Made by a program: the position numbers and the translations under genes. The notes below the pieces were generated by a model. The model ran no database searches and was not told where the DNA came from. It saw only the letters and a list, made by a program, of their open reading frames with translations. 64,000 nt of DNA, taken from assembly GCF_013410945.1 (NCBI RefSeq), contig NZ_JACCCH010000001.1, positions 2,294,001 to 2,358,000 of the forward strand. Direction: 5' to 3'. This document shows, piece after piece, positions 1 through 64,000 of this stretch. The stretch's first letter is position 1, and each line of letters starts with the position of its first letter. This stretch comes from Leifsonia sp. AK011 (GTDB lineage Bacteria > Actinomycetota > Actinomycetes > Actinomycetales > Microbacteriaceae).

Positions 1-1
1 A

Positions 2-400
2 GAGCTGTTCCGCAGCTACGGCGTGTTCTACGAGACCGACTTCAGCGAAGAGGTGCTCGAGAAGGTCTGGCTCGTGCTGCTCACCGCGGGTTCCGGCATC
101 GATGCTGTCGTGGCCGAGAACGACGAGGGCACGGTTGTCGGCTTCGCCCACTACCGCTCTCACCCCGACACCTTCAGCGGCGGGCGTGACTGGTTCCTCG
201 ACGACCTGTACGTGCATCCGGATGCCCGCGGCGCTGGCCACGCGACGGCGCTCATCGAGCACATCGCCGACCTCGCCCGCGAGACCGGCCCGGCCGGTAC
301 CCTCCGGTGGATCACGGCAGCCGACAACGAGCGCGCCCAGCGGGTCTACGACAGGGTCGCCACGAAGACGACCTGGGTCACGTACGAGGTGAAGCTCTGA
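2..400 (+). CDS. GNAT family N-acetyltransferase, 5' partial
   Basis: The reading frame is already open at the left edge, so the start lies outside the window. The visible 132 residues hold a typical GNAT fold: a beta-strand with LDDLYVHPDARG followed by GAGHATALIEHI, which is the acetyl-CoA pyrophosphate-binding motif A, and a C-terminal segment with AADNERAQRVYDR as in motif B. It would acetylate an amine of a small molecule or protein; the substrate cannot be read from sequence. The stop codon overlaps the start of the next gene (TGATG), which suggests translational coupling. Confidence 0.85.
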   Translation, partial: ELFRSYGVFYETDFSEEVLEKVWLVLLTAGSGIDAVVAENDEGTVVGFAHYRSHPDTFSGGRDWFLDDLYVHPDARGAGHATALIEHIADLARETGPAGTLRWITAADNERAQRVYDRVATKTTWVTYEVKL

Positions 401-630
401 TGCAGCTCGGCACGAGATGGACTGTGGGCGAGCAGCCGCCGTCGCGCCTCACTGAGGATGTCGTCGCGGCGATCGCCGGCGTCGAGGCCGAGCTCGCGGG
501 CATCGACACGACCGGCTGGCGCTGGACGCTCACGTGGCTCGAGGGTCGACCGGTCGCCGAACTCGACGACGGCACCGTGGTCCGGGTGGATCACACGGGT
601 GCGATCTCGGTGGAGGAACCCGCGGAGTAG
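400..630 (+). CDS. Small conserved hypothetical protein, 76 aa
   Basis: This short acidic protein starts at the ATG that overlaps the preceding GNAT stop codon by one base, so it is probably translated by re-initiation in a two-gene operon. It has no signal peptide or membrane segment. Its centre (GWRWTLTWLEGRPVAEL) and C-terminus look like a small beta-rich domain. I do not recognise a family. Codon composition matches the neighbours, which supports a real gene. Confidence 0.65.
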   Translation: MQLGTRWTVGEQPPSRLTEDVVAAIAGVEAELAGIDTTGWRWTLTWLEGRPVAELDDGTVVRVDHTGAISVEEPAE

Positions 631-635
631 ACCGC

Positions 636-1427
636 TCAGGCCCGCGCGAGGAGCTCACCGTGGGGCATGGCGAGCCAGCCGTCCTCGTGGTCGGCCCACT
701 CGCGCCAGGCGTGGCTGATGGCCTCGAGGTCCTGTTGCGTCGCGTACCCCTTGCCGAGGGCGTCGGCTGCGAACGCCGACTGTAGAACGCGCGCCTCCCA
801 CATGCTGCCCCACCACTCACGGTCGGTGGCGTTGGCGAAGTTCCAGACGGATGCCGTCGTCTCGGCTTCGTCAAGGTCGGCCTCGCGCGCCCACGCCTTC
901 AGGCGCCGTCCGGCATCGGGTTCGCCCCCGTTGGAGCGATGCACGCGCTCGTAGAGGCCGAGCCACGCGTCGAGCCCGGGCAACTGCGGGTACCAGAACG
1001 TTCCCGCGTAGTCGACGTCCCGTGCGGCGATGATCCCACCCGGCTTCGCCACGCGCCGCATCTCGCGCAGCACGGCGACCGGGTCAGCCACGTGCTGCAG
1101 TGTCTGGTGGGCGTGGACGATGTCGAACGTGTCGTCATCGAACGGCAGCTCGTACGCGTCCCCCACAATGAACTCCAGGTTGTCACGCTGGAACTCGGAT
1201 GACGCACGCGCGATGACCTCGGATGCCGCATCCAACCCCACCACGCGACCCGGCGCGAGCCGGTCCGCGAACTCGACCGTGATCGTGCCCGGGCCGCAGC
1301 CGAGGTCGAGCAGTGATCGCCCCGCGGTCAGCAGTGGCGCAAGATACGCCGCCGAGTTCTCGATCGTTCGCCACGTGTGTGACTTCAGAACGCTCTCGTG
1401 GTGGCCGTGGGTGTATCGCTCGCTCAT
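636..1427 (-). CDS. Class I SAM-dependent methyltransferase
   Basis: The protein is 263 aa. SAM-binding motif I is LLDLGCGPG at about residues 39-47, the acidic residue that holds the ribose is D66 in VVGLDAAS, and the later motifs are FDIVHAHQTLQHV and RRVAKPGG, as in UbiE/Methyltransf_11 enzymes. The substrate is unknown. The start was set at 1427 because a TATCCT box ends exactly 6 nt upstream, which fits a leaderless transcript. The longer upstream extension is low-complexity and unlikely to be translated. It is convergent with the GNAT pair. Confidence 0.85.
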   Translation of the reverse strand: MSERYTHGHHESVLKSHTWRTIENSAAYLAPLLTAGRSLLDLGCGPGTITVEFADRLAPGRVVGLDAASEVIARASSEFQRDNLEFIVGDAYELPFDDDTFDIVHAHQTLQHVADPVAVLREMRRVAKPGGIIAARDVDYAGTFWYPQLPGLDAWLGLYERVHRSNGGEPDAGRRLKAWAREADLDEAETTASVWNFANATDREWWGSMWEARVLQSAFAADALGKGYATQQDLEAISHAWREWADHEDGWLAMPHGELLARA

Positions 1428-1433
1428 GTTCCG

Positions 1434-1439
1434 AGGATA
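1434..1439 (-). promoter_or_regulatory. Leaderless -10 box (TATCCT) of the methyltransferase
   Basis: The hexamer ends 6 nt before the ATG at 1427 and no Shine-Dalgarno sequence lies between them. Confidence 0.5.
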
Positions 1440-1455
1440 GGACTCCTCCGCGTGC

Positions 1456-3147
1456 TCAGAGCGCCGGCTGCTCCGGGGTGAACAACCAGGCATCGAACAG
1501 TCCCGAGAGGTCCTGGTCCGCGACCGACGAGGCGTAGTCGACGAACTGCTGCGTCGTCACGTTTCCACCGGCGTTCTCGGTAGCCCACCCCTCGATGATC
1601 GCGAAGAACGTCGGGTCACCCACCTCCATGCGCAGCGCCTGCAGTGCCATGGCGCTGCGGTAGTACACGGGAGTGTCGAAGAGACCGGCAGGACCGGGCT
1701 CGCCGGGCGTCGCCGCCCAGAATGCCGCGTTGTTGCCTGGCGGGTTGATGTAGTACGCGTCGAACTGCTGCTGGGCGGTGAGCCCGCCGTCGTCCTCAGC
1801 CCAGAGCCACTCCGCGTACGTCGCGAAGCCCTCGTTGAGCCACATGTCACCCCAGCGGCTCAACGTCACGCTGTCGCCGTACCACTGGTGCGCCAACTCG
1901 TGAACGACCGTGGCGGGGTCTGCGTCCGCCGGGAACGCCCAAGCCGGGTAGATGGGCCTCGTCTGGTTCTCGAGGGCGTACGGAAGGTCCTCGCCTGGCG
2001 CGATCTCGCCCACCGCGATGCCACCGGCCTCCGAGAACGGATAGGGGCCGAAGAAGTCCTCGAGGAACGCGATGACCTCGGGCTCACTGTCGAAGACGTC
2101 GGTGGCGACATCCCCCACGAAAGCTCCGCCACCGTCGGCCTCGACCGAGAACAGGTCAGGATCGATCGCGTTGTAGTAGGTGATGCCGTCGGGTGCTGTG
2201 GTCACCGTCTCGTCGTACTCGCCGGTGGTTGCCGTCGCGAGGTAGGTCGCCATCGGCTCGTCCATCACCCAGACTCGCGTCGTGACGCCACCGCTGGTCG
2301 TCTCCGACTCCAGGCGACCGTTGGCGATCGACTCCGTCCCCTCCGGAACGGTCATCTCGATCGTGAACGTCGCCTTGTCGAGCGGATGATCGTTCGACGG
2401 GAACCACGTTGCTGCAACGCGCGGCTCACCGATGATGACTGCCCCGTCGCCCGTCGGCAGCACGCCGCCGGGGCCGAACACGTCGTCGAGCGGGATGGGG
2501 ATGCCGCTGTAGGCCACCTCGGTGGTGATGGTGCTGCCGGTCGGGATGCCAGCGGCCGGCGTCACGACGAGCTCCGTGCGCGGCGGGGTGGCGTCGCCAT
2601 CCACGCTGTCCGGAAGCTGCGGCTGGCCGGTCTCGATGCTGATCTGCGTCGTCTCAAGGGTCCAAGTGGCCGGCGAGTTGTTGACCACGACGTCGGAGAC
2701 GACGATCGCGTCGGACAGGTCGGTGTCCCGGGTGTCGAAGTCGAGGTTGAAGCGCGAGAGGTTCTGGGTCGCAACGGCCGTGATGACAGCAGTGCCCGAC
2801 AGCACGCGGGACTCCGGGTCATAGGCGAGCTGGAGGTCGTAGTCCTGCACGTCGTAGCCACCGTTGCCGTCGAGCGGGTAGTAGTCGTCCCCGATTCCGG
2901 CGGCGCCTGGCGTGAACTCGACAGCCGGGATCGTTCCGGGCGGGCAGTCAACCGCGGACGCGGGCTGCGCGGGGGCCACACCGAGGGACACGACGAGCGC
3001 GAGAGGAAGGATGAGCAGCAGGAGGCCCCGGCGGCGTTGGCGCCAGAGCAGGATCCCCGCGACCAGCAGACCGAGCCCGAGGGCCGTGAGCCCCAGGGCC
3101 AGGGGGAGGAAGTCGACTCCAGTGTTGGGCAGAACGCAGTCCGTCAT
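1456..3147 (-). CDS. Secreted M1-family zinc metallopeptidase with N-terminal LPNTG segment
   Basis: The protein is 563 aa. The catalytic site HELAHQW (zinc ligands H416 and H420) followed by NEGFA (third ligand E439, 18 residues later) identifies the gluzincin M1 family. The usual GAMEN is replaced by ALENQT, as in the shorter bacterial M1 enzymes. A second hydrophobic stretch ending APAQPASA near residue 65 looks like a secretion signal. Before it, residues 6-40 read LPNTG, a hydrophobic helix and WRQRRR, which is the layout of a sortase sorting signal but at the wrong end. The ATG at 3147 has an AAGGA ribosome site at good spacing and no in-frame start lies between the two hydrophobic parts, so this N-terminus is probably real. 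Confidence 0.85.
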   Translation of the reverse strand: MTDCVLPNTGVDFLPLALGLTALGLGLLVAGILLWRQRRRGLLLLILPLALVVSLGVAPAQPASAVDCPPGTIPAVEFTPGAAGIGDDYYPLDGNGGYDVQDYDLQLAYDPESRVLSGTAVITAVATQNLSRFNLDFDTRDTDLSDAIVVSDVVVNNSPATWTLETTQISIETGQPQLPDSVDGDATPPRTELVVTPAAGIPTGSTITTEVAYSGIPIPLDDVFGPGGVLPTGDGAVIIGEPRVAATWFPSNDHPLDKATFTIEMTVPEGTESIANGRLESETTSGGVTTRVWVMDEPMATYLATATTGEYDETVTTAPDGITYYNAIDPDLFSVEADGGGAFVGDVATDVFDSEPEVIAFLEDFFGPYPFSEAGGIAVGEIAPGEDLPYALENQTRPIYPAWAFPADADPATVVHELAHQWYGDSVTLSRWGDMWLNEGFATYAEWLWAEDDGGLTAQQQFDAYYINPPGNNAAFWAATPGEPGPAGLFDTPVYYRSAMALQALRMEVGDPTFFAIIEGWATENAGGNVTTQQFVDYASSVADQDLSGLFDAWLFTPEQPAL

Positions 3148-3269
3148 GTGGATCCTTGCTGTTGTGCGGCACAGATGCTCGGGTACTCAGACTGTAGACC
3201 CCTGTGCCCCGTTCGTGGGTCACGAACGTGTTTCGTGATGACGGCGATCCTGTGTCGGCGCACCACCCA

Positions 3270-3275
3270 TACGCT
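3270..3275 (+). promoter_or_regulatory. Leaderless -10 box (TACGCT) of the M3 peptidase
   Basis: The box ends 6 nt upstream of the ATG at 3282, without a ribosome-binding site. Confidence 0.5.
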
Positions 3276-3281
3276 GGTGGG

Positions 3282-5303
3282 ATGTCCAACCCGTTCTTCG
3301 CGCCCAGCCCACTCCCCTTCACCCTGCCTCCGTTCGCGGACATCCGTGATGAGCACTACCTGCCGGCATTCGAACGCGGTATGGCTGAGCAACTGGAGGA
3401 GATCTCCGCGATCACGGGCCAAACCGAGCAGCCAACCTTCGAGAACACGATGCTGCCGCTCGAGCGGAGCGGACAGCTCCTCGAGCGCGTAGCGACGGTC
3501 TTCTTCACGCTCACCTCGGCCGACTCGACGGACTTCCTCAACGATCTGGAGGAGCAGATCGCACCCCTTCTGGCGGCGCACTCCGACGCCATCCGCTTGG
3601 ATGCCGCCCTCTTCGCGCGTATCGAGAGCCTCCACAACCAGCTTGACGACCTGGGACTCGACGCGGAGTCGCGCTATCTCGTCGAGCGGTACTTCATGGA
3701 GTTCTCGATCGCCGGCGCCGGTCTCGATGACCCCCAGAAGCAGCAGTTGCGCGACTACAACCAGCGCCTCTCCACCCTCACGACACGCTTCGAGAAGAAC
3801 CTTCTGGCCGACACGAACGACCTCGCTGTCGTCATCACGGATGTCGCCGAGCTCGACGGCCTCGGACCCGGCGAGATCTCCGCAGCGGCAGAAGCAGCTC
3901 GCGAGCGTGGACTGGAGGACGCCTACCTCATCACGCTCGTTCTTCCGACCGGGCATCCGTCGCTCTCGGCCCTGACGAATCGCGCGGTGCGCGCCCGGAT
4001 CATGGATGCCTCACGCGCCCGTGGCACGCGCGGTGGAACGTGGGACAACCGCGATCTCGTGCTCGAGATCACGAGGCTCCGCGCCGAGCGAGCTCGACTC
4101 CTGGGCTTCGACTCGCACGCGGCGTGGGTCATCGCGGATGAGACGGCGAAAAGTCCGGCGACGGTGGCGGCGATGCTCGCCCGGCTCGCCACCCCTGCCG
4201 CCAGGAACGCGCGGGAGGAGCAGGCCGCCCTCGAAGCACTGGCCGGGCATCCCATCGAGGCCCACGACTGGGCCTTCTACAGCGAGAAGGTGCGACAGGA
4301 GAAGTACGACGTCGACGAGGTGGCGATGCGCCCGTACTTCGAGGCGGAGCGCGTGCTGCGCGACGGCGTGTTCTACGCGGCGACTCGGCTGTACGGGATC
4401 ACGTTCTCCGAGCGCACCGACCTCGTGGCCTATCACCCCGATGTTCGCGTCTTCGAGGTGCTCGAGGAGGACGGCTCGTCGGTCGGGCTGTTCCTGCTCG
4501 ACCTCTACACGCGCGACTCGAAGCGTGGCGGCGCGTGGATGAACTCCCTGAGCTCGCAATCGGCGCTGCTCGGGCATCCGGTCATCGTCACGAACACGCT
4601 CAACGTGCCGAAGCCCGCGGCGGGCGAACCCACCCTTTTGACCTATGACGAGGTCGAGACGTTCTTCCACGAGTTCGGGCATGCCCTCCACGGCCTGTTC
4701 GCCCGTGTCACCTACCCGAAGTTCGCCGGGACGAACACCTACCGCGACTTCGTCGAGTTCCCGAGCCAGGTCAATGAGATGTGGATGCTCTGGCCCGAGG
4801 TCCTGGAGAACTACGCGGCGCACTTCGAGACGGGCGAGCCCATGCCTACGGAGCTCGTGGCCAAGATCCAGGCCGCCGCCTCGTTCAACCAGGGCTTCTC
4901 GACGAGCGAGTACCTGGCCGCGGCACTCCTCGACCAGGCCTGGCATTCGATCACGGCCGACACCTCGGTGGCGGACGTAGCGGAATTCGAGGCCTCGGCC
5001 CTGGCTGCGGCGGGCCTCGACAACCCGGCGATTCCCACTCGCTACGCGAGCACCTACTTCGCGCATACCTTCGCCGGCGGCTACGACGCCGGGTACTACT
5101 CGTACATCTGGAGCGAGGTGCTCGACGCTGACACGGTCGCGTGGTTCGGGGCCAACGGCGGGCTCACACGCGAGAACGGCCAGCGTTTCCGGGATCGGCT
5201 GCTCGCCGTCGGCGGCTCGAAGGATCCGCTCGAGGCATTCCGTGACTTCCGTGGCCGGGACGCCGAGATCCAGCCCCTGCTCGATCGGCGCGGGCTCGAC
5301 TAG
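3282..5303 (+). CDS. M3-family oligopeptidase (Dcp/OpdA type)
   Basis: This is a 673-aa cytosolic zinc oligopeptidase, close to the usual 680 aa of the Dcp/oligopeptidase A group. The zinc site HEFGHALHG (H463, H467) and the third ligand E492 in DFVEFPSQ are intact, and NMW-type substrate-channel residues follow (QVNEMWM). It would trim short peptides left by Clp and other proteases. The start at 3282 rather than an upstream GTG is chosen because it begins the family-typical N-terminus and has a leaderless -10 box 6 nt upstream. Its stop overlaps the stop of the convergent next gene by 4 bp. Confidence 0.93.
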   Translation: MSNPFFAPSPLPFTLPPFADIRDEHYLPAFERGMAEQLEEISAITGQTEQPTFENTMLPLERSGQLLERVATVFFTLTSADSTDFLNDLEEQIAPLLAAHSDAIRLDAALFARIESLHNQLDDLGLDAESRYLVERYFMEFSIAGAGLDDPQKQQLRDYNQRLSTLTTRFEKNLLADTNDLAVVITDVAELDGLGPGEISAAAEAARERGLEDAYLITLVLPTGHPSLSALTNRAVRARIMDASRARGTRGGTWDNRDLVLEITRLRAERARLLGFDSHAAWVIADETAKSPATVAAMLARLATPAARNAREEQAALEALAGHPIEAHDWAFYSEKVRQEKYDVDEVAMRPYFEAERVLRDGVFYAATRLYGITFSERTDLVAYHPDVRVFEVLEEDGSSVGLFLLDLYTRDSKRGGAWMNSLSSQSALLGHPVIVTNTLNVPKPAAGEPTLLTYDEVETFFHEFGHALHGLFARVTYPKFAGTNTYRDFVEFPSQVNEMWMLWPEVLENYAAHFETGEPMPTELVAKIQAAASFNQGFSTSEYLAAALLDQAWHSITADTSVADVAEFEASALAAAGLDNPAIPTRYASTYFAHTFAGGYDAGYYSYIWSEVLDADTVAWFGANGGLTRENGQRFRDRLLAVGGSKDPLEAFRDFRGRDAEIQPLLDRRGLD

Positions 5304-6064
5304 TCCGTTGCCGGTGGCGATGTCACCACAGCCGCGATCGCCTCGGCGGGCGTGACTCCACGGGCGGCGGCGAGTTCGAGGACTGCTGCCGCCGCATCCC
5401 CCTCGAGCCTCACGGTCACCGCCGTGGTGCCCGCGCGGAACACCCTGCCAAGGACCGGGAGCACGATCGTCCCGAGCACGTCGACGATCGCCACAACGCC
5501 CACGAATCGCCAGTAGAAGTCGCCGTCGTTGCCCGGGATCTCGCCATTGGTGAGGATCGACAGCGAGACGAGTGTTGCGAGCAGAGCGACCGCCGCGAGC
5601 GTGACGATGAGGCCGGTGCGGATGATCCGCTGTCGGCGAGCGGCCAGGAGGAGCAACAGGTTGGCCTGCGCGAGGCTCGCGGATGCGATGGCGAGCACCA
5701 CGAAGGACTTCAGGATGACGTCCCAGGTGCCGTTCCACGTGTCCCAGCTCACCCAGATGAGCGCGAGCCCCAGCCCCAGCGCAAGGGCGGATGCCGCGAT
5801 CCCGACGAAACCCACGACGCGCAATGCCCGGCCGACCACCGCAAGGTGACACAGCGACGTGATCGCGAATGCCGCCGTGAGCAGCGTGGTGAGCAGGATC
5901 TTCGACTCGACCTCGCCGAACTCGCCCGTGAGGAGCGTGACGATACCCAGGAGGGCTGCAAGGGCGAGCGACACGATGACGAAGACGATTGCCGCGCGGC
6001 GGACACCGGTGAGGGTGCGGTCCGGCGCGTGCGGTTCGGTAGCGAGTGTCTCTGGGATGCTCAT
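5300..6064 (-). CDS. Conserved multi-pass membrane protein
   Basis: The protein is 254 aa with about six hydrophobic segments between residues 25 and 205, and a cytosolic tail of about 45 residues. The tail (TTAVTVRLEGDAAAAVL and ARGVTPAEAIAAVV) reads like a ribbon-helix-helix or small helical domain. No transport or catalytic motif is recognisable. A leaderless TAGGCT box ends 6 nt before the start. It is convergent with the M3 peptidase with a 4-bp overlap. Confidence 0.8.
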   Translation of the reverse strand: MSIPETLATEPHAPDRTLTGVRRAAIVFVIVSLALAALLGIVTLLTGEFGEVESKILLTTLLTAAFAITSLCHLAVVGRALRVVGFVGIAASALALGLGLALIWVSWDTWNGTWDVILKSFVVLAIASASLAQANLLLLLAARRQRIIRTGLIVTLAAVALLATLVSLSILTNGEIPGNDGDFYWRFVGVVAIVDVLGTIVLPVLGRVFRAGTTAVTVRLEGDAAAAVLELAAARGVTPAEAIAAVVTSPPATD

Positions 6065-6070
6065 GCCCCG

Positions 6071-6076
6071 AGCCTA
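6071..6076 (-). promoter_or_regulatory. Leaderless -10 box (TAGGCT) of the membrane protein
   Basis: The box ends 6 nt upstream of the ATG at 6064. Confidence 0.5.
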
Positions 6077-6094
6077 GGGGCAGGGGTAGCGGAA

Positions 6095-7093
6095 CTACGG
6101 GGCGATTGCACGCAGGGTGGCGAGCTTCGACGCGAGGTCCGGTCCCTGCGGCGCGACTATCACCTCGTCGGCGCCCGTGCTCGCGGCGAGGTCGGCGATG
6201 CGCTGCGTCGCGTGCGTGACATCCCCGATCGCCTGGTGGGAGTTGCGCTCCCTGACCCACTCGAGTTCCTGGGCCGACCACGGATACGCCTCGGCCTCGG
6301 CGAGACTCGGGATGCGACCGGGACGCTCCCCCTTGCGCATCCGCACGAACAGCAGGCCGTTCGGCAGAGCCAGACGCTCCGCCTCTTCGGCGTTCTCGGC
6401 AACGAGAGTGGAGACCGCGACCATCGAGTGCGGCTCGGTGAGAACAACGGAGGGTGTGAAGCTCTCCCGGTAGATGTCGAAGGCGACACGCGTGTTCGGA
6501 CCTCCCGCGAAGTGATGGGCGAAGGCGAACGGGAGGCCCATCATCCCCGCCAGGCGCGCGCTGAAGTCACTCGAACCGAGAAGCCACATCTCGGGCGAGT
6601 CACCGAGCCCCGGCACGGCCACGATGCGCGAGCCGATGCCGTTCTCGAGCGGCGGGATCGTGCCGAACCATGCAAGGAGCTCGATCACCTGGTTGGGGAA
6701 GTCGTCGACCGATTCCTGAGCCGCGCGGCGGAGAACAGCCGCCGTCAGACCGTCCGTGCCAGGCGCACGTCCGAGCCCGAGGTCGATGCGGTCGCCGTGG
6801 AGCGCGACGAGCGTGCCGAACTGCTCGGCGATCACGAGGGACGAGTGGTTCGGCAGCATGACTCCACCGGAGCCGACGCGGATCGTGGACGTCGCGGCGG
6901 CGATCGCCCCGATGAGCACCGCAGGGGCGGATGACGCGACGGCGGGCATCCCGTGGTGCTCCGCGACCCAGATCCTGCGGTAGCCGAGCTTCTCCGCCTC
7001 CTGCGCGGTGGCGATCGTGTCGCGCAGCGCTTCGGCGTGCGACATCCCCTCGTAGACGGAGGCGAGGTCGAGGACGGAAAGGGGGATGCTCAT
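6095..7093 (-). CDS. LLM-class oxidoreductase, luciferase-family group 1 (MsnO8-like)
   Basis: The 332-aa protein has the block structure of the group-1 luciferase-like flavin monooxygenases: [18 protein letters not shown] at the N-terminus, then [27 protein letters not shown] and [12 protein letters not shown]. These build a TIM barrel that binds reduced flavin. The substrate is unknown. The ATG at 7093 is preferred over an upstream start because it directly precedes the conserved IPLSVLDLA strand. It follows the BenE-like transporter on the same strand with about 50 bp between them. Confidence 0.85.
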
Positions 7094-7141
7094 GCCGGGG
7101 TCAACGCCCGTGGCATCCACCCCATTCCGTCACCCGGCACG

Positions 7142-8389
7142 CTAGGCCTTCGGGGTGGTCTCCGGCTCGGCGGGCGAGCCAGCCTCGGCGGACTCCCCCG
7201 GCGCCCCGGAGGGTGCCGTCTCGGAGATCGGCTCGGGCTTCGGGCGGCGTTGCCAACCGAGCCACAGCATGACGATGCCGCCGGCCAGGAGCCCCCAGAA
7301 AGCGGAGCCGATTCCGGCGATGACGATGCCGGAGGCGACGACGAGGAACGTGATGATCGCCGTGATCCGGTGCTCGGGAGCCTCGAGGGCACCTACGACG
7401 CTCGAGATGAGCGCTCCGAGCACGGCCAGGCCTGCGACAGCCGTGATGAGGATGGAGGGGGCCGCATTCACCAGGGCCACCGCGGCTCCCGCACCGAGAC
7501 CGAGCGGAATGTAGAGCAGTCCGTTGGTGAGCGTCGCAGTCCACCGCTTCGAGCGGTCGGGGTGCGACTCGTCGCCCGCCATGATCGCTGCTGTGATGGC
7601 ACCCAGGTTGATGGCGTGTCCGCCGAAGAACGCCGCTCCCGCCGAACCGAGACCGGTACCCACGAGGGCGAAGCGCGGCGGCACCGTGTAGTCGTTGCTC
7701 TTCATGACGGTGAAGCCCGGAATGTTCTGGCCAGCCATGGTGACGATGAAGAGTGGCAGCCCGAGGCTGATGACGGTGTTGATGTTGAAGGTCGGTGCGA
7801 CGAAGGTCAGTTGGGGTGCGATGGATGCCTCGGTGATCCAGTCGCTGCCGGCCGAGATGAACACGCACACGATCGCGACGACCATGGCCGCGGGCACCGC
7901 CCAACGGGGCGCAAGCCGGTAAAGCACGAGCCACGTGAGAACGATCGGGCCGGCGAGGAGGGGAAGCTCGGCCACCGCCTGGAACGGCGCCAGGCAGATG
8001 GGCAGGAGCACGCCGGCGAGCATCGCGCTCGCGAGCGGCTTGGGGATGCTCGTGATCGCACGCCCGAGCCAGGGCCAGAGCCCGCACAGCACGATGAGAA
8101 TCGCGCTGACGATGAAGGCACCGACGGCGTCGGAGAAGGTGATGCCCTGGCCCGCCGCGGCGAGCAGCACTGCTGCGCCGGGCGTCGACCACGCGATCGC
8201 GAGCGGGATCCTGAGGACGAGGGCGCCGATCGTACTGACGACCGCTGTGGCCAGACAGATGGCGAGGAGGCCGGAACCGGCCTGCTCAGGGGTGGCGCCT
8301 ACGGCGATGAAGGCGGCAATGACAAGAGCGAAGGACGACGCAAAGCCGGCAATGGCTGCGACAAAACCTGCGGAAATCGACTGGAACAT
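7142..8389 (-). CDS. benE: BenE family (benzoate/H+ symporter-like) transporter
   Basis: This 415-aa protein has about twelve hydrophobic segments and BenE-family sequence features, including STPGAAVLLAAAG early on and KSNDYTVPPRF, GGHAINLGAITAA and HPDRSKRW in the second half. Family members carry benzoate or related aromatic acids with protons, but no benzoate catabolism genes lie here, so the substrate is open. The C-terminal 35 residues are an extra Pro/Glu/Ala-rich tail. A leaderless TAGGCT box ends 6 nt before the ATG. Confidence 0.88.
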   Translation of the reverse strand: MFQSISAGFVAAIAGFASSFALVIAAFIAVGATPEQAGSGLLAICLATAVVSTIGALVLRIPLAIAWSTPGAAVLLAAAGQGITFSDAVGAFIVSAILIVLCGLWPWLGRAITSIPKPLASAMLAGVLLPICLAPFQAVAELPLLAGPIVLTWLVLYRLAPRWAVPAAMVVAIVCVFISAGSDWITEASIAPQLTFVAPTFNINTVISLGLPLFIVTMAGQNIPGFTVMKSNDYTVPPRFALVGTGLGSAGAAFFGGHAINLGAITAAIMAGDESHPDRSKRWTATLTNGLLYIPLGLGAGAAVALVNAAPSILITAVAGLAVLGALISSVVGALEAPEHRITAIITFLVVASGIVIAGIGSAFWGLLAGGIVMLWLGWQRRPKPEPISETAPSGAPGESAEAGSPAEPETTPKA

Positions 8390-8395
8390 TCCGCC

Positions 8396-8401
8396 AGCCT
8401 A
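8396..8401 (-). promoter_or_regulatory. Leaderless -10 box (TAGGCT) of benE
   Basis: The box ends 6 nt before the ATG at 8389. It sits inside the symmetric CCTAGG. Confidence 0.5.
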
Positions 8402-8433
8402 GGGTCGTTGCCTTTGGCAACAAAACCGACGCG

Positions 8434-9711
<1,278 letters not shown>

Positions 9712-9880
9712 CTGGTCGTTCCTCTCCCCGGCGGATACTTGACACCGAGCCTAACCCGACAGTGGCGCGCATCCAGTCACCTGCGGAAAAGCGGTGGCGG
9801 CGTGCCGCACTCAGGATCGTGGCGCTTCCGTGTGTGGCACTATTGTGCTCGCATCCAACAAACGTCACGAGGAGGTGGCC

Positions 9881-10663
9881 TTGCGCAGGATCGCATCCGC
9901 GGCAGCCGTCTGTGCTGCGCTGGTCGCGGCATCCGTCATGTCCGCAGCACCGGCGTCGGCGCACGTCATCGCCGAGACCGCGACGGCCCCGGCCGGCTCG
10001 TACACGGTCGTCACCTTCAGCCTGTTGCATGGATGCGAGGACTCACCGACCACGTCGGTGACCATCGAACTGCCGGAGGAGATCCTCGCGGTGACCCCGA
10101 CAGCGCAGTGGAACTGGACCATCTCCGAGACGGTGGTTCCTGCGACCGTCGAGGGCACGAGCATCACCGAGCGCACGAGCGCGGTGACCTTCGACGCCGA
10201 GACACCCCTCCCATCCGGGCAGCGCGCCACGTTCGACCTGTGGCTAGGAATGCCCGATGGCCAGCCCGGGGATGTCGTCGCCTTTCCCGCGTACCAGACC
10301 TGTGAAGACGGGGCGACCCAGGACTGGGTCGGCGATGAAGCCCCCCAGGTGATCCTGACGGAGCCCGTCGAAGGTGGCGCGCACGGTCACGGCGGCGAGA
10401 TCATCCCCGACCAGGGCGGCACGGCCATCCCAGGCGAGCACGAGACCGAACACACCGACGTCGCCGCGACGGCCGCCGACCCACTCTCGCGACTTCTCGC
10501 TGCCGGTGCACTGCTTCTCGGGCTCATCGCCCTCATCGCTGCCTTCACCGGACGCCGTGGGTCCCGCGACGCCGACCACTACGTGCCAGTCACGGAGCCC
10601 GCAACCGGCGACGAACCCTCGTCGGCCGATTCTGCACGCCCGGACCGTTCAGGGCAGGATTGA
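9881..10663 (+). CDS. YcnI/DUF1775 copper-binding domain protein, first paralogue
   Basis: The start is called at TTG 9881, which has a strong GGAGGT ribosome site five bases upstream; the upstream GTG/ATG options have none. The 260-aa product has a signal peptide ending ASA, so the mature chain begins with H28 (HVIAETATAPAGSY). In characterised YcnI proteins the free N-terminal His is the Cu(II) ligand. The DUF1775 domain with GCEDSPTTSV and CEDG follows, then a His-rich linker (GGAHGHGGEII), a membrane helix at about 205-225 and a cytosolic tail. It starts a four-gene + strand cluster with a second YcnI and CopC. Confidence 0.88.
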   Translation: MRRIASAAAVCAALVAASVMSAAPASAHVIAETATAPAGSYTVVTFSLLHGCEDSPTTSVTIELPEEILAVTPTAQWNWTISETVVPATVEGTSITERTSAVTFDAETPLPSGQRATFDLWLGMPDGQPGDVVAFPAYQTCEDGATQDWVGDEAPQVILTEPVEGGAHGHGGEIIPDQGGTAIPGEHETEHTDVAATAADPLSRLLAAGALLLGLIALIAAFTGRRGSRDADHYVPVTEPATGDEPSSADSARPDRSGQD

Positions 10664-10666
10664 CGG

Positions 10667-11275
10667 ATGCACGCCCCCACGCCCCGCGAGCCCGGCTCCG
10701 CGATGACGACTCGCGTCGCTCGCGCTGCCCGTGGCTGGGGCGTCGCCGTCTTCGCGACGGCAACCGCGGCCGTGTCCCACGGACTCGCTGGCGGCACCTT
10801 CCCCGGAACGTTCGGAATTTTCGCGTCTCTCATCCTCGCGGGCGCGGCGAGTAGCCTCCTCACCACCCGGCGCCAGTCGCTCTGGAGGTTGGCCGCTGCG
10901 GTCGCAATCACCCAGGTGATGTACCACGCCGTGTTCAGCGGAATGGGCGATCCCACAGCACCCGTCGTTGCACACCACTCCGCGCTCCCCCACCTCATGC
11001 CGGTTCACTCCCACGCCGGTTCCATGTGGTTGGCGCACGTCATCGCAGGCATCGTCACCCTGGTCGTGCTCGTGCACGCCGAATCGGCGCTGTGGAGCCT
11101 CGGCCGTACCATTCGGCTCGTCGTCGCTCGATTCCTCTCGTTGTGGCGTCCCGCTCCCGTTGCCGTGTCCGTCGCGCTTCCCGTGGAGCGGCGCGACAGC
11201 CGGCCGTCTCCCCTTCTCGTCGTTCTCTCCCTGATGAGGTATCGCGGCCCACCCCTGTCGCCGCTCGCCGTCTGA
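10667..11275 (+). CDS. His-rich polytopic membrane protein in the copper cluster
   Basis: The protein is 202 aa and starts 3 bp after the YcnI stop. It has about four membrane helices. Histidines cluster at or near helix ends: AAVSHGLAGG, QVMYHAVFSGM, HHSALPHLMPVHSHAG and VLVHAESALW. Met residues are mixed in, which is common in copper-handling membrane proteins. I do not recognise a named family. Its position between two YcnI paralogues and upstream of CopC, with no CopD present, suggests that it may take the inner-membrane role in copper uptake or delivery; that is inference. Confidence 0.75.
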   Translation: MHAPTPREPGSAMTTRVARAARGWGVAVFATATAAVSHGLAGGTFPGTFGIFASLILAGAASSLLTTRRQSLWRLAAAVAITQVMYHAVFSGMGDPTAPVVAHHSALPHLMPVHSHAGSMWLAHVIAGIVTLVVLVHAESALWSLGRTIRLVVARFLSLWRPAPVAVSVALPVERRDSRPSPLLVVLSLMRYRGPPLSPLAV

Positions 11276-11375
11276 CGGCATTCATCCCTCGACAGAACCA
11301 CCGGCATCCCGTCGGCGGCTGTCCTGCGCGCGCAAACATGCCGCGCCTCATCAACCACCCCGAAAGAGAACTCCC

Positions 11376-12053
11376 ATGAAGAAGAACGTCCTGTCCATTG
11401 CCGCGCTCCTCACGGCCGGCACTGCCCTCGCCCTCGCCGCGCCCCTCAGCGCGAGCGCACACGTGACAGCCAGCGCAAGCTCCACCGCCGCTGGTTCGTA
11501 CAGCGTCATCACGTTCAGCGTGCCGCACGGCTGCGAAGGCTCTCCCACCACCGCGATCGCAATCGAGATCCCCGAGGACATCCTCTCGGTCACCCCGACC
11601 CGCAACCCCTACTGGACCTTCGAACTCACGAAGACTCCGCTCGACCCACCCACCGAGGACCAGTCCGAGCGCGTGAGCGTGGTCACCTACAGCGCGGAGA
11701 CGCCTCTGCCTGAAGGCGTCCGCGACACCCTCGAACTCTCCGTCAAGCTGCCGGCTGGTGAAGCGGGCGACGTTGTCGAGTTCCCGGTCACGCAGACCTG
11801 CGAGGAGGGCGAGACTCTCTGGGTGGGCGACGAGGTCCCGTCGATCACGCTGACCGCGGCCGAGGAGGGTGACGGCCATGGGGCCGCAGCGACCGAGGAT
11901 GAGACCGCGCATGCGGAAGAGGAAGTCGCGCCGATCTCGTCGACCCAGCCCGCTGACGATGTTCTCGCCAGGGTGCTCGCAGTCGTGGGGCTTATCGTGG
12001 GTGCCGCAGGCCTCGCATTCGGCGTGGCAGCCCGCAGGAAGGCGACAAAGTAA
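11376..12053 (+). CDS. YcnI/DUF1775 copper-binding domain protein, second paralogue
   Basis: The 225-aa protein has a signal peptide cleaved after SASA, which exposes H29 as the mature N-terminus (HVTASASST). This is the Cu(II)-binding arrangement of YcnI. The domain carries GCEGSPTTAIA, a Trp-rich strand (PYWTFELTK) and CEEGETLWVGDE. A His/Glu linker (GDGHGAAATEDE), one C-terminal membrane helix at about 195-217 and a short basic tail follow. It is clearly homologous to the protein at 9881-10663 but the two have diverged well. It ends 2 bp before copC. Confidence 0.9.
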   Translation: MKKNVLSIAALLTAGTALALAAPLSASAHVTASASSTAAGSYSVITFSVPHGCEGSPTTAIAIEIPEDILSVTPTRNPYWTFELTKTPLDPPTEDQSERVSVVTYSAETPLPEGVRDTLELSVKLPAGEAGDVVEFPVTQTCEEGETLWVGDEVPSITLTAAEEGDGHGAAATEDETAHAEEEVAPISSTQPADDVLARVLAVVGLIVGAAGLAFGVAARRKATK

Positions 12054-12055
12054 CG

Positions 12056-12793
12056 ATGACGCGAATCGCGAAGACTCGAAGAGCAGCTCTCGTGGCTGCT
12101 CTGGCCCTGGCCGGACTGTCGCTCGGTGCAGCCGCGCCTGCGGCTGCACACAGCTACATCGTGGCGAGTTCGCCCGCCGAGGGCTCGACCATCTCCGACG
12201 TGCCCGAGAACTTCTCCGTCACGGCAAACGAGCTCCTGCTCGATCTCAACGGTGATGGGAGCGGCTTCGCGATCCAGGTCGTGGATGCCGCTGGCCTCTA
12301 CTACGGCGACGGCTGCACGGTCGTGTCGGGCTCCACGCTCTCCATGGGCGCCACGCTGGGCAACGCGGGTGACTACCGGGTGTACTGGCAGGTCATCTCG
12401 GCTGACGGACACGTCGTTTCCGGCGAGTTCCCATTCGTGTGGGCGCCGGGCGATGGAGCTGTGAACACGCCCGGTCTCGGTGCACCCCCGGTGTGCGGTG
12501 AGTCGGCGACCGAGCCGACACCCACTCCCAGCGCGACGCCCGAGCCCGACGAGGCCGTCGCGCCGGAGCCCTCGGCAACTGCGACCCCGGTCGCCGAGAT
12601 CGACGGTGAGAGTGTCGCATCCGTGAACCCCTTCTATATCGCTGGGGGAATCATCGGGCTTCTCGCGGTCATCGTGGTGATCGTGACGGTGGCTCGCCGC
12701 CAGAGCATGGCCGGCACGGATAATGCAACACCGCCCTCATCGGACGGTGAACCGCCCGCGGACGACCCCGGCTCCACCACGGAGAACACCTAG
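12056..12793 (+). CDS. copC: CopC-domain copper-binding protein, membrane anchored
   Basis: The 245-aa protein has a signal peptide ending PAAA, giving mature N-terminal H32 (HSYIVASSPAEGS). SADGH supplies D117 and H119. Together these make the His-Asp-His Cu(II) site of Cu(II)-only CopC proteins. A Pro/Thr-rich linker (EPTPTPSATPEPDEAV) leads to a membrane helix at about 195-217 and a short tail. CopC binds copper outside the membrane and usually passes it to CopD, which is not in this cluster. A strong hairpin follows the stop. Confidence 0.92.
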   Translation: MTRIAKTRRAALVAALALAGLSLGAAAPAAAHSYIVASSPAEGSTISDVPENFSVTANELLLDLNGDGSGFAIQVVDAAGLYYGDGCTVVSGSTLSMGATLGNAGDYRVYWQVISADGHVVSGEFPFVWAPGDGAVNTPGLGAPPVCGESATEPTPTPSATPEPDEAVAPEPSATATPVAEIDGESVASVNPFYIAGGIIGLLAVIVVIVTVARRQSMAGTDNATPPSSDGEPPADDPGSTTENT

Positions 12794-12802
12794 CAACAGC
12801 CT

Positions 12803-12831
12803 GAGGGGCGCATCCACCGGGTGCGCCCCTC
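12803..12831 (+). terminator. Hairpin terminator after copC
   Basis: A perfect 10-bp stem (GAGGGGCGCA and its complement) encloses a 9-nt loop and is followed by CGCTG rather than a T-run. Confidence 0.7.
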
Positions 12832-12856
12832 TCGCTGTACCGGCAGAATGAGTCCC

Positions 12857-13000
12857 ATGACCAATCCGATGTTCATCGCCCTGGCCGTGCTCTCCGCGCT
12901 CTCCGCCGTCGCTGTCATCCTGCTCGCGATCAGGTCGTTCCGTGGCATCCGTGGCAAGGACGGGGACGACGACAACTGGAACGCACCGCCCAGTTCCTGA
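12857..13000 (+). CDS. Small single-pass membrane protein, 47 aa
   Basis: An ATG at 12857 opens a 47-codon frame with a hydrophobic helix at residues 5-25 (MFIALAVLSALSAVAVILLA) followed by a basic turn (RSFRGIRGK) and an acidic tail (DGDDDNWN). That is the layout of a real small membrane protein with the tail in the cytosol. It lies between two hairpins, after the copC terminator and before a bidirectional one. A CAGAAT box ends 7 nt upstream, so it may be leaderless. No family is recognised. Confidence 0.55.
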   Translation: MTNPMFIALAVLSALSAVAVILLAIRSFRGIRGKDGDDDNWNAPPSS

Positions 13001-13016
13001 ACTGCCCGCACCAACG

Positions 13017-13048
13017 ACAAAGGCCGCCCCTGAGGGAGCGGCCTTTGT
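13017..13048. terminator. Bidirectional terminator between the 47-aa gene and clpP2
   Basis: An 11-bp perfect stem (ACAAAGGCCGC and complement) with a 10-nt loop gives a T-rich 3' arm in both directions. It can end the + strand small gene and the - strand clpP1-clpP2 operon. Confidence 0.85.
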
Positions 13049-13059
13049 TCTGTGGTTGG

Positions 13060-13719
13060 CTACGCGGTAAGCGCCGCCGGGGCGTTCTTGCGGGACGACA
13101 GCACCTGGTCGATGAGTCCGTACTCGACGGCCTCCTCGGCACCGAGGATCTTGTCGCGCTCGATGTCCTTGTTGACCTGCTCGACCGTGCGGTTCGAGTG
13201 CTTGGCGAGCGTCTCCTCGAGCCAGGTGCGCATGCGCAGCACCTCGAACGCCTGGATCTCGATGTCCGAAGCCTGGCCGCCACCCTGGCCCTGAATGGCC
13301 GGCTGGTGGATCAGGATACGGGCGTTCGGGAGTGCGAGGCGCTTGCCCTTTGTGCCACCGGCGGTGATGACGGCGGCGGCGGAGGCGGCCTGTCCGAGCA
13401 CCACGGTCTGGATCTGCGGGCGGATGTACTGCATCGTGTCGTAGATCGCCGTCATCGCGGTGAACGAGCCACCGGGCGAGTTGATGTACATCACGATGTC
13501 GCGGTCGGGGTCCTGCGACTCGAGCACGAGCAGCTGGGCCATGACGTCGTCGGCGGACGCGTCATCCACCTGGACACCCAGGAAGATGATGCGGTCCTCG
13601 AAGAGCTTCGCGTACGGGTCCTGGCGCTTGTAGCCGTAGGCCGTGCGCTCCTCGAAGGTCGGCAGGATGTAGCGCGAGTTGGGCAGGTTTCCTGCCGCTG
13701 CGAATGTGGGGGCTTCCAT
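13060..13719 (-). CDS. clpP2: ATP-dependent Clp protease proteolytic subunit ClpP2
   Basis: The 219-aa serine peptidase has the full triad S113 (GQAASAAAV), H138 (LIHQP) and D189 (IERD). The N-terminal extension, with RYILPTFEER, is typical of actinobacterial ClpP2, the subunit that docks ClpX in the mixed ClpP1P2 complex. It follows clpP1 by 15 bp and has an AGGAAG ribosome site, so the two are one operon. Confidence 0.97.
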   Translation of the reverse strand: MEAPTFAAAGNLPNSRYILPTFEERTAYGYKRQDPYAKLFEDRIIFLGVQVDDASADDVMAQLLVLESQDPDRDIVMYINSPGGSFTAMTAIYDTMQYIRPQIQTVVLGQAASAAAVITAGGTKGKRLALPNARILIHQPAIQGQGGGQASDIEIQAFEVLRMRTWLEETLAKHSNRTVEQVNKDIERDKILGAEEAVEYGLIDQVLSSRKNAPAALTA

Positions 13720-13734
13720 TGTTGTCTTCCTGCC

Positions 13735-14325
13735 TTACTTCTTCGAGCCGCCGGCCGTGACCTCGGCCACGTCGAGTGCGGTCTCACGGATGTGATCGAC
13801 GAAGCCATACTCGAGGGCTTCCTGTGCGTTGAACCAACGGTCGCGATCACCATCGTCGGTCACCTGCTCGACCGTCTTGCCGGTCTGGGCAGCAGTGATC
13901 TCGGCGAGGCGGCGCTTCATGTCGAGGATGAGCTGGGCCTGGGTCTGGATGTCGCTCGACGTGCCGCCGAACCCACCGTGGGGCTGGTGGAGGAGCACGC
14001 GTGCGTTGGGGGTGATGAATCGCTTGCCCTTGGTGCCCGCGGTCAGCAGGAGCTGGCCCATGGATGCAGCCATGCCGATACCCACGGTCACGATGTCGTT
14101 CGGGACGAACTGCATCGTGTCGTAGATCGCCATGCCTGCGGTGATCGAGCCGCCGGGCGAGTTGATGTAGAGGGAGATGTCACGCTTCGGGTCCTCGGCC
14201 GCGAGGAGAAGCAGCTTCGCCGCAATCTCGTTGGCGTTCTCGTCACGGACCTCCGATCCGAGCCAGATGATGCGGTCCTTCAGCAGCCTGTCGAAGACAG
14301 ATGAGACCAGTGCCGGTTCGGCCAT
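13735..14325 (-). CDS. clpP1: ATP-dependent Clp protease proteolytic subunit ClpP1
   Basis: The 196-aa subunit has S88 (GMAASMGQ), H113 (LLHQPHGG) and D162 (DRD) as catalytic residues. It is first in the clpP1-clpP2 operon. The upstream region holds a TAGATT -10 candidate and a CGC-N5-GCG motif (14372-14382), the core of operators bound by the ClgR activator in other actinobacteria. Together with ClpP2 it forms the tetradecamer fed by ClpX or ClpC. Confidence 0.97.
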
Positions 14326-14371
14326 GTGATGCGCTCCATTCAGTTATTACCTGCTGATGAATCTATCCGAG

Positions 14372-14382
14372 CGCCGCTTGCG
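14372..14382. promoter_or_regulatory. Candidate ClgR operator upstream of clpP1
   Basis: The sequence CGCCGCTTGCG matches the CGC-N5-GCG core known for ClgR sites in Corynebacterium, Streptomyces and Bifidobacterium. It lies just upstream of a TAGATT -10 box (14361-14366, minus strand), near where the -35 would be, as expected for an activator. clgR itself is not in the window. Confidence 0.4.
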
Positions 14383-14442
14383 ATTCGGGCCTGTTCGCCG
14401 TGGGCAGAGTCCGTGTCCCCCCACCACACCCAGCCCCACCGC

Positions 14443-14498
14443 GAGTTGCCCACTTCGGCCAGTGTTGTTGGATAAAGACCGGCCGAAGTGGGCAACTC
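14443..14498. repeat. Long perfect inverted repeat between clpP1 and a small gene
   Basis: Two 18-bp arms, 14443-14460 and 14481-14498, are perfect reverse complements around a 20-nt loop. The arms read GAGTTGCCCACTTCGGCC and complement. It sits between divergent start codons, so it is not a terminator for either gene. No T-run follows on either strand. Confidence 0.9.
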
Positions 14499-14555
14499 AC
14501 GGGGCCAGGGCGTGTGGTCACCCGCTCTGTCGGTGGTGAGAGTGATGATGCTCGT

Positions 14556-14720
14556 ATGGCAGACATCGACATCCGCGAACTTCGGGCCTACGAGCCGTAC
14601 TGCGCCGACTGCGGTGAGTCCGGCCCCATCGAGACGAGCGCGTTCCTGGCGTTCGCGTGGGAGCAGTCCCACGATTGTGAGACGGCGAAGGCCGCGAACG
14701 AGTTGTCCGCGGCCTCCTGA
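14556..14720 (+). CDS. Small conserved hypothetical protein, 54 aa, with a CxxC
   Basis: The product is acidic and soluble. YCADCGESG contains one CxxC pair and a further Cys lies in SHDCETAK, so a small zinc-ribbon-like fold is possible. The start at 14556 was chosen because the protein-like composition begins there; upstream the frame crosses the inverted repeat. A GATGAT hexamer ends 6 nt before the ATG, which would be a weak leaderless promoter. Function unknown. Confidence 0.55.
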   Translation: MADIDIRELRAYEPYCADCGESGPIETSAFLAFAWEQSHDCETAKAANELSAAS

Positions 14721-14751
14721 CCTGAGCTGCTAACCCCGAGGGGCGATGCGG

Positions 14752-16164
14752 CTACTTGTGGTCGTGTCCGTAGTGCTCGTGACCGGGCTTGCGGCCGTGC
14801 GAGTCCTTCATGTTGCCGTTGTCGTGCTCGTGACCGGCGTCGCCACCGAAGTCTGACGGCTCGATGAACGTGTCGTCGTCGTTGTTCGTGAGCGGACCCG
14901 TGAACTCCGAGACATCCACCGACTTGCCCTTGGTGTCGACGACCTTGGCCTTGGAGAGAACCGTGGCGAGAGCCTTCGAGCGGGCGACCTCAGCCACCAT
15001 GCTGGGGATCTGGCCGTTCTTGTCGAGCACCTGGATGAACTCGCCCGGCTCCATGCCGTACTGCGCGGCCGACTGCACGAGGTAACTCGTGAGCTCGTTC
15101 TGGCCGACCTTAATGCCCTCGGCCTCGACGATTGCGTCGAGGAGGATCTGGGTGCGGAACGTCTTCTCGCTCGACTCGGTGACCTCGGCGCGGTGCACGT
15201 CGTCCTCGAGGCGGTTCTCGTTCTCGAGGTGACGGTGCACCTCGTCCTCGACCAGCTTGGGCGGGACAGGGATGTCGAGGCTCTTCAGCAGCTCGTCGAC
15301 GATCTGGTCGCGTGCCTGAGCACCCTGACCGAAGACCTTCGACTTCTCGATCTGCTCCTTGATGTCGGCCTTCAGTTCAGCGATGGTGTCGAACTGGCTC
15401 GCGATCTGGGCGAAGTCGTCGTCTGCCTCCGGCAGCTCACGCTCCTTGACGGCCAGGAGGTTGACCGTGATGAGTGCGGTCTCGCCCTCGTGGTCGCCAC
15501 CGAGCAGGGTGGACTCGAAGGTCGTGGTCTCGCCGGCGCTCAGTCCGTCGAGGGCCTCGTCGATTCCCTCGATGAGCTCACCGGAGCCAACCTCGTAGGA
15601 GATGCTCGTGGCGGAGTCGACCTCGTTGTCGCCGATGGCGGCGGTGAGGTCGAGCTGGGCGAAGTCGCCGGTCTTGGCCGGGCGGTCAACGGTGATGAGC
15701 GTGCCGAAGCGACCACGCAGGTTGTCGAGCTCGTCCTTCAGGTCGTCGGCGGACACCTCGATGGGGTCCACCGTGAGCGTGAGCTTGTCGTACGCGGGAA
15801 GCTCGATCTCGGGGCGCACGTCAACCTCGATCGCGACGACGAGGTCGCCGGTGAAGTCCTTGACGTTCGGCCACGTGACGATGTCGGCCTGCGGGCGTCC
15901 GATCGCACGGACCTTCTCGTCGGTCGCGGCCTGGCGGTAGAACTTGTCCAGTCCGTCGTTGACGGCGTGGTTGAGAACCTCTTCGCGGCCGACGCGCTGG
16001 TCGATGAGCTGCGGCGGCACCTTGCCCTTGCGGAATCCGGGAATGTTCACGGACTGCGCAATGTGCTCGTACGCGTGGTCGATACTCGGCTTGAGATCTT
16101 CCGGGGTGACATCAATGGTCAGCTTGACGCGTGTGGGGCTAAGCGTCTCAACGGTGGTCTTCAC
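14752..16164 (-). CDS. tig: Trigger factor (ribosome-associated chaperone and peptidyl-prolyl isomerase)
   Basis: The protein is 470 aa. The N-terminal ribosome-binding signature [11 protein letters not shown] at about 40-50 docks it at the nascent-chain exit. The central FKBP-like domain covers about 155-240 and the helical C-domain follows. The last 25 residues form an unusual tail rich in His, Gly and Asp (GHEHDNGN and [10 protein letters not shown]), which may bind metal ions. The start is a GTG with an AGGAGA ribosome site. The gene precedes clpP1P2 on the same strand, as in other actinobacteria. Confidence 0.97.
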
Positions 16165-16200
16165 GTCGTGGTTCTCCTGTGGTGGTGGTGTGACGATGTG

Positions 16201-16274
16201 TCGGGGCGACAGGATTTGAACCTGCGACCTCCCGCTCCCAAAGCGGGCGCTCTACCAAGCTGAGCTACGCCCCG
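16201..16274 (-). tRNA. tRNA-Pro: tRNA-Pro (anticodon TGG)
   Basis: A complete cloverleaf is seen on the minus strand: acceptor CGGGGCG pairing with CGCCCCG, anticodon loop TTTGGGA and T-loop TTCAAAT. The discriminator is A and CCA is not encoded. It lies between tig and the channel gene. Confidence 0.97.
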
Positions 16275-16366
16275 CGCGAAGCGAGTTCAAGCCGGAACCG
16301 ACCAAGTATATCTGGATCGGCCAGGCAGTTCGCCGCGAGCCCGCATACGGAGCGGACCGGCACCGA

Positions 16367-18256
16367 TCACCCCTCGGCCAGAACGATGATCCTATCCGAG
16401 GCCGTGAAACTGATCCTGTCCGGCTTCGCAGGGTTGACCACGACGCCATACTCCCGGTCGGCCGCGTGGGCGAGCGCGTCGATGCGATACCCGATTGCTG
16501 TCTCGCCCCGTCGGCGCGCCGCCTCGAGGACCGTGTAGAAGTCGATCGCCGTGCCGGGCTCCACGTAGAGGGCAGCCGGCTGAAGGTAGATCTCGCTGCC
16601 CACGCTGGAGAACAGGAGCTCGAAGACATCCGTGAGCTGCTTGTTCTCGGAGACCTGCGAGAGCATGAGACTCACCAGTTTGTCGCTGACGATGAAGTCA
16701 TCAGCGCGAGTGACCTCGGCAAGTTCACGATTGCGATCGTCGAGCATCTCGCTCACGATCTTGAGGTCGATACCTGCACGCTGCTCGATGTCGCGCAGCT
16801 GCAGAAGCGTGATGAGTGTCTTGCCATCGGCCCGCTGGGTGTCGAGAAGTCCCTTGTACGCGAGCACGATGATGTGGTCGAAGGCGTCGACACCCAGGGC
16901 ATCCAGGGTTGCTCGGCTCGTGGCATCCCCCCGCTCGAAGGTGATGCTGAGGTTCTCGTAGCGCGGGAACACGGGCTCATCGACATCAGCGAGGAGCGTG
17001 ACGGACGAGCCGGGCGCCACGTACTCGTCGAGTTCCTTGAGCATCGCCGGGAGACCGCTGTTGAAGCCGAGGACGAGAGTGGACTCCGGTCGCGCGGCGG
17101 CCGACTGTGAAGAGCTCACGGCCGAAGCATCCGGAGTGCCCGGCGCGGAGAGGACGATGGCGCTGTCGTCCTCGGCGATGACGATGAGCTGGTCCCCGCG
17201 CTCGTAGATGGTCTCGGGCGACGGGTTGAGCTCCACGACGCCGGCCTTGACCATGCCCATGACTGCCGACGTGGCGAAGGCCAACTGAGTATCGAAGTAC
17301 GTCATGCCGTAGAGACTTGGCTGCTCGGTGAAGTAGATCTCGTCGCCGTCGAAGTCGAGCAGTTCGGAGTAGACGATGCTGAGTCCGCTCTGTCGGCAGG
17401 ACTGCACGGTGATGCGGCCGATGAGCTCGTCGCTGATGACCCAGTGTGCTTCGTCACGACCCACCAGTCGCGCGGCCTCGAGGTTGGTCGGATGGTCCAG
17501 CTCCCCGACGATGTGGTACGGCTCAGCCTTACGGCCTGGGTTGTTCGTCAGCGCGAGTGCGGTCTTGATGACGTCGGCGTCGGGATCGGGGCTGCCCTCC
17601 GGACCGATCAGGATGATGCTGCGCGCGAGGTTCGGGTTGCCGATCTCCAGATCCGTGAGGTTCACGGGGTCACCGGTTCGGCAGATGATTCTCGTCTTGC
17701 CGGTGTCGCCCACCTGGGATTTGATCTCGTCCTCCATCTCGACCTTGTCCTTGTCGGCAAGCACGACGATGACAGCTTTTCCGCGCGACTCGTTGGCTAC
17801 GACGATCTCACTGATGATCGGGAACACCTTGCTGCTCCAGCCGAGGATGAGCGTGTGGTCGGACTCGAGCACCTTGGAGCGACCCTTGCGCAGTTCTTCG
17901 ACCTTGGAGTCGAACGCTCCCGAGATGATGCCGATGAGGCTCGCGACGATGATGAGTCCGCCGATGGTGATGACAAGCATCAGGATGCGGAAGTACCATC
18001 CCTGGTCCCCACCCATGGTTCCGGGGTCGAGCGTGCGCATGAGGCCGCCCCAGAAGATGTCCCAGGGCGTGTAGTCCTCGGAGAACTGGTTGTACTTGTC
18101 CGGCAGCAGCGCCACGACGACGACCGTGATGCCACCGACGATGAGAACGAGCGCCACAGTAGCGAGGCCCAGGAGACCCATGAGCGCGATCGTGCCCTTC
18201 GACATCCAGTTGTCGAACCAGTAGCGGAAGCGCTCGGCGAAGCTCGGGTTATTCAT
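16367..18256 (-). CDS. CASTOR/POLLUX-type ion channel protein with RCK/TrkA-N domains
   Basis: The 629-aa protein starts with two strong membrane helices at about 20-50 and 88-115 that flank a pore-like segment (WDIFWGGLMRTLDPGT). Two tandem Rossmann-like RCK domains follow, one from LILGWSSKVFPIISEIV and a second from LVLGFNSGLPAMLKEL. This is the layout of the CASTOR/POLLUX/SYM8 cation channels. Ion selectivity cannot be read. The start at 18256 is supported by an AGGA ribosome site; the TTG 66 bp upstream lacks one. Confidence 0.88.
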   Translation of the reverse strand: MNNPSFAERFRYWFDNWMSKGTIALMGLLGLATVALVLIVGGITVVVVALLPDKYNQFSEDYTPWDIFWGGLMRTLDPGTMGGDQGWYFRILMLVITIGGLIIVASLIGIISGAFDSKVEELRKGRSKVLESDHTLILGWSSKVFPIISEIVVANESRGKAVIVVLADKDKVEMEDEIKSQVGDTGKTRIICRTGDPVNLTDLEIGNPNLARSIILIGPEGSPDPDADVIKTALALTNNPGRKAEPYHIVGELDHPTNLEAARLVGRDEAHWVISDELIGRITVQSCRQSGLSIVYSELLDFDGDEIYFTEQPSLYGMTYFDTQLAFATSAVMGMVKAGVVELNPSPETIYERGDQLIVIAEDDSAIVLSAPGTPDASAVSSSQSAAARPESTLVLGFNSGLPAMLKELDEYVAPGSSVTLLADVDEPVFPRYENLSITFERGDATSRATLDALGVDAFDHIIVLAYKGLLDTQRADGKTLITLLQLRDIEQRAGIDLKIVSEMLDDRNRELAEVTRADDFIVSDKLVSLMLSQVSENKQLTDVFELLFSSVGSEIYLQPAALYVEPGTAIDFYTVLEAARRRGETAIGYRIDALAHAADREYGVVVNPAKPDRISFTASDRIIVLAEG

Positions 18257-18362
18257 GTGTGCGTCCTGTCCGGATGATGGTGGACATAGCGTGGCACAAC
18301 GGCTGACCCCCGCGTGACCCAAGTTCGGGTAGAGTTCTTTCCGCGCGGTTTCATGCCGCTGC

Positions 18363-18433
18363 GGGGATGTAGCTCAATGGTAGAGCCTCAGTCTTCCAAA
18401 CTGATTACGCGGGTTCGATTCCCGTCATCCCCT
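18363..18433 (+). tRNA. tRNA-Gly: tRNA-Gly (anticodon TCC)
   Basis: Acceptor GGGGATG pairs with CATCCCC, the anticodon loop is CTTCCAA and the T-loop is TTCGATT. CCA is not encoded. The last 16 nt of the gene (18417-18432) recur exactly at 18564-18579. Confidence 0.96.
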
Positions 18434-18482
18434 CACAGATGAGTAAGGCCCTCGCCATCGGCGGGGGCCTTACTCATCTGTG
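18434..18482. terminator. Very long hairpin directly after tRNA-Gly
   Basis: A 23-bp stem with a single G-T wobble (arms 18434-18456 and 18460-18482) closes a 3-nt ATC loop and begins at the first base after the tRNA. There is no downstream T-run; AAAA follows instead. It may act as a terminator or processing signal, and it resembles the other unique long palindromes in this window. Confidence 0.75.
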
Positions 18483-18563
18483 AAAACGGAGGAGTGAATC
18501 GAATTGGGCCCCCGCTGAGCAGTCCGGGCGGGCGCGCAGCGATCGACCGGCGGCTCAGTAGGG

Positions 18564-18579
18564 GATTCCCGTCATCCCC
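18564..18579 (+). repeat. Duplicated 3' end of tRNA-Gly
   Basis: Sixteen bases identical to the T-arm and acceptor 3' half of tRNA-Gly lie 147 bp downstream of the original in the same orientation. The 276-bp gap that contains it (18434-18709) has no gene. Otherwise it holds only hairpins, including GCACGGC-AAA-GCCGTGC at 18585-18601. Confidence 0.85.
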
Positions 18580-18709
18580 CAGGAGCACGGCAAAGCCGTG
18601 CGACGCCGCACCATTCAAGCCCTAGCGCTCTCGGACCCATGCTCACGCAACTCCCACCGCGGCCTTGAAGACCGGGCCCCATCGCCGACAGGGCACCCGT
18701 GGGGTTCGG

Positions 18710-18883
18710 CTAGCTGTCGACGCGCTTGAGGATGTGCACCGGCACGAAGAGGCCGGCGGTGGTGATCAGGATGCCCGCAACGAACAGCACGCCCTCGAGA
18801 CCCGGCACGAAGAACGCGGAACCCATGAGGTAAATGCCGCCGACAAAGAGAGCCAGGGACACGAGGAAGGCGATCAGCTTCAT
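18710..18883 (-). CDS. Small two-helix membrane protein, 57 aa
   Basis: The 57-aa frame from ATG 18883 encodes two hydrophobic helices (about 2-24 and 29-46) joined by a short turn (FFVPGLEG) and a basic tail (ILKRVDS). Support for a real gene comes from the clean hydrophobic pattern and a TAGAGT box ending exactly 6 nt before the start, the same leaderless layout as many neighbours. No family is recognised. Confidence 0.65.
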   Translation of the reverse strand: MKLIAFLVSLALFVGGIYLMGSAFFVPGLEGVLFVAGILITTAGLFVPVHILKRVDS

Positions 18884-18889
18884 GCGTTC

Positions 18890-18895
18890 ACTCTA
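18890..18895 (-). promoter_or_regulatory. Leaderless -10 box (TAGAGT) of the 57-aa membrane protein
   Basis: The box ends 6 nt upstream of ATG 18883. Confidence 0.45.
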
Positions 18896-18943
18896 TCGGA
18901 GGACGCGTGTCACCCCTACGGGGGTCTAGGCGTGTACCCCATC

Positions 18944-18965
18944 GTGTCCTCTACTATGAGGACAC
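18944..18965 (+). promoter_or_regulatory. Palindromic operator candidate enclosing a TACTAT -10 box
   Basis: Perfect 8-bp arms GTGTCCTC and GAGGACAC flank the hexamer TACTAT, which is a good -10 element. A repressor dimer on these arms would cover the promoter of the DUF2510 gene at 19019. Two TTACCC repeats lie further downstream at about 18989-19004. Confidence 0.45.
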
Positions 18966-19018
18966 CCGAAAGCAGTTCACCCGATTGCTTACCCTGCTGT
19001 TTACCCGAGGATTCGATC

Positions 19019-19183
19019 ATGCCCGAAAACGAGTCGATTGCCCCCTTCGGCTGGTACCCGGACCCCGCTGGCAGCGGCCTGCTGCGCTGGTGGGATGGTT
19101 CCGCCTGGACGGAGCGCGTCGAGCGCCCGCGTCCGGAGGTTCAGCCAGCGTTCGGTTACTCCTCGAGCAGGCTCGCTTCCTAG
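19019..19183 (+). CDS. DUF2510 domain small protein, 54 aa
   Basis: The protein consists almost only of the DUF2510 module: GWYPDPAGSG, then LRWWDGSAWTERV. These short Trp-rich modules occur at the N-terminus of many actinobacterial membrane proteins, including the one at 36887 here. In this case no membrane segment follows, so it is either a stand-alone module or the remnant of a longer protein. The start at 19019 fits the domain start. It has a palindromic promoter region upstream. Confidence 0.7.
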   Translation: MPENESIAPFGWYPDPAGSGLLRWWDGSAWTERVERPRPEVQPAFGYSSSRLAS

Positions 19184-19201
19184 CAGCCACTGCTCGCCGT
19201 G

Positions 19202-19852
19202 CTACTCCTGGCGCTGAAGCCAGGTGAGCACGGCGAGCACCCTGCGGTGGTCGCTGCCCGAGTCATCCAGAGCCAGCTTCTGGAAGATGGATGTCACGTT
19301 CTTCTCCACCGCGCCCGTGCCGATCACGAGTGCCCCGGCGATCGCCGCATTCGTTCTTCCCTCCGCCATGAGCGCGAGCACTTCACGCTCCCTCGGGGTG
19401 AGAGTCGTCAGAGGGTCATGGCGTCGTCCCAGGAGCTGGCCGACCACCTCCGGGTCGAGGACGGTTCCGCCGGCTGCGATCCTCTCCACGGCGTCCTTCA
19501 ACTCGTCGAGTGAGGCGACGCGATCCTTCAGGAGGTAGCCCACTCCCCCGCTGCCGGCCGCGAGTAATTCCTGTGCGTACGCCACCTCGACGTACTGGGA
19601 CAGCAGGAGGATGCCCACGCTCGGCATGAGTCCGCGCGCCGTGATCGCGGCGCGCACACCCTCATCGCGGAAGGTCGGTGGCATTCGCACGTCGAGAACG
19701 ATCAGGTCTGGCGTCGTCCCCTGGAGGCCCGCCAGGAGTTCGTCCGCGTTCCCGTAGGCGGCAACGACGTCGAATCCCGCCTCATCGAGCACACGAACGA
19801 GCCCCTCGCGCAGCAGCACCGAGTCATCTGCGACAACTACGCGCGTGGTCAT
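19202..19852 (-). CDS. LuxR/NarL-family response regulator
   Basis: The 216-aa protein has a receiver domain with the acidic pair D9-D10, phospho-acceptor D54 (IVLDVRMP) and K109 region (YLLKDRV), followed by a LuxR-type helix-turn-helix (LTPREREVLALMAEGRTNAAIA) at about 150-205. It is the partner of the histidine kinase whose stop is 3 bp upstream, so the two genes form an operon with the kinase first. Targets are unknown. Confidence 0.94.
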   Translation of the reverse strand: MTTRVVVADDSVLLREGLVRVLDEAGFDVVAAYGNADELLAGLQGTTPDLIVLDVRMPPTFRDEGVRAAITARGLMPSVGILLLSQYVEVAYAQELLAAGSGGVGYLLKDRVASLDELKDAVERIAAGGTVLDPEVVGQLLGRRHDPLTTLTPREREVLALMAEGRTNAAIAGALVIGTGAVEKNVTSIFQKLALDDSGSDHRRVLAVLTWLQRQE

Positions 19853-19855
19853 GGG

Positions 19856-21193
19856 TCAAGGGTAGGTGAGGGGTAGACGCGCTGAGATCGTGGTGGGTCC
19901 GCCGACAGGGCTCTCGACCTGCAGGGTGCCGCCCACGCCGCGCAGTCGTTCGCGGAGGCCAGCGAGCCCGTGGTCGTCGACCATGGTCGCTCCGCCCGAC
20001 CCGTGGTCCGTGACATCCACCGTCAACCAGCCCGCATCGACCGCAACCGTGACATGGGCCTCGGTTGCACCGGAGTGCTTGCCCGCGTTCGTGAGAGCTT
20101 CGGCCCCCACGAAGTAGGCGGTGCGCTCGATCTCCTGCGGGATGACCGTGCCCTCCGGCAACTCGTCGACCACCTTGGCGGGGATGGGACCGCGGATCGC
20201 TACGGACTCGAGTGCGGCGACGAGCCCCCGGTCGAGCAGGATCGGCGGAGCGAATCCCCGCGACAGGGCACGAAGCTCTTCGAGCGCATCCTTCGACTGC
20301 TGCATCGCGTCGGAGAGCAGACCCTTCGCCTTCTCGGGGTCGGTGTCCATTTGCCGCTCGGCGGCAGCGATGTCCATCTGGAGCCTCACGAGCCGCTGCT
20401 GGGGACCGTCGTGGATGTCACGCTCCAGCCGCCGCAGCGAGTGCCCCTCCGCCGACACCGCGGCACCGCGCGACTCCGCCAGCGACGCGACCTCCTGCTG
20501 TAGCGCATCCGAACGGAATGCCGCGAGCATCCCGCGGGCGACGGCCCAGTGGAGGGAGGTCAGCGCGCGTGTGACGAACGGGAGTGTGACGAGGAAGATG
20601 ATCCCGAGTATGAGCTGGAACAGGTTCTCGGCCACCAGCGGGTCAGGGGCGGCACCGCCGAGGCGTTCGATGATCCACTGCGAGAGGAAGAAGTCACGGT
20701 CACCGTCCGGAATAAACCCGTCCCAGAACCAGTAGCTGATTCCACCGAGCCCGACAGCCACCCACGTGACGGTGATGGACCACGTGATGGTCGTCACGAC
20801 GAAGTCGACCACCATCGTGTGCAACAGGTAGAGCCAGTAGTGACCGTTGCCGAGGGTGGCGCGGATCCATCCGACGAAGCCCGTCCTGGCACGGGCATCC
20901 TGCCATTCCGGCTTCTCGATGGCCGGCCGACCTGCGAATCGCAGCAGCCCCAGAGTGAGGGTGCCGAACCCGCGGGCCACGTACAGGGCGCCGATGATGA
21001 AGAGCAGGCCGACGAGTACCGCGAGCAGTCCAGCGCCAGAGGAGAAGAGCCCGATGGTGACGACGAAGCCGACGAGAGCGATCGGGAACGCGATGAAGAG
21101 GAACGCGAGTTCGCGTGGCACGGAGCGCCAGAGGTCGCCGTAGCGGCGGAGCGCGGTCGGGTGCGGGGAGGCCGTGGTGAGTGGGGCGGTCAT
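19856..21193 (-). CDS. Sensor histidine kinase, HisKA_3 family
   Basis: The 445-aa protein has a sensor part with about five to six membrane helices (residues 28-75 and 125-215). It then has the dimerisation and phospho-acceptor motif ERDIHDGPQQRL with H261, and a HATPase domain with ALTNAGKHSGA and DHGLAGLRERL. The N-terminal part resembles the sensor domain found before HisKA_3 in actinobacteria. An AAAGGA ribosome site supports the ATG at 21193. It forms an operon with the response regulator. Confidence 0.92.
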   Translation of the reverse strand: MTAPLTTASPHPTALRRYGDLWRSVPRELAFLFIAFPIALVGFVVTIGLFSSGAGLLAVLVGLLFIIGALYVARGFGTLTLGLLRFAGRPAIEKPEWQDARARTGFVGWIRATLGNGHYWLYLLHTMVVDFVVTTITWSITVTWVAVGLGGISYWFWDGFIPDGDRDFFLSQWIIERLGGAAPDPLVAENLFQLILGIIFLVTLPFVTRALTSLHWAVARGMLAAFRSDALQQEVASLAESRGAAVSAEGHSLRRLERDIHDGPQQRLVRLQMDIAAAERQMDTDPEKAKGLLSDAMQQSKDALEELRALSRGFAPPILLDRGLVAALESVAIRGPIPAKVVDELPEGTVIPQEIERTAYFVGAEALTNAGKHSGATEAHVTVAVDAGWLTVDVTDHGSGGATMVDDHGLAGLRERLRGVGGTLQVESPVGGPTTISARLPLTYP

Positions 21194-21392
21194 GGGATTC
21201 CTTTCGATTGTCCCAGCCTTGCGACCGCTGCGTCGCCCGGGAATCGGGCAGCCACACGGATGTGGAGTGGGGCTAACCCCCGGATCCCTTGGTTGACACA
21301 CTTAGCGTTGCCTCAGCTTGCTTGCGGAATGCCTGAGCGTGCGTAGCGTTTAACCACTACGTACCGACACGTACAGGTAAGGGAGTCACACA

Positions 21393-21881
21393 ATGGCCGA
21401 AACGAAGACAGTCCCCCAGTCCACGAGCGACCCGGATGTCACGAGCGGCGTCGCACAGTTCCTCGGGCCGGTCGTCACCGACCTCACCGCCCTCTCGATC
21501 GACGGCAAGCAGGCGCACTGGCACGTACGGGGCGCCAACTTCCAGGCCGTCCACGAGCTCCTCGACTCCGTCGTCGACCACGCGCGCGACTATGCGGACA
21601 CCGCCGCCGAGCGCGTCGTCGCCCTCGGTCTGCCGATCGACGCACGCACCCAGACGGTCGGCAGCAAGGCGACCACCCCCGTGATGACCGCCGGATTCCA
21701 GCAGGCGGACGCCGTGATCACCGAGGTCATCGCCGCGATCGATGCGACCCTCGTGACCGTCCGCACCGCCGTGACCGAGCTCGGCGAGCTCGACCCGGTG
21801 AGCCAGGATGTCGCGATCGAGATCGCCCGCGGCCTTGAGAAGGACCGCTGGTTCCTCTTCGCGCACCTCGCGGGCCAGTAA
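21393..21881 (+). CDS. dps: Dps family ferritin-like DNA-protection protein
   Basis: The 162-aa protein has the Dps ferroxidase-centre segments: KQAHWHVRG at about 39-47 and HELLDSVVDHARDYADTAAE at about 54-73. Dps forms a 12-subunit shell that oxidises and stores iron and can protect DNA. The start has an AAGGGAG ribosome site. Upstream, TTGACA at 21293-21298 is a -35 candidate but no convincing -10 lies at standard spacing. A strong terminator follows. Confidence 0.95.
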   Translation: MAETKTVPQSTSDPDVTSGVAQFLGPVVTDLTALSIDGKQAHWHVRGANFQAVHELLDSVVDHARDYADTAAERVVALGLPIDARTQTVGSKATTPVMTAGFQQADAVITEVIAAIDATLVTVRTAVTELGELDPVSQDVAIEIARGLEKDRWFLFAHLAGQ

Positions 21882-21895
21882 GCACGTACCCCGTA

Positions 21896-21938
21896 CAACG
21901 CCCCGTGTCGCCCCCTTGGGGGATGACGCGGGGCGTTG
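21896..21938 (+). terminator. Terminator after dps
   Basis: A 10-bp outer stem (CAACGCCCCG and complement) extended by an inner C5/G5 stem is followed by TT and a GC-rich stretch. Confidence 0.8.
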
Positions 21939-21986
21939 TTGCGTCGGCATACTCGTCGTGTACCGCCCAACGATGAGGGGATCGCC

Positions 21987-23078
21987 ATGGCCGCGCACGA
22001 CATTCCGGATACTCCTGAGATCCGAGCCACGATGGATGCCAGTCAGGCGGAGGGGATGAAGAGCCTGGGGCTCGCGTCATCCACCGTCGAGAAATGGGAG
22101 GACGGCTATCGCGCGGCGAAGGCCGCGGACTCGACGTTCGAGTGGTGGTACTTCGACTGCCAGTTCGACGACGGCTCGACCCTGGTGGTCACGTTCTCCA
22201 ACAAGCCACATACCGACCCGTCCGGGCCGCTCACACCGACCGTGCTCGCCATCCGCCAGCTCCCGGATGGCACCCGCCAGCACCTCGAGCCGACGTTCCC
22301 AGCAGAGCAGTTCAGCGCCTCGACCGAGCAGTGCGACGTGTCGATCGGCAAGAACACGGTCAGGGGCGACCTCGACACCTACGAGATGCATCTCGAACTC
22401 GACGACCTCACCGCCGACGTCACGATCACGCGAGCCGCACCCTCGTGGCGACCCGGGGCCGGCATCAACTACTTCGACTCGGCGCGTGACCACTACCTCG
22501 CCTGGGTCGTGCCGGTGCCCTATGGAACGGTGAGCGCAACCATCACGGAGAACGGCTCGACCTCGACGCTCACCGGTAGCGCCTACCACGATCACAACTG
22601 GGGCAACCACCTCATGGGGTCGTTCCTCGACCACTGGTACTGGGGCCGAGCCCATGTCGGTGACTACACGATCGTCTACGTTCGCATGACGACGAAGGGT
22701 TTCATGGGTTTCGGGGAGATCAACATCCCCACCTTCTACCTCGCCAAGGGCGAGACGCTCATCACCGACGACCTCCTCCCACTTCGCCTGGTCACGAGCG
22801 GGGACGTGCCGGGTCCCGGTCACCAGACCTACCCGACGCGCATGGAGTGGACGTGGCACAGCGACCGCGGCTCCATCTCCATGACGGCGACCAACCCGAA
22901 GCTCATCGAGTCGCTCGATATGGCGGTGCCGCGCCATGGCTTCTCGAAGCTCGTGCATGCGGCCGAGCATCCGATGTACTACGACTTCAACGCGGACCTC
23001 GAGCTCGATATCGCGCTCGATGACCTCACCGATCACGTCGTGGGTCGCACGCTCTACGAGAAGATGATGTTCCGCTAG
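21987..23078 (+). CDS. Lipocalin-like CrtC/AttH-type domain protein
   Basis: The 363-aa soluble protein has the blocks of the CrtC/AttH (hydroxyneurosporene synthase-like) lipocalin fold: FEWWYFDCQFDDGS near the N-terminus and AYHDHNWGNHLMG with WYWGRAHVGDYTIVYV in the middle. Family members include carotenoid hydratases, but most bacterial ones have unknown lipid-type substrates. No carotenoid genes are nearby. A GAGGGG ribosome site precedes ATG 21987. Its stop overlaps the convergent amidohydrolase by 4 bp. Confidence 0.8.
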   Translation: MAAHDIPDTPEIRATMDASQAEGMKSLGLASSTVEKWEDGYRAAKAADSTFEWWYFDCQFDDGSTLVVTFSNKPHTDPSGPLTPTVLAIRQLPDGTRQHLEPTFPAEQFSASTEQCDVSIGKNTVRGDLDTYEMHLELDDLTADVTITRAAPSWRPGAGINYFDSARDHYLAWVVPVPYGTVSATITENGSTSTLTGSAYHDHNWGNHLMGSFLDHWYWGRAHVGDYTIVYVRMTTKGFMGFGEINIPTFYLAKGETLITDDLLPLRLVTSGDVPGPGHQTYPTRMEWTWHSDRGSISMTATNPKLIESLDMAVPRHGFSKLVHAAEHPMYYDFNADLELDIALDDLTDHVVGRTLYEKMMFR

Positions 23079-24472
23079 AGCCGCTCGTGGGTGATGCGCC
23101 CACCGAGAACGGTCAGGGCAACGGGCATCCGCTCGAGTAACGCGCCGTCCGCGTCGAACGGGTCTGCCTCCACGGCGACGAGATCAGCAGGTTCCCCCTC
23201 GGCGACGCTCGAACGCACGGACGCCGCGATCGCCTCCTCCGGGGTGATGCGCTGCTCCGGATGCCACGGCTCCCGATCCCCGCGCCTGCGTGTGACCGCG
23301 GCCGAGATCGCGATCCACGGGTCGAGCGGGGAGACGGGTGCATCCGACCCGAGCCGAAGAACTGCACCGGCATCGAGCAGGCTCCGGAAGGCGTAGAGAC
23401 CGCCAGTGCGCCCGTCCCACACCGAATCGGCGAGGTCCCGGTCGTCCATCGCGTGCTCCGGCTGGACACTCGCCGCAACACCGAGCGCGGCGAAGCGGGG
23501 CAGGTCGGCGCTGGAGAGCAGCTGGGCATGCTCGATCCGGCCGGTCGCGCCAACGGCCTCGAAGGCGTCGAGCGCGAGGGTGTTGGCGCGGTCGCCGATC
23601 GCGTGGACCCAGGGCTCGATCCCGGCCTTGGAGGCTAGGGTCATGTACCTGCGAAGGTCGTCGGGTTCGACGGTCAGGAGGCCTGTTCCGCCATCGGGGT
23701 AGGCGTCGTAGGTGAACGCGGTGCGCGTACCCAGCGAGCCATCCGTGAGCACCTTGTAGCCCCCCACCGTGAGCAGGGGCTCGAGTTCGAGTCCCGTGTG
23801 CAGCCCCTGGTCGATCGCCCGCTCGAGGTCCTGCGTGTAGATGGCGAACTGCACGCGCAGTGCGTCGTGGCCAGCGGCGATGCGGCGCTCCCACGTGTCG
23901 CGGTTCCACGCCATCTCGAGATCGGCGACACCGACGACGCCGCGGGCAGCGGCAGCCGTGGCTGCCTCACGCGCCCAGGAGTCGAGGATCGTGTCATCCA
24001 CCGTTCCCAGGGCTGCGGTGACGGCGAATGCGGCGTCCTCGCGGAGGAGTCCAGTGGGGTGGTGCGCATGACCGAACCGCTGGAGCGCGGCCGTGTTGAG
24101 CCACACCGAGTGGAGGTCGCCACTGAGGAGAACGACCGGCACCGTGGGAGCAGCGGAATCGAGGAGCTCCTTGTGCGGGGCATCAGGCCAGAGGCCGTCG
24201 CGAAAACCTACGCCGACCAGCAGATCGTCGCCGACGGCCGCACGAACGATCTCGGCAGCCTCGCGAGCGGATGCCGCGGCAGACACGTCAAGTCGCTGCG
24301 ACGTGAGCGCCCACTGCGTGAAGTGCACGTGTTCATCCCAGAGGCCGGGAAGCAACCATCGGCCCGCGAGATCGATGTCGCCGCTGCCGATGGACCCGAT
24401 CTCGACGATCCGACCGTCCTCGATGCGAACGTCGACGTCGCGATCGGAGACGCGCGCGTTACCGAGAAGCAT
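23075..24472 (-). CDS. Amidohydrolase, YtcJ/TIM-barrel family
   Basis: The 465-aa protein has a YtcJ-type metal-dependent hydrolase layout: HVH in LWDEHVHFTQ, then VGGYKVLTDGSLGTRTA, HAIGDRANT, IEHAQLL and RLGSDAPV. These supply the metal and catalytic residues of the barrel. The N-terminal 40 residues and the C-terminus form the usual composite beta-sandwich. Substrate is unknown. Its 5' end overlaps the preceding PaiB-like gene by 14 bp, so the two are an operon. Confidence 0.88.
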   Translation of the reverse strand: MLLGNARVSDRDVDVRIEDGRIVEIGSIGSGDIDLAGRWLLPGLWDEHVHFTQWALTSQRLDVSAAASAREAAEIVRAAVGDDLLVGVGFRDGLWPDAPHKELLDSAAPTVPVVLLSGDLHSVWLNTAALQRFGHAHHPTGLLREDAAFAVTAALGTVDDTILDSWAREAATAAAARGVVGVADLEMAWNRDTWERRIAAGHDALRVQFAIYTQDLERAIDQGLHTGLELEPLLTVGGYKVLTDGSLGTRTAFTYDAYPDGGTGLLTVEPDDLRRYMTLASKAGIEPWVHAIGDRANTLALDAFEAVGATGRIEHAQLLSSADLPRFAALGVAASVQPEHAMDDRDLADSVWDGRTGGLYAFRSLLDAGAVLRLGSDAPVSPLDPWIAISAAVTRRRGDREPWHPEQRITPEEAIAASVRSSVAEGEPADLVAVEADPFDADGALLERMPVALTVLGGRITHERL

Positions 24473-25082
24473 CGCGGTCCAGCCGGGTCATCTCGCGTGC
24501 CAGCGGCGGATTGGCGTAGTTCTCCCCCGCCTGCAGCTCGCTGATGATGCGCTCGCGCACCTCCGGCGACTTGTTCTGGCTCAGCTTGAGGCGCGCGTCG
24601 AACCGTGTGACGCGCAGTCGGATACCCACAGTGCCCTTGGCAATGCGACGGGAGGACTCCTCGTCCAGCTCGAGGCTCACCGGGTGGGGCATGGTGTCCT
24701 CGAAGTAGTCGACGAGCTCGCCGAGCACCCGGAAGTTCTCCTCGTCGGAGAGAATCTCGGGAACGCCGTAGAGGTGCGCCGTGACGTGATTCCAGGTGGG
24801 GATGATGTCACCCTCGTCGTACCACCCGGGCGAGATGTAGCCGTGCGGGCCCTGGATGATGACGAGGATCTCGTGCTCACCAAGCTCGTGCAGCTTCTCG
24901 TCTGGGCGCCCGACGTGGGAGACGATGACGATGTCATCCTCGTTCTCCTCGAGGACGACCGGGTAGTGGCTCGCGACGAGCCCGGCGCTCGTGTGGGAGA
25001 CGATCGTCGCCCACGAGTTGGCGCGGATGAGCCGCTTCACTTCCTCGGGATCGGTCGTGATGTAGCCGGGCGTATGTCTCAT
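24459..25082 (-). CDS. PaiB-like FMN-binding protein (negative transcriptional regulator family)
   Basis: The 207-aa protein has PaiB-family motifs: HTPGYITTDPEEVKRLI at the N-terminus, IVSHTSAGLVASHYPVV and YISPGWYDEGDIIPTWN. The fold is a flavin-reductase-like split barrel that binds FMN; PaiB of Bacillus affects sporulation and protease genes, but most homologues lack an assigned role. The start at 25082 begins the family-typical MRHTPGY and has a GATGCT hexamer 6 nt upstream. It is co-transcribed with the amidohydrolase. Confidence 0.87.
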   Translation of the reverse strand: MRHTPGYITTDPEEVKRLIRANSWATIVSHTSAGLVASHYPVVLEENEDDIVIVSHVGRPDEKLHELGEHEILVIIQGPHGYISPGWYDEGDIIPTWNHVTAHLYGVPEILSDEENFRVLGELVDYFEDTMPHPVSLELDEESSRRIAKGTVGIRLRVTRFDARLKLSQNKSPEVRERIISELQAGENYANPPLAREMTRLDRDASR

Positions 25083-25108
25083 GCAGCCAGCATCCCACGG
25101 GATGCGCG

Positions 25109-26080
25109 TCAGGCCTGGTCGAGGGGGCACCAGTAGAGCTTGCGGCCGCCGATCTCCTCCATGACGATGGGCGTTCCGCAGAGACGGCACGGCTTGCCGG
25201 TGCGGTGGTAGACCCAGTGCCGATCGTCACGACTCGCGAGCGCGGCCTCGTAGCGCGCGCCACGCAGACCGTCCATAGTCAGCATCTGTCCTGTCTTCAC
25301 GCCGATCTTGAGGAGCTTCGTCCAGTCACGCCAGAGCGCGCGTACCGTCTCCTCCGGCACGTCACGCCCTGGGGTGTGGGGGTTGAGCCGGGCACGGAAC
25401 AGGAGCTCGGCGCGGTACACGTTGCCGATGCCGCTCACGACCGACTGGTCCATGAGGAGGAGTCCGATAGGCGTGGGCTTCTTGAGCACGGTTGCAGTGA
25501 ACCGATCTTCGGCCTTCTTGCCCGTGTCCACGAGCGGATCCGGGCCGAGACGGTCGATGACGGCCTGAACCTCGTCAGGGGTGAGGACGTCGCACGCGGT
25601 CGGTCCGCGGAGGTCCGCGCAGGTTGCATCCGTCAGCAGCCGGACGCGAACGGCGCCGATGGGCTCCGGCGGGAAGGACTCGAGGGGTGCCTCGAGTCGC
25701 TCCTGCTCGGCCATCCGCAACCGTGTGCGCCGGGGTGCTCCGATGCTCGAGAGCGAATCCTCGAACCCTCCCACGACGGTGCCACGCTGGTTGGTCTGGC
25801 CCATGCGTCCCGCGGCCGAGGCGATCGTGGCATCCGCCGTGATGTCGCCGGAGAAGTCCCAGGCCCCATAGATGCCCAGGTGCACGCGGAGCCACAGATC
25901 GTGATCGAACTCGAGGAACATCTGCTTGCCGACGGCTTTCGCGTCGACCATCTCGTGGCCGTCGAGCTGGGCTGCTCCCGCCGCAAAGCGGCCCTGGGGA
26001 GAACTGGCAGCGATGCGCTTGCCGACGAAGTGCAGCCCGAACTGCCGGGCGATGCGGTGGACGGAGTGACCCTCGGGCAT
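25109..26080 (-). CDS. Fpg/Nei family DNA glycosylase/AP lyase
   Basis: The 323-aa base-excision repair enzyme keeps the catalytic N-terminal Pro-Glu after Met removal (PEGHSVHRIA), the conserved Lys in VGKQMFLEFD and the helix-two-turn-helix GIGNVYRAELLF. The C-terminal zinc finger shows CRLC and WCPLDQA. The usual fourth Cys is replaced by Asp, so metal binding is probably altered. The start at 26080 is required to place Pro-Glu at the N-terminus. It lies 19 bp after rpiB on the same strand. Confidence 0.9.
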   Translation of the reverse strand: MPEGHSVHRIARQFGLHFVGKRIAASSPQGRFAAGAAQLDGHEMVDAKAVGKQMFLEFDHDLWLRVHLGIYGAWDFSGDITADATIASAAGRMGQTNQRGTVVGGFEDSLSSIGAPRRTRLRMAEQERLEAPLESFPPEPIGAVRVRLLTDATCADLRGPTACDVLTPDEVQAVIDRLGPDPLVDTGKKAEDRFTATVLKKPTPIGLLLMDQSVVSGIGNVYRAELLFRARLNPHTPGRDVPEETVRALWRDWTKLLKIGVKTGQMLTMDGLRGARYEAALASRDDRHWVYHRTGKPCRLCGTPIVMEEIGGRKLYWCPLDQA

Positions 26081-26099
26081 GGACTGTGTCCTCTCGGGG

Positions 26100-26588
26100 C
26101 TAGGCGCCGATCGGGTGGCCCGCGATCTGCCCTGTCTGCTCGTACTCGGCCAGCTGCGCGATACGACGAGCGTGACGCTCCTCACCCGAGAACGGCTCCG
26201 CGATGAAGAGATCGATGAAGTTCTTGGCCTCCTCGACGGTGTGCTGGCGTGCACCGATCGAGATGACATTGGCGTCATTGTGCTGTCGCGCGAGCAGGGC
26301 CGTCGACTCGTTCCAGACGAGGGCGGCACGGATGCCCTTCACCTTGTTCGCGGCAATCTGCTCGCCGTTGCCCGAACCGCCGAAGACGATACCGAGGCAC
26401 TCGATGCCGGCAGCCTGGTCCCGCGCCACGGCGAGCGCCGCGTTGATGCAGAACGACGGGTAGTCGTCGAGCGGTTCGTAGGTCTGGGGTCCGTGGTCGA
26501 CGACGTCATGGCCCGCGGCACGGAGGTGTGCCTGGAGGTCTGCGCTGAGCTCGAGGCCGGCATGGTCGGTTGCGATGTGGATGAGCAT
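26100..26588 (-). CDS. rpiB: Ribose-5-phosphate isomerase B
   Basis: The 162-aa RpiB enzyme of the pentose-phosphate pathway interconverts ribose-5-phosphate and ribulose-5-phosphate. Seen motifs are HIATDHAGLEL at the N-terminus, FGGSGNGEQIAANK (phosphate loop with the actinobacterial Ser in place of catalytic Cys) and NDANVISIGARQHT. Start 26588 is preferred over the ATG 6 nt upstream because a TAAACT box ends 7 nt before it. Confidence 0.94.
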   Translation of the reverse strand: MLIHIATDHAGLELSADLQAHLRAAGHDVVDHGPQTYEPLDDYPSFCINAALAVARDQAAGIECLGIVFGGSGNGEQIAANKVKGIRAALVWNESTALLARQHNDANVISIGARQHTVEEAKNFIDLFIAEPFSGEERHARRIAQLAEYEQTGQIAGHPIGA

Positions 26589-26688
26589 GACCATCAGTTT
26601 AGGGTTCACGTTCGACGTGGGTCTGGCGCAGGAGGGGGTAGCGGGAGCACACTGGTCGTACCGGATTCTCCCTCGAGCAGGAGGCGCC

Positions 26689-27336
26689 ATGACCATAACG
26701 CAGTCGACCCCGCAACTCATGCCGATCCTCTCTGCTGGGCGCCACCGGAACGCGTCCCGCGGAGCGTGCTTCATGGAGTACGCCTCCTTCCTCGCCGGTG
26801 AGCGTTGGAGCGACAGGCCCGCCTGCACCCACCCGCTATTGGCCTCGCTCGCGCGCGATGTTAATGACCTGACCACGGATGCCCACCGAGGCGAGCTACT
26901 GCCCCTGGTGCCCCGGGTGGTCGGCCTCAACCCGGCGAGCGAGCTCTACTCGGCGGAGGTCGCCGTGCTCGCCGCATCGGCGGCACTCCCGATCGCGAGC
27001 ATGGAGCGTCAGCGGGCACTCGCGGCCGGCCTCATCTCGCTCGTACGGCGAGCGGAGGACGACCGTCTGGAGCGCATCGCCGAGGAATCTCTGGCCCAGG
27101 TTCCGGACATCCAGCGCTGGGCGCAGCGCTACCTGAACGAGGTGTACTCCGCCCGCGGATCGTGGACCCACGCCGCCGAGGCGATCGTGCACACGTCGAC
27201 GGTGGGCATCGCGCTGGCCTGCGTTGCCGACCCTGAGTCGCAGCTCAAGGACCTGCTGGTCGCCGCCATCCAGGCCGGTGAGCGCATGACTCAGCGCGTC
27301 GGTATCACCCCGGATCGGTTGCTCGTCGACAGTTAG
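26689..27336 (+). CDS. Conserved hypothetical protein upstream of pepN, 215 aa
   Basis: The protein is soluble, Ala- and Leu-rich and mostly helical, with RHRNASRGACFMEYASFLAGE in the N-terminal third, followed by PACTHPLLA. The RGACFMEYAS block looks conserved but I cannot name the family. The ATG at 26689 has an AGGAGG ribosome site five bases upstream. It ends 33 bp before pepN, and its stop codon forms the first bases of the likely pepN -10 box TAGGCT. Confidence 0.7.
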   Translation: MTITQSTPQLMPILSAGRHRNASRGACFMEYASFLAGERWSDRPACTHPLLASLARDVNDLTTDAHRGELLPLVPRVVGLNPASELYSAEVAVLAASAALPIASMERQRALAAGLISLVRRAEDDRLERIAEESLAQVPDIQRWAQRYLNEVYSARGSWTHAAEAIVHTSTVGIALACVADPESQLKDLLVAAIQAGERMTQRVGITPDRLLVDS

Positions 27337-27339
27337 GCT
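27334..27339 (+). promoter_or_regulatory. -10 box (TAGGCT) for pepN
   Basis: The hexamer overlaps the stop codon of the upstream gene and would give a leader of about 25 nt that carries the GGGAG ribosome site before GTG 27370. Confidence 0.45.
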
Positions 27340-27369
27340 GGACTCCCACGAACGAGCAGGGAGTGTGCT

Positions 27370-29937
27370 GTGCCAGGAGAGAATCTCACCCGTGTCGAGG
27401 CCCAGGAGCGTAAGGCCCTGATCGATGTGCAGTCCTACGAGGTCGCGCTCGACCTGACGACCGGTCCCGAGACCTTCGGTAGTACGACCACGGTGCGGTT
27501 CACCGCCACGCAGGGCGCATCCACGTTCATCGACGCGATCACCCGCACCGTTCACTCCGTCACGCTCAACGGCACCGCACTGGATGCCACGGCCGTGAGC
27601 GACGGCACGCGCATCCAGCTCGACAACCTCTCGGACACCAACGTGCTCGAGGTCGTCGCAGAGGTCGAGTACTCCCGCACTGGCGAGGGCCTCCACCGCT
27701 TCGTGGACCCGGTCGACGACGAGGTGTACCTGTACACGCAGTTCGAGGTGCCGGACTCCCGCCGCGTCTTCGCCGTCTTCGAGCAGCCCGACCTGAAGGC
27801 GACCTTCCAGTTCACGGTGACGGCGCCAGCCGACTGGGCCGTAGTCAGCAACTCCCCCACGCCGGTTCCCTCCCCTGCTGTGCTCCCCGAGGCTCTCGAA
27901 GGGGGCGCTGCGACCTGGACCTTCGCACCCACACCCGTTCTGTCCAGCTACGTCACCGCGCTCGTGGCTGGTCCGTATGAGTCTGTGCACTCGGAACTCA
28001 CGTCGAGCGATGGCCGTGTCATCCCGCTCGGGATCTTCGCCCGCAAGTCGCTCGCCCAGTACCTCGACGCCGACTACATCTTCGAGAAGACCCGCGAGGG
28101 CTTCGCGTTCTACGAGGAGAAGTTCGCCTACCCCTACCCGTTCGCCAAGTACGACCAGCTGTTCGTGCCGGAGTTCAACGCCGGCGCCATGGAGAACGCG
28201 GGCGCGATCACCTTCACGGAGACGTACGTGTTCCGCTCGAAGGTGACGGATGCCATCAAGGAGCGTCGCGTCGTCACGATCCTGCACGAGCTCGCCCACA
28301 TGTGGTTCGGCGACCTCGTGACCATGAAGTGGTGGAACGACCTCTGGCTCAACGAGTCGTTCGCGGAGTGGGCCTCGACGCTCGCGACCGCCGAGGCCAC
28401 CGAGTGGCATGAGGCGTGGACCACCTTCCAGGCGATGGAGAAGAGCTGGGCCTACAAGCAGGACCAGCTGCCATCCACCCACCCGGTCGTCGCGACCATC
28501 AACGACCTCGAGGACGTCCAGGTCAACTTCGACGGCATCACCTACGCCAAGGGCGGTTCGGTGCTCAAGCAGCTCGTCGCGTGGGTGGGTATTGACGCCT
28601 TCATGGCGGGTGTTGGCGCGTACTTCCGCAAGCACGAGTTCGCCAACACCGAGCTGACCGACCTGCTCGTCGAACTCGAGAAGACCTCCGGTCGCGAGCT
28701 CACGAGCTGGAGCAAGCTCTGGCTCGAGACCGCGGGCGTCAACACGCTCCGTCCCGCGATCCAGACCACGGATGACGGCGCCATCGCGTCGTTCGCGGTG
28801 CTCCAGTCCGCCGAGCCCGACTACCCCACGATCCGCCCGCACCGCCTCGCGATCGGTTTCTACAACCTCCGTGACGGCAAGCTCCGTCGCGACCACCGCG
28901 TGGAGATCGACATCGACGGTGAGCGGACCGAGGTTCCGGAACTCGTCGGCCTCGCCCGCCCTGACCTCGTGCTCGTCAACGATGAGGACCTGGCGTACGC
29001 CAAGATCCGACTCGACGCGGAGTCGCAGTCGGTTGCGATGGAGCACCTCGAGGACATCGACGACCCGCTGGCTCGTGCGATCGTCTGGGGCGCCGCCTGG
29101 GATGCCACGCGTGACGCCGAGACCCGCCCGAGCGACTACGTGCAGCTCGTGCTGAACAACATCGCCGCCGAGACCGAGTCGACCACCATCCGCACGACCC
29201 TCACGCAGCTCCTGTCCGTGGCCCGGTACTACGTCGACCCTGCTGCACGGGGTGCGACGATCGCCACGGTGGGCGATGGGCTCTGGACTCTCGCGCAGCG
29301 GGCGGATGCGGCATCCGACGCGCAGTTCCAGTTCGTGAAGTTCTTCGCCAACATCGCTTCGACGTCCGAGCACGTGGCGTCGCTCCGCGGGCTGCTCGAC
29401 GGCTCGATCACGCTCGACGGGCTCGAGATCGATACCGACCTCCGGTGGGAGTTGCTCGAGGGACTCGCACTCAACAACGCGATCTCCGATGCCGAGATCG
29501 AGAGCGCGCTGCTGGCCGACAACACATCGAACGGCCAGCAGGCCGCCGCGCGGGCACGTGCCGCAGTCCCGACCGCCGAGGCGAAGGCGACCGCGTTCGC
29601 CTCGCTCGCGGACAGCGACACCCTGAGCAACGCGATCGTGCGTGCGGTGACCATGGGCTTCCAGCACACAAATGACCCGGCGTCGCTGGCCCCGCTCGTC
29701 GAGCCGTACTTCGCGTCGCTCGACGAGATCTGGGCCACGCGCAGCTACAAGATCGCCGAGCACTTCGTCGAGGGCCTCTACCCCGCGCCGCTCGCGTCGC
29801 AGGACCTCGTGGATGCCACGAACGCCTGGCTCGACACGCATCCCGACTCGCCGGCCCTGCGCCGCATGGTGATCGAGAACCTCGCGGGCGTGGAACGTGC
29901 GCTGCGTGCCCAGGCGCGCGACGCCGCGGAGGTGTAG
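27370..29937 (+). CDS. pepN: Aminopeptidase N
   Basis: The 855-aa cytosolic M1 aminopeptidase is complete: GAMEN at 272-276, zinc site HELAH at 306-310 and third ligand E329 in LNESFAEW, with the ERAP1-like C-terminal helical domain after about residue 520. It releases N-terminal amino acids from peptides. The GTG start follows a GGGAG site. A GGAGGTG ribosome site for the next gene is embedded in its last codons, so pepN, the MscS gene and the globin gene form an operon. Confidence 0.96.
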   Translation: MPGENLTRVEAQERKALIDVQSYEVALDLTTGPETFGSTTTVRFTATQGASTFIDAITRTVHSVTLNGTALDATAVSDGTRIQLDNLSDTNVLEVVAEVEYSRTGEGLHRFVDPVDDEVYLYTQFEVPDSRRVFAVFEQPDLKATFQFTVTAPADWAVVSNSPTPVPSPAVLPEALEGGAATWTFAPTPVLSSYVTALVAGPYESVHSELTSSDGRVIPLGIFARKSLAQYLDADYIFEKTREGFAFYEEKFAYPYPFAKYDQLFVPEFNAGAMENAGAITFTETYVFRSKVTDAIKERRVVTILHELAHMWFGDLVTMKWWNDLWLNESFAEWASTLATAEATEWHEAWTTFQAMEKSWAYKQDQLPSTHPVVATINDLEDVQVNFDGITYAKGGSVLKQLVAWVGIDAFMAGVGAYFRKHEFANTELTDLLVELEKTSGRELTSWSKLWLETAGVNTLRPAIQTTDDGAIASFAVLQSAEPDYPTIRPHRLAIGFYNLRDGKLRRDHRVEIDIDGERTEVPELVGLARPDLVLVNDEDLAYAKIRLDAESQSVAMEHLEDIDDPLARAIVWGAAWDATRDAETRPSDYVQLVLNNIAAETESTTIRTTLTQLLSVARYYVDPAARGATIATVGDGLWTLAQRADAASDAQFQFVKFFANIASTSEHVASLRGLLDGSITLDGLEIDTDLRWELLEGLALNNAISDAEIESALLADNTSNGQQAAARARAAVPTAEAKATAFASLADSDTLSNAIVRAVTMGFQHTNDPASLAPLVEPYFASLDEIWATRSYKIAEHFVEGLYPAPLASQDLVDATNAWLDTHPDSPALRRMVIENLAGVERALRAQARDAAEV

Positions 29938-29942
29938 CAGCC

Positions 29943-30938
29943 CTGGACCCCTTCGCATTCTTCGAGGCGCTGCCTGACCCGCTCAAGCGGCTCATCCTCA
30001 TCGCGATCATCATCGTGGGTGCGGTGCTGCTTCGGTTCGTCCTGATCTTTGTCATCCGTCGCGTCGTCAACCGCGTCGTATCCGGGGTGAAGAAGAGGCA
30101 CAACGTGGACGACACGCGTGAACTCGAGGCGTCGCCCCTTGCCGCGGTGCGCCTCGTCCAACGCACGCGGTCCCTGGGCAGCGTGTTCTCGAACGGCGCG
30201 ACCGCCATCATCGTCGCCGTCTCCATCCTCATGATCTTCGCCGTGGCTGCCCCGGGTGCGACTGGCGCCTTTGCCCTGATCACCGCTGCCGTCGGTGCTG
30301 GCCTGGGTTTTGGAGCGCAGAACATCGTGCGTGACGTGCTCAACGGCATCTTCATCGTGTCCGAGGACCAGCTCGGCATCGGCGACGTGGTCGACACCGG
30401 CCTCGCGACGGGTGTCGTGGAGGATGTCGGCATTCGCATCACCCAGATCCGTGACGTCAACGGCACGCTGTGGTTCGTGCGCAATGGCGAGATCCTGCGC
30501 CTCGGCAACATGTCGTACGGGTGGGCGCGGGCGATCATCGACCTCGCGGTGCCCTACGACGCGGATGTCGACGCGATCCAGGCGCGCATCCTGGAGGTCG
30601 CGAACGAACTCGCCGCTGACCCGAAGTGGAAGCACCGCATCATCGAGAAGCCCGCCCTGTGGGGCATCGAATCGATCTCCGCCGAGGCCGTGGTGGTGCG
30701 CCTCGTCGTGAAAACCCGATCGACGGCGAAGGACGACGTGGCCAGAGAGCTCCGGTGGCGACTCAAGAAGGCGCTCGACGAGATGGGTGTCCGGCTTCCG
30801 GCACTCAATTCGATCGTGCTCACCGGGTTCGACGGGGCGGCGGGGTTGCGCAGCTCGAAAGCGAATCGGCAGAAGCCCCCGGCATCCCTCGACGATGTCG
30901 CCAAGAAGAACGCAACACCAACGAAGGGCGACGGATGA
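29943..30938 (+). CDS. MscS-family mechanosensitive channel, probable CTG start
   Basis: The product has three membrane helices (the third being GAFALITAAVGAGLGFGAQN) and an MscS beta domain (NIVRDVLNGIFIVSEDQLGIGD). It would vent solutes on hypo-osmotic shock. The first standard start in frame is GTG 30015, but it cuts into the first helix and has no ribosome site. CTG 29943 lies 8 nt after a perfect GGAGGTG and adds DPFAFFEALPDPLKRLILIA. Length from there is 331 aa. It overlaps the globin start by 4 bp (ATGA). Confidence 0.85.
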   Translation: MDPFAFFEALPDPLKRLILIAIIIVGAVLLRFVLIFVIRRVVNRVVSGVKKRHNVDDTRELEASPLAAVRLVQRTRSLGSVFSNGATAIIVAVSILMIFAVAAPGATGAFALITAAVGAGLGFGAQNIVRDVLNGIFIVSEDQLGIGDVVDTGLATGVVEDVGIRITQIRDVNGTLWFVRNGEILRLGNMSYGWARAIIDLAVPYDADVDAIQARILEVANELAADPKWKHRIIEKPALWGIESISAEAVVVRLVVKTRSTAKDDVARELRWRLKKALDEMGVRLPALNSIVLTGFDGAAGLRSSKANRQKPPASLDDVAKKNATPTKGDG

Positions 30939-31372
30939 CCGCGCACGAGCCCAACCCCGTGACCCTCCGCATGAGTGCCGGCGGCGATGCCGTGCAGGGC
31001 AACTTCTGGGAGCAGGTCGGCGGCCGACCGACGTTCGAGAAGCTCGTACGGGCCTTCTACGACGGCATCCGCACCGATGAGGTGCTGCTTCCGATGTATC
31101 CAGAAGAGGATCTCGAGGGTGCCATCCAGCGCCTCACCGGATTCCTCGAGCAGTACTGGGGTGGTCCCACGACGTACAGCGAGGAGCGCGGGCATCCGCG
31201 GCTGCGCATGCGCCACCTGCCGTTCAAGGTGAACCCGGATGCCAGGGACCGCTGGCTCCTCCACATGCGTGCCGCGGTCGACACCCTTGAGCTGCCACCG
31301 CTGCAGGACGCGACGCTGTGGGGTTACCTCGACCGCGCTGCCCACGCCATGGTGAACACGTTCGACGACTAG
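30935..31372 (+). CDS. glbO: Group II truncated hemoglobin (GlbO/trHbO)
   Basis: The 145-aa protein has the 2-on-2 globin pattern with FWEQVGGRPTFEKLVRAFY at the N-terminus, the distal-side TyrCD1 in EQYWGGPTTYSEERG and proximal histidine in HPRLRMRHLPFKV. Group II globins bind O2 and are linked to oxidative and nitrosative stress. The ATG overlaps the MscS stop, so it is the third gene of the pepN operon. It is convergent with a DUF2252 gene with a 4-bp overlap. Confidence 0.93.
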   Translation: MTAHEPNPVTLRMSAGGDAVQGNFWEQVGGRPTFEKLVRAFYDGIRTDEVLLPMYPEEDLEGAIQRLTGFLEQYWGGPTTYSEERGHPRLRMRHLPFKVNPDARDRWLLHMRAAVDTLELPPLQDATLWGYLDRAAHAMVNTFDD

Positions 31373-32670
31373 AGCTGCTCGGTGACCTGACGAAAGTCCC
31401 TCGCCGATTGGTCGGCATACGCCAGCGACCACTCGACGACCGCGTGATCGAAAACGCTCGATGAACCGAGATACCCGGCCATCGCGGGCGCCTGCGGACT
31501 CTGTGCGTGAGCGCGCCCGAGGACCGAACCGCACTCGCTGACGTAGGCCTCGAACGGCGTGGGTGCCAGGCCCGCGAGTTCCACCGCCCCCTTCATGTCA
31601 CGGAACTGCCGAACGTAGAAGTGCCGCCCCGTGGGCCCCGTGATGTAGCCCAGGAACGGGTCGGAGATCGCCTGCAGGATGCGCTGGTTGTCGACGACGC
31701 GCGCTCCGTGGTGCGAGTGCGCTGCATCCGGATGGCCACCCCAACTCTCCAGAGCGGATGTCTCGGCCTCCTTCACCTGCAGGATGAGCGCATCACCGGC
31801 CGGCCCCGTGAGCACGAGCACGTAGCACCGCGTGCCGACACTGCCCACTCCGACAACACGCAGCGCGATGTCGGTGATGTCGTACTGGGAGAGGAGCAGT
31901 GCGATATCCGGCGAGACCGTCGAACGGTAGTCGTCAAACAGGTGGAGCAGTTGGGCCTGCTCATCGTCTGTCAGTCTCGTGAGCAGGGGCGGCGCATCGA
32001 CGAAGCGGCGGACTCCGTCGGCATCGAGTTCGGTCATACGGGAGATTGCATGGTCGGATGTGCGTTTCCTTGCCTGGGCCACGGCGCGATCGATCATCTC
32101 GCGCGCTTCGCCCGACGTGCGTTTGCGAAGGCTCTTGATAGCGGCGCTGCGATAGAAGCGTTCGATCACTGGCAGCGTCATCATCTGCTGCATGCTCTCG
32201 CGGTAGGCACGTGCCGCTGTGAGGGCAGTCGCGCGTTCCACGGCCTCCCCGTACCCCGCATCCCGAGCAGCGACCACGACACTCGTCACGAGGCGCTTCA
32301 CGTCCCACTCCCACGGCGCCTCGTTGGCCTCATCGAAGTCGTTGAGGTCGAACAGGAGGGTGCGCTGGGGTGAGGCGTACAAGCCGAAGTTCGTGATGTG
32401 GGCGTCACCGCAGCTCACGATCGAGATCCCGGTATGGGGGTCATCGGCGAGATCGGCGGCCATGATCGCCGCCGTTCCGCGGTAGAACGCGAAAGGGTTG
32501 GAGGTCATACGCTGCATCCGAAGGTCGATCAGTTCGGGCAGCCGCGTTGCATTCTGGGCTTGCAGAATCGCTAGGGGGTCGCGATCGGTCACGACATGTT
32601 CTGCATGCCGCGATCTGGGCACCTCAGCCCGTAGAGCCTTCCCCAGCGCCACCGCGTCGTCGTGTCTCAT
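31369..32670 (-). CDS. DUF2252 family protein
   Basis: The 433-aa protein matches DUF2252: PFAFYRGTAAIMAADLA, GDAHITNFGLYASP, FDLNDFDEANEAPWEWDVKR, FLGYITGPTGRHFYVRQ and DMKGAVEL. GDAHxxNFG with a later acidic LNDFDE is kinase/phosphotransferase-like (as in aminoglycoside and choline kinases), so a phosphotransfer role is plausible but not shown. A TACTTT leaderless box ends 6 nt before the start. Confidence 0.87.
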   Translation of the reverse strand: MRHDDAVALGKALRAEVPRSRHAEHVVTDRDPLAILQAQNATRLPELIDLRMQRMTSNPFAFYRGTAAIMAADLADDPHTGISIVSCGDAHITNFGLYASPQRTLLFDLNDFDEANEAPWEWDVKRLVTSVVVAARDAGYGEAVERATALTAARAYRESMQQMMTLPVIERFYRSAAIKSLRKRTSGEAREMIDRAVAQARKRTSDHAISRMTELDADGVRRFVDAPPLLTRLTDDEQAQLLHLFDDYRSTVSPDIALLLSQYDITDIALRVVGVGSVGTRCYVLVLTGPAGDALILQVKEAETSALESWGGHPDAAHSHHGARVVDNQRILQAISDPFLGYITGPTGRHFYVRQFRDMKGAVELAGLAPTPFEAYVSECGSVLGRAHAQSPQAPAMAGYLGSSSVFDHAVVEWSLAYADQSARDFRQVTEQL

Positions 32671-32676
32671 GCGCCA

Positions 32677-32682
32677 AAAGTA
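32677..32682 (-). promoter_or_regulatory. Leaderless -10 box (TACTTT) of the DUF2252 gene
   Basis: The box ends 6 nt upstream of ATG 32670. Confidence 0.45.
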
Positions 32683-32719
32683 GCGCGTGGAGACCGGCCC
32701 ACCCTGCGCCCGGAGGCGG

Positions 32720-32791
32720 AACCCCCGCGAAAAGCCACCTGTCGGGGCCCTCGGCCTGAAATCGCTCAGTACGTGGCTTTTCGCGGGGGTT
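32720..32791. repeat. Long perfect inverted repeat between DUF2252 and qorB
   Basis: Arms of 19 bp (32720-32738 and 32773-32791), reading AACCCCCGCGAAAAGCCAC and complement, enclose a 34-nt loop. It lies just after the qorB stop and may end its transcript, but no T-run follows. Confidence 0.9.
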
Positions 32792-32798
32792 GGGGGCG

Positions 32799-33653
32799 CT
32801 AGAGCGTCGCGGCGAGAGTCTCGCGGATCGGCGTCGTAGGCCGTCCGATGAGCGATGCCAACTCGCCGGTCGTGACGGCGAGGAGGCCGTCACGGATGTT
32901 CGCATCCAGGCCCACGATGAAGCCGATGGTTCCCTCATCCAGACCCGCGGACTCGAGCGCCGCAGTGTAGTCCTCGGGCGACAATGCCGCGTAGGTCACC
33001 GGAGTACCAGTGACCTCGCTGATCGCCTCGGCGAGTTCGCCGTGCGTCCATGCGTAGTCGCCGGAGAGCTCGTAGGTGCGGCCATCGTGGCCCTCGCCGA
33101 CGAGCACGACGGCGGCGGCATCCGCGTAGTCAGCACGCGCAGCACTTGCGACGCGACCGTCGCCGACGCTCGAGGCGAGCGTTCCGCTCGCCACCGCCTG
33201 CTGGGCCGTCTGGATGTAGTTCTCGTTGTACCAACCGTTGCGAAGCACCGTGAAAGGCACGCCCGAGGCCTGGAGGTACTCCTCTGTCGCCTTGTGCTCG
33301 GGTGCGAGGATCAGCGCCGACGTCGTCGCGGCTGGAGCGCTCGTGTAGACGATGCGCGAGACACCTGCGGCCTTGGCCGCGTCGATGACGCTCGAGTGCT
33401 GGGCAAACCGCTGGCCGACCTCTGAGCCGGAGACGAGCATGACAGTGTCGGCATCCTCGAAGGCCGCAGCGAGAGTGGCGGCATCCGTGTATTCGATCTG
33501 CGCGACACGCACACCCTGGGCTGCGAGATCGTCGAGCTTCTCGACGGAACGACCGGCGGCGACGATGTCGGATGCCGGGGTGCCGTTGCGCAGCAGCGCT
33601 TCGACGATGAGACGACCGAGGTGCCCTGTGGCACCGGTGACGACGATTGACAT
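32799..33653 (-). CDS. qorB: NmrA-like NAD(P)H-dependent quinone oxidoreductase (QorB type)
   Basis: The 284-aa protein is a short-chain/NmrA Rossmann protein with VTGATGHLGRLIVEAL at the N-terminus, VYTSAPAATTSALILAPEH and VLRNGWYNENY, the pattern of QorB. It would reduce quinones with NADPH. The ATG at 33653 follows an AGGAAAGGA site. It is divergent from an HxlR-type regulator, the same arrangement as qor genes with redox-sensing QorR-type repressors elsewhere. Confidence 0.85.
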   Translation of the reverse strand: MSIVVTGATGHLGRLIVEALLRNGTPASDIVAAGRSVEKLDDLAAQGVRVAQIEYTDAATLAAAFEDADTVMLVSGSEVGQRFAQHSSVIDAAKAAGVSRIVYTSAPAATTSALILAPEHKATEEYLQASGVPFTVLRNGWYNENYIQTAQQAVASGTLASSVGDGRVASAARADYADAAAVVLVGEGHDGRTYELSGDYAWTHGELAEAISEVTGTPVTYAALSPEDYTAALESAGLDEGTIGFIVGLDANIRDGLLAVTTGELASLIGRPTTPIRETLAATL

Positions 33654-33731
33654 GGGAGTCCTTTCCTGGAGGTTACGGAGCACAACCTCACCCCTTTGAC
33701 TTTACTTCCCGATCGCAGGTACCCACTTTTT

Positions 33732-33756
33732 GGTAAGTTAGGTGAATGCAGGTAAG
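33732..33756 (+). promoter_or_regulatory. Leaderless promoter and GGTAAG repeats in the qorB/hxlR intergenic region
   Basis: TAAGTT at 33734-33739 ends 6 nt before ATG 33746 and is the probable -10 of the regulator. Two GGTAAG copies at 33732-33737 and 33751-33756, 19 bp apart, straddle the start and could be half-sites for autoregulation. Confidence 0.4.
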
Positions 33757-34108
33757 CGAACTCAATCGTCACGGATTCACCTCTGGCATCCTTCCCGCAC
33801 AGTGCCCCTCGCGTACTGTGCTCGACCACGTCACCAGCAAGTGGGGCGTTCTCGTGATCATCGCCCTTTCGCAGGGTGACCTGCGCTGGGGTGAGTTGCG
33901 GCGCACGGTCGAGGGCGTGAGCGAGAAGATGCTCGCGCAGACCCTGCGCACGCTCGAGGCGGACGGTTTCGTGCATCGGGAGGCCCAGGCCACGATCCCT
34001 CCGCGGGTCGACTACGGCCTCACCGACCGTGGTCGGGCTCTCGCCGAGCGGTTGCTGCCCCTCATGGACTGGATCGCCGACAACGCCGACGAGATCCTCA
34101 GCGTCTAG
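33746..34108 (+). CDS. HxlR-family winged-helix regulator (QorR-like)
   Basis: The 120-aa protein has the HxlR domain: PAQCPSRTVLDHVTSKWGVLV, ELRRTVEGVSEKMLAQTLRTLE and PRVDYGLTDRGRAL. C20 sits at the position of the redox-sensing Cys of HypR/QorR-type members. It most likely represses the divergent qorB until oxidised by quinones or disulfide stress. The 3' end overlaps the next convergent gene by 4 bp. Confidence 0.88.
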   Translation: MQVSELNRHGFTSGILPAQCPSRTVLDHVTSKWGVLVIIALSQGDLRWGELRRTVEGVSEKMLAQTLRTLEADGFVHREAQATIPPRVDYGLTDRGRALAERLLPLMDWIADNADEILSV

Positions 34109-35106
34109 CTCTCGACCTCGGCGGGCTTTCGAAGTCGCTTGACGCGACCGACCACATCAAACGGACCGAAGAGCCATGCGGATGCCGCGATGATCAGCAC
34201 CAGCACGAGAACCGTGAGCGTCGCAGCGTAGATGCCCCCGACGACCTGATCGAAGAGGATCGCGCCCACCTCATCCGGCACCCCTGCAACGTCGAACTCG
34301 CGCAAAACGATGGACCGTCCGATCGCCAGGCCCACCAGAAGCACTGCCATCGTCAGGGCAATGCCTCCCGCAGAGATGAGCAGTGAACGGATGCTCGCTC
34401 CGGCTACGAACAGGCCGCCGACGACAAGCGCGAGCGCCAGCCACGGCAGCCAGAAGGCGACCGTTGTGGCGATCCGGTAGGCCACCTGGACGGTCACGAG
34501 CGTGTCCGATTCCATGATCACCACAGTGCGATCGACTTCGGGGATGTCTGCGGCGAACGACAGTCCGCCGTCAGCGAGCGAGTCCTTTACGGCCTCGACG
34601 ATCGGCCCTATCTCGATACCCAGCTGGCCGTCATCACCGAGGCTGACCACGGAGTCCGGTCCGCCTTCGAGCGCAGAGATGACTACTCCGTGGCTGAGCC
34701 GGAGCGATGTCGCGAAGATCTCGGAGAAGGCATCCGATTCGATGACCCGCGTGACTCCCCCAGCGACAAGCTGGCGGAGGGATTGCTCGACGACCCCACT
34801 CAGGGCGGTCGTGGCCGCCGAACCGACAGCGCCCTCGTTGGGAACGACGGCGCTGACGACGGACTGCGAGAGCGACGCGAAGTCCACCTGCTCCTCGATC
34901 GCGGAGGTCACCTGCGCGGCGAGGAATGCCTGGACCTCGTCGTTGGATGCAAGCGGCGCGAACGTATCGACGAACGCATCGGTGTCAGACAACTCACTCA
35001 CTGCCCACCCGGACACGAGCGCGATGGGTGCCAGAACGATGCCGATGACGATCATCGTTGAGCCGGTGATGCGCCTCCAACGGGGCGCTGTTCTTGGGGT
35101 ATCCAC
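34105..35106 (-). CDS. Conserved membrane protein with large extracytoplasmic domain
   Basis: The 333-aa protein has one helix at about 18-40, a long loop of about 170 residues (VDTFAPLASNDEVQAFLA, then a Ser/Val-rich helical region) and three more helices between about 215 and 320, ending in basic RVKRLRKP. This layout is frequent in actinobacteria but I cannot name a function. The start is GTG 35106, 6 nt after a TAGCTT box. Confidence 0.75.
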   Translation of the reverse strand: MDTPRTAPRWRRITGSTMIVIGIVLAPIALVSGWAVSELSDTDAFVDTFAPLASNDEVQAFLAAQVTSAIEEQVDFASLSQSVVSAVVPNEGAVGSAATTALSGVVEQSLRQLVAGGVTRVIESDAFSEIFATSLRLSHGVVISALEGGPDSVVSLGDDGQLGIEIGPIVEAVKDSLADGGLSFAADIPEVDRTVVIMESDTLVTVQVAYRIATTVAFWLPWLALALVVGGLFVAGASIRSLLISAGGIALTMAVLLVGLAIGRSIVLREFDVAGVPDEVGAILFDQVVGGIYAATLTVLVLVLIIAASAWLFGPFDVVGRVKRLRKPAEVES

Positions 35107-35111
35107 GTGCC

Positions 35112-35118
35112 TAAGCTA
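35112..35118. promoter_or_regulatory. Overlapping divergent -10 boxes (TAAGCTA)
   Basis: On the + strand TAAGCT (35112-35117) can serve the FAD dehydrogenase with a short leader. On the - strand TAGCTT (35113-35118) ends 6 nt before GTG 35106. The two boxes share five base pairs, so one site can drive both genes. Confidence 0.5.
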
Positions 35119-35151
35119 GAGCATCCGAACCGTGACAAGGGAGTCCGCTTC

Positions 35152-36816
35152 ATGTCTTCTTCACCGATGTCGAGCCACGCGATTGTCGTCGGAGCCGGCC
35201 TGGCAGGGCTCGTCGCCGCCGCAGAACTGGTTGCTGCTGGCAAAACCGTCACGATCCTCGAACAGGAGCCCGAGGCGAGCTTCGGCGGCCAGGCCTGGTG
35301 GTCCTTCGGCGGCTTGTTCCTGGTGGACTCGCCCGAGCAACGGCGGATGGGCATCCGCGACAGCTTCGAACTCGCGCGTCAGGACTGGTTCGGCAGCGCT
35401 GGATTCGACCGCGCCGAGGACAACTGGCCTCGGCAGTGGGCCGAGGCCTACCTCCAGTTCGCCGCCGAGGAGAAGCGCGCCTGGCTGCGCGAGCGTGGGG
35501 TCGGCTTCTTTCCCGTGGTGGGCTGGGCCGAGCGTGGCGGCTATACGGCGACCGAGCACGGCAACTCCGTGCCGCGCTTCCACATCACGTGGGGCACTGG
35601 TCCTGGCATCCTCGCCCCGTTCATCGCCGCGGTCCGCGAGGGCGTCGAGAAGGGCCTCGTGAGCCTGAGGTTCCGGCATCGGGTCGATGAACTGATCCTC
35701 GAGGGTGGTGCGGTCGTGGGCGCGCGCGGCGCGGTGCTCGCAGACGACGACGCTGAGCGTGGCGGCCCGAGCAATCGCGACGTCGTCGGGGACTTCGAGG
35801 CCCGCGGGCAGGCGACGATCGTGACGAGTGGCGGCATCGGCGGCAACCACGATCTCGTGCGCCAGCAATGGCCCAAGCGCATGGGCGAACCCCCGAAGCA
35901 CCTGCTGAGCGGCGTGCCCGCCCACGTCGACGGGCGGATGCTCAGCATCACCGAACAGGCCGGCGCTCACCTGATCAATGGCGATCGCATGTGGCACTAC
36001 GTCGAGGGCATCACGAACTACGCGCCCGTCTGGCCTCAGCACGGGATCCGGATCCTTCCCGGCCCCTCGAGTATTTGGCTGGATGCCACGGGCCACCGTC
36101 TCCCCGTGCCCCTGTTTCCCGGCTTCGACACGCTCGGAACACTCGAGCACATCGTCTCGACGGGGTATGACTACAGCTGGTTCGTCCTCACCCAGGCGAT
36201 CATCGAGAAGGAATTCGCGCTGTCGGGCAGCGAGCAGAATCCGGACCTCACCGGCAAGAGCATCCGCGAGCTGCTCAAGCAGCGTCTCGGCAAGGGTGCA
36301 ACGGGGCCCGTTGAGGCGTTCAAGGAGAAGGGCGTCGACTTCGTCGTCGCCGACACTCTCGAGCAGTTGCTGCGCGGGATGCAGGAACTCGCCCCGGACG
36401 TGCCCATCGATGCGGCCCTCGTGCGGGAACAGATCGAAGCGCGGGACCGGGAGTTGGCCAACGACTTCAGCAAGGACTCACAGATCAACGCGATTCGACA
36501 GGCACGGCGCTACCGCGGCGACAAACTCATCAGGGTGGCGTCGCCGCACCGCATCCTCGACCCCAAAGCCGGTCCTCTCATCGGGGTGAAGCTCCACATC
36601 CTCACGCGCAAGAGTCTCGGCGGAATCGAGACGGACCTCTCGGGACGCGCGCTCGACCCCTCCGGAGTAGCTGTTCCCGGCTTGTACGCCGCGGGTGAGG
36701 CGAGCGGCTTCGGTGGAGGTGGGATGCACGGCTACCGTTCCCTTGAGGGCACCTTCCTCGGGGGCTGCTTGTTCAGCGGACGCACCGCGGGAAGGTCTGC
36801 CGCGAGCCTCGCGTGA
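35152..36816 (+). CDS. FAD-binding dehydrogenase, KstD-like (COG3573)
   Basis: The 554-aa flavoprotein has the dinucleotide-binding AIVVGAGLAGLVAAAELVAAG, the ILEQE strand end, WWSFGGLFLV, and the C-terminal GLYAAGEASGFGGGGMHGYRS that closes the FAD site. It belongs to the fumarate-reductase/3-ketosteroid dehydrogenase fold, but this subgroup has no assigned substrate. ATG 35152 follows AAGGGAG; the upstream ATG-like start is not preceded by one. Confidence 0.87.
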   Translation: MSSSPMSSHAIVVGAGLAGLVAAAELVAAGKTVTILEQEPEASFGGQAWWSFGGLFLVDSPEQRRMGIRDSFELARQDWFGSAGFDRAEDNWPRQWAEAYLQFAAEEKRAWLRERGVGFFPVVGWAERGGYTATEHGNSVPRFHITWGTGPGILAPFIAAVREGVEKGLVSLRFRHRVDELILEGGAVVGARGAVLADDDAERGGPSNRDVVGDFEARGQATIVTSGGIGGNHDLVRQQWPKRMGEPPKHLLSGVPAHVDGRMLSITEQAGAHLINGDRMWHYVEGITNYAPVWPQHGIRILPGPSSIWLDATGHRLPVPLFPGFDTLGTLEHIVSTGYDYSWFVLTQAIIEKEFALSGSEQNPDLTGKSIRELLKQRLGKGATGPVEAFKEKGVDFVVADTLEQLLRGMQELAPDVPIDAALVREQIEARDRELANDFSKDSQINAIRQARRYRGDKLIRVASPHRILDPKAGPLIGVKLHILTRKSLGGIETDLSGRALDPSGVAVPGLYAAGEASGFGGGGMHGYRSLEGTFLGGCLFSGRTAGRSAASLA

Positions 36817-36886
36817 GACATAGTCTGGATACACGGGGGTCGGTCGAGACTCGGCGCCCGGTCAATCGACGCGACGGAGGACGATC

Positions 36887-37519
36887 ATGACCAACCCCAC
36901 GACGCCGAGTGTTCCGGCCGGCTGGTACCCAGACCCCGCAGGCAGTGGCCGCCAGCGCTGGTGGGATGGTGCGCAGTGGACCGAGCACTTCCAGGAGGCC
37001 TACACTCCGACCGCGGCCGGCGGAGCGCTCGCCGCTCCCGAGGGCACGAAGGCATACAACGTCTGGATCTGGCTCGTCGTGCTGCTGCCGTATGTGACCT
37101 TGCCCTTCCTCTTCGGGATCGACTTCTCAGGAATGTTCTCTGCCCAGAACCTGGAAGACCAGGGCGCGATGCTGCGGGCCGAGTTGGGCCTCTTCACCTC
37201 TCCCGCCTATATCGGACTCGTGGTGGGCGGCCTCATCAGCACCGTGCTCGTGATCTTCTTCGCCTACAAGGACTGGCGGGAGCTGCAGCGAGCAGGAGTT
37301 CCGCAGCCCTTCCACTGGGCTTTCGTGTTTCTGAACCTCGTAATCGGCCCCGTCTACGCGATCGGTCGCGCTGTGATCGTCAAGCGCCGCACAGGACACG
37401 GATCGGCCGTCCTGTGGGTCACGATCGGCCTCATCGTCCTGTCGATCATCATCGGGGTCGTCTGGTCCGTGACCCTCGTGGCCCAGATGATGGCGACCAT
37501 GACGACCTACGGTTACTGA
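36887..37519 (+). CDS. DUF2510 domain membrane protein, 210 aa
   Basis: The N-terminal DUF2510 module (GWYPDPAGSGRQRWWDGAQW) is followed by a linker and four membrane helices between about 58 and 205 (for example IWLVVLLPYVTLPFLFGI). The module is nearly the same as the stand-alone protein at 19019. Function is unknown. An ACGGAGGACG ribosome site precedes the ATG. It is convergent with the next gene. Confidence 0.8.
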   Translation: MTNPTTPSVPAGWYPDPAGSGRQRWWDGAQWTEHFQEAYTPTAAGGALAAPEGTKAYNVWIWLVVLLPYVTLPFLFGIDFSGMFSAQNLEDQGAMLRAELGLFTSPAYIGLVVGGLISTVLVIFFAYKDWRELQRAGVPQPFHWAFVFLNLVIGPVYAIGRAVIVKRRTGHGSAVLWVTIGLIVLSIIIGVVWSVTLVAQMMATMTTYGY

Positions 37520-37523
37520 TTCG

Positions 37524-38207
37524 CTAGCGCGCGAGCGTCCAACTGCGACGCTTGACCAGCACGTGACCGCGCTTGGTCGTGAGGCGTGTCCACGGTCCGG
37601 ATTCGTGCATGGTCACGGCATCGCCCTCGTGGAGGAATCCGAGGCTGAGCGCTGCGAACGCGGCGCCTGCCGGGACGAAGTCGAAGCCATCGATCGGGCG
37701 ACCCCAGATCTCAGTCCGCACACGATGAACGATCTGCTCGCCCGTTCCGGTGGGGATCGCGGCGGCCACCTCGTCGATTCCGGCTCTGGCTGCGGCATCC
37801 ACGATCTGCCAGTCGATCGGACCGAGCGAGTGCCATCCACCCCGTGGCGGCGAGATGGCCGCCCAGGTCACCGTGTTGACCTCCATGGGCAGGCGCACCG
37901 AAATGCCCTGGGTCGGGTCCTCGGCGGCCGCGGATTCGAGAAGTGCCTCGACCCGCATGAGCAGTGAACGCACGGGGACGACGACGTCGAACGGTTCCTG
38001 GTCGGCTAGCGCGAACGTGCGCAGCCCCAGCACCGTCGGGCTCTCATCGAGAAGGCCGACGGGATGCAACACCGAGACGTACACGGCGAGCACCCCGGAA
38101 CCGCCGATGAGGCGCACCGAGCCGTCTTCGACGCGGAGGGCACGACCGAGGAACACGTGAAGGTCGCCGAGGGCAAGGGAGTCGACGAGAGTGAAAGTGC
38201 GAGACAT
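37524..38207 (-). CDS. Conserved hypothetical protein beside tesB, 227 aa
   Basis: The protein is soluble and has no signal peptide. Blocks such as VPVRSLLMRVEALLES, AAISPPRGGW and GIDEVAAAIPTGTGEQIV look structured and are likely conserved, and the C-terminus ends in a small basic beta unit (GHVLVKRRSW). I cannot assign a family. Its ATG is only 21 bp from the divergent tesB start, and both promoters use the same TAAACTA sequence. Confidence 0.75.
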   Translation of the reverse strand: MSRTFTLVDSLALGDLHVFLGRALRVEDGSVRLIGGSGVLAVYVSVLHPVGLLDESPTVLGLRTFALADQEPFDVVVPVRSLLMRVEALLESAAAEDPTQGISVRLPMEVNTVTWAAISPPRGGWHSLGPIDWQIVDAAARAGIDEVAAAIPTGTGEQIVHRVRTEIWGRPIDGFDFVPAGAAFAALSLGFLHEGDAVTMHESGPWTRLTTKRGHVLVKRRSWTLAR

Positions 38208-38215
38208 CAGTCTTC

Positions 38216-38222
38216 TAAACTA
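38216..38222. promoter_or_regulatory. Overlapping divergent -10 boxes (TAAACTA)
   Basis: TAAACT on the + strand (38216-38221) ends 7 nt before the tesB ATG. TAGTTT on the - strand (38217-38222) lies 9 nt before the opposite ATG. Both starts are leaderless or nearly so. Confidence 0.5.
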
Positions 38223-38228
38223 CAGGGC

Positions 38229-39101
38229 ATGCACGACCCACTGGCAGGCTTCCTGGCCGCCCTCGATCTGCAGGACACCGGCGCTCGAACGAGCGAGGAC
38301 ATCTTCACCGGCCCCAGCCAGTGGATGCCACAGGGCAGGGTCTTCGGAGGCCAAGTGCTCGCGCAGTCCCTCGTTGCGGCGCAGCGCACCACGCCGGAGG
38401 ATCGAACCGTCCATTCGATGCACGGGTACTTCCTCCGGCCGGGCAAGGTGGAGCTGCCGATCACCTTCGCCGTCGACCGCATCCACGACGGCAGGTCGTT
38501 CTCCACGAGGCGGACGCAGGCGTACCAGGACGGCGTGCCCATCCTCTCGATGATCGCCTCGTTCCAGGACTCGGATCCAGGACTTGAACACCAAGCGGAG
38601 ATGCCTGCCGGAGTCCCCGACCCGGAAACGCTTCCGTCCGCAGAGCAGTCGCTCGCGGGCGTCGACCATCCCATTGCCCAGTTCTGGGCCACCCAGCGTC
38701 CGTTCGAGATGCGCCACGTGCCATCCCCCATCTACTTCTCCGTCGAGGGCGAGCGGGTCGCGCACCAGGCAGTCTGGTTCAAGGCGATCGGGGCACTCCC
38801 TGACGACCCCAACCTGCATCGCGCAGCCCTCGCTTACGCGAGCGACTACTCGATCCTGGAACCGATCCTGCGGCGCCACGGCCTGCCGTGGTCAACCCCC
38901 GGTCTCAAGATGGCGAGCCTCGACCACGCGATGTGGTGGCACCGCTTCGGGCGCGTCGACGAATGGAACCTCTACGTGCAGGAGTCGCCGTCGGCAACGG
39001 GAGGGCGGGGCTTCTCGCTCGGGCGCATCTTCAGCCGAGACGGGCTGCTCCTCGCGAGCGTCGCTCAGGAGGGCATGGTTCGCGTGCCCCTCAACGACTA
39101 G
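38229..39101 (+). CDS. tesB: Acyl-CoA thioesterase II
   Basis: The 290-aa protein has the double-hotdog TesB layout: GRVFGGQVLAQSLVAA in the first domain, LRPGKVELPITFAVDRIHDGR, and SLDHAMWWHRFGRVDEW in the second with the catalytic Asp. It hydrolyses medium- and long-chain acyl-CoA. The start is set by a leaderless box and the family-typical DPLAGFLAALDL. It ends 4 bp inside the convergent 4HBT thioesterase gene. Confidence 0.94.
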   Translation: MHDPLAGFLAALDLQDTGARTSEDIFTGPSQWMPQGRVFGGQVLAQSLVAAQRTTPEDRTVHSMHGYFLRPGKVELPITFAVDRIHDGRSFSTRRTQAYQDGVPILSMIASFQDSDPGLEHQAEMPAGVPDPETLPSAEQSLAGVDHPIAQFWATQRPFEMRHVPSPIYFSVEGERVAHQAVWFKAIGALPDDPNLHRAALAYASDYSILEPILRRHGLPWSTPGLKMASLDHAMWWHRFGRVDEWNLYVQESPSATGGRGFSLGRIFSRDGLLLASVAQEGMVRVPLND

Positions 39102-39568
39102 CCGCGCTTGGTGAAGGTCACCGGCTCCTCGACGTAGGGTGCCCAGGCTTCACGCTGCTCGTCGCCGATGCGCTGCGGCCTGCCCGTGTCGGCTCTCACC
39201 ATGACGATGGTCGTGGATGCGCGGGTGAACAGCACGCGAGGCTCGACGCCGATCGGCGAGTAGAGCTCGTAGCAGACCTCGAGGCTAGCGCCGCCGATGC
39301 GTCCGATCCACAGCTCGATGTCAATGGGTGCCCGCATGTACGGGATCGGCGCCAGATACTCGATCTCCTGCCGTGCGATGAGGCTGATCGTCTCGGCACC
39401 CGGCCGCGCATCGAGGATGGCAGTTGCCTCACCCACGACGTCACCGTCGGGCAGCCAGAACGCCTGGATGCGCGCTTCCTCCAGGATTCGCAGCATCTCG
39501 GCGTTGTTGACGTGCGCGTACGCGTCGAAGTCGCTCCAGCGCAGCGGGACCGGGATGTGGAGGCGCAT
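39098..39568 (-). CDS. 4HBT-family acyl-CoA thioesterase
   Basis: The 156-aa single-hotdog protein has the signature PLRWSDFDAYAHVNNAEML, where Asp is the catalytic residue of 4-hydroxybenzoyl-CoA thioesterase/YbgC-like enzymes. Its substrate is unknown. It is tail-to-tail with tesB and could hydrolyse shorter acyl-CoA. A TAACCT leaderless box ends 6 nt before the start and overlaps a perfect 14-bp palindrome. Confidence 0.9.
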   Translation of the reverse strand: MRLHIPVPLRWSDFDAYAHVNNAEMLRILEEARIQAFWLPDGDVVGEATAILDARPGAETISLIARQEIEYLAPIPYMRAPIDIELWIGRIGGASLEVCYELYSPIGVEPRVLFTRASTTIVMVRADTGRPQRIGDEQREAWAPYVEEPVTFTKRG

Positions 39569-39574
39569 AGTGAC

Positions 39575-39580
39575 AGGTTA
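39575..39580 (-). promoter_or_regulatory. Leaderless -10 box (TAACCT) of the thioesterase
   Basis: The box ends 6 nt before ATG 39568 and lies inside the palindrome GGTTACGCGTAACC (39576-39589). Confidence 0.45.
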
Positions 39581-39653
39581 CGCGTAACCGGGCGCGAGAC
39601 GCGCCCGGCGATTAGCCGCGCGAGGCCCAGAAATGGGCCTCGCACAAAGCGAG

Positions 39654-39661
<8 letters not shown>
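39576..39661. repeat. Array of four palindromes between thioesterase and ettA
   Basis: From left to right: a perfect 14-bp palindrome at 39576-39589, a 9-bp/3-nt hairpin at 39588-39608, and a nested pair with an outer 9-bp stem (39608-39616 with 39653-39661) around an inner 10-bp GAAA-loop hairpin (39620-39643). The last outer arm overlaps the ettA stop codon. It probably ends the ettA transcript and may regulate the thioesterase. Confidence 0.8.
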
Positions 39662-41336
<1,675 letters not shown>

Positions 41337-41342
41337 TACTCC

Positions 41343-41348
41343 ATTGTA
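41343..41348 (-). promoter_or_regulatory. Leaderless -10 box (TACAAT) of ettA
   Basis: The box is one base from the sigma-A consensus TATAAT and ends 6 nt before ATG 41336. Confidence 0.55.
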
Positions 41349-41361
41349 CGGAGGGCTTCGG

Positions 41362-41844
41362 TCACCAATCGATCGGCCGGGTTGTGCCGATGAGGCACTT
41401 ACCCGTGCCGAGCAGCGGTGCGACGAGGCTCGTGTAGGCGGTGGGACTCAGCTGCCCGACCAGGCATTCACCCTGCATCCGCACCGACACGACTATCGAA
41501 TCCGCGGGGATGTTGATGGCGGTGGTGTCGAAGGTGACCTCCATGTCCGCCTTGTTGAAGCCGTGGTTCGCCAGGTTCGTGACGATGTCCGCACCCGGAC
41601 CCATCTTGTAGATGCCCCAGTACTCGTTGTTCACGTAGTCGAAGAACTGCTTGTTCGCGGCGGCAGTCCCCTGGGGCTTGAACTCGGGGATCTTGGTGGG
41701 CGTCGGTGTCGGAGTCGGAGACGCTGACCCACTTCCCGTGGGAACGGGCATCGGCTCCGGAGTGCCCCCGACACAGCCGGCCAGCGCCAGCACTGCCACT
41801 AACGCCACGCCTGCCGAGGCGAAGCGCACTGCAGTTACTGGCAT
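41362..41844 (-). CDS. Putative lipoprotein, 160 aa
   Basis: A lipoprotein signal peptide with lipobox LALAGC is followed by a Ser/Pro/Thr linker (SASPTPTPTPTKIPEF) and a domain of about 110 residues with two Cys (GECLVGQ and GKCLIGT) that could pair. It contains AANKQFFDYVNNEYWG and the repeated CLxG. I do not assign a function. GGGGAG precedes ATG 41844. The next gene upstream on this strand is ssb. Confidence 0.75.
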   Translation of the reverse strand: MPVTAVRFASAGVALVAVLALAGCVGGTPEPMPVPTGSGSASPTPTPTPTKIPEFKPQGTAAANKQFFDYVNNEYWGIYKMGPGADIVTNLANHGFNKADMEVTFDTTAINIPADSIVVSVRMQGECLVGQLSPTAYTSLVAPLLGTGKCLIGTTRPIDW

Positions 41845-41912
41845 CCCGACTCCCCTGTTTGATCGCGGCACATCCGCTCGCACATTGTAAGGCGGAGGAA
41901 CTGAGAGAACCG

Positions 41913-42386
41913 CTAGAACGCTGGTTCCGGTGCGGGCTGGCCGGGAGAGGACGGCTCGAATGAATCGTGCTCCGGCGGGGACACCGGCTGGCTCTGCTGG
42001 GGTTCTGGTGCGGTCTGCGCCTTACTCGCGCTCATCGACCGGGCGAAGGTCGTGGAACCCCAGAGCAGGTCGTGGCCGAGTGCGTCAGCCTCGACATCCA
42101 CACTCATCCCCGACCGCTCGCCGGTATCCCACGAGCGGAGCTTGAGTCGCCCCGTCACCAGAACGCGCTCCCCCTTGCTGAGCGATGCGCTGGCGTTGAT
42201 GGCCAGCTGCCGGAAGCAGGTGACGGTGTACCAGTTGGTCTCAGCGTCCACCCACTTGCCCTCGTTCTTGTCGTATCGGCGTTGGGTCGAGGCCAGGCGG
42301 AAGTTCGTAATGGCCAGTCCCTCGCTCGTCACGATGTGCTTGGGATCGGTGGCCACGAGGCCTGTGAGGGTGATCGTGTCTGTCAT
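41913..42386 (-). CDS. ssb: Single-stranded DNA-binding protein (Ssb)
   Basis: The 157-aa protein has the OB-fold pattern ITLTGLVATDPKHIVTSEG, FRLASTQRRYD, NWYTVTCFRQLAINASASL and KGERVLVTGRLKLRSW. The C-terminal region is Pro/Gln/Ser-rich and ends PEPAF, which is not the usual acidic DDDIPF partner-binding tip. It may therefore be an accessory SSB rather than the replication one. The start is set at the family N-terminus MTDTITLTG. Confidence 0.88.
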   Translation of the reverse strand: MTDTITLTGLVATDPKHIVTSEGLAITNFRLASTQRRYDKNEGKWVDAETNWYTVTCFRQLAINASASLSKGERVLVTGRLKLRSWDTGERSGMSVDVEADALGHDLLWGSTTFARSMSASKAQTAPEPQQSQPVSPPEHDSFEPSSPGQPAPEPAF

Positions 42387-42591
42387 GGCTGCTCCGGGGT
42401 AGAGGTGGACGGATGCACGGGGCGACGCTCGTGCCGGGATAGCCGCCCCGGCATCCGATGCAGCAAGTGTGCTCGTGTGCCCGGGCGAGACAGCGAGCTC
42501 TCGGCCGGTCTGGGGAGTTGGTCTGCGGTGACCCGCGTCTTGGGGAGAAGAGCCCAACGGCTGCGCCCGTTCCGACGTCGGCGCATGCCCA

Positions 42592-42597
42592 TAGGCT
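42592..42597 (+). promoter_or_regulatory. Leaderless -10 box (TAGGCT) of the aldo/keto reductase
   Basis: The box ends 6 nt before ATG 42604. Confidence 0.5.
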
Positions 42598-42603
42598 GGT
42601 GCC

Positions 42604-43611
42604 ATGCCGTACAACGCAGCCCCAGACCGTTACCAGAAGCTCGACTACGCCCGTGTTGGCCGGAGCGGGCTCAAACTCCCCCGGGTGTCCCTCGGACTCT
42701 GGAACAACTTCGGATCGGATCGCGCCCTGGAGACGCAGCGCGCCATCATCCGTCGCGCCTTCGACCTGGGCGTCACCCACATCGACATCGCGAACAACTA
42801 CGGCCCGCCGAACGGTTCGGCGGAGAAGAACTTCGGCACCATCCTGCGTGAGGATCTCCGTCCCTACCGCGACGAGCTCATCGTCTCCTCGAAGGCCGGC
42901 TACGACATGTGGGAGGGGCCCTACGGCGAGTGGGGGTCTCGCAAGTACCTGCTCTCCTCCCTTGACCAGAGCCTCGCGCGAACAGGCCTGGAGTATTTCG
43001 ATATCTTCTACTCCCACCGCCCGGACCCGGAGACGCCGATCGAGGAGACCATGGGCGCCCTCGCGAGCGCTGTGCACTCCGGCAAGGCGCTGTACGTCGG
43101 CGTCTCGAACTACTCACCCGAGCAGACGAGGGCAGCAGCAGCGGCCCTCGCCGAGCACAAGGTTCCCCTCCTCATCCACCAGCCCCGGTACAACATGTTC
43201 GATCGCCACATCGAGGACGGCCTGTTCCCCGTGCTCGACGAACTGGGTATCGGGAGCATCGTCTTCTCGCCCCTCGCCCAGGGTCTGCTGACCAACCGCT
43301 ACCTGAACGGCATTCCTGCCGACTCGCGCGTGGCGGAGGGCCGATGGATGAACGAGAACACCATCGACGAGACCTACCTGTCGCGCGCCCGGGCACTGAA
43401 TGAGATCGCGGATGCCCGTGGCCAGAGTCTCGCGCAGCTCGCGCTGCTCTGGGTGCTGCGCGTGCCCGAGGTCACCTCGGCCCTGATCGGCGCCTCGAGC
43501 GTCGCGCAACTCGAGAACAACCTCGCCGCACTCTCGGGGCCGGCGCTCACAGCGGACGAGCTCGCCGCGATAGAGCCCTTCGCCGTGCACGGTACGGGGA
43601 GCACGCGCTAG
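42604..43611 (+). CDS. Aldo/keto reductase, YghZ (AKR14)-like
   Basis: The 335-aa TIM-barrel NADPH reductase keeps the tetrad: Asp in DIANNYGPPNGSAE, Tyr in the same segment, Lys in VSSKAGYDMW and His in FYSHRPDPETP. The spacing matches L-glyceraldehyde-3-phosphate/methylglyoxal reductases of the YghZ group. It would detoxify reactive aldehydes. A leaderless TAGGCT box sets the start. Confidence 0.92.
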   Translation: MPYNAAPDRYQKLDYARVGRSGLKLPRVSLGLWNNFGSDRALETQRAIIRRAFDLGVTHIDIANNYGPPNGSAEKNFGTILREDLRPYRDELIVSSKAGYDMWEGPYGEWGSRKYLLSSLDQSLARTGLEYFDIFYSHRPDPETPIEETMGALASAVHSGKALYVGVSNYSPEQTRAAAAALAEHKVPLLIHQPRYNMFDRHIEDGLFPVLDELGIGSIVFSPLAQGLLTNRYLNGIPADSRVAEGRWMNENTIDETYLSRARALNEIADARGQSLAQLALLWVLRVPEVTSALIGASSVAQLENNLAALSGPALTADELAAIEPFAVHGTGSTR

Positions 43612-43675
43612 CCACCGACTGTCAGTGGTCGAATCTATGTTCGAAGCATCACCTCGAACGACAGGGAGACCACGA

Positions 43676-43918
43676 ATGACAACGCTCGACTTCGCAGCAA
43701 CCCGTCCTACGCACGCGGGTATCGCGACCACTCAGCTCGGCGACGACCTGTGGCGCATCACGCGTGCTGGAGGGGAAGTACTCGGATACGTGGAGCGTCA
43801 CGTGACCGCAGCAGGGCATCGTTTCACGGCGAAGCGAATGCTGCAGCGCCAGCGCCGATTCCTCCCCATCGGCGACTTCTGGACAATCGAGGATGCCTTG
43901 GATTGCTTCCGCTTCTAG
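43676..43918 (+). CDS. Small conserved hypothetical protein, 80 aa
   Basis: This soluble protein has a compact beta-rich sequence (DDLWRITRAGGEVLGYVER) followed by a basic segment (TAKRMLQRQRRF) and LPIGDFWTIEDALDCFRF. I do not recognise a family. An AGGGAG site lies 8 nt before ATG 43676. A stem-loop follows. Confidence 0.65.
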   Translation: MTTLDFAATRPTHAGIATTQLGDDLWRITRAGGEVLGYVERHVTAAGHRFTAKRMLQRQRRFLPIGDFWTIEDALDCFRF

Positions 43919-43925
43919 CGTGTCG

Positions 43926-43951
43926 CCCCGTCACTCGTGTGACTGACGGGG
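43926..43951 (+). terminator. Hairpin terminator after the 80-aa gene
   Basis: Arms CCCCGTCA and TGACGGGG enclose a 10-nt loop. The next gene's TACAGT -10 box begins two bases after the stem, so termination and initiation are packed together. Confidence 0.65.
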
Positions 43952-43952
43952 T

Positions 43953-43958
43953 TACAGT
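43953..43958 (+). promoter_or_regulatory. Leaderless -10 box (TACAGT) of the 196-aa protein
   Basis: The box ends 6 nt before ATG 43965. Confidence 0.5.
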
Positions 43959-43964
43959 GACGGC

Positions 43965-44555
43965 ATGATGCTGGAGTGGTGGAATGACATTGTTCGCTGG
44001 TTCGCCTCGGATGCCGGGCAGACCATCTTCGTGACAGCGGTACTTCCCTTCATAGCGATTCTTGCTGCGGGGCTGCTTGCTGGCCTGATCATGCGTGGCG
44101 CACTCAAGCGCTTCGTGCTGCAGCAGGACAAGCAGGCGAAGGTCTCCGCGATCGCGGGCCTCGCGGCATCCGCCCGCAAGGCGGCTGCGTGGAGCAGCCT
44201 CTCCGCCCAGGAGAAGCAGCACGTAGAGCAGCAGACGAGCGAGGCCGAGATCCGTGTGCGGCTTCTCCCCGTTGCTGGGGCCACCGAGGCAGCCGATTGG
44301 GCAGCCCACTACATGGCCTCCATGAAGCGCAACTCCGCCAACTACGGCTTCCAGGCCGAGCAGGATCTCAAGCAGCTCCAGGATGGTCTCGTGTTCTGGC
44401 ACCACAAGCCATCCAAGGCTCGCAAGATGTTCGCCCAGGACCTCGCCACGTGGAAGTACGACACCTCGGCCCCCGACGACGAGCTCCTCGCCAAGCAGCG
44501 CGAATGGGCTGCGCAGCAGGAGACCCAGCCGTTCGAGCCCGTGAAGGCCAGCTAG
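43965..44555 (+). CDS. Single-pass membrane-anchored protein, 196 aa
   Basis: One membrane helix at about 22-45 (FVTAVLPFIAILAAGLLAGL) is followed by a long helical cytosolic part with AAWSSLSAQEKQHVEQQTSE and FQAEQDLKQLQDGLVFWHHKPSKARKMF written in parts, consistent with coiled-coil-like structure. I cannot name the family. It is preceded by a leaderless promoter and followed by the repeat region next to tRNA-Arg. Confidence 0.75.
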   Translation: MMLEWWNDIVRWFASDAGQTIFVTAVLPFIAILAAGLLAGLIMRGALKRFVLQQDKQAKVSAIAGLAASARKAAAWSSLSAQEKQHVEQQTSEAEIRVRLLPVAGATEAADWAAHYMASMKRNSANYGFQAEQDLKQLQDGLVFWHHKPSKARKMFAQDLATWKYDTSAPDDELLAKQREWAAQQETQPFEPVKAS

Positions 44556-44563
44556 AACGCTCG

Positions 44564-44686
44564 CTACGGCAGCGCGTCGGAACCGGCGCGCTGTGGGCCC
44601 ACGAGCACGCTCGCATCCTGCGCAAACGCACTGCGCGTCGCGCGTCCTTCGGACTCCCGCCGCACAGTGCCCCCGGCAGGAATTGA
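44564..44686. repeat. First copy of a perfect 123-bp direct repeat
   Basis: These 123 bases are identical to 44715-44837, offset 151. The copy includes the last 19 nt of tRNA-Arg (44668-44686) and 104 bp of the tRNA's downstream flank. Each copy contains a 7-bp hairpin (CAGCGCG and CGCGCTG). There is no gene in 44556-44818. Confidence 0.95.
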
Positions 44687-44714
44687 CTCCCCAGCGGCAC
44701 GGCCGACACGCCGC

Positions 44715-44837
44715 CTACGGCAGCGCGTCGGAACCGGCGCGCTGTGGGCCCACGAGCACGCTCGCATCCTGCGCAAACGCACTGCGCGTCGCGCGTCCTT
44801 CGGACTCCCGCCGCACAGTGCCCCCGGCAGGAATTGA
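44715..44837. repeat. Second copy of the 123-bp repeat, overlapping tRNA-Arg
   Basis: This copy joins the intact tRNA-Arg gene: its right end (44819-44837) is the 3' end of the tRNA. The 28 bp between the copies (44687-44714) are unique. Confidence 0.95.
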
Positions 44838-44891
44838 ACCTGCGACCAAGAGATTAGAAGGCTCCTGCTCTATCCGCTGAGCTACGGGGGC
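44819..44891 (-). tRNA. tRNA-Arg: tRNA-Arg (anticodon TCT)
   Basis: On the minus strand the acceptor GCCCCCG pairs with CGGGGGC, the anticodon loop is CTTCTAA and the T-loop is TTCAATT. CCA is not encoded. Its 3' 19 nt are duplicated at 44668-44686. Confidence 0.96.
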
Positions 44892-44931
44892 TGGCGGTGC
44901 CACGATACCGCAGCGGTCGGCGTAGGCGCTC

Positions 44932-45192
44932 TCAGACAGCCTTGGCGAGCGCCACGAGGACCTGATTGACGGTGGGCGCACCAGCGGCACGGAACACCTC
45001 AGTGTCATCGGAGTCGAGCACGACGACGGTCGGGGTCGAGCGGATGCCCGCACGCTCCGCCTCGTCGTTGTGCGCCGCGACATCCAACTCCACGATCGTC
45101 GCCGCTGGCACGAGTTGTTCGACCTGCTTCAGAACCGCGCGGGTCTCAATGCAGGGGTCACAGAAGGCCGAGGAGAAGAAGAGGAGTTTCAC
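44932..45192 (-). CDS. Thioredoxin-like protein, 86 aa
   Basis: This short thioredoxin-fold protein has the redox motif CDPC in SSAFCDPCIETRAVL, the cis-Pro segment STPTVVVLD and a C-terminal helix. It lacks the first strand and helix of classic thioredoxin. It probably reduces disulfides of an unknown partner. The start is GTG 45192. Confidence 0.85.
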   Translation of the reverse strand: MKLLFFSSAFCDPCIETRAVLKQVEQLVPAATIVELDVAAHNDEAERAGIRSTPTVVVLDSDDTEVFRAAGAPTVNQVLVALAKAV

Positions 45193-45227
45193 ACCGGAGC
45201 CAACCGTCGCGCGCCGGTCACGATTCC

Positions 45228-45500
45228 CTAGTCGTCGTTGCGCTCGTCGAGAGCCTCGAGCGGATCGCTGTCGGGCTCATCCCACGAGTACGTGACCTGG
45301 ACCTGCTCGCCGACCTGGTGTGCGCTCGGGTTGATGTAGACGAGCTGAGTCTCCTTGCCATCCACCGCCGCGATCACGGTCACCTCGTCGTCCCACGACC
45401 CGTCCGTGCTGATTCGGGTATCGCTCTGGCCGTTGTAGGGGCCGCCGTTGTAGAAGACGACGTACTCGTCGCCGCGGGAGAGTGCAGGGGTTTCAGACAT
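45228..45500 (-). CDS. Conserved hypothetical protein, 90 aa
   Basis: This acidic soluble protein has a beta-rich pattern (DEYVVFYNGGPYNGQSDTR, then VTVIAAVDGKETQLVYIN). No domain is recognised. A TAGACC hexamer ends 6 nt before ATG 45500. It lies upstream of the thioredoxin-like gene on the same strand with 35 bp between. Confidence 0.65.
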   Translation of the reverse strand: MSETPALSRGDEYVVFYNGGPYNGQSDTRISTDGSWDDEVTVIAAVDGKETQLVYINPSAHQVGEQVQVTYSWDEPDSDPLEALDERNDD

Positions 45501-45626
45501 GCCTCAGGTCTACCAGATGCACCCGGGAGACGCACAGGTGTACCCGCAGCGAACTCTGTGTATACAGATCGTGCGCAAGCGCGGCGGGGACTGGTGCGTC
45601 TACCTGCCGCTGAGGACACTTATGCG

Positions 45627-46415
45627 GTGACCCCCGAGTGGAACCGATACGTGGCCCTGGGTGATTCGATCACCGAGGGCTTCTGCGACCCCATCGTCGG
45701 CGCCGGTGAGCCGTGGTTGGGGTGGGCCGATCGCCTCGCGATGATCCTTGACGGCAACGCGCGGCTTCGCGGCGAGGAGTTCGCCTTTGCGAACCTCGCC
45801 GTGCGTGGCAAGCGCATCCGCCACGTCATCGACGACCAGGTCCCGAGGGCCATCGACCTGGGCGCCGACCTCGTGTCGATCCTCATCGGCGGCAACGACC
45901 TCATGACCGCCCACGCCGACCCGGACGCGCTCGCGGCCGAGGTTGAATCCGGGGTCTGTGCCATCCGGGCCACGGGAGCTGACGTGCTCCTCGCCACGTG
46001 CTTCGACCCGCGGTTCGCCTTCTTCCTCAAGCCCCTGAGGGGGCGGGCAGCGGTGTACAACGCCAACCTGTGGAGCATCGCGCGAAGCCACGGCACCTTC
46101 ACCCTCGACCTCTGGGGTGCCCGTGAGCTCCAGGCGAGAGCAATGTGGGCAGAGGACCGGATCCACCTCGCACCAGCGGGTCATCGGCTGCTGGCATCCC
46201 GCGCAGCGCATTCACTGGGAGTGCCGTACTACGAACTCTCGGCGCCATTGGCGCACCCGCTGCCCACGCCGGCGAGGCCATCTTCGCTCTCAGTCATGGG
46301 CTGGGCGAGCAGGCACGCACTGCCGTGGCTGTCGCGAAGGCTCCGCGGCATCTCCACTGGAGATGGCCGGCCGGCGAAGCTCCCCAACCTCACGGCGGTC
46401 ACTGGCCGCCGATAG
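45627..46415 (+). CDS. SGNH/GDSL-family hydrolase
   Basis: The 262-aa cytosolic protein has block I GDSITEG with the nucleophile Ser, block III IGGND and block V DRIHLAPAGH with the catalytic Asp and His. These enzymes are esterases or lipases; substrate unknown. The start at GTG 45627 is placed just before YVALGDSITEG, 6 nt after GACACT, a weak -10. The stop codon TAG forms the start of the orn -10 box. Confidence 0.88.
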   Translation: MTPEWNRYVALGDSITEGFCDPIVGAGEPWLGWADRLAMILDGNARLRGEEFAFANLAVRGKRIRHVIDDQVPRAIDLGADLVSILIGGNDLMTAHADPDALAAEVESGVCAIRATGADVLLATCFDPRFAFFLKPLRGRAAVYNANLWSIARSHGTFTLDLWGARELQARAMWAEDRIHLAPAGHRLLASRAAHSLGVPYYELSAPLAHPLPTPARPSSLSVMGWASRHALPWLSRRLRGISTGDGRPAKLPNLTAVTGRR

Positions 46416-46418
46416 ACT
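46413..46418 (+). promoter_or_regulatory. Leaderless -10 box (TAGACT) of orn
   Basis: The hexamer begins with the stop codon of the GDSL gene and ends 6 nt before ATG 46425. Confidence 0.5.
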
Positions 46419-46424
46419 TCCGGA

Positions 46425-47045
46425 ATGCCCTCGAATTCTGATCTGCTGGTCTGGATTGACTGCGAGATGACCGGACTGGACGTCGGAATCGACGAACTGG
46501 TCGAGGTCGCCGTCGTCATCACCGACTACAACCTCGTCGCCGTCGACCCGGGATTCAGCATCGTGATCAAGCCCGACCAATCGGCCTTCGACAACATGAG
46601 CGACTTCGTGCGGGACATGCACTCGTCGAGCGGCCTGCTCGAGGAGATCCCGAACGGTGTGGCGCTCGCGGATGCGGAGTTCGCGGTGCACGAGTACATC
46701 ATCAATCACGTGCCGACACCGAAGACCGCACCTCTGGCGGGCAACACGATCGGCACCGATCGCATGTTCCTCGCCAAGTACATGCCGCGCGTGGACAGCC
46801 ACCTCCACTACCGCAGCGTTGACGTCTCGTCGATCAAGGAGCTCTCGCGCCACTGGTTTCCCCGCGTCTACTTCAACGCTCCGGCGAAGGATGGCGGGCA
46901 TCGAGCCCTCGCGGACATCCTCGAGTCGATCCGCGAGCTCGAGTACTACCGCAAGGCCGTCTTCGTGGGCGAGCCCGGGCCGAGCACCGAGCAACTCCAG
47001 GAGATCTCATCCGACGTGGTGGAGTCGTTCGCCGCTCGGCTGTAA
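46425..47045 (+). CDS. orn: Oligoribonuclease
   Basis: The 206-aa 3'-5' exonuclease degrades di- to pentaribonucleotides, including pGpG. The DEDDh residues are seen as D12 and E14 in WIDCEMTGLD, DRMFLAKYMP, and HRALADILESI with the catalytic His and Asp. The protein is cytosolic. A leaderless box sets the start. tRNA-His follows 35 bp after the stop. Confidence 0.96.
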   Translation: MPSNSDLLVWIDCEMTGLDVGIDELVEVAVVITDYNLVAVDPGFSIVIKPDQSAFDNMSDFVRDMHSSSGLLEEIPNGVALADAEFAVHEYIINHVPTPKTAPLAGNTIGTDRMFLAKYMPRVDSHLHYRSVDVSSIKELSRHWFPRVYFNAPAKDGGHRALADILESIRELEYYRKAVFVGEPGPSTEQLQEISSDVVESFAARL

Positions 47046-47080
47046 TACACTTGTTCGGTTGCCCCGTACGGGGCCGCATG

Positions 47081-47156
47081 GTGGGCGTAGCTCAGTTGGC
47101 AGAGCGCTGGCTTGTGGAGCCGGATGTCGCGGGTTCGAGCCCCGTCGTCCACCCCA
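47081..47156 (+). tRNA. tRNA-His: tRNA-His (anticodon GTG), CCA encoded
   Basis: Acceptor GTGGGCG pairs with CGTCCAC, the anticodon loop is TTGTGGA and the T-loop is TTCGAGC. The discriminator is C and CCA is encoded at 47154-47156, unlike the other three tRNAs here. The G at 47080 can serve as G-1. Confidence 0.97.
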
Positions 47157-47160
47157 GACG

Positions 47161-47192
47161 AAAACGGTCCGACGATTACGACGGGCCGTTTT
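47161..47192 (+). terminator. Intrinsic terminator after tRNA-His
   Basis: An 11-bp stem with one G-T pair (arms 47161-47171 and 47182-47192) ends in TTTT, with more T residues downstream. Confidence 0.85.
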
Positions 47193-47214
47193 CCTGTTTT
47201 CGCTGGAGAAACCC

Positions 47215-47499
47215 GTGACCAAGACCGAGGGCGACGTTGAACTCGCCGATCTTGTGTCGATGGACATGCCCTGGGTCACGATCGTCTGGAACGATCCCGT
47301 GAACCTCCAACAGTACGTAACGCACGTCTTCTCGACGTACTTCGGCTACGCGCGGCCCGAAGCGGAGCGTCTCATGCTGCTCGTGCACAACGAGGGCAAG
47401 GCGGTGGTCGCCACCGGACCGCAGGAGGAGATGGAGCGGCACGTCGAGGCGATGCACGACTTCGGCCTGTGGGCCACAGTGTCGAAGGCGTTCTCGTGA
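47215..47499 (+). CDS. clpS: ATP-dependent Clp protease adaptor ClpS
   Basis: The 94-aa adaptor has the conserved VTIVWNDPVN, YVTHVFSTYFGY and LLVHNEGKAVVATGPQEE motifs that make the N-degron pocket. It delivers N-end-rule substrates to ClpC. Start is GTG 47215 after GGAG. It overlaps the next gene by 4 bp (GTGA), and clpS-DUF2017-zincin is a frequent actinobacterial operon. Confidence 0.95.
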   Translation: MTKTEGDVELADLVSMDMPWVTIVWNDPVNLQQYVTHVFSTYFGYARPEAERLMLLVHNEGKAVVATGPQEEMERHVEAMHDFGLWATVSKAFS

Positions 47500-48008
47500 T
47501 CCCGTTCGAGAGACGGGGCGACAGCTTCACGGCGTCGTTCGCGGCTCAGGAGGTCGACATCCTGCGCGAGCTCATCGAACAGGAGATCGCTCTCCTCGCA
47601 GAGGTGGGCTCCGATGATCCCGAGGATGCCAGCCTCGCGGAGGTCGGCATCGGAGGCTCATCGACTCCCCCACGCGATCCGGCACTGGCGCGGTTGCTGC
47701 CCGACGCCTACCGGGACGATGCGGAGGCGGCATCCGAGTACCGACGTCTCACCGAGGCCTCCATGGTCGCGCGCAAGATCGCGTCAGCGCGCGGACTTGT
47801 GGAGAGCCTCGGCGAGGGCGAAGTCAGTCTCAATCGGGAGGGTGCGGAACTGTGGTTGCGTGCGACCAACGACCTGCGACTCGTCATTGCCTCGCGCCTC
47901 GGCATCGTGGAGGACGATGACGCCGGAACCGGCGATGAGGTCATGCAGGACGTCTACTACTGGCTCGGTTACCTGCAGGGCAGCCTCCTCGACGCGATGG
48001 GAGCCTGA
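47496..48008 (+). CDS. DUF2017 family protein
   Basis: The 170-aa acidic, helical cytosolic protein has PFERRGDSFTASFAAQEVDIL, a short Glu/Asp-rich linker and VYYWLGYLQGSLLDAM at the C-terminus, the pattern of DUF2017. It is always near clpS, so a role in Clp-dependent proteolysis has been suspected but not shown. The GTG at 47496 overlaps the clpS stop. Confidence 0.88.
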   Translation: MIPFERRGDSFTASFAAQEVDILRELIEQEIALLAEVGSDDPEDASLAEVGIGGSSTPPRDPALARLLPDAYRDDAEAASEYRRLTEASMVARKIASARGLVESLGEGEVSLNREGAELWLRATNDLRLVIASRLGIVEDDDAGTGDEVMQDVYYWLGYLQGSLLDAMGA

Positions 48009-48013
48009 GACAC

Positions 48014-48364
48014 ATGGATGATATCTCCGCAGAGGATTTCGAGCGTCTGGTGATCGACGAGTTGGATCTGCTGCCCGATGACATGGTCGACGGGCTCGAC
48101 AACGTGATCTTCGTCACCGAGGACCGGCCCGAGGACGGCTCGCTCGACCTCCTCGGCCTCTACGACGGCATTGCGCTCACCGAGCGCGGCACTTACGGCT
48201 TCGGGGAACTCCCGGACCGGATCATCCTGTACCGTGAGCCTCTGCTGTCGATCGCGGAGGATCTCGACGATCTCAAGGACCAGATCCACGTGACACTCGT
48301 GCATGAGATCGCCCACTTCTACGGGATAGATGACAATCAGTTGCACGAGCTAGGTTGGGGTTAG
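48014..48364 (+). CDS. Zincin-like metallopeptidase family protein, 116 aa
   Basis: This small protein ends with HEIAHFYGIDDNQLHELGWG: HExxH plus a third His give a complete zinc site of the minimal zincin type. The N-terminal half is acidic. Its job is unknown; proteolysis is possible but not shown for this group. It is the third gene of the clpS operon, 5 bp after DUF2017. Confidence 0.88.
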   Translation: MDDISAEDFERLVIDELDLLPDDMVDGLDNVIFVTEDRPEDGSLDLLGLYDGIALTERGTYGFGELPDRIILYREPLLSIAEDLDDLKDQIHVTLVHEIAHFYGIDDNQLHELGWG

Positions 48365-48443
48365 CGCTGTGACGTCACATTCGGGTTCATCGCAACGCCA
48401 ATCGGGACCAGTCAGGCGAGCTACCCTGTCTGGAGGAGGTCTC

Positions 48444-49031
48444 ATGTTTCGCAGGACTGCAGGTGTTATCGCGGGCTCACTGGCGCTCGTCGTCGGTGTG
48501 AGCGGCTGCTCGCTTCTCGAGGCGGGCGGCGGAGATGCACCCCTGTCGGGACTCGCCGCCTGCGCACTCGGCCACACGTGGCAGATGGATGTCGAGGACA
48601 TGGCGGGCAAGATCAAGTCCCAGCTCGACGCCGAGGGAATCGGTGGCGACATCACCCTCGATGGCACCCAGCAACTCGACTGGGACGAGAAGGGCCACGT
48701 CGTCATCACCTCGGACCTCACGATGACCGCAGTGGTCACCGTCACGACCGACTACATCATCACGGTCACCAAGAAGCAGACCGGCACGACAACCGGTGCG
48801 GCCTACATCAGCGGCGAGGTTGCCATTCCCCGTGACTGGGATGAGAGCGAACTCAGCATCGCGACCACCGCCGAGACCGGCGGCGCGCCCATCGAGGATG
48901 GCTCGCCGTGGCCCATGCCGAGCCTCAGCTTCGACGACTCCGTCGGCCTTGAGCTCACGTGCGACGGCGACCGCCTCACCATTCACCCCCGCGGGGAGCG
49001 CACCACGCAGGTCTGGACGAAGACCAGCTAG
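48444..49031 (+). CDS. LppM-like secreted lipoprotein, 195 aa
   Basis: A lipoprotein signal peptide ends in GVSGC, then the mature part has two Ala/Cys-containing segments (GLAACALGHTWQMDVEDM), TTDYIITVTKK and LELTCDGDRLTIHP. The beta-rich domain is repeated in character and has no enzymatic motif. GGAGGAGG lies 4 nt before ATG 48444. It is convergent with the P-loop kinase gene (4-bp overlap). Confidence 0.75.
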   Translation: MFRRTAGVIAGSLALVVGVSGCSLLEAGGGDAPLSGLAACALGHTWQMDVEDMAGKIKSQLDAEGIGGDITLDGTQQLDWDEKGHVVITSDLTMTAVVTVTTDYIITVTKKQTGTTTGAAYISGEVAIPRDWDESELSIATTAETGGAPIEDGSPWPMPSLSFDDSVGLELTCDGDRLTIHPRGERTTQVWTKTS

Positions 49032-49492
49032 GTCGCCGTTCGCACCACGACGTCGGCGAGGTCGCGCGGCGACTCCCTGGCAATGAAACGTTCCTCCTGG
49101 GCCGCCCAGCGCTCCCAGTGCGGTGCGAAGGTATCGCCGTCGCGCGCGAGCGCGCGCTCACGCCGGGTCGCGTCATCCGCTTCGAGCCAGAGCGCCGTGC
49201 TCGCCCGGGAACGGCTCGCACGGCTCAGCGCCCCGACGCCCTCGATGATGATCGGGGCGTCCGGCCGGAGATAGTGCATCGCGCCCGGTCGATCGCTCGT
49301 CCAGTCCCACGACCGCCACGACAAGGTGTCGAGGATGCCCGGCACCGCGACGCTCGCGGCATCGAGGCCGTCCCATCCGGGGTAGATGTCGTCGAGGCGC
49401 ACGAGTTGGGCACCGTTGATCCTGCTGGCGAGGAGGGTTGCCAGGTCGGACTTGCCGGAGCCGGAGCGACCGTCGATGAGGGTGACATCCAT
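49028..49492 (-). CDS. P-loop kinase-like protein in the thiamine-transport operon
   Basis: The 154-aa protein has Walker A GRSGSGKS at about residues 8-15, a YPGWDGLD segment after DDI, an IIIEGVGAL Walker-B-like strand and an Arg-rich LID (ADDATRRERALARDG), as in uridine kinase-like nucleoside and small-molecule kinases. It is the last gene of the ykoE-D-C operon, with a one-base stop/start overlap with ykoC (TGATG). A GTG one codon upstream (49495) is also possible. Substrate unknown; a thiamine precursor is suggested only by context. Confidence 0.82.
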   Translation of the reverse strand: MDVTLIDGRSGSGKSDLATLLASRINGAQLVRLDDIYPGWDGLDAASVAVPGILDTLSWRSWDWTSDRPGAMHYLRPDAPIIIEGVGALSRASRSRASTALWLEADDATRRERALARDGDTFAPHWERWAAQEERFIARESPRDLADVVVRTAT

Positions 49493-50277
49493 CACTGGCC
49501 GCCGATGAAGTTCCAGTGGCCCGTCACGACAGACACGGTAACGGATGCCACCGCAATACCGACCGCGAACAGCACGAGCACCGCATCCGCTGCGCCCACC
49601 CGCGACTCCCGAGCCCAGCTCCGCTCCCCGGGCGCGCCGAACGCCCGGGCCTCCATTGCCGTCGCGAGTTTGCTGCCCCGTCGGATCGCCAGCACGAGCA
49701 GTGCGAAGGCCTGACTGAAGAACCGCCGGACACGACCACCGTCGGCGACACCGCGGGCCCGGCGGGACAGCTCCAGGCTCCGCCAGTCGTCAGCGAAAAG
49801 GCTCACGAGGCGCAACCCAGCGAGTGCGCCCAGCACGAAGCGGGCAGGCAGCCGGAGGCGTTGCGCGAATCCGTCGGCGAGATCCGTCGGGTCGACGGTC
49901 GCGAAGAGCACCACGGCCGGCAGCGCGATCGCCAGGACGCGAAGGATGGTGGCGATCGCAAGCTCGATCGAGCCATCACTGATGTGGATGAGCAGGAACT
50001 GGAAGTAGGTCTCACCTGAGGGACGCCCGTAGAGGAGGATCGTGACACCGCCGAGTACCGCAGCGATCCAGACCGCCGCGGTGCGGCGGAAGAACTGGGC
50101 GAACGTGAGGCCCGCGAACGGGAGGAGGATCGCCTCGGCCCCCAGGGCGACCGTCGCCGAGACCCAGTCGATGGAGAGCACGAGCGCGATGCTGATGATC
50201 GCGCTCGCGGCAAGCTTCGCGACCGGGTTGATGCGGTAGACGGCCTGAGTGCCACGCACGGGAGTGAGCATGGTCAT
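49492..50277 (-). CDS. ykoC: ECF transporter transmembrane component (EcfT, YkoC)
   Basis: The 261-aa protein has about five helices and the two EcfT coupling motifs that dock the ATPases: ELSRRARGV and ATAMEARAFG. It links the S component to the ATPases and transfers the energy of ATP hydrolysis. It overlaps ykoD by 4 bp and its stop overlaps the kinase start. Confidence 0.9.
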   Translation of the reverse strand: MTMLTPVRGTQAVYRINPVAKLAASAIISIALVLSIDWVSATVALGAEAILLPFAGLTFAQFFRRTAAVWIAAVLGGVTILLYGRPSGETYFQFLLIHISDGSIELAIATILRVLAIALPAVVLFATVDPTDLADGFAQRLRLPARFVLGALAGLRLVSLFADDWRSLELSRRARGVADGGRVRRFFSQAFALLVLAIRRGSKLATAMEARAFGAPGERSWARESRVGAADAVLVLFAVGIAVASVTVSVVTGHWNFIGGQ

Positions 50278-51734
50278 GCGGCACCCGGCATCCGGAACTC
50301 CGAGTCGGCGAGGGCCTCGACGAGCTCGGTGTCATGCGTGATGGTGACGACTGCGCTGCCGGCGTCCGCGAGCTCAGCGAGAAGCGCGACGAGCTCCTCC
50401 CACGTGCGACTGTCCTGGCCGAAGGTGGGCTCGTCGAGGATGAGCACGCGCGGCCGGGTGGCCAGTGCCGTCGCAACCGACAGCCGACGTTTCTCGCCGC
50501 CCGAAAGCGTGAACGGATTGGCACCGAGCAGGCGATCGAGCCGAAGCCGGGACGCGAGTTCTGCGCAGACCTCCTCGAGTTCCGCCTCGCTCCGGCCGAG
50601 CACGCGAGGCCCGACGAGGAGTTCGTCCTTCACCGTTCGCGCGAGGAACTGGTGTTCCGGGTCCTGGAAGACGGTGCCGACGCGCGTGAGGAGATCGCGG
50701 GATTTCCAGCGGAAGGGGTTCGTTTCGGTGCCAGTGGCGAGAGGGGTGGCATCCACGGTGCCCGCGGCCGCCGGGATGAGCCCTCCGAGGGTGAGGCCGA
50801 GTGTCGACTTTCCCGCGCCGTTGGGTCCCGTGATGGCGAGCACGCGCCCTGAACTCACGGAGAGGTCGATGCTGCTGGCGACCACGCGCTGGGGCGCGCG
50901 GGCGACGGAGAGGTCGCGGGCCTCGATGACTGCGGTGGTGGCGCCGAGGGTGCGCGTCGGAGCGGCGGGCGGATGCCCCGGCACCCAGATCCCGGATGCC
51001 GCGAGCTCGGCACCGCGCTCACCGAGCACGGCATCCGGGCTCCCGTCGGCCAGCACGCTGCCCCTCGCTCCCAGCACGATGATCCGATCCACCAGATCGC
51101 GCCAGACCGAGACCCTGTGCTCCACGACGATGAGGGTCGACCCGGTGCTGGCGGCGACCCGAGCCACCGAGTCGCGTACCTGTTCGACGCCGTCCGGATC
51201 GAGATTCGCGGTCGGCTCATCGAAGAGCAGCAGCCCCGGCCGCATCGCGAGCACCCCCGCGAGAGCGAGGCGCTGCTTCTGTCCACCGGAGAGTTCGCTC
51301 GTGGGGTGGTCGAGTGGCAGGTCGAGCCCGACGGCCTCCAGCGACCCCGCAACTCGTCGCCACGTCTCATCCCGCGGGACCCCGAGGTTCTCGCAACCGA
51401 ACGCGACATCATCGCCCACGCGCGCGAGCATGACCTGCGAATCGGGATCCTGCAGCACGAGGCCCACACGGCCGCGGGCGGCCCGGGGGTCGGCCCCGCC
51501 GACGAGCAGCTCGCCGGCCGACTCCCCCTCATCGTCGCCCCCGAGAACGCCCGCCAGGGCGTGGAGCAGGGTCGACTTGCCGGAGCCCGAGGCGCCGAGA
51601 AGCAGCACCCGCTCCCCTGGCTCCACCGTGAAGGTCACGTCGGAGAGGGCCCAGGCGAGCCTCGTGGCGTGTCGCCACCCCCATCCCCGCGCGACGACGG
51701 AGACGGGAGCGGCGGCACCAACGAGGGAGGTCAC
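50274..51734 (-). CDS. ykoD: ECF transporter fused ATPase (EcfA1-EcfA2, YkoD)
   Basis: The 486-aa protein has two complete ABC ATPase domains: GASGSGKST with LSGGQKQRLALA and LFDEPTANLD, then GPNGAGKST with LSGGEKRRLSVA and ILDEPTFGQD. Fusion into one chain is typical for YkoD. GTG 51734 overlaps the ykoE stop by 4 bp; upstream in-frame sequence belongs to the ykoE region. Confidence 0.92.
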   Translation of the reverse strand: MTSLVGAAAPVSVVARGWGWRHATRLAWALSDVTFTVEPGERVLLLGASGSGKSTLLHALAGVLGGDDEGESAGELLVGGADPRAARGRVGLVLQDPDSQVMLARVGDDVAFGCENLGVPRDETWRRVAGSLEAVGLDLPLDHPTSELSGGQKQRLALAGVLAMRPGLLLFDEPTANLDPDGVEQVRDSVARVAASTGSTLIVVEHRVSVWRDLVDRIIVLGARGSVLADGSPDAVLGERGAELAASGIWVPGHPPAAPTRTLGATTAVIEARDLSVARAPQRVVASSIDLSVSSGRVLAITGPNGAGKSTLGLTLGGLIPAAAGTVDATPLATGTETNPFRWKSRDLLTRVGTVFQDPEHQFLARTVKDELLVGPRVLGRSEAELEEVCAELASRLRLDRLLGANPFTLSGGEKRRLSVATALATRPRVLILDEPTFGQDSRTWEELVALLAELADAGSAVVTITHDTELVEALADSEFRMPGAA

Positions 51735-52327
51735 ACGCGAACGGTGTTCTCGCGCCCCGACGCGAAACGGTCCAGCGCGCCCGTGCGCGCGAGTCCGCGA
51801 GCGAGGAGCCACGAGCCCAGCCCGGCGATCACCGCGCCGGAGAGCACGGCAGAGATCGCGTAGGTGACACCGAAAGCCGTGTCGGCACCGGGGTACCAGA
51901 GCACGAGATCGTTGAGGGCCATCGCGAGACCGGAGAGGGCACCCGCGAGGAGCGCGACGAACCAGCTCCAGTTGACGTAGCGGAAGGCGAGGAACACCAA
52001 CTCGGCGCCGAGACCCTGCACGAGGCCCGCCTCGAGCGTGAGGAACGCCCACTGCGCACCGAGCAGAGCGGAAACGGTTGCCGCGATGATCTCGACGTAG
52101 ATGGCGGCACCCGGTTTGCGGATGATCAGTCCACCGAGCACGCCGGCGAAGAGCCACACACCGTAGAGCAGGGCCTGCATGCCCGGGAGCGCGGCCTCGA
52201 GCGGCGCGGTTGCGGGCTGGTAGAACTGGTTCCAGACCCAGAAGACGAGACCGGCTGCGACGCCGATCGCGCTCGCGACGACGATATCGACGACCCGCCA
52301 GGTGAAACGGTTGGATGATGCGGACAT
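51731..52327 (-). CDS. ykoE: ECF S component YkoE, thiamine-precursor (HMP) transporter
   Basis: The 198-aa membrane protein has six helices and YkoE-type blocks VDIVVASAIGVAAGLVFWVW, RKPGAAIYVEIIAAT and GLVQGLGAELVFLAFRY. YkoE is the substrate-binding part for hydroxymethylpyrimidine in Bacillus. The TPP riboswitch 30 bp upstream supports a thiamine role. AAAGG is the ribosome site for ATG 52327. Confidence 0.93.
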   Translation of the reverse strand: MSASSNRFTWRVVDIVVASAIGVAAGLVFWVWNQFYQPATAPLEAALPGMQALLYGVWLFAGVLGGLIIRKPGAAIYVEIIAATVSALLGAQWAFLTLEAGLVQGLGAELVFLAFRYVNWSWFVALLAGALSGLAMALNDLVLWYPGADTAFGVTYAISAVLSGAVIAGLGSWLLARGLARTGALDRFASGRENTVRV

Positions 52328-52335
52328 AGTGATGT

Positions 52336-52356
52336 GCCTTTCGGATTCGAAACGGC
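52336..52356 (-). promoter_or_regulatory. Candidate ribosome-site-sequestering hairpin before ykoE
   Basis: GCC-TTTCG-GATT-CGAAA-C-GGC can fold with one bulge and would hide the AAAGG ribosome site of ykoE in the RNA, consistent with translational control by the upstream riboswitch. Confidence 0.45.
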
Positions 52357-52461
52357 ACGGGTTTCAAGAGGGCCTCCCTGCGCTGGCATGATCCAGATCA
52401 GGTTCGACGGTCGAAGCTTGGAGAAGCTTCCTCTCAGCCCGGCTCACCGGACTCCCGTGTA
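52356..52461 (-). promoter_or_regulatory. TPP (THI-box) riboswitch
   Basis: The minus-strand RNA contains CTGAGAGG (52430-52437) and the long THI-box block ending GCCAGCGCAGGGA (52375-52403), with a stable GAAGCTT/AAGCTTC hairpin between them (52413-52430). An outer CACGGG/CCCGTG stem may close the structure (52454-52459 with 52356-52361). It controls the ykoE-ykoD-ykoC operon in response to thiamine pyrophosphate. Confidence 0.95.
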
Positions 52462-52469
52462 CGCCGACA

Positions 52470-52479
52470 AGCATAGGCT
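52470..52479. promoter_or_regulatory. Overlapping divergent -10 boxes (AGCATAGGCT)
   Basis: On the + strand TAGGCT (52474-52479) ends 6 nt before the LLM oxidoreductase ATG 52486. On the - strand TATGCT (52470-52475) ends about 8 nt before the riboswitch's 5' stem. The boxes overlap by 2 bp, so polymerase can start in only one direction at a time. Confidence 0.55.
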
Positions 52480-52485
52480 CGAATC

Positions 52486-53412
52486 ATGGACTTCCGCATC
52501 TTCACCGAACCGCAGTACGGCGCCACCTACGACGACCAGCTCGGACTCGCCCTCGCCGCCGAACGGCTCGGGTTCAACGCCTACTTCCGGTCCGATCACT
52601 ACTCGACGATGAGTTCGCAGTCGAACGGGCTACCCGGGCCGACCGACTCGTGGGTGACGCTGGCCGGGCTGGCGCGCGAGACCAGCACGATCCGGTTGGG
52701 GACGCTCGTGTCATCCGCCACCTTCCGCCTGCCGGGGATTCTCGCCATCCAGGTCGCGCAGGTTGACGCGATGTCGGGTGGACGTATCGACTTTGGGCTC
52801 GGGACCGGATGGTTCGAGGCCGAGCACCGGCAGTACGGGATCCCCTTCCCGGAGAAGCGCTTCGGGCCGTTCGAGGAGCAGCTCGAGATCATCACCGGGC
52901 TCTGGAACACGCCCATCGGGGAGCGATTCAGCTACGACGGCAGCCACTACCAGCTCGTCGACTCCCCCGCGCTGCCGAAGCCGGCACAGGCCCACGTGCC
53001 CATCATCATCGGTGGCGCCGGTGCCTCGAAGACGCCGGCGCTCGCTGCTCGCTTCGCGGACGAGTTCAACTCGTGGCGAGCCGAGCTGGAGCTGACTGCC
53101 GAACGTATCGCACGCGTGCGGGCGGCATGCGAGGCGATCGGCCGTGACCCGGGCGAACTCGTGTTCTCGATCGCCGGCACTACAGCCGTGGGTGGCTCTG
53201 CCGCGGACCTCACCCGCCGGGCGGATGCCACGGGCCAGCCTCTCGAGGCGCTGCGCTCCTCCGGCTTCGCGGGCACCGCCTCCGAGGTTGTCGATGTGCT
53301 GGGCGCACTGCAGGAGCTCGGCGTCTCGCGCATCTACTTCCAGGTGCTGGACTTCGCGGACCACGACCAGCTCGACTACCTCGCCCGCGAGATCGCGCCC
53401 CAGCTCGGGTGA
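52486..53412 (+). CDS. LLM-class (F420-dependent type) oxidoreductase
   Basis: The 308-aa protein begins DFRIFTEPQYGATYDDQLGLA and has AERLGFNAYFRSDHY, STIRLGTLVSSATFRLPG, GRIDFGLGTGWFEAEH and VPIIIGGAGASKTPALAARFAD, the motifs of the TIGR03560-like LLM family that use reduced flavin or F420. Substrate unknown. It may be connected to thiamine because it shares its promoter region with the TPP riboswitch, but this is inference. Confidence 0.87.
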   Translation: MDFRIFTEPQYGATYDDQLGLALAAERLGFNAYFRSDHYSTMSSQSNGLPGPTDSWVTLAGLARETSTIRLGTLVSSATFRLPGILAIQVAQVDAMSGGRIDFGLGTGWFEAEHRQYGIPFPEKRFGPFEEQLEIITGLWNTPIGERFSYDGSHYQLVDSPALPKPAQAHVPIIIGGAGASKTPALAARFADEFNSWRAELELTAERIARVRAACEAIGRDPGELVFSIAGTTAVGGSAADLTRRADATGQPLEALRSSGFAGTASEVVDVLGALQELGVSRIYFQVLDFADHDQLDYLAREIAPQLG

Positions 53413-53451
53413 CCCCGCTGGGGTTCTACTGGACGTCGCTCAGCGTCGCTT

Positions 53452-53519
53452 CACGCGCTGAGGTTTGCGTGCGGCGCTGGTGTGCCAACACGCGCGCCCT
53501 CGTCATACCTCAGCGCGTG
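53452..53519. repeat. Inverted repeat between LLM gene and EXPERA-like gene
   Basis: Arms of 13 bp (53452-53464 and 53507-53519), CACGCGCTGAGGT and complement, enclose a GC-rich 42-nt region. It may terminate the LLM transcript. Confidence 0.8.
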
Positions 53520-53532
53520 GCATCCGCGGGGC

Positions 53533-53538
53533 TACTCT
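53533..53538 (+). promoter_or_regulatory. Leaderless -10 box (TACTCT)
   Basis: The box ends 7 nt before GTG 53546. Confidence 0.4.
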
Positions 53539-53545
53539 GGTGCCC

Positions 53546-54055
53546 GTGACGGATGCAACGCTGCCCAACCTGCCCCTCCGCAAGCGCCCCATCGACATCG
53601 TGTTCGCCGTGTTCTTCACGCTGTTCATCGTGACGTCGTGCATCGCGGACATGCTGCCGACGCTGGGCATCGATTTCAGCCAGCCGACCGGCAACTTCCT
53701 CGTCGACTCCAACTACTGGTACGCGCACGACGCCGACCCGCTGTTCATGCATCCGCCCGTCTGGATGCGCATCGTCACCGGTCTCAGCGCGTTCGTGTAC
53801 ATGCTCTTCTACCTGGTGCTCGTGCCGGCCCTGATCAGGGGATGGAACTGGATCCAACTGCCGGCAGTGATCTACGCGACCATGATCGCGTCGATCACGG
53901 GCATCATCGTGTTCGGGGTGGAGTTCTTCGGCGAGCCGGAGTTCCAGACCGGCAACCCGGCGAAGTTCCTGGCGTTCAACCTGCCGTATGTGCTCGTGCC
54001 CCTTCTGCTCCTCGTGCGCATGCGCAAGCCACTCCCCTTCACGAGAAGGTTCTGA
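53546..54055 (+). CDS. Four-helix membrane protein, EXPERA/emopamil-binding-like
   Basis: The 169-aa protein has four hydrophobic helices. It starts RKRPIDIVFAVFFTLFIVTSC, then has the long loop with ANYW-like Trp and DPLFMHPPVWMR, and ends in LNLPYVLVPLLLL. The pattern fits the EXPERA (TM6SF/EBP) fold, which in other organisms binds sterol-like lipids. The GTG start is preferred because of the -10 box; the upstream ATG frame covers the inverted repeat. Confidence 0.65.
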   Translation: MTDATLPNLPLRKRPIDIVFAVFFTLFIVTSCIADMLPTLGIDFSQPTGNFLVDSNYWYAHDADPLFMHPPVWMRIVTGLSAFVYMLFYLVLVPALIRGWNWIQLPAVIYATMIASITGIIVFGVEFFGEPEFQTGNPAKFLAFNLPYVLVPLLLLVRMRKPLPFTRRF

Positions 54056-54056
54056 T

Positions 54057-54257
54057 GTGTCCTGGACGCCACTAGACACGACGGTCGTCATACTTGCCGC
54101 AGTCCTGGCCGTTCTCGGCGCGTCAATGACGTTCTCCGCACCCTGGGCTTCGGGAGGCCGCGTCTGGGTGAAGGGGGTTGGGGCTCTCATTGCCGTGATG
54201 GCTGTGATCGCCATCCTCCTCGTGGTGATCAACGCGATGATCCCTCCGATCACCTGA
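54057..54257 (+). CDS. Small two-helix membrane protein, 66 aa
   Basis: From GTG 54057, two bases after the previous stop, this frame gives two helices (DTTVVILAAVLAVLGASM and VGALIAVMAVIAILLVVINAM) joined by APWASGGRVWVKG. It overlaps or abuts the upstream gene, so it is probably co-translated. Function unknown. Confidence 0.6.
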   Translation: MSWTPLDTTVVILAAVLAVLGASMTFSAPWASGGRVWVKGVGALIAVMAVIAILLVVINAMIPPIT

Positions 54258-54283
54258 GCTCGGGCATCGACCCACGCCGCACG

Positions 54284-54343
54284 CCGAGTGTTCCGATTTG
54301 GCTGTCATTTGGGCTGATTTGGCAGCCATATCGGAACACTCGG
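54284..54343. repeat. Long inverted repeat between convergent genes
   Basis: A 14-bp perfect stem (54284-54297 with 54330-54343) continues after one T-T mismatch for six more pairs, with an 18-nt loop. The arms read CCGAGTGTTCCGAT and complement. It may be a bidirectional terminator, but has no T-run. Confidence 0.88.
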
Positions 54344-54356
54344 AGCGGAGAGTCGC

Positions 54357-54968
54357 CTAGGGAAGCCAGGGCATGGGGTCGACGCGCGTTCCGTCCACCC
54401 ACACCTCGAAGTGGCAGTGGGCGACGGATGCATTGCCGCTGGCCCCCACGAGCCCGATGCCCTCGCCCGCCGCCACGACCTGGCCGACGGCTACCGTCGG
54501 AGATCCCTCGATGAGGTGGGAGTAAAGGGTCGCAATGCCGCCACCGTGGTCGATCTTGATGTACTGGCCCCAGCTACCGCCGAGTTCCACCTCGACGACC
54601 ACTCCAGCAGCGGAGGCTACCAGCGGCGTTCCGTTCGAGCACATGATGTCGATGCCGTTGTGCATGCCCTCGCCACGAGGGCCGAAGCCGTCATTGACCT
54701 GGGCGGAACACGGCCACGTGGAGAGCAGCCCGGTGATCGGGGTCACAGACACGACCACCGGTTCGATGGGCTTCGGCATCTCGACGGTGTAGCCATCACG
54801 GCCGAGCGGGGCAACGTCGTACTGGGGCGACGTCACCCTCTGCGGAGGCCCCGCGAGAGCGCTCGCGAGCTGGGGTTCGACCACTTCCTGCTCCACGAGC
54901 GCTATCGCCGGCAGGCTCATCGTCGCGCCGAGGGCAGCGACGGAGACAAAGGCGAGAGAACGGAGCAT
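54357..54968 (-). CDS. M23-family metallopeptidase, secreted
   Basis: The 203-aa protein has a signal peptide (residues 1-25), a linker with PKPIEPVVVSVTPI and a C-terminal M23 domain in which HNGID (first His and Asp) and HCHFEVW (HxH) complete the zinc site. It would cleave peptidoglycan cross-links or act as an activator of other hydrolases. A CAGACT hexamer ends 7 nt before ATG 54968. Confidence 0.9.
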   Translation of the reverse strand: MLRSLAFVSVAALGATMSLPAIALVEQEVVEPQLASALAGPPQRVTSPQYDVAPLGRDGYTVEMPKPIEPVVVSVTPITGLLSTWPCSAQVNDGFGPRGEGMHNGIDIMCSNGTPLVASAAGVVVEVELGGSWGQYIKIDHGGGIATLYSHLIEGSPTVAVGQVVAAGEGIGLVGASGNASVAHCHFEVWVDGTRVDPMPWLP

Positions 54969-55047
54969 CCCCTCCAGTCTGCCCCCAATTGGGCCAGGAG
55001 TCGAAGCCTCACCGGACACTCACTGGTGCGGCAGCGTTGCAGAAGCC

Positions 55048-55851
55048 CTAACGCTGCAGCTGGGTGACCTCGCGCATGACCTTCAACGCGGGGTACGCGG
55101 AGAGGAAGATCGCCATCGGAGCACGCAGGGTGAGCGATCGAACCTTGTGCCTGTCGTAGGTGCGCTCGAAGCGCATCACGTAGCTGTAGAACTCGCGGGG
55201 CGAGTCATCCAGACGCCGGGCGGACATGCCCGTCACCATGTCCGACGAGTAGGCGATCCGCACGTCGTGGGCGTGGAGGTGCAGGCTCAGGTCGATGTCC
55301 TCGTGGAGCTCGTCGTCGGGATCGAGGCACGCCTCATCCCGAATGAGCTCCCAGGCGGACCGCCGCAGCGCCATGTTGCTGCCGAAGAGCAGGTGCGATT
55401 CCTTCGTCACACGCACCAAGGCGCGGCGCAGGGCGTCGTCGGCCTTGTGGCCGAATCGGCGCAGCGGCATGTCGTAGTAGATGACGGGGCCGGTGGATGC
55501 CCCGACCTCAGGATCCTCGAAGACCATGGTCACGGCCTCAACCCACGTGGGCTCCAGCACCGAGTCGGCATCGATGCGACCGATGACGTCCCCCGTCGCG
55601 TGGTCGAGTCCGAAATTGCGGGTGGGGATGAGTCCCTGCAGGGCGTCCTGCTTGAGGTAGACGATGGGTGCGTCGGGGTAGGTGATCTGGAGCGCGTGCA
55701 CGACGGCAGCTGTGCCATCCGTCGACTTGTTGTCGACAACGATGATCTCGTGCGCGGGAACCGTCTGGTGCAGTGCAGCCACGACGCTCGCTTTGATCGT
55801 GTCCTCTTCGTTGTAGGCGGGGATGACGATCGACACGCTGGGCAGGGCCAT
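55048..55851 (-). CDS. Family 2 glycosyltransferase
   Basis: The 267-aa cytosolic-facing enzyme has VSIVIPAYNEEDTIKASV, the nucleotide-sugar site VVDNKSTDGTAAV, DADS as DxD metal motif in RIDADSVL, and a C-terminal helix. GT2 enzymes build envelope polysaccharides. The start at 55851 begins the GT2 fold, 7 nt after a TACCGT box. No export or polymerase genes are adjacent. Confidence 0.92.
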   Translation of the reverse strand: MALPSVSIVIPAYNEEDTIKASVVAALHQTVPAHEIIVVDNKSTDGTAAVVHALQITYPDAPIVYLKQDALQGLIPTRNFGLDHATGDVIGRIDADSVLEPTWVEAVTMVFEDPEVGASTGPVIYYDMPLRRFGHKADDALRRALVRVTKESHLLFGSNMALRRSAWELIRDEACLDPDDELHEDIDLSLHLHAHDVRIAYSSDMVTGMSARRLDDSPREFYSYVMRFERTYDRHKVRSLTLRAPMAIFLSAYPALKVMREVTQLQR

Positions 55852-55891
55852 AGCGCCCACGGTACACGGCGCGTGTGGCGAGGATCGAGGT

Positions 55892-56176
55892 CTAGCGGCG
55901 CGATTCGCGCTGTGTCGTGCGGCGGGTAGCGCACACGAGGAGGGCGGATCCCACAAGCAATGCACCGCCGGTAGCGCCGACGATGATCTCAACGTGGCCG
56001 AGCACACTGCCGGTTTCGGCCAGCTGCGGAGAAGTTGTCGATTCGGTCGCACACACACCGTAGTCGCCCTGCGGGTTCACCAGGCAGCCGCCCGAGGATG
56101 CCGCGATCGCCGGGCTGGAAGCACCGAGCGCGAGCCCCACGGCGAGAGCGCCGGCCGCTAACCATCTCTTCGCCAT
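55892..56176 (-). CDS. Small sortase-anchored cell-wall protein (LAETG), 94 aa
   Basis: A signal peptide (about residues 1-25) is followed by a mature part of only 25-30 residues with two Cys (GGCLVNPQGDYGVCATE), which could form a disulfide. LAETG, a hydrophobic helix (VEIIVGATGGALLVGSALLVC written in parts) and RRTTQRESRR make a complete sorting signal. LAXTG is typical for class E sortases of actinobacteria; no sortase lies in this window. Confidence 0.88.
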   Translation of the reverse strand: MAKRWLAAGALAVGLALGASSPAIAASSGGCLVNPQGDYGVCATESTTSPQLAETGSVLGHVEIIVGATGGALLVGSALLVCATRRTTQRESRR

Positions 56177-56232
56177 ACCGCCACCCCCTTCACCACGTTC
56201 GCGCGGGCCGAAGCACCGTTCGATGCCACGAA

Positions 56233-57087
56233 CTATAACAGCGATGGGTCGTCCACGGGGGCTGTCACGAAGTCGATGAGCTCTTCGACCTTGCCGAGCA
56301 GCGCGGGTTCGAGGTCAGCAAAACTGCGCACTCGCGACAGAATACGCTGCCACGCGCGGGCGATGTCGGCCTGGTCGTCGTGCGGCCATCCGAGGGCTGC
56401 ACAGATCCCATGCTTCCACTCGATGCTGCGCGGAATCTCGGGCCATGCCTCGAGCCCGACGCGCTGCGGTTTCACGGCCTGCCAGATGTCGACGTAGGGA
56501 TGCCCGACCACGAGCACCGCCCCCGGGAAGCGCCGACTTGCCGCCTCCGCGATCCGGCTCTCCTTGGAACCAGCTACGAGATGGTCGACGAGGACACCCA
56601 CGCGTCGGCCCTTGCCCGGCTGGAACTCGAGGAGCGCCTCCTCGAGATGGTCCACTCCCGCCAGGTATTCGACCACGACGCCCTCGATGCGCAGGTCGTC
56701 GCCCCAGACCCGCTCGACGAGCTCCGCGTCGTGCCAACCCTCGACGTAGATGCGGCTGGGGAGAGCCACTCGCGCACGCGCATCCTCCACAGCGAAGGAG
56801 CCGGAAGCGGTGCGGCGGGGTGCGGACTGTGTCGGCGCGGGCTTGACGAGAGTGACACGCTCCCCGTCGATGAGGAACACCGTGGCCAGCGGGAACGCAC
56901 GCACCGCCCCCCGGCGATCCTCAAGCTGCACGAGTCCGTTCGCGAACGAGAGCACGGCCCCCGTGAAGCCCGAAGAAGGGTCCTCCACCACGAGGCCGGG
57001 GCTCACACTCACCTGTCGCGGAGGTGGCGAGGCAGAGCGACGCGAGAATCCTGCGAGCACGTCGCTGCCGTACCGGTCATCAGTCAC
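56233..57087 (-). CDS. DUF3097 family protein
   Basis: The 284-aa actinobacterial protein starts DDRYGSDVLAG and has ERVTLVKPAP, RIYVEGWHDAELVERVWGDD, VDHLVAGSKESRIA and VGHPYVDIWQAVKP. The EGxHDAELVE and HPYVD blocks resemble a TOPRIM-like fold (Glu followed by Asp residues), suggesting a nucleotidyl or nuclease role, but no function has been shown. Start is GTG 57087, 6 nt after a TAGCCT box. Confidence 0.9.
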   Translation of the reverse strand: MTDDRYGSDVLAGFSRRSASPPPRQVSVSPGLVVEDPSSGFTGAVLSFANGLVQLEDRRGAVRAFPLATVFLIDGERVTLVKPAPTQSAPRRTASGSFAVEDARARVALPSRIYVEGWHDAELVERVWGDDLRIEGVVVEYLAGVDHLEEALLEFQPGKGRRVGVLVDHLVAGSKESRIAEAASRRFPGAVLVVGHPYVDIWQAVKPQRVGLEAWPEIPRSIEWKHGICAALGWPHDDQADIARAWQRILSRVRSFADLEPALLGKVEELIDFVTAPVDDPSLL

Positions 57088-57093
57088 CGCACG

Positions 57094-57099
57094 AGGCTA
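57094..57099 (-). promoter_or_regulatory. Leaderless -10 box (TAGCCT) of the DUF3097 gene
   Basis: The box ends 6 nt before GTG 57087. Confidence 0.5.
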
Positions 57100-57135
57100 A
57101 CCGCAGGTGGCCCCGTGGAAGGGATGACGCGGCTG

Positions 57136-57714
57136 CTAGAACCCGAAGTCGCCGCCGAAGTCGCCGCCGCCGAATCCCCCACCGAAGTCGCCGCCACCGA
57201 AGTCGCCGAGGCCGTCGCCCGCGGAGCCTGCGTCCGCGCCACTATCGCCCGAGGCATCCGTCGCCCCCGAGTCGCCGCCGGCGTCTGAGCTTCCGGCGTC
57301 AGCGGGGAGGAACGCGCCAACCAGCGCAGAGCCGATGACGTAGCCAGCCACGGTTCCGAGCAGGGAGCTCCCGACCATCGAGCCGAAACTCGGACCCTGG
57401 AACGACCGCTCCATCGTGCCCGGCTGCCGCAGCTCGGAGCGCGTCGCTGCCTGGGCGAGAGACTGCGGGTCCTGGGAGCGGGGCGCCTCGCCGACGGGGG
57501 CGTTGCGGGTGAGCTCCTCGAAGACCATCGTGCGCTGCTCCTCCGTCAGTTTGGAGAACGCCTCGGCGTGAACCTGCTCGATCGTCTCGGGCGGCGCAGT
57601 ACGAAGGAGGTAGCGGTAGCGCTCGACCGCGATCTCGTCGTCGGTACGGGGGCGCTGGGGCGGGCGAGGCGATGCCTCTGGCTCGGTGCCGAAGAGTCGA
57701 TCGAACAGTCCCAT
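57136..57714 (-). CDS. Hypothetical protein with Gly/Asp/Phe-repeat C-terminus, 192 aa
   Basis: The N-terminus MGLFDRLFG is followed by an acidic helical region with VERYRYLLRT and FSKLTEEQRTMVFEEL, a glycine-rich hydrophobic stretch (VGSSLLGTVAGYVIGSALVGAF), then low-complexity Asp/Ser/Gly and a GGDFGGGF-type repeat ending DFGF. It may be a small membrane-associated scaffold. The start at 57714 is supported by GGAG 7 nt upstream; an in-frame ATG 12 nt earlier lacks one. Confidence 0.7.
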   Translation of the reverse strand: MGLFDRLFGTEPEASPRPPQRPRTDDEIAVERYRYLLRTAPPETIEQVHAEAFSKLTEEQRTMVFEELTRNAPVGEAPRSQDPQSLAQAATRSELRQPGTMERSFQGPSFGSMVGSSLLGTVAGYVIGSALVGAFLPADAGSSDAGGDSGATDASGDSGADAGSAGDGLGDFGGGDFGGGFGGGDFGGDFGF

Positions 57715-57800
57715 GAGAGTCTCCATCCCGCGGCGCTCGCCGCCCTCTTCACGATAGGGAAGCTGGCTGGGAATCAGACCAGATTTCGGTGCCGACCTGC

Positions 57801-58487
57801 TCAGCTGTTGGCGTGGGCGATCAGCCAGGGAAGCGGGTTGATCTGCACGTCGTCGATGATGACCTCGAAGTGGAGGTGCGGGCCGGTGCTGGAGCCGGTG
57901 TTGCCCACGGTTCCGATCTGTTGTCCACGGGTCACCGTCTGGCCGGCCTCGACCTGCAGCGACCCGAACTCCATGTGTCCGTAGACGGTCCGGGTGACCT
58001 CGCCGTCGATGACGTGCTCGAGCACGACGTTGACCCCGAGCCCGCCGCTGGCCTCCTCCGAAGTGATCACCACGCCGTCGGCCACAGCCTGCACGGGATG
58101 CCCGAGTCCGGGGGTGAGGTCGATGCCCTTGTGGTCGGACGAGCATCCATCGCAGCTTCGGTAACCGTAGCCGCTGGTCATCGTCGTGTTGGCCGGTACC
58201 GGCCACTGAACGAGCGAGAAGAGTGAGACGTCGAAACCATCGCGCGGCGCGGTTGCCGGGAGGTAGTACGGCGCTGCGAAGCCCTGGACCGCGGGTGCGT
58301 CACCGGTCGCGACGATCGAGTTCGCCTCGGCAGGCAGAGCGGGAACGCTCACGAGAGCGGCCGCGAAGCCGATCGACCCGAACGCGAGGATGCGGCGATC
58401 GAGGGAGAGGAACCCAGCGAGACGCGTGGGAGCGGCGGGGAAGGAATGGCGACCGCGCGAAACGGCAGAACGGGAAAGCAGGGGCAC
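57801..58487 (-). CDS. M23-family metallopeptidase, secreted, second copy
   Basis: The 228-aa protein has an N-terminal signal region (FLSLDRRILAFGSIGFAAAL), then an M23 domain with YGYRSCDGCSSDHKGIDL and PHLHFEV supplying the zinc ligands. A disulfide is possible in CDGC. The GTG at 58487 follows AAGGATCC; the GTG at 58517 is less likely. It is a paralogue of the M23 gene at 54357. Confidence 0.9.
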   Translation of the reverse strand: MPLLSRSAVSRGRHSFPAAPTRLAGFLSLDRRILAFGSIGFAAALVSVPALPAEANSIVATGDAPAVQGFAAPYYLPATAPRDGFDVSLFSLVQWPVPANTTMTSGYGYRSCDGCSSDHKGIDLTPGLGHPVQAVADGVVITSEEASGGLGVNVVLEHVIDGEVTRTVYGHMEFGSLQVEAGQTVTRGQQIGTVGNTGSSTGPHLHFEVIIDDVQINPLPWLIAHANS

Positions 58488-58627
58488 AGCGTGGATCCTT
58501 GAACGTGTTCGGCGCACAGTGACGCCTCGGAGTGCGTCATGGCACGGAACGGTCGTACGGTGCCGCTAGGCACCCTCAGACGGACCGGAGCCCGAGAAAT
58601 CCAGCGGTGAGGTCACGCCTGCTCGAC

Positions 58628-59035
58628 TCAGTCCTGGGGAATCTCCCTGTTACCAGCCTGCGACACGATACTGGGAGCTCCATGTGAACGAATTGAATTC
58701 AGTCGCGCTGTGATGATGACGACGCCAACCGCAACACCCACAATGGCGCCCAGGCTCGAGAGAAGGATGTCGACAACCGACGCCGAACCGTCTGGCATCC
58801 ACACCGTCTGCGCCGCCTCGACCCACGCCGCGCCCAGAACGCCGAACCCCACGGCAACCCACCAGCGGCGACGTCCCATCATGAGTGTCAGGAGCAGTCC
58901 GACCGGTACGAAGAGGATCATCGGGAGCCACCACCACTGCCTGGCCGACGTGGCTCCCGGCACGAAGGTCAGGCCCACCAGCATCCCGATGTACACGAAA
59001 GCGACGAGCACGAGCAGGTGTCGTCGGCGGATCAT
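58628..59035 (-). CDS. VanZ-family membrane protein, 135 aa
   Basis: The protein has about four helices and the VanZ-like pattern LPMILFVPVGLLLTLM, EAAQTVWMPDGSASVVDILLSSLGAIVG. VanZ-like proteins affect teicoplanin or lipid-linked processes in other bacteria; here the role is unknown. Confidence 0.82.
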   Translation of the reverse strand: MIRRRHLLVLVAFVYIGMLVGLTFVPGATSARQWWWLPMILFVPVGLLLTLMMGRRRWWVAVGFGVLGAAWVEAAQTVWMPDGSASVVDILLSSLGAIVGVAVGVVIITARLNSIRSHGAPSIVSQAGNREIPQD

Positions 59036-59109
59036 GACGGCCAGTCTTTCAGCCGCGCCTTGATAAATGGTGAGAGAAGCGTGGATGCTCGGCGACCGTC
59101 AGCTGGGCG

Positions 59110-60849
59110 TTAATCCCGCAGACCGAAGAGGTCCGTTCCGTGCTTGACCAGCACGTCGTAGGCGTCGCCGTAGGTCTCCGGAATCGGCTGATCCGGGTCG
59201 AACTTCGCCAGGAGAAGGCCGAGGAGACCCTTTGCGGGACTCGAGAGCGGACGGTGCTTGTGCTTCTCGTCCGGCTTGGGCACATCCTCGGGGTTCGGCG
59301 GAGTGAACTGTGGATGGGTCACGGGCCAATCCCAGGGCTGCCGCGGAGTGGTGAGGTTGACGGCGTTGAACAGGTTGTTGGCCGTGACGTCGCGCCGTGT
59401 GAGAGGGCTGAGCCCGTGGAGGCGGTTGAGGGTTGCGATGAGCGACCCATGGTGCATCTCATCGTGGATGACCGAGCCAGCGGCCGTGTAGGCACTCACG
59501 AGGATTGCCGGGACGCGGCATCCGAGGCGGTTGAAACGGAAGCCCATCTCACCCTCCGGCGCTTCGGGCATGGGGGGAACCGCCGTGGGCGGCGACACGT
59601 GGTCGTAGGTACCCCCGTGCTCATCGAAGGTGATGAGGAAAGCGGTGTTGAGGGCATTCGACCCTGTGTCGGACTTGGCCGCCCGCAGCGCCGAGTACAC
59701 CGAGTGGAGCAGGGCTTCACCGGCGCGCACATCGGAGAGGGCACCGTCGTAGAACTCGTGACCCTCGTACTCACTCTCCCTGAGGGTGCCAACGGGTGGA
59801 TGCATGTCGTTGTGGTTGAACACCATGCGCGGCTCGATGAAGGCATAGTCGGGCAGGTTGCCGTGTTCGACATCGTGGAAGAACTGGGTCATATCGCGGA
59901 AGTTGGTCTTCCAGTACTTCTCCAGGACGGGAGCGTGCAGCACCCCCGTGAAGGGCACGATCTGGCTCGCGTCGTAGTAGACACGCCACGTCAGTCCGGC
60001 ATCCTCCAGCCGGTTGAAGATGGTCGGGGCCGCGGGAGCATCGATCCACTTGTCGTAGCCGCCGTGGTCCTTGTTCGATACGAAACCGTGCGACGTGGAG
60101 GCGTGGAAGAACGACCGGTTGGGGAACGTCGAGGACGGCACCCCGCAGAACCAGGCGTCGTACACACCGAAACCCTTGGCGATCGTGGAGAAGACCGGCA
60201 GCATCTCGGGAGTGAAACCACCCATCGCGACGCTGTAGTCCTCGGCCGTGGGCTTCTCGCCGTGCTTGGTCTCCTCGAAATTGACGATGTAATCCTTGAC
60301 GAAACCCGACATGTCGGCATCATCACCCGGCTTCGGCGAGTTGTACGGTGCCTCGATCGAGTTCTCGTAGAGCTTGCCATTCGACTCGGGATCGATGATG
60401 CCGAACAGCTGGGTGTTAACGTGCGGAAAGCTCTCGCCGGGATCGGGCTGGGGGCTCCGCATGATCTCATCGGTGCTGCCCGCGTAGGGCTGTGCGGGGA
60501 CCGCCTGGCCGTCGGGGCCCTCGTTGGAGTAGGAGCCCTGATTCAGCCCGTCGAAGCTCGTGCCTCCGGGAAGCTCATCGTTCGTGTAGAGGAAGCCGAG
60601 CACGTTGTCGAACGACCTGTTCTCGAACATGATCGTGACCACGTGGTCGAAGCCCGGCTCGCTGCGGGGAGCCAGAGGGTCGAACCCGGGTGCCGGGCTC
60701 GCTGCGTTGATGGCCGCAGTGACTCCGGCAGTCGCCGCCGCGCCGGCTGCGAATCCCCCAACGCCGACGGCGGCAGTCTTCAGGAACGCCCGCCGGGAGG
60801 CTCCCGTCGCGGCTTCAGTCGAGTCAGGTTCATCGGAGTTCGGCACCAC
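59110..60849 (-). CDS. Phospholipase C/acid phosphatase-like phosphoesterase, Tat-exported
   Basis: The 579-aa protein has a Tat signal SRRAFLK at about 18-24 followed by a hydrophobic stretch. The phosphoesterase family motif FDHVVTIMFENRSFDNVLG with catalytic residues, FVCGVPSSTFPNR-type segment, and TFDEHGGTYDHVSPP complete the metal site. It would cleave phosphodiesters or phospholipids outside the cell. GTG 60849 is 6 nt after a TACAGT box. Confidence 0.9.
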   Translation of the reverse strand: MVPNSDEPDSTEAATGASRRAFLKTAAVGVGGFAAGAAATAGVTAAINAASPAPGFDPLAPRSEPGFDHVVTIMFENRSFDNVLGFLYTNDELPGGTSFDGLNQGSYSNEGPDGQAVPAQPYAGSTDEIMRSPQPDPGESFPHVNTQLFGIIDPESNGKLYENSIEAPYNSPKPGDDADMSGFVKDYIVNFEETKHGEKPTAEDYSVAMGGFTPEMLPVFSTIAKGFGVYDAWFCGVPSSTFPNRSFFHASTSHGFVSNKDHGGYDKWIDAPAAPTIFNRLEDAGLTWRVYYDASQIVPFTGVLHAPVLEKYWKTNFRDMTQFFHDVEHGNLPDYAFIEPRMVFNHNDMHPPVGTLRESEYEGHEFYDGALSDVRAGEALLHSVYSALRAAKSDTGSNALNTAFLITFDEHGGTYDHVSPPTAVPPMPEAPEGEMGFRFNRLGCRVPAILVSAYTAAGSVIHDEMHHGSLIATLNRLHGLSPLTRRDVTANNLFNAVNLTTPRQPWDWPVTHPQFTPPNPEDVPKPDEKHKHRPLSSPAKGLLGLLLAKFDPDQPIPETYGDAYDVLVKHGTDLFGLRD

Positions 60850-60855
60850 GGGTTC

Positions 60856-60861
60856 ACTGTA
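60856..60861 (-). promoter_or_regulatory. Leaderless -10 box (TACAGT) of the phosphoesterase
   Basis: The box ends 6 nt before GTG 60849. Confidence 0.5.
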
Positions 60862-60873
60862 ATCGGGCGCGAG

Positions 60874-62322
60874 TTACGCCCGTGCTCCGACACCCGGCTC
60901 CGCACCACGTGCACGCCGGTCGAGGAGAGTGTCGGCATCCTCGAGGCTCGTTCCCTTGGTCTCGGGGATGACCGCGAAGACGAACCAGAACGAGAGGGCC
61001 GCGAAGATCGCGTAGAGCCCGTAGGTGAGCGGAAGGGAGAACGCCGAGAGGGGCGGGAAGGTCACCGTCACAACGAAGTTCGCGATCCACTGGGCTCCGG
61101 CGGCAACACCGAGCGCCTTTGCCCGGATCGAGTTCGGGAAGATCTCACCCAGGAGCACCCACACAAGCGGGCCCCACGAGACCCCGAACGCGATCACGAA
61201 GATGTTCGCGGCCACGAGAGCGATGGGTCCCCAGGCGCCCTCGAGGTCCGGGCCGGAACTCGTCATTGTGGCCTGGCTGAACGCAAGCGCCATGACGCCC
61301 AAGGAGATGGCCATGCCGAGCGACCCGGTCAGGAGGATCGGGCGGCGTCCCACCCTGTCGACGAGGGCGATGGCGACGAGGGTGACGGCGATGTTCACCA
61401 GGCCCGTCACCACGGAGATTGCAAAGGATGACGACTCGGGGAAGCCCACGGACGACCAGAGCTCCGTCGAGTAGTAGAAGATCACGTTGATGCCGACGAA
61501 CTGCTGGAACACCGAGAGGATGATGCCGATCCAGACGATGGGCTTGAGGCCGAGGGTCGGTCCCGCGAGAGTGCCGGTGCGGCGGGCTTCGGCATCGACG
61601 GCGATCGACTTGCGGATGTCGCCGAGCGCGACATCCGCGTCTTGCCCCGGCCAGTACTTCTCGAACACGGTCCGAGCTTTCTCATCACGACCCTTGAGGA
61701 CGAGATAACGGGGCGACTCGGGAAGGCGAAGGGCGATGAGGCCATAGATCAGGCCCGGGACGACGCCGACGAGGAACATCCATCGCCACGCCTCGAGCCC
61801 GCCGATCGTGGCGGTCGCGCTGCCCGCTGCATTCGCGAAGAGGGCGTCGGAGAGCAGCGCGGCGAAGATACCGATCGTGATGGCCAGCTGCTGGAGGGAA
61901 CCGAGGCGACCGCGCATGCCCGCAGGAGAGATCTCGGCGATGTAGGCCGGCGCGATCACGGAGGCTATGCCAATGCCGAGACCGCCGATCACTCGCCAGA
62001 TGATGAGATCGACGACGCCCGCGGCAAGGCCGGCACCGATGGCGCTCGCGATGAACAGCACGGAGCCGATGAGCATCACGGGCACGCGACCGAGGCGGTC
62101 GGCGAGGCGGCCGGCGACCACGGCACCAACGGCGCAGCCGAGAAGCGCCACGGCGACCGCGAAGCCGGTCAACGCCTCGCCGAGCGAGAAGTCGGTGCGG
62201 ATGGCGTCAACGGCACCGTTGACGACGGACGAATCGAACCCGAAGAGGAAGCCGCCGACAGCACCGGCAACGGCAAGACCAATGACCTTCGAGTGAGTGG
62301 GAGAAGTCGTGGAAGCGTTCAC
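60874..62322 (-). CDS. Sugar-porter family MFS transporter
   Basis: The 482-aa protein has twelve helices and the sugar-porter signatures GFLFGFDSSVVNGA, GRLADRLGRVPVM, ESPRYLVLKGR, VFQQFVGINVIFYYS, and PETKGTSLED. It imports a sugar or polyol with protons; substrate unknown. Start is GTG 62322. CACACT, a weak -10, ends 6 nt before it. Confidence 0.93.
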   Translation of the reverse strand: MNASTTSPTHSKVIGLAVAGAVGGFLFGFDSSVVNGAVDAIRTDFSLGEALTGFAVAVALLGCAVGAVVAGRLADRLGRVPVMLIGSVLFIASAIGAGLAAGVVDLIIWRVIGGLGIGIASVIAPAYIAEISPAGMRGRLGSLQQLAITIGIFAALLSDALFANAAGSATATIGGLEAWRWMFLVGVVPGLIYGLIALRLPESPRYLVLKGRDEKARTVFEKYWPGQDADVALGDIRKSIAVDAEARRTGTLAGPTLGLKPIVWIGIILSVFQQFVGINVIFYYSTELWSSVGFPESSSFAISVVTGLVNIAVTLVAIALVDRVGRRPILLTGSLGMAISLGVMALAFSQATMTSSGPDLEGAWGPIALVAANIFVIAFGVSWGPLVWVLLGEIFPNSIRAKALGVAAGAQWIANFVVTVTFPPLSAFSLPLTYGLYAIFAALSFWFVFAVIPETKGTSLEDADTLLDRRARGAEPGVGARA

Positions 62323-62448
62323 GGACTCAGTGTGGCAGCGGGCGAGGCCGGGAGCTATCCTCGAAACACATGAATTCCACTCTGAGCTAGTCACGATTCT
62401 GGGGTCGATCCCCAGCACCGTGACGTCAGTTACTTTCAGAGGAGAACC

Positions 62449-63210
62449 ATGTCCAGATTTCTCATCACCGGCGCGTCCGGACGCCTCGGCGCCAGCGCCC
62501 TTCACCACCTCGTCAGGCGTGTCGATCCCGGCAGCGTGACGGCACTTGTTCGCTCTCAGGCCGACGCGACAGCTCTCGCCGGGCTCGGCGTCGAGTGCCG
62601 ATTCGGCGACTATGACGATCCAGCGTCGCTGGAGCGGGTGTTCGTCGACGTCGAGCGGGTGCTCTTCATCTCAAGCCCCGTGCTCGATCCGGAGACGCGT
62701 CTGCGTCAGCACCGCGCCGTCATCCACGCCTCCTCCGATGTCGAGCACGTTGTCTATACGAGCGCGCGAGGGGCTGAGTACGACCCAGCGCACCGCTTCA
62801 CCGAGGCCGCCCTCGGCGAACGGGGTGCCGTGATCCTGCGCAACTCGCTCTACACCGAACCCTTCGTACAGGACGCGCTGCTCCGCGGTCTCGTTGCGGA
62901 TGCCTCGGCCGGGGCCGCTGTGGCGACTGCATCGATTCACGATCTCGGGGCCGCCGCAGCTCGCGCGCTCGTCGAACCGCTCGGCAAGCGACTGTGGGAG
63001 CTGCGCGGACCGTCGTGGACGTTCGAAGAACTCTCTGCGACCCTCCGCGTGCCTCGCGACGAGGTTGACGCCGAGGGCACCGGCCAGTTCGCACCACTGG
63101 TTCCGCTGATCCGGTCCGGGGCCCTCGCCGACTCGAGTGACGATCTCGAGGAGATTCTCGGTCGAACGCCCGAGGACATCAGGGCGGTCGCGTCGCGGCT
63201 TGCTCCCTGA
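62449..63210 (+). CDS. NmrA-like NAD(P)-binding protein
   Basis: The 253-aa protein has the Rossmann motif FLITGASGRLGASAL and RFGDYDDPASLERVF, and NmrA-type VVYTSARGAEYDP. It is related in fold to the QorB-type protein at 32799 but shorter. It may reduce quinones or sense NADP. AGAGGAG lies 6 nt before the ATG. Confidence 0.85.
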   Translation: MSRFLITGASGRLGASALHHLVRRVDPGSVTALVRSQADATALAGLGVECRFGDYDDPASLERVFVDVERVLFISSPVLDPETRLRQHRAVIHASSDVEHVVYTSARGAEYDPAHRFTEAALGERGAVILRNSLYTEPFVQDALLRGLVADASAGAAVATASIHDLGAAAARALVEPLGKRLWELRGPSWTFEELSATLRVPRDEVDAEGTGQFAPLVPLIRSGALADSSDDLEEILGRTPEDIRAVASRLAP

Positions 63211-63215
63211 GTGGT

Positions 63216-64000
63216 TCAGGTCCGGAGAAATCCGGTCAGTACCAGCTCGTGAATCTCGGGGAGGATCTCTGCACGGAGGTCCTCCCCGTCGACATCGAGG
63301 AGTTGCGCCACCGCAGCGCAGATCACGCCCAGCGGAAGGTCGCCGTCGCACGCCCCGACCACGGCGGCGAGGGCCGTACCGATCGGGATGCTCCGGGCGA
63401 ATCCGGACCCCTGCCGCAACAGCATCACGGTGGGATCGTCGGCCCCTGGCCAGTAGTGGCGCTCCTCCGTGACATCCGGTGCCAGCGTGAGGGTGGCACC
63501 CTCGAGGTCGGAGGAACCGAGCCAGTCGTGGGCATCGAAGACCTGTCGGATGTGTTGCCCCAACGATCCGCCCAGCGGGTGGCCGTAGTGCTCAACCCGT
63601 CGGAGAAGGGGCCCGGGCCCGCGACGGAACGAGAGATAGCCGAAACCGACGCGCTCGACGCCACGCGAGGAGAAGTCGTCCAACCACGCGGAGTACAGCC
63701 TGTCGAAGGCGGGCCCCGGCCGCGTTCCGCCGTCACGGATCCACGTCTCGGCGTACTCCTCGACCGATTGCACCTCACGCTCGACAACCCACGCGTCAAG
63801 ACCGGTGTGCTCCGCCCACTCCCCCACCCTGTCAAGACCCGAGCGCTCCGAGTACTCCCAGTTGCCGAGCAACTGTGCGAAGCCCCCCGGTTCGAGGTGC
63901 TCCGCGAGGTCCTCGACGACCTTCGCGACGAGCGCGTCGCCGACCATTCCGCCGTCCCGGTACTCGTAGGAGGGCACTCCCTCGACCCTGGGCGTGATCA
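63216..64000 (-). CDS. Methyltransferase, 5' partial (DUF7059/RlmG-like)
   Basis: The frame stays open through the right edge (reading ITPRVEGVPS before YEYRDGGMVGDALVAKVVED), so the gene begins outside the window. The visible 261 residues have a SAM-methyltransferase tail (LAEHLEPGGFAQLLGNWEY) and a C-terminal domain of about 180 residues. The sequence upstream of the window edge is expected to hold NPPF, the N6-methyltransferase motif. Likely an rRNA or protein methyltransferase; substrate unknown. Confidence 0.75.
   Translation of the reverse strand, partial: ITPRVEGVPSYEYRDGGMVGDALVAKVVEDLAEHLEPGGFAQLLGNWEYSERSGLDRVGEWAEHTGLDAWVVEREVQSVEEYAETWIRDGGTRPGPAFDRLYSAWLDDFSSRGVERVGFGYLSFRRGPGPLLRRVEHYGHPLGGSLGQHIRQVFDAHDWLGSSDLEGATLTLAPDVTEERHYWPGADDPTVMLLRQGSGFARSIPIGTALAAVVGACDGDLPLGVICAAVAQLLDVDGEDLRAEILPEIHELVLTGFLRT

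Follow-up and report, generated by a model that had tools for sequence, protein, structure and literature searches.

We found that the 10-bp core AGCATAGGCT, which occurs at positions 52470-52479 and is present in a single copy within the 64-kb window (the whole stretch of DNA that was analysed, 64,000 nucleotides), very probably constitutes a bidirectional promoter, in which two opposed -10 boxes share a TA and which would be used either way by the housekeeping polymerase. Judging from a family-wide comparison of upstream regions, both -10 boxes are strongly and separately supported, and we regard them as independent because each is retained at loci lacking the other gene and in linkers whose boxes stand apart. 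The features surrounding the core are as follows.

52486..53412, plus strand: LLM-class F420-dependent oxidoreductase, 308 aa, with a leaderless-type start (TIGR03560, PF00296)
52474..52479, plus strand: -10 box TAGGCT of the putatively leaderless LLM gene, predicted transcription start 52486
52470..52475, minus strand: -10 box TATGCT of the riboswitch-ykoEDC transcript, read 52475->52470, predicted transcription start 52463
52358..52459, minus strand: TPP riboswitch aptamer (RF00059, 56.6 bits against a cut-off of 54.3)
52328..52357, minus strand: likely expression platform, a predicted hairpin across the ykoE Shine-Dalgarno region
51731..52327, minus strand: ykoE, membrane component (PF09819, 3.1e-39)
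50274..51734, minus strand: ykoD-like ATPase with two ABC domains (PF00005 in two stretches; coordinates with a provisional start)
49492..50277, minus strand: ykoC-like transmembrane T component, CbiQ-type permease (PF02361, 5e-20)

The 10-bp core and the genes on either side

On the plus strand, TAGGCT is followed by the 6-nt spacer CGAATC and then by the ATG at 52486, while on the minus strand TATGCT lies 10 nt upstream of CACGGGAGTCC and of the TPP aptamer at 52459. Both boxes had been assigned by the initial annotation to the LLM gene and to the riboswitch-ykoEDC transcript, respectively, and both were recovered at the positions listed above, with the self-complementary TA at 52474-52475 being common to the two. 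When the first T of TAGGCT is counted as -12, the predicted +1 falls on the A of the ATG (52486); from TATGCT, the minus-strand +1 is predicted at 52463, 4 nt ahead of the aptamer, and the two predicted starts are separated by 23 bp, as derived from the box positions. The aptamer and the LLM ATG are 26 nt apart, with AGCATAGGCT inside this interval, in agreement with the distance of about 25 bp that had been proposed between the riboswitch 5' end and the ATG. A consensus -10/-35 scan of the core stretch returned no full sigma-70 promoter and no -35 match on either side, which is expected for actinobacterial promoters that lack a -35 element.

The plus-strand protein scores 270 bits against TIGR03560 (curated cut-off 231.4), its orthologs are conserved at the N terminus from residue 1, and the F420 gene cofD is present in the source genome (3.01 Mb). 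In Actinobacteria, TANNNT approximately 12 bp upstream of the start codon marks leaderless genes (PMC3160421), and TANNNT without a -35 element is the main promoter motif of M. tuberculosis (PMC3898074). The LLM gene resembles these leaderless genes, with the first T of TAGGCT located 12 nt upstream of its ATG and with the directly upstream TAGGCTCGAATC being without a Shine-Dalgarno sequence, whereas it differs from them in that its -10 box is also part of an opposed promoter. The initial description of the divergent gene as leaderless-type is consistent with this arrangement and with the recurrence of the box among relatives, reported below, and the TIGR03560 match assigns the product to the F420-type enzymes. 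A second LLM-like protein of 341 aa is encoded elsewhere in the window (6095-7120, minus strand).

On the minus strand, thiamine-related genes lie 3' of the RF00059 aptamer, namely ykoE (PF09819), the ATPase with its double PF00005 match and the PF02361 gene, bearing out the TPP riboswitch and the ykoEDC-type operon that had been annotated there. The order is that of the TPP riboswitch-ykoEDC operon, in which RF00059 precedes the PF09819, ABC ATPase and PF02361 genes; the difference is that the promoter here is fused with that of the divergent LLM gene. Named matches to the YkoE of the window come from Herbiconiux and Microbacterium, pointing to an actinobacterium of Microbacteriaceae type. 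Since a scan of the riboswitch leader found no terminator-like site and a hairpin is predicted ahead of the ykoE start, riboswitch control of ykoE is probably translational.

Conservation of the boxes and of their overlap

The comparison covered the upstream regions of 99 LLM orthologs from the same genus and family, 33 of which have a divergent TPP riboswitch, representing 10 genera and 28 distinct linkers. We observe a minus-strand box TANNNT at 9-12 nt from the aptamer in all 28 linkers (shuffle mean 1.5, maximum 6) and a plus-strand box [T/C]ANNNT exactly 6 nt upstream of the start codon in 26 of the 28 (shuffle mean 0.75, maximum 5), figures that are counts rather than probabilities, as related linkers are phylogenetically non-independent. 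One further linker, the 27th, has its plus box at 7 nt, and among the 28 linkers L080 displays no recognisable leaderless box. Each box is also found without the other gene. All 19 TPP loci that have no adjoining LLM gene carry TANNNT 8-12 nt upstream of the aptamer; they originate from Herbiconiux, Microbacterium, one actinobacterial MAG and the genus of the window itself. YANNNT-N6-RTG stands ahead of 36 of the 66 LLM genes that do not adjoin a TPP riboswitch (shuffle mean 0.7). Many of the remaining LLM genes away from a TPP riboswitch look operonic, with a purine-rich stretch ahead of the start.

The shared-TA geometry is present in 10 of the 28 linkers, spread over 5 genera, and missing from the other 18, and the exact 10-bp core is found in only 5 of the 33 divergent loci. 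Conservation of the core in relatives, which had been put forward as informative, was obtained for the two boxes but not for the exact sequence. In the sister clade from the window's own genus, the linker reads AGTCTA, 8 bp, TAGGCT, with the boxes apart and each at its own distance. The box-to-box distance, taken between the first bases of the minus box (in plus-strand reading) and of the plus box, is 4 in shared-TA linkers and 11-14, 22, 28, 34 or 47 in non-overlapping ones. Across the divergent loci L013-L158, the spacing is either 4 or at least 11, with no value of 5-10, and forms groups near 4, 11-14 and 22, which may result from common descent or from helical phasing. The idea that fusion arose only once was rejected, as at least three changes are forced on well-supported branches of the LLM tree, with gain and loss not being separable. 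From these comparisons, the overlap appears to be optional and the two genes to be neighbours rather than firmly locked.

We also considered how often such patterns arise by chance. In the window, ANNNTANNNTN6RTG occurs twice against 1.26 expected, and the bare pattern is unremarkable. In the source genome, TANNNTN6ATG has 362 sites, compared to 121 for the reversed control pattern (about 3x), an excess suggesting that leaderless genes are numerous. The extended form ANNNTANNNTN6ATG accounts for 39 of these sites genome-wide (10.8%), and 67 carry a T in place of the opposed-box A; with the shared-TA core not enriched at leaderless starts (A against T), symmetry as a genome-wide signal was rejected. 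The evidence beyond chance is the conservation of both boxes at fixed distances, in 28 of 28 and 26 of 28 linkers, and not the bare pattern. The window contains one more core with this layout, ACCCTAGGCTGGCGGAATG (8387-8405, minus strand), lying ahead of a BenE-type transporter ORF (8389->7142, minus strand, PF03594), which is located downstream of a clpX-like ORF. Additionally, ANNNTANNNT is rarer than expected in the window (1-64000), with 6 occurrences against 21 in dinucleotide shuffles, a scarcity that perhaps reflects avoidance of stray -10 boxes.

Proposed bidirectional initiation and its known counterparts

In the proposed mechanism, polymerase carrying the main sigma factor would bind the core in either orientation. 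In the plus orientation it would produce the leaderless LLM oxidoreductase mRNA, starting at or beside the ATG, and in the minus orientation the TPP-riboswitch leader of ykoEDC, starting approximately 4 nt upstream of the aptamer. Binding in one orientation would exclude the other at any instant; the earlier statement that polymerase cannot occupy both sites is reasonable on geometric grounds and agrees with work on bidirectional promoters (PMC12825309). Thiamine is expected to act only on the riboswitch RNA, after initiation, so that expression of the LLM gene is probably independent of thiamine, with little influence from the adjacent operon.

Alternatively, only one direction could be a real promoter, with the opposite box reflecting fortuitous symmetry and the promoter of the other gene lying elsewhere. 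The TA is self-complementary, so that part of an opposing box comes free, and a -35 element is absent on either side; yet each box is kept at its own distance even in linkers where the boxes are apart and in loci where the other gene is missing, and we consider a one-directional promoter very unlikely.

The putative bidirectional promoter has known counterparts in prokaryotes, E. coli among them (Warman et al. 2021, as summarised in PMC12825309), which it resembles in its opposed -10 boxes sharing bases, in the predicted 23-bp separation and in the mutually exclusive polymerase binding expected of it. In E. coli, the starts of bidirectional promoters are most often 18 bp apart, with separations of 10 and 23 bp also being common (PMC12825309). 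Relative to those promoters, as far as they are described there, the present site has actinobacterial TANNNT boxes without a -35 element, its starts are predicted, and one of its products is leaderless whereas the other begins with a riboswitch. A literature search of partial coverage found no direct precedent for a riboswitch at a bidirectional promoter, which is weak evidence. The site is probably a further example of the known 23-bp class of bidirectional promoter, in which a leaderless gene is joined to a riboswitch leader.

Relationship between the riboswitch operon and the LLM gene

The initial annotation had further described the two genes as locked together. We find it quite unlikely that selection keeps the overlap as a regulatory lock, in which polymerase competition would make LLM expression inverse to that of the riboswitch operon. 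The polymerase would be unable to occupy both sites and the shared-TA geometry does recur in 5 genera, but 18 of the 28 linkers, including those of close relatives, are without overlap, and across the genome leaderless starts show no excess of the shared core. When one side of an E. coli bidirectional promoter is strongly activated, the other is repressed, whereas at basal activity competition is negligible; the five promoters tested competed only under such activation (PMC12825309). The riboswitch, moreover, leaves initiation unaltered, and because it acts after that step, thiamine would not change polymerase occupancy. The footprint of RNA polymerase extends well beyond 40 bp, and the 10-bp overlap adds little to coupling, because exclusion would also hold for most relatives with separate boxes. 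With overlap in only 10 of the 28 linkers, a riboswitch acting post-initiation and basal competition absent in E. coli, the claim of a lock was not upheld, and the proposed coupling of the two genes is possible but unsupported.

It is likewise highly improbable that the LLM oxidoreductase works together with thiamine uptake under TPP control and that strong transcription of the uptake operon lowers the LLM level through the shared promoter. The bidirectional promoter and its relatives form a natural series, in which two independently anchored promoters are fused in some species and lie one to several helical turns apart in others, offering a convenient system for asking whether the fusion of such promoters alters expression or is simply tolerated. 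Two unrelated types of TPP-riboswitch transporter, YkoE and ThiB-like, are found opposite the LLM gene, which keeps its divergent position in both cases, and an unexplained link is indicated between thiamine transport and an oxidoreductase of the F420 type. In L028, L062/L063 and L155, the riboswitch divergent to the LLM gene precedes a ThiB-like thiamine-binding protein, which replaces ykoE; TIGR01254 scores above its cut-off in L028, L063 and L155, and L062, which belongs to the same genus as L063, is without ykoE.
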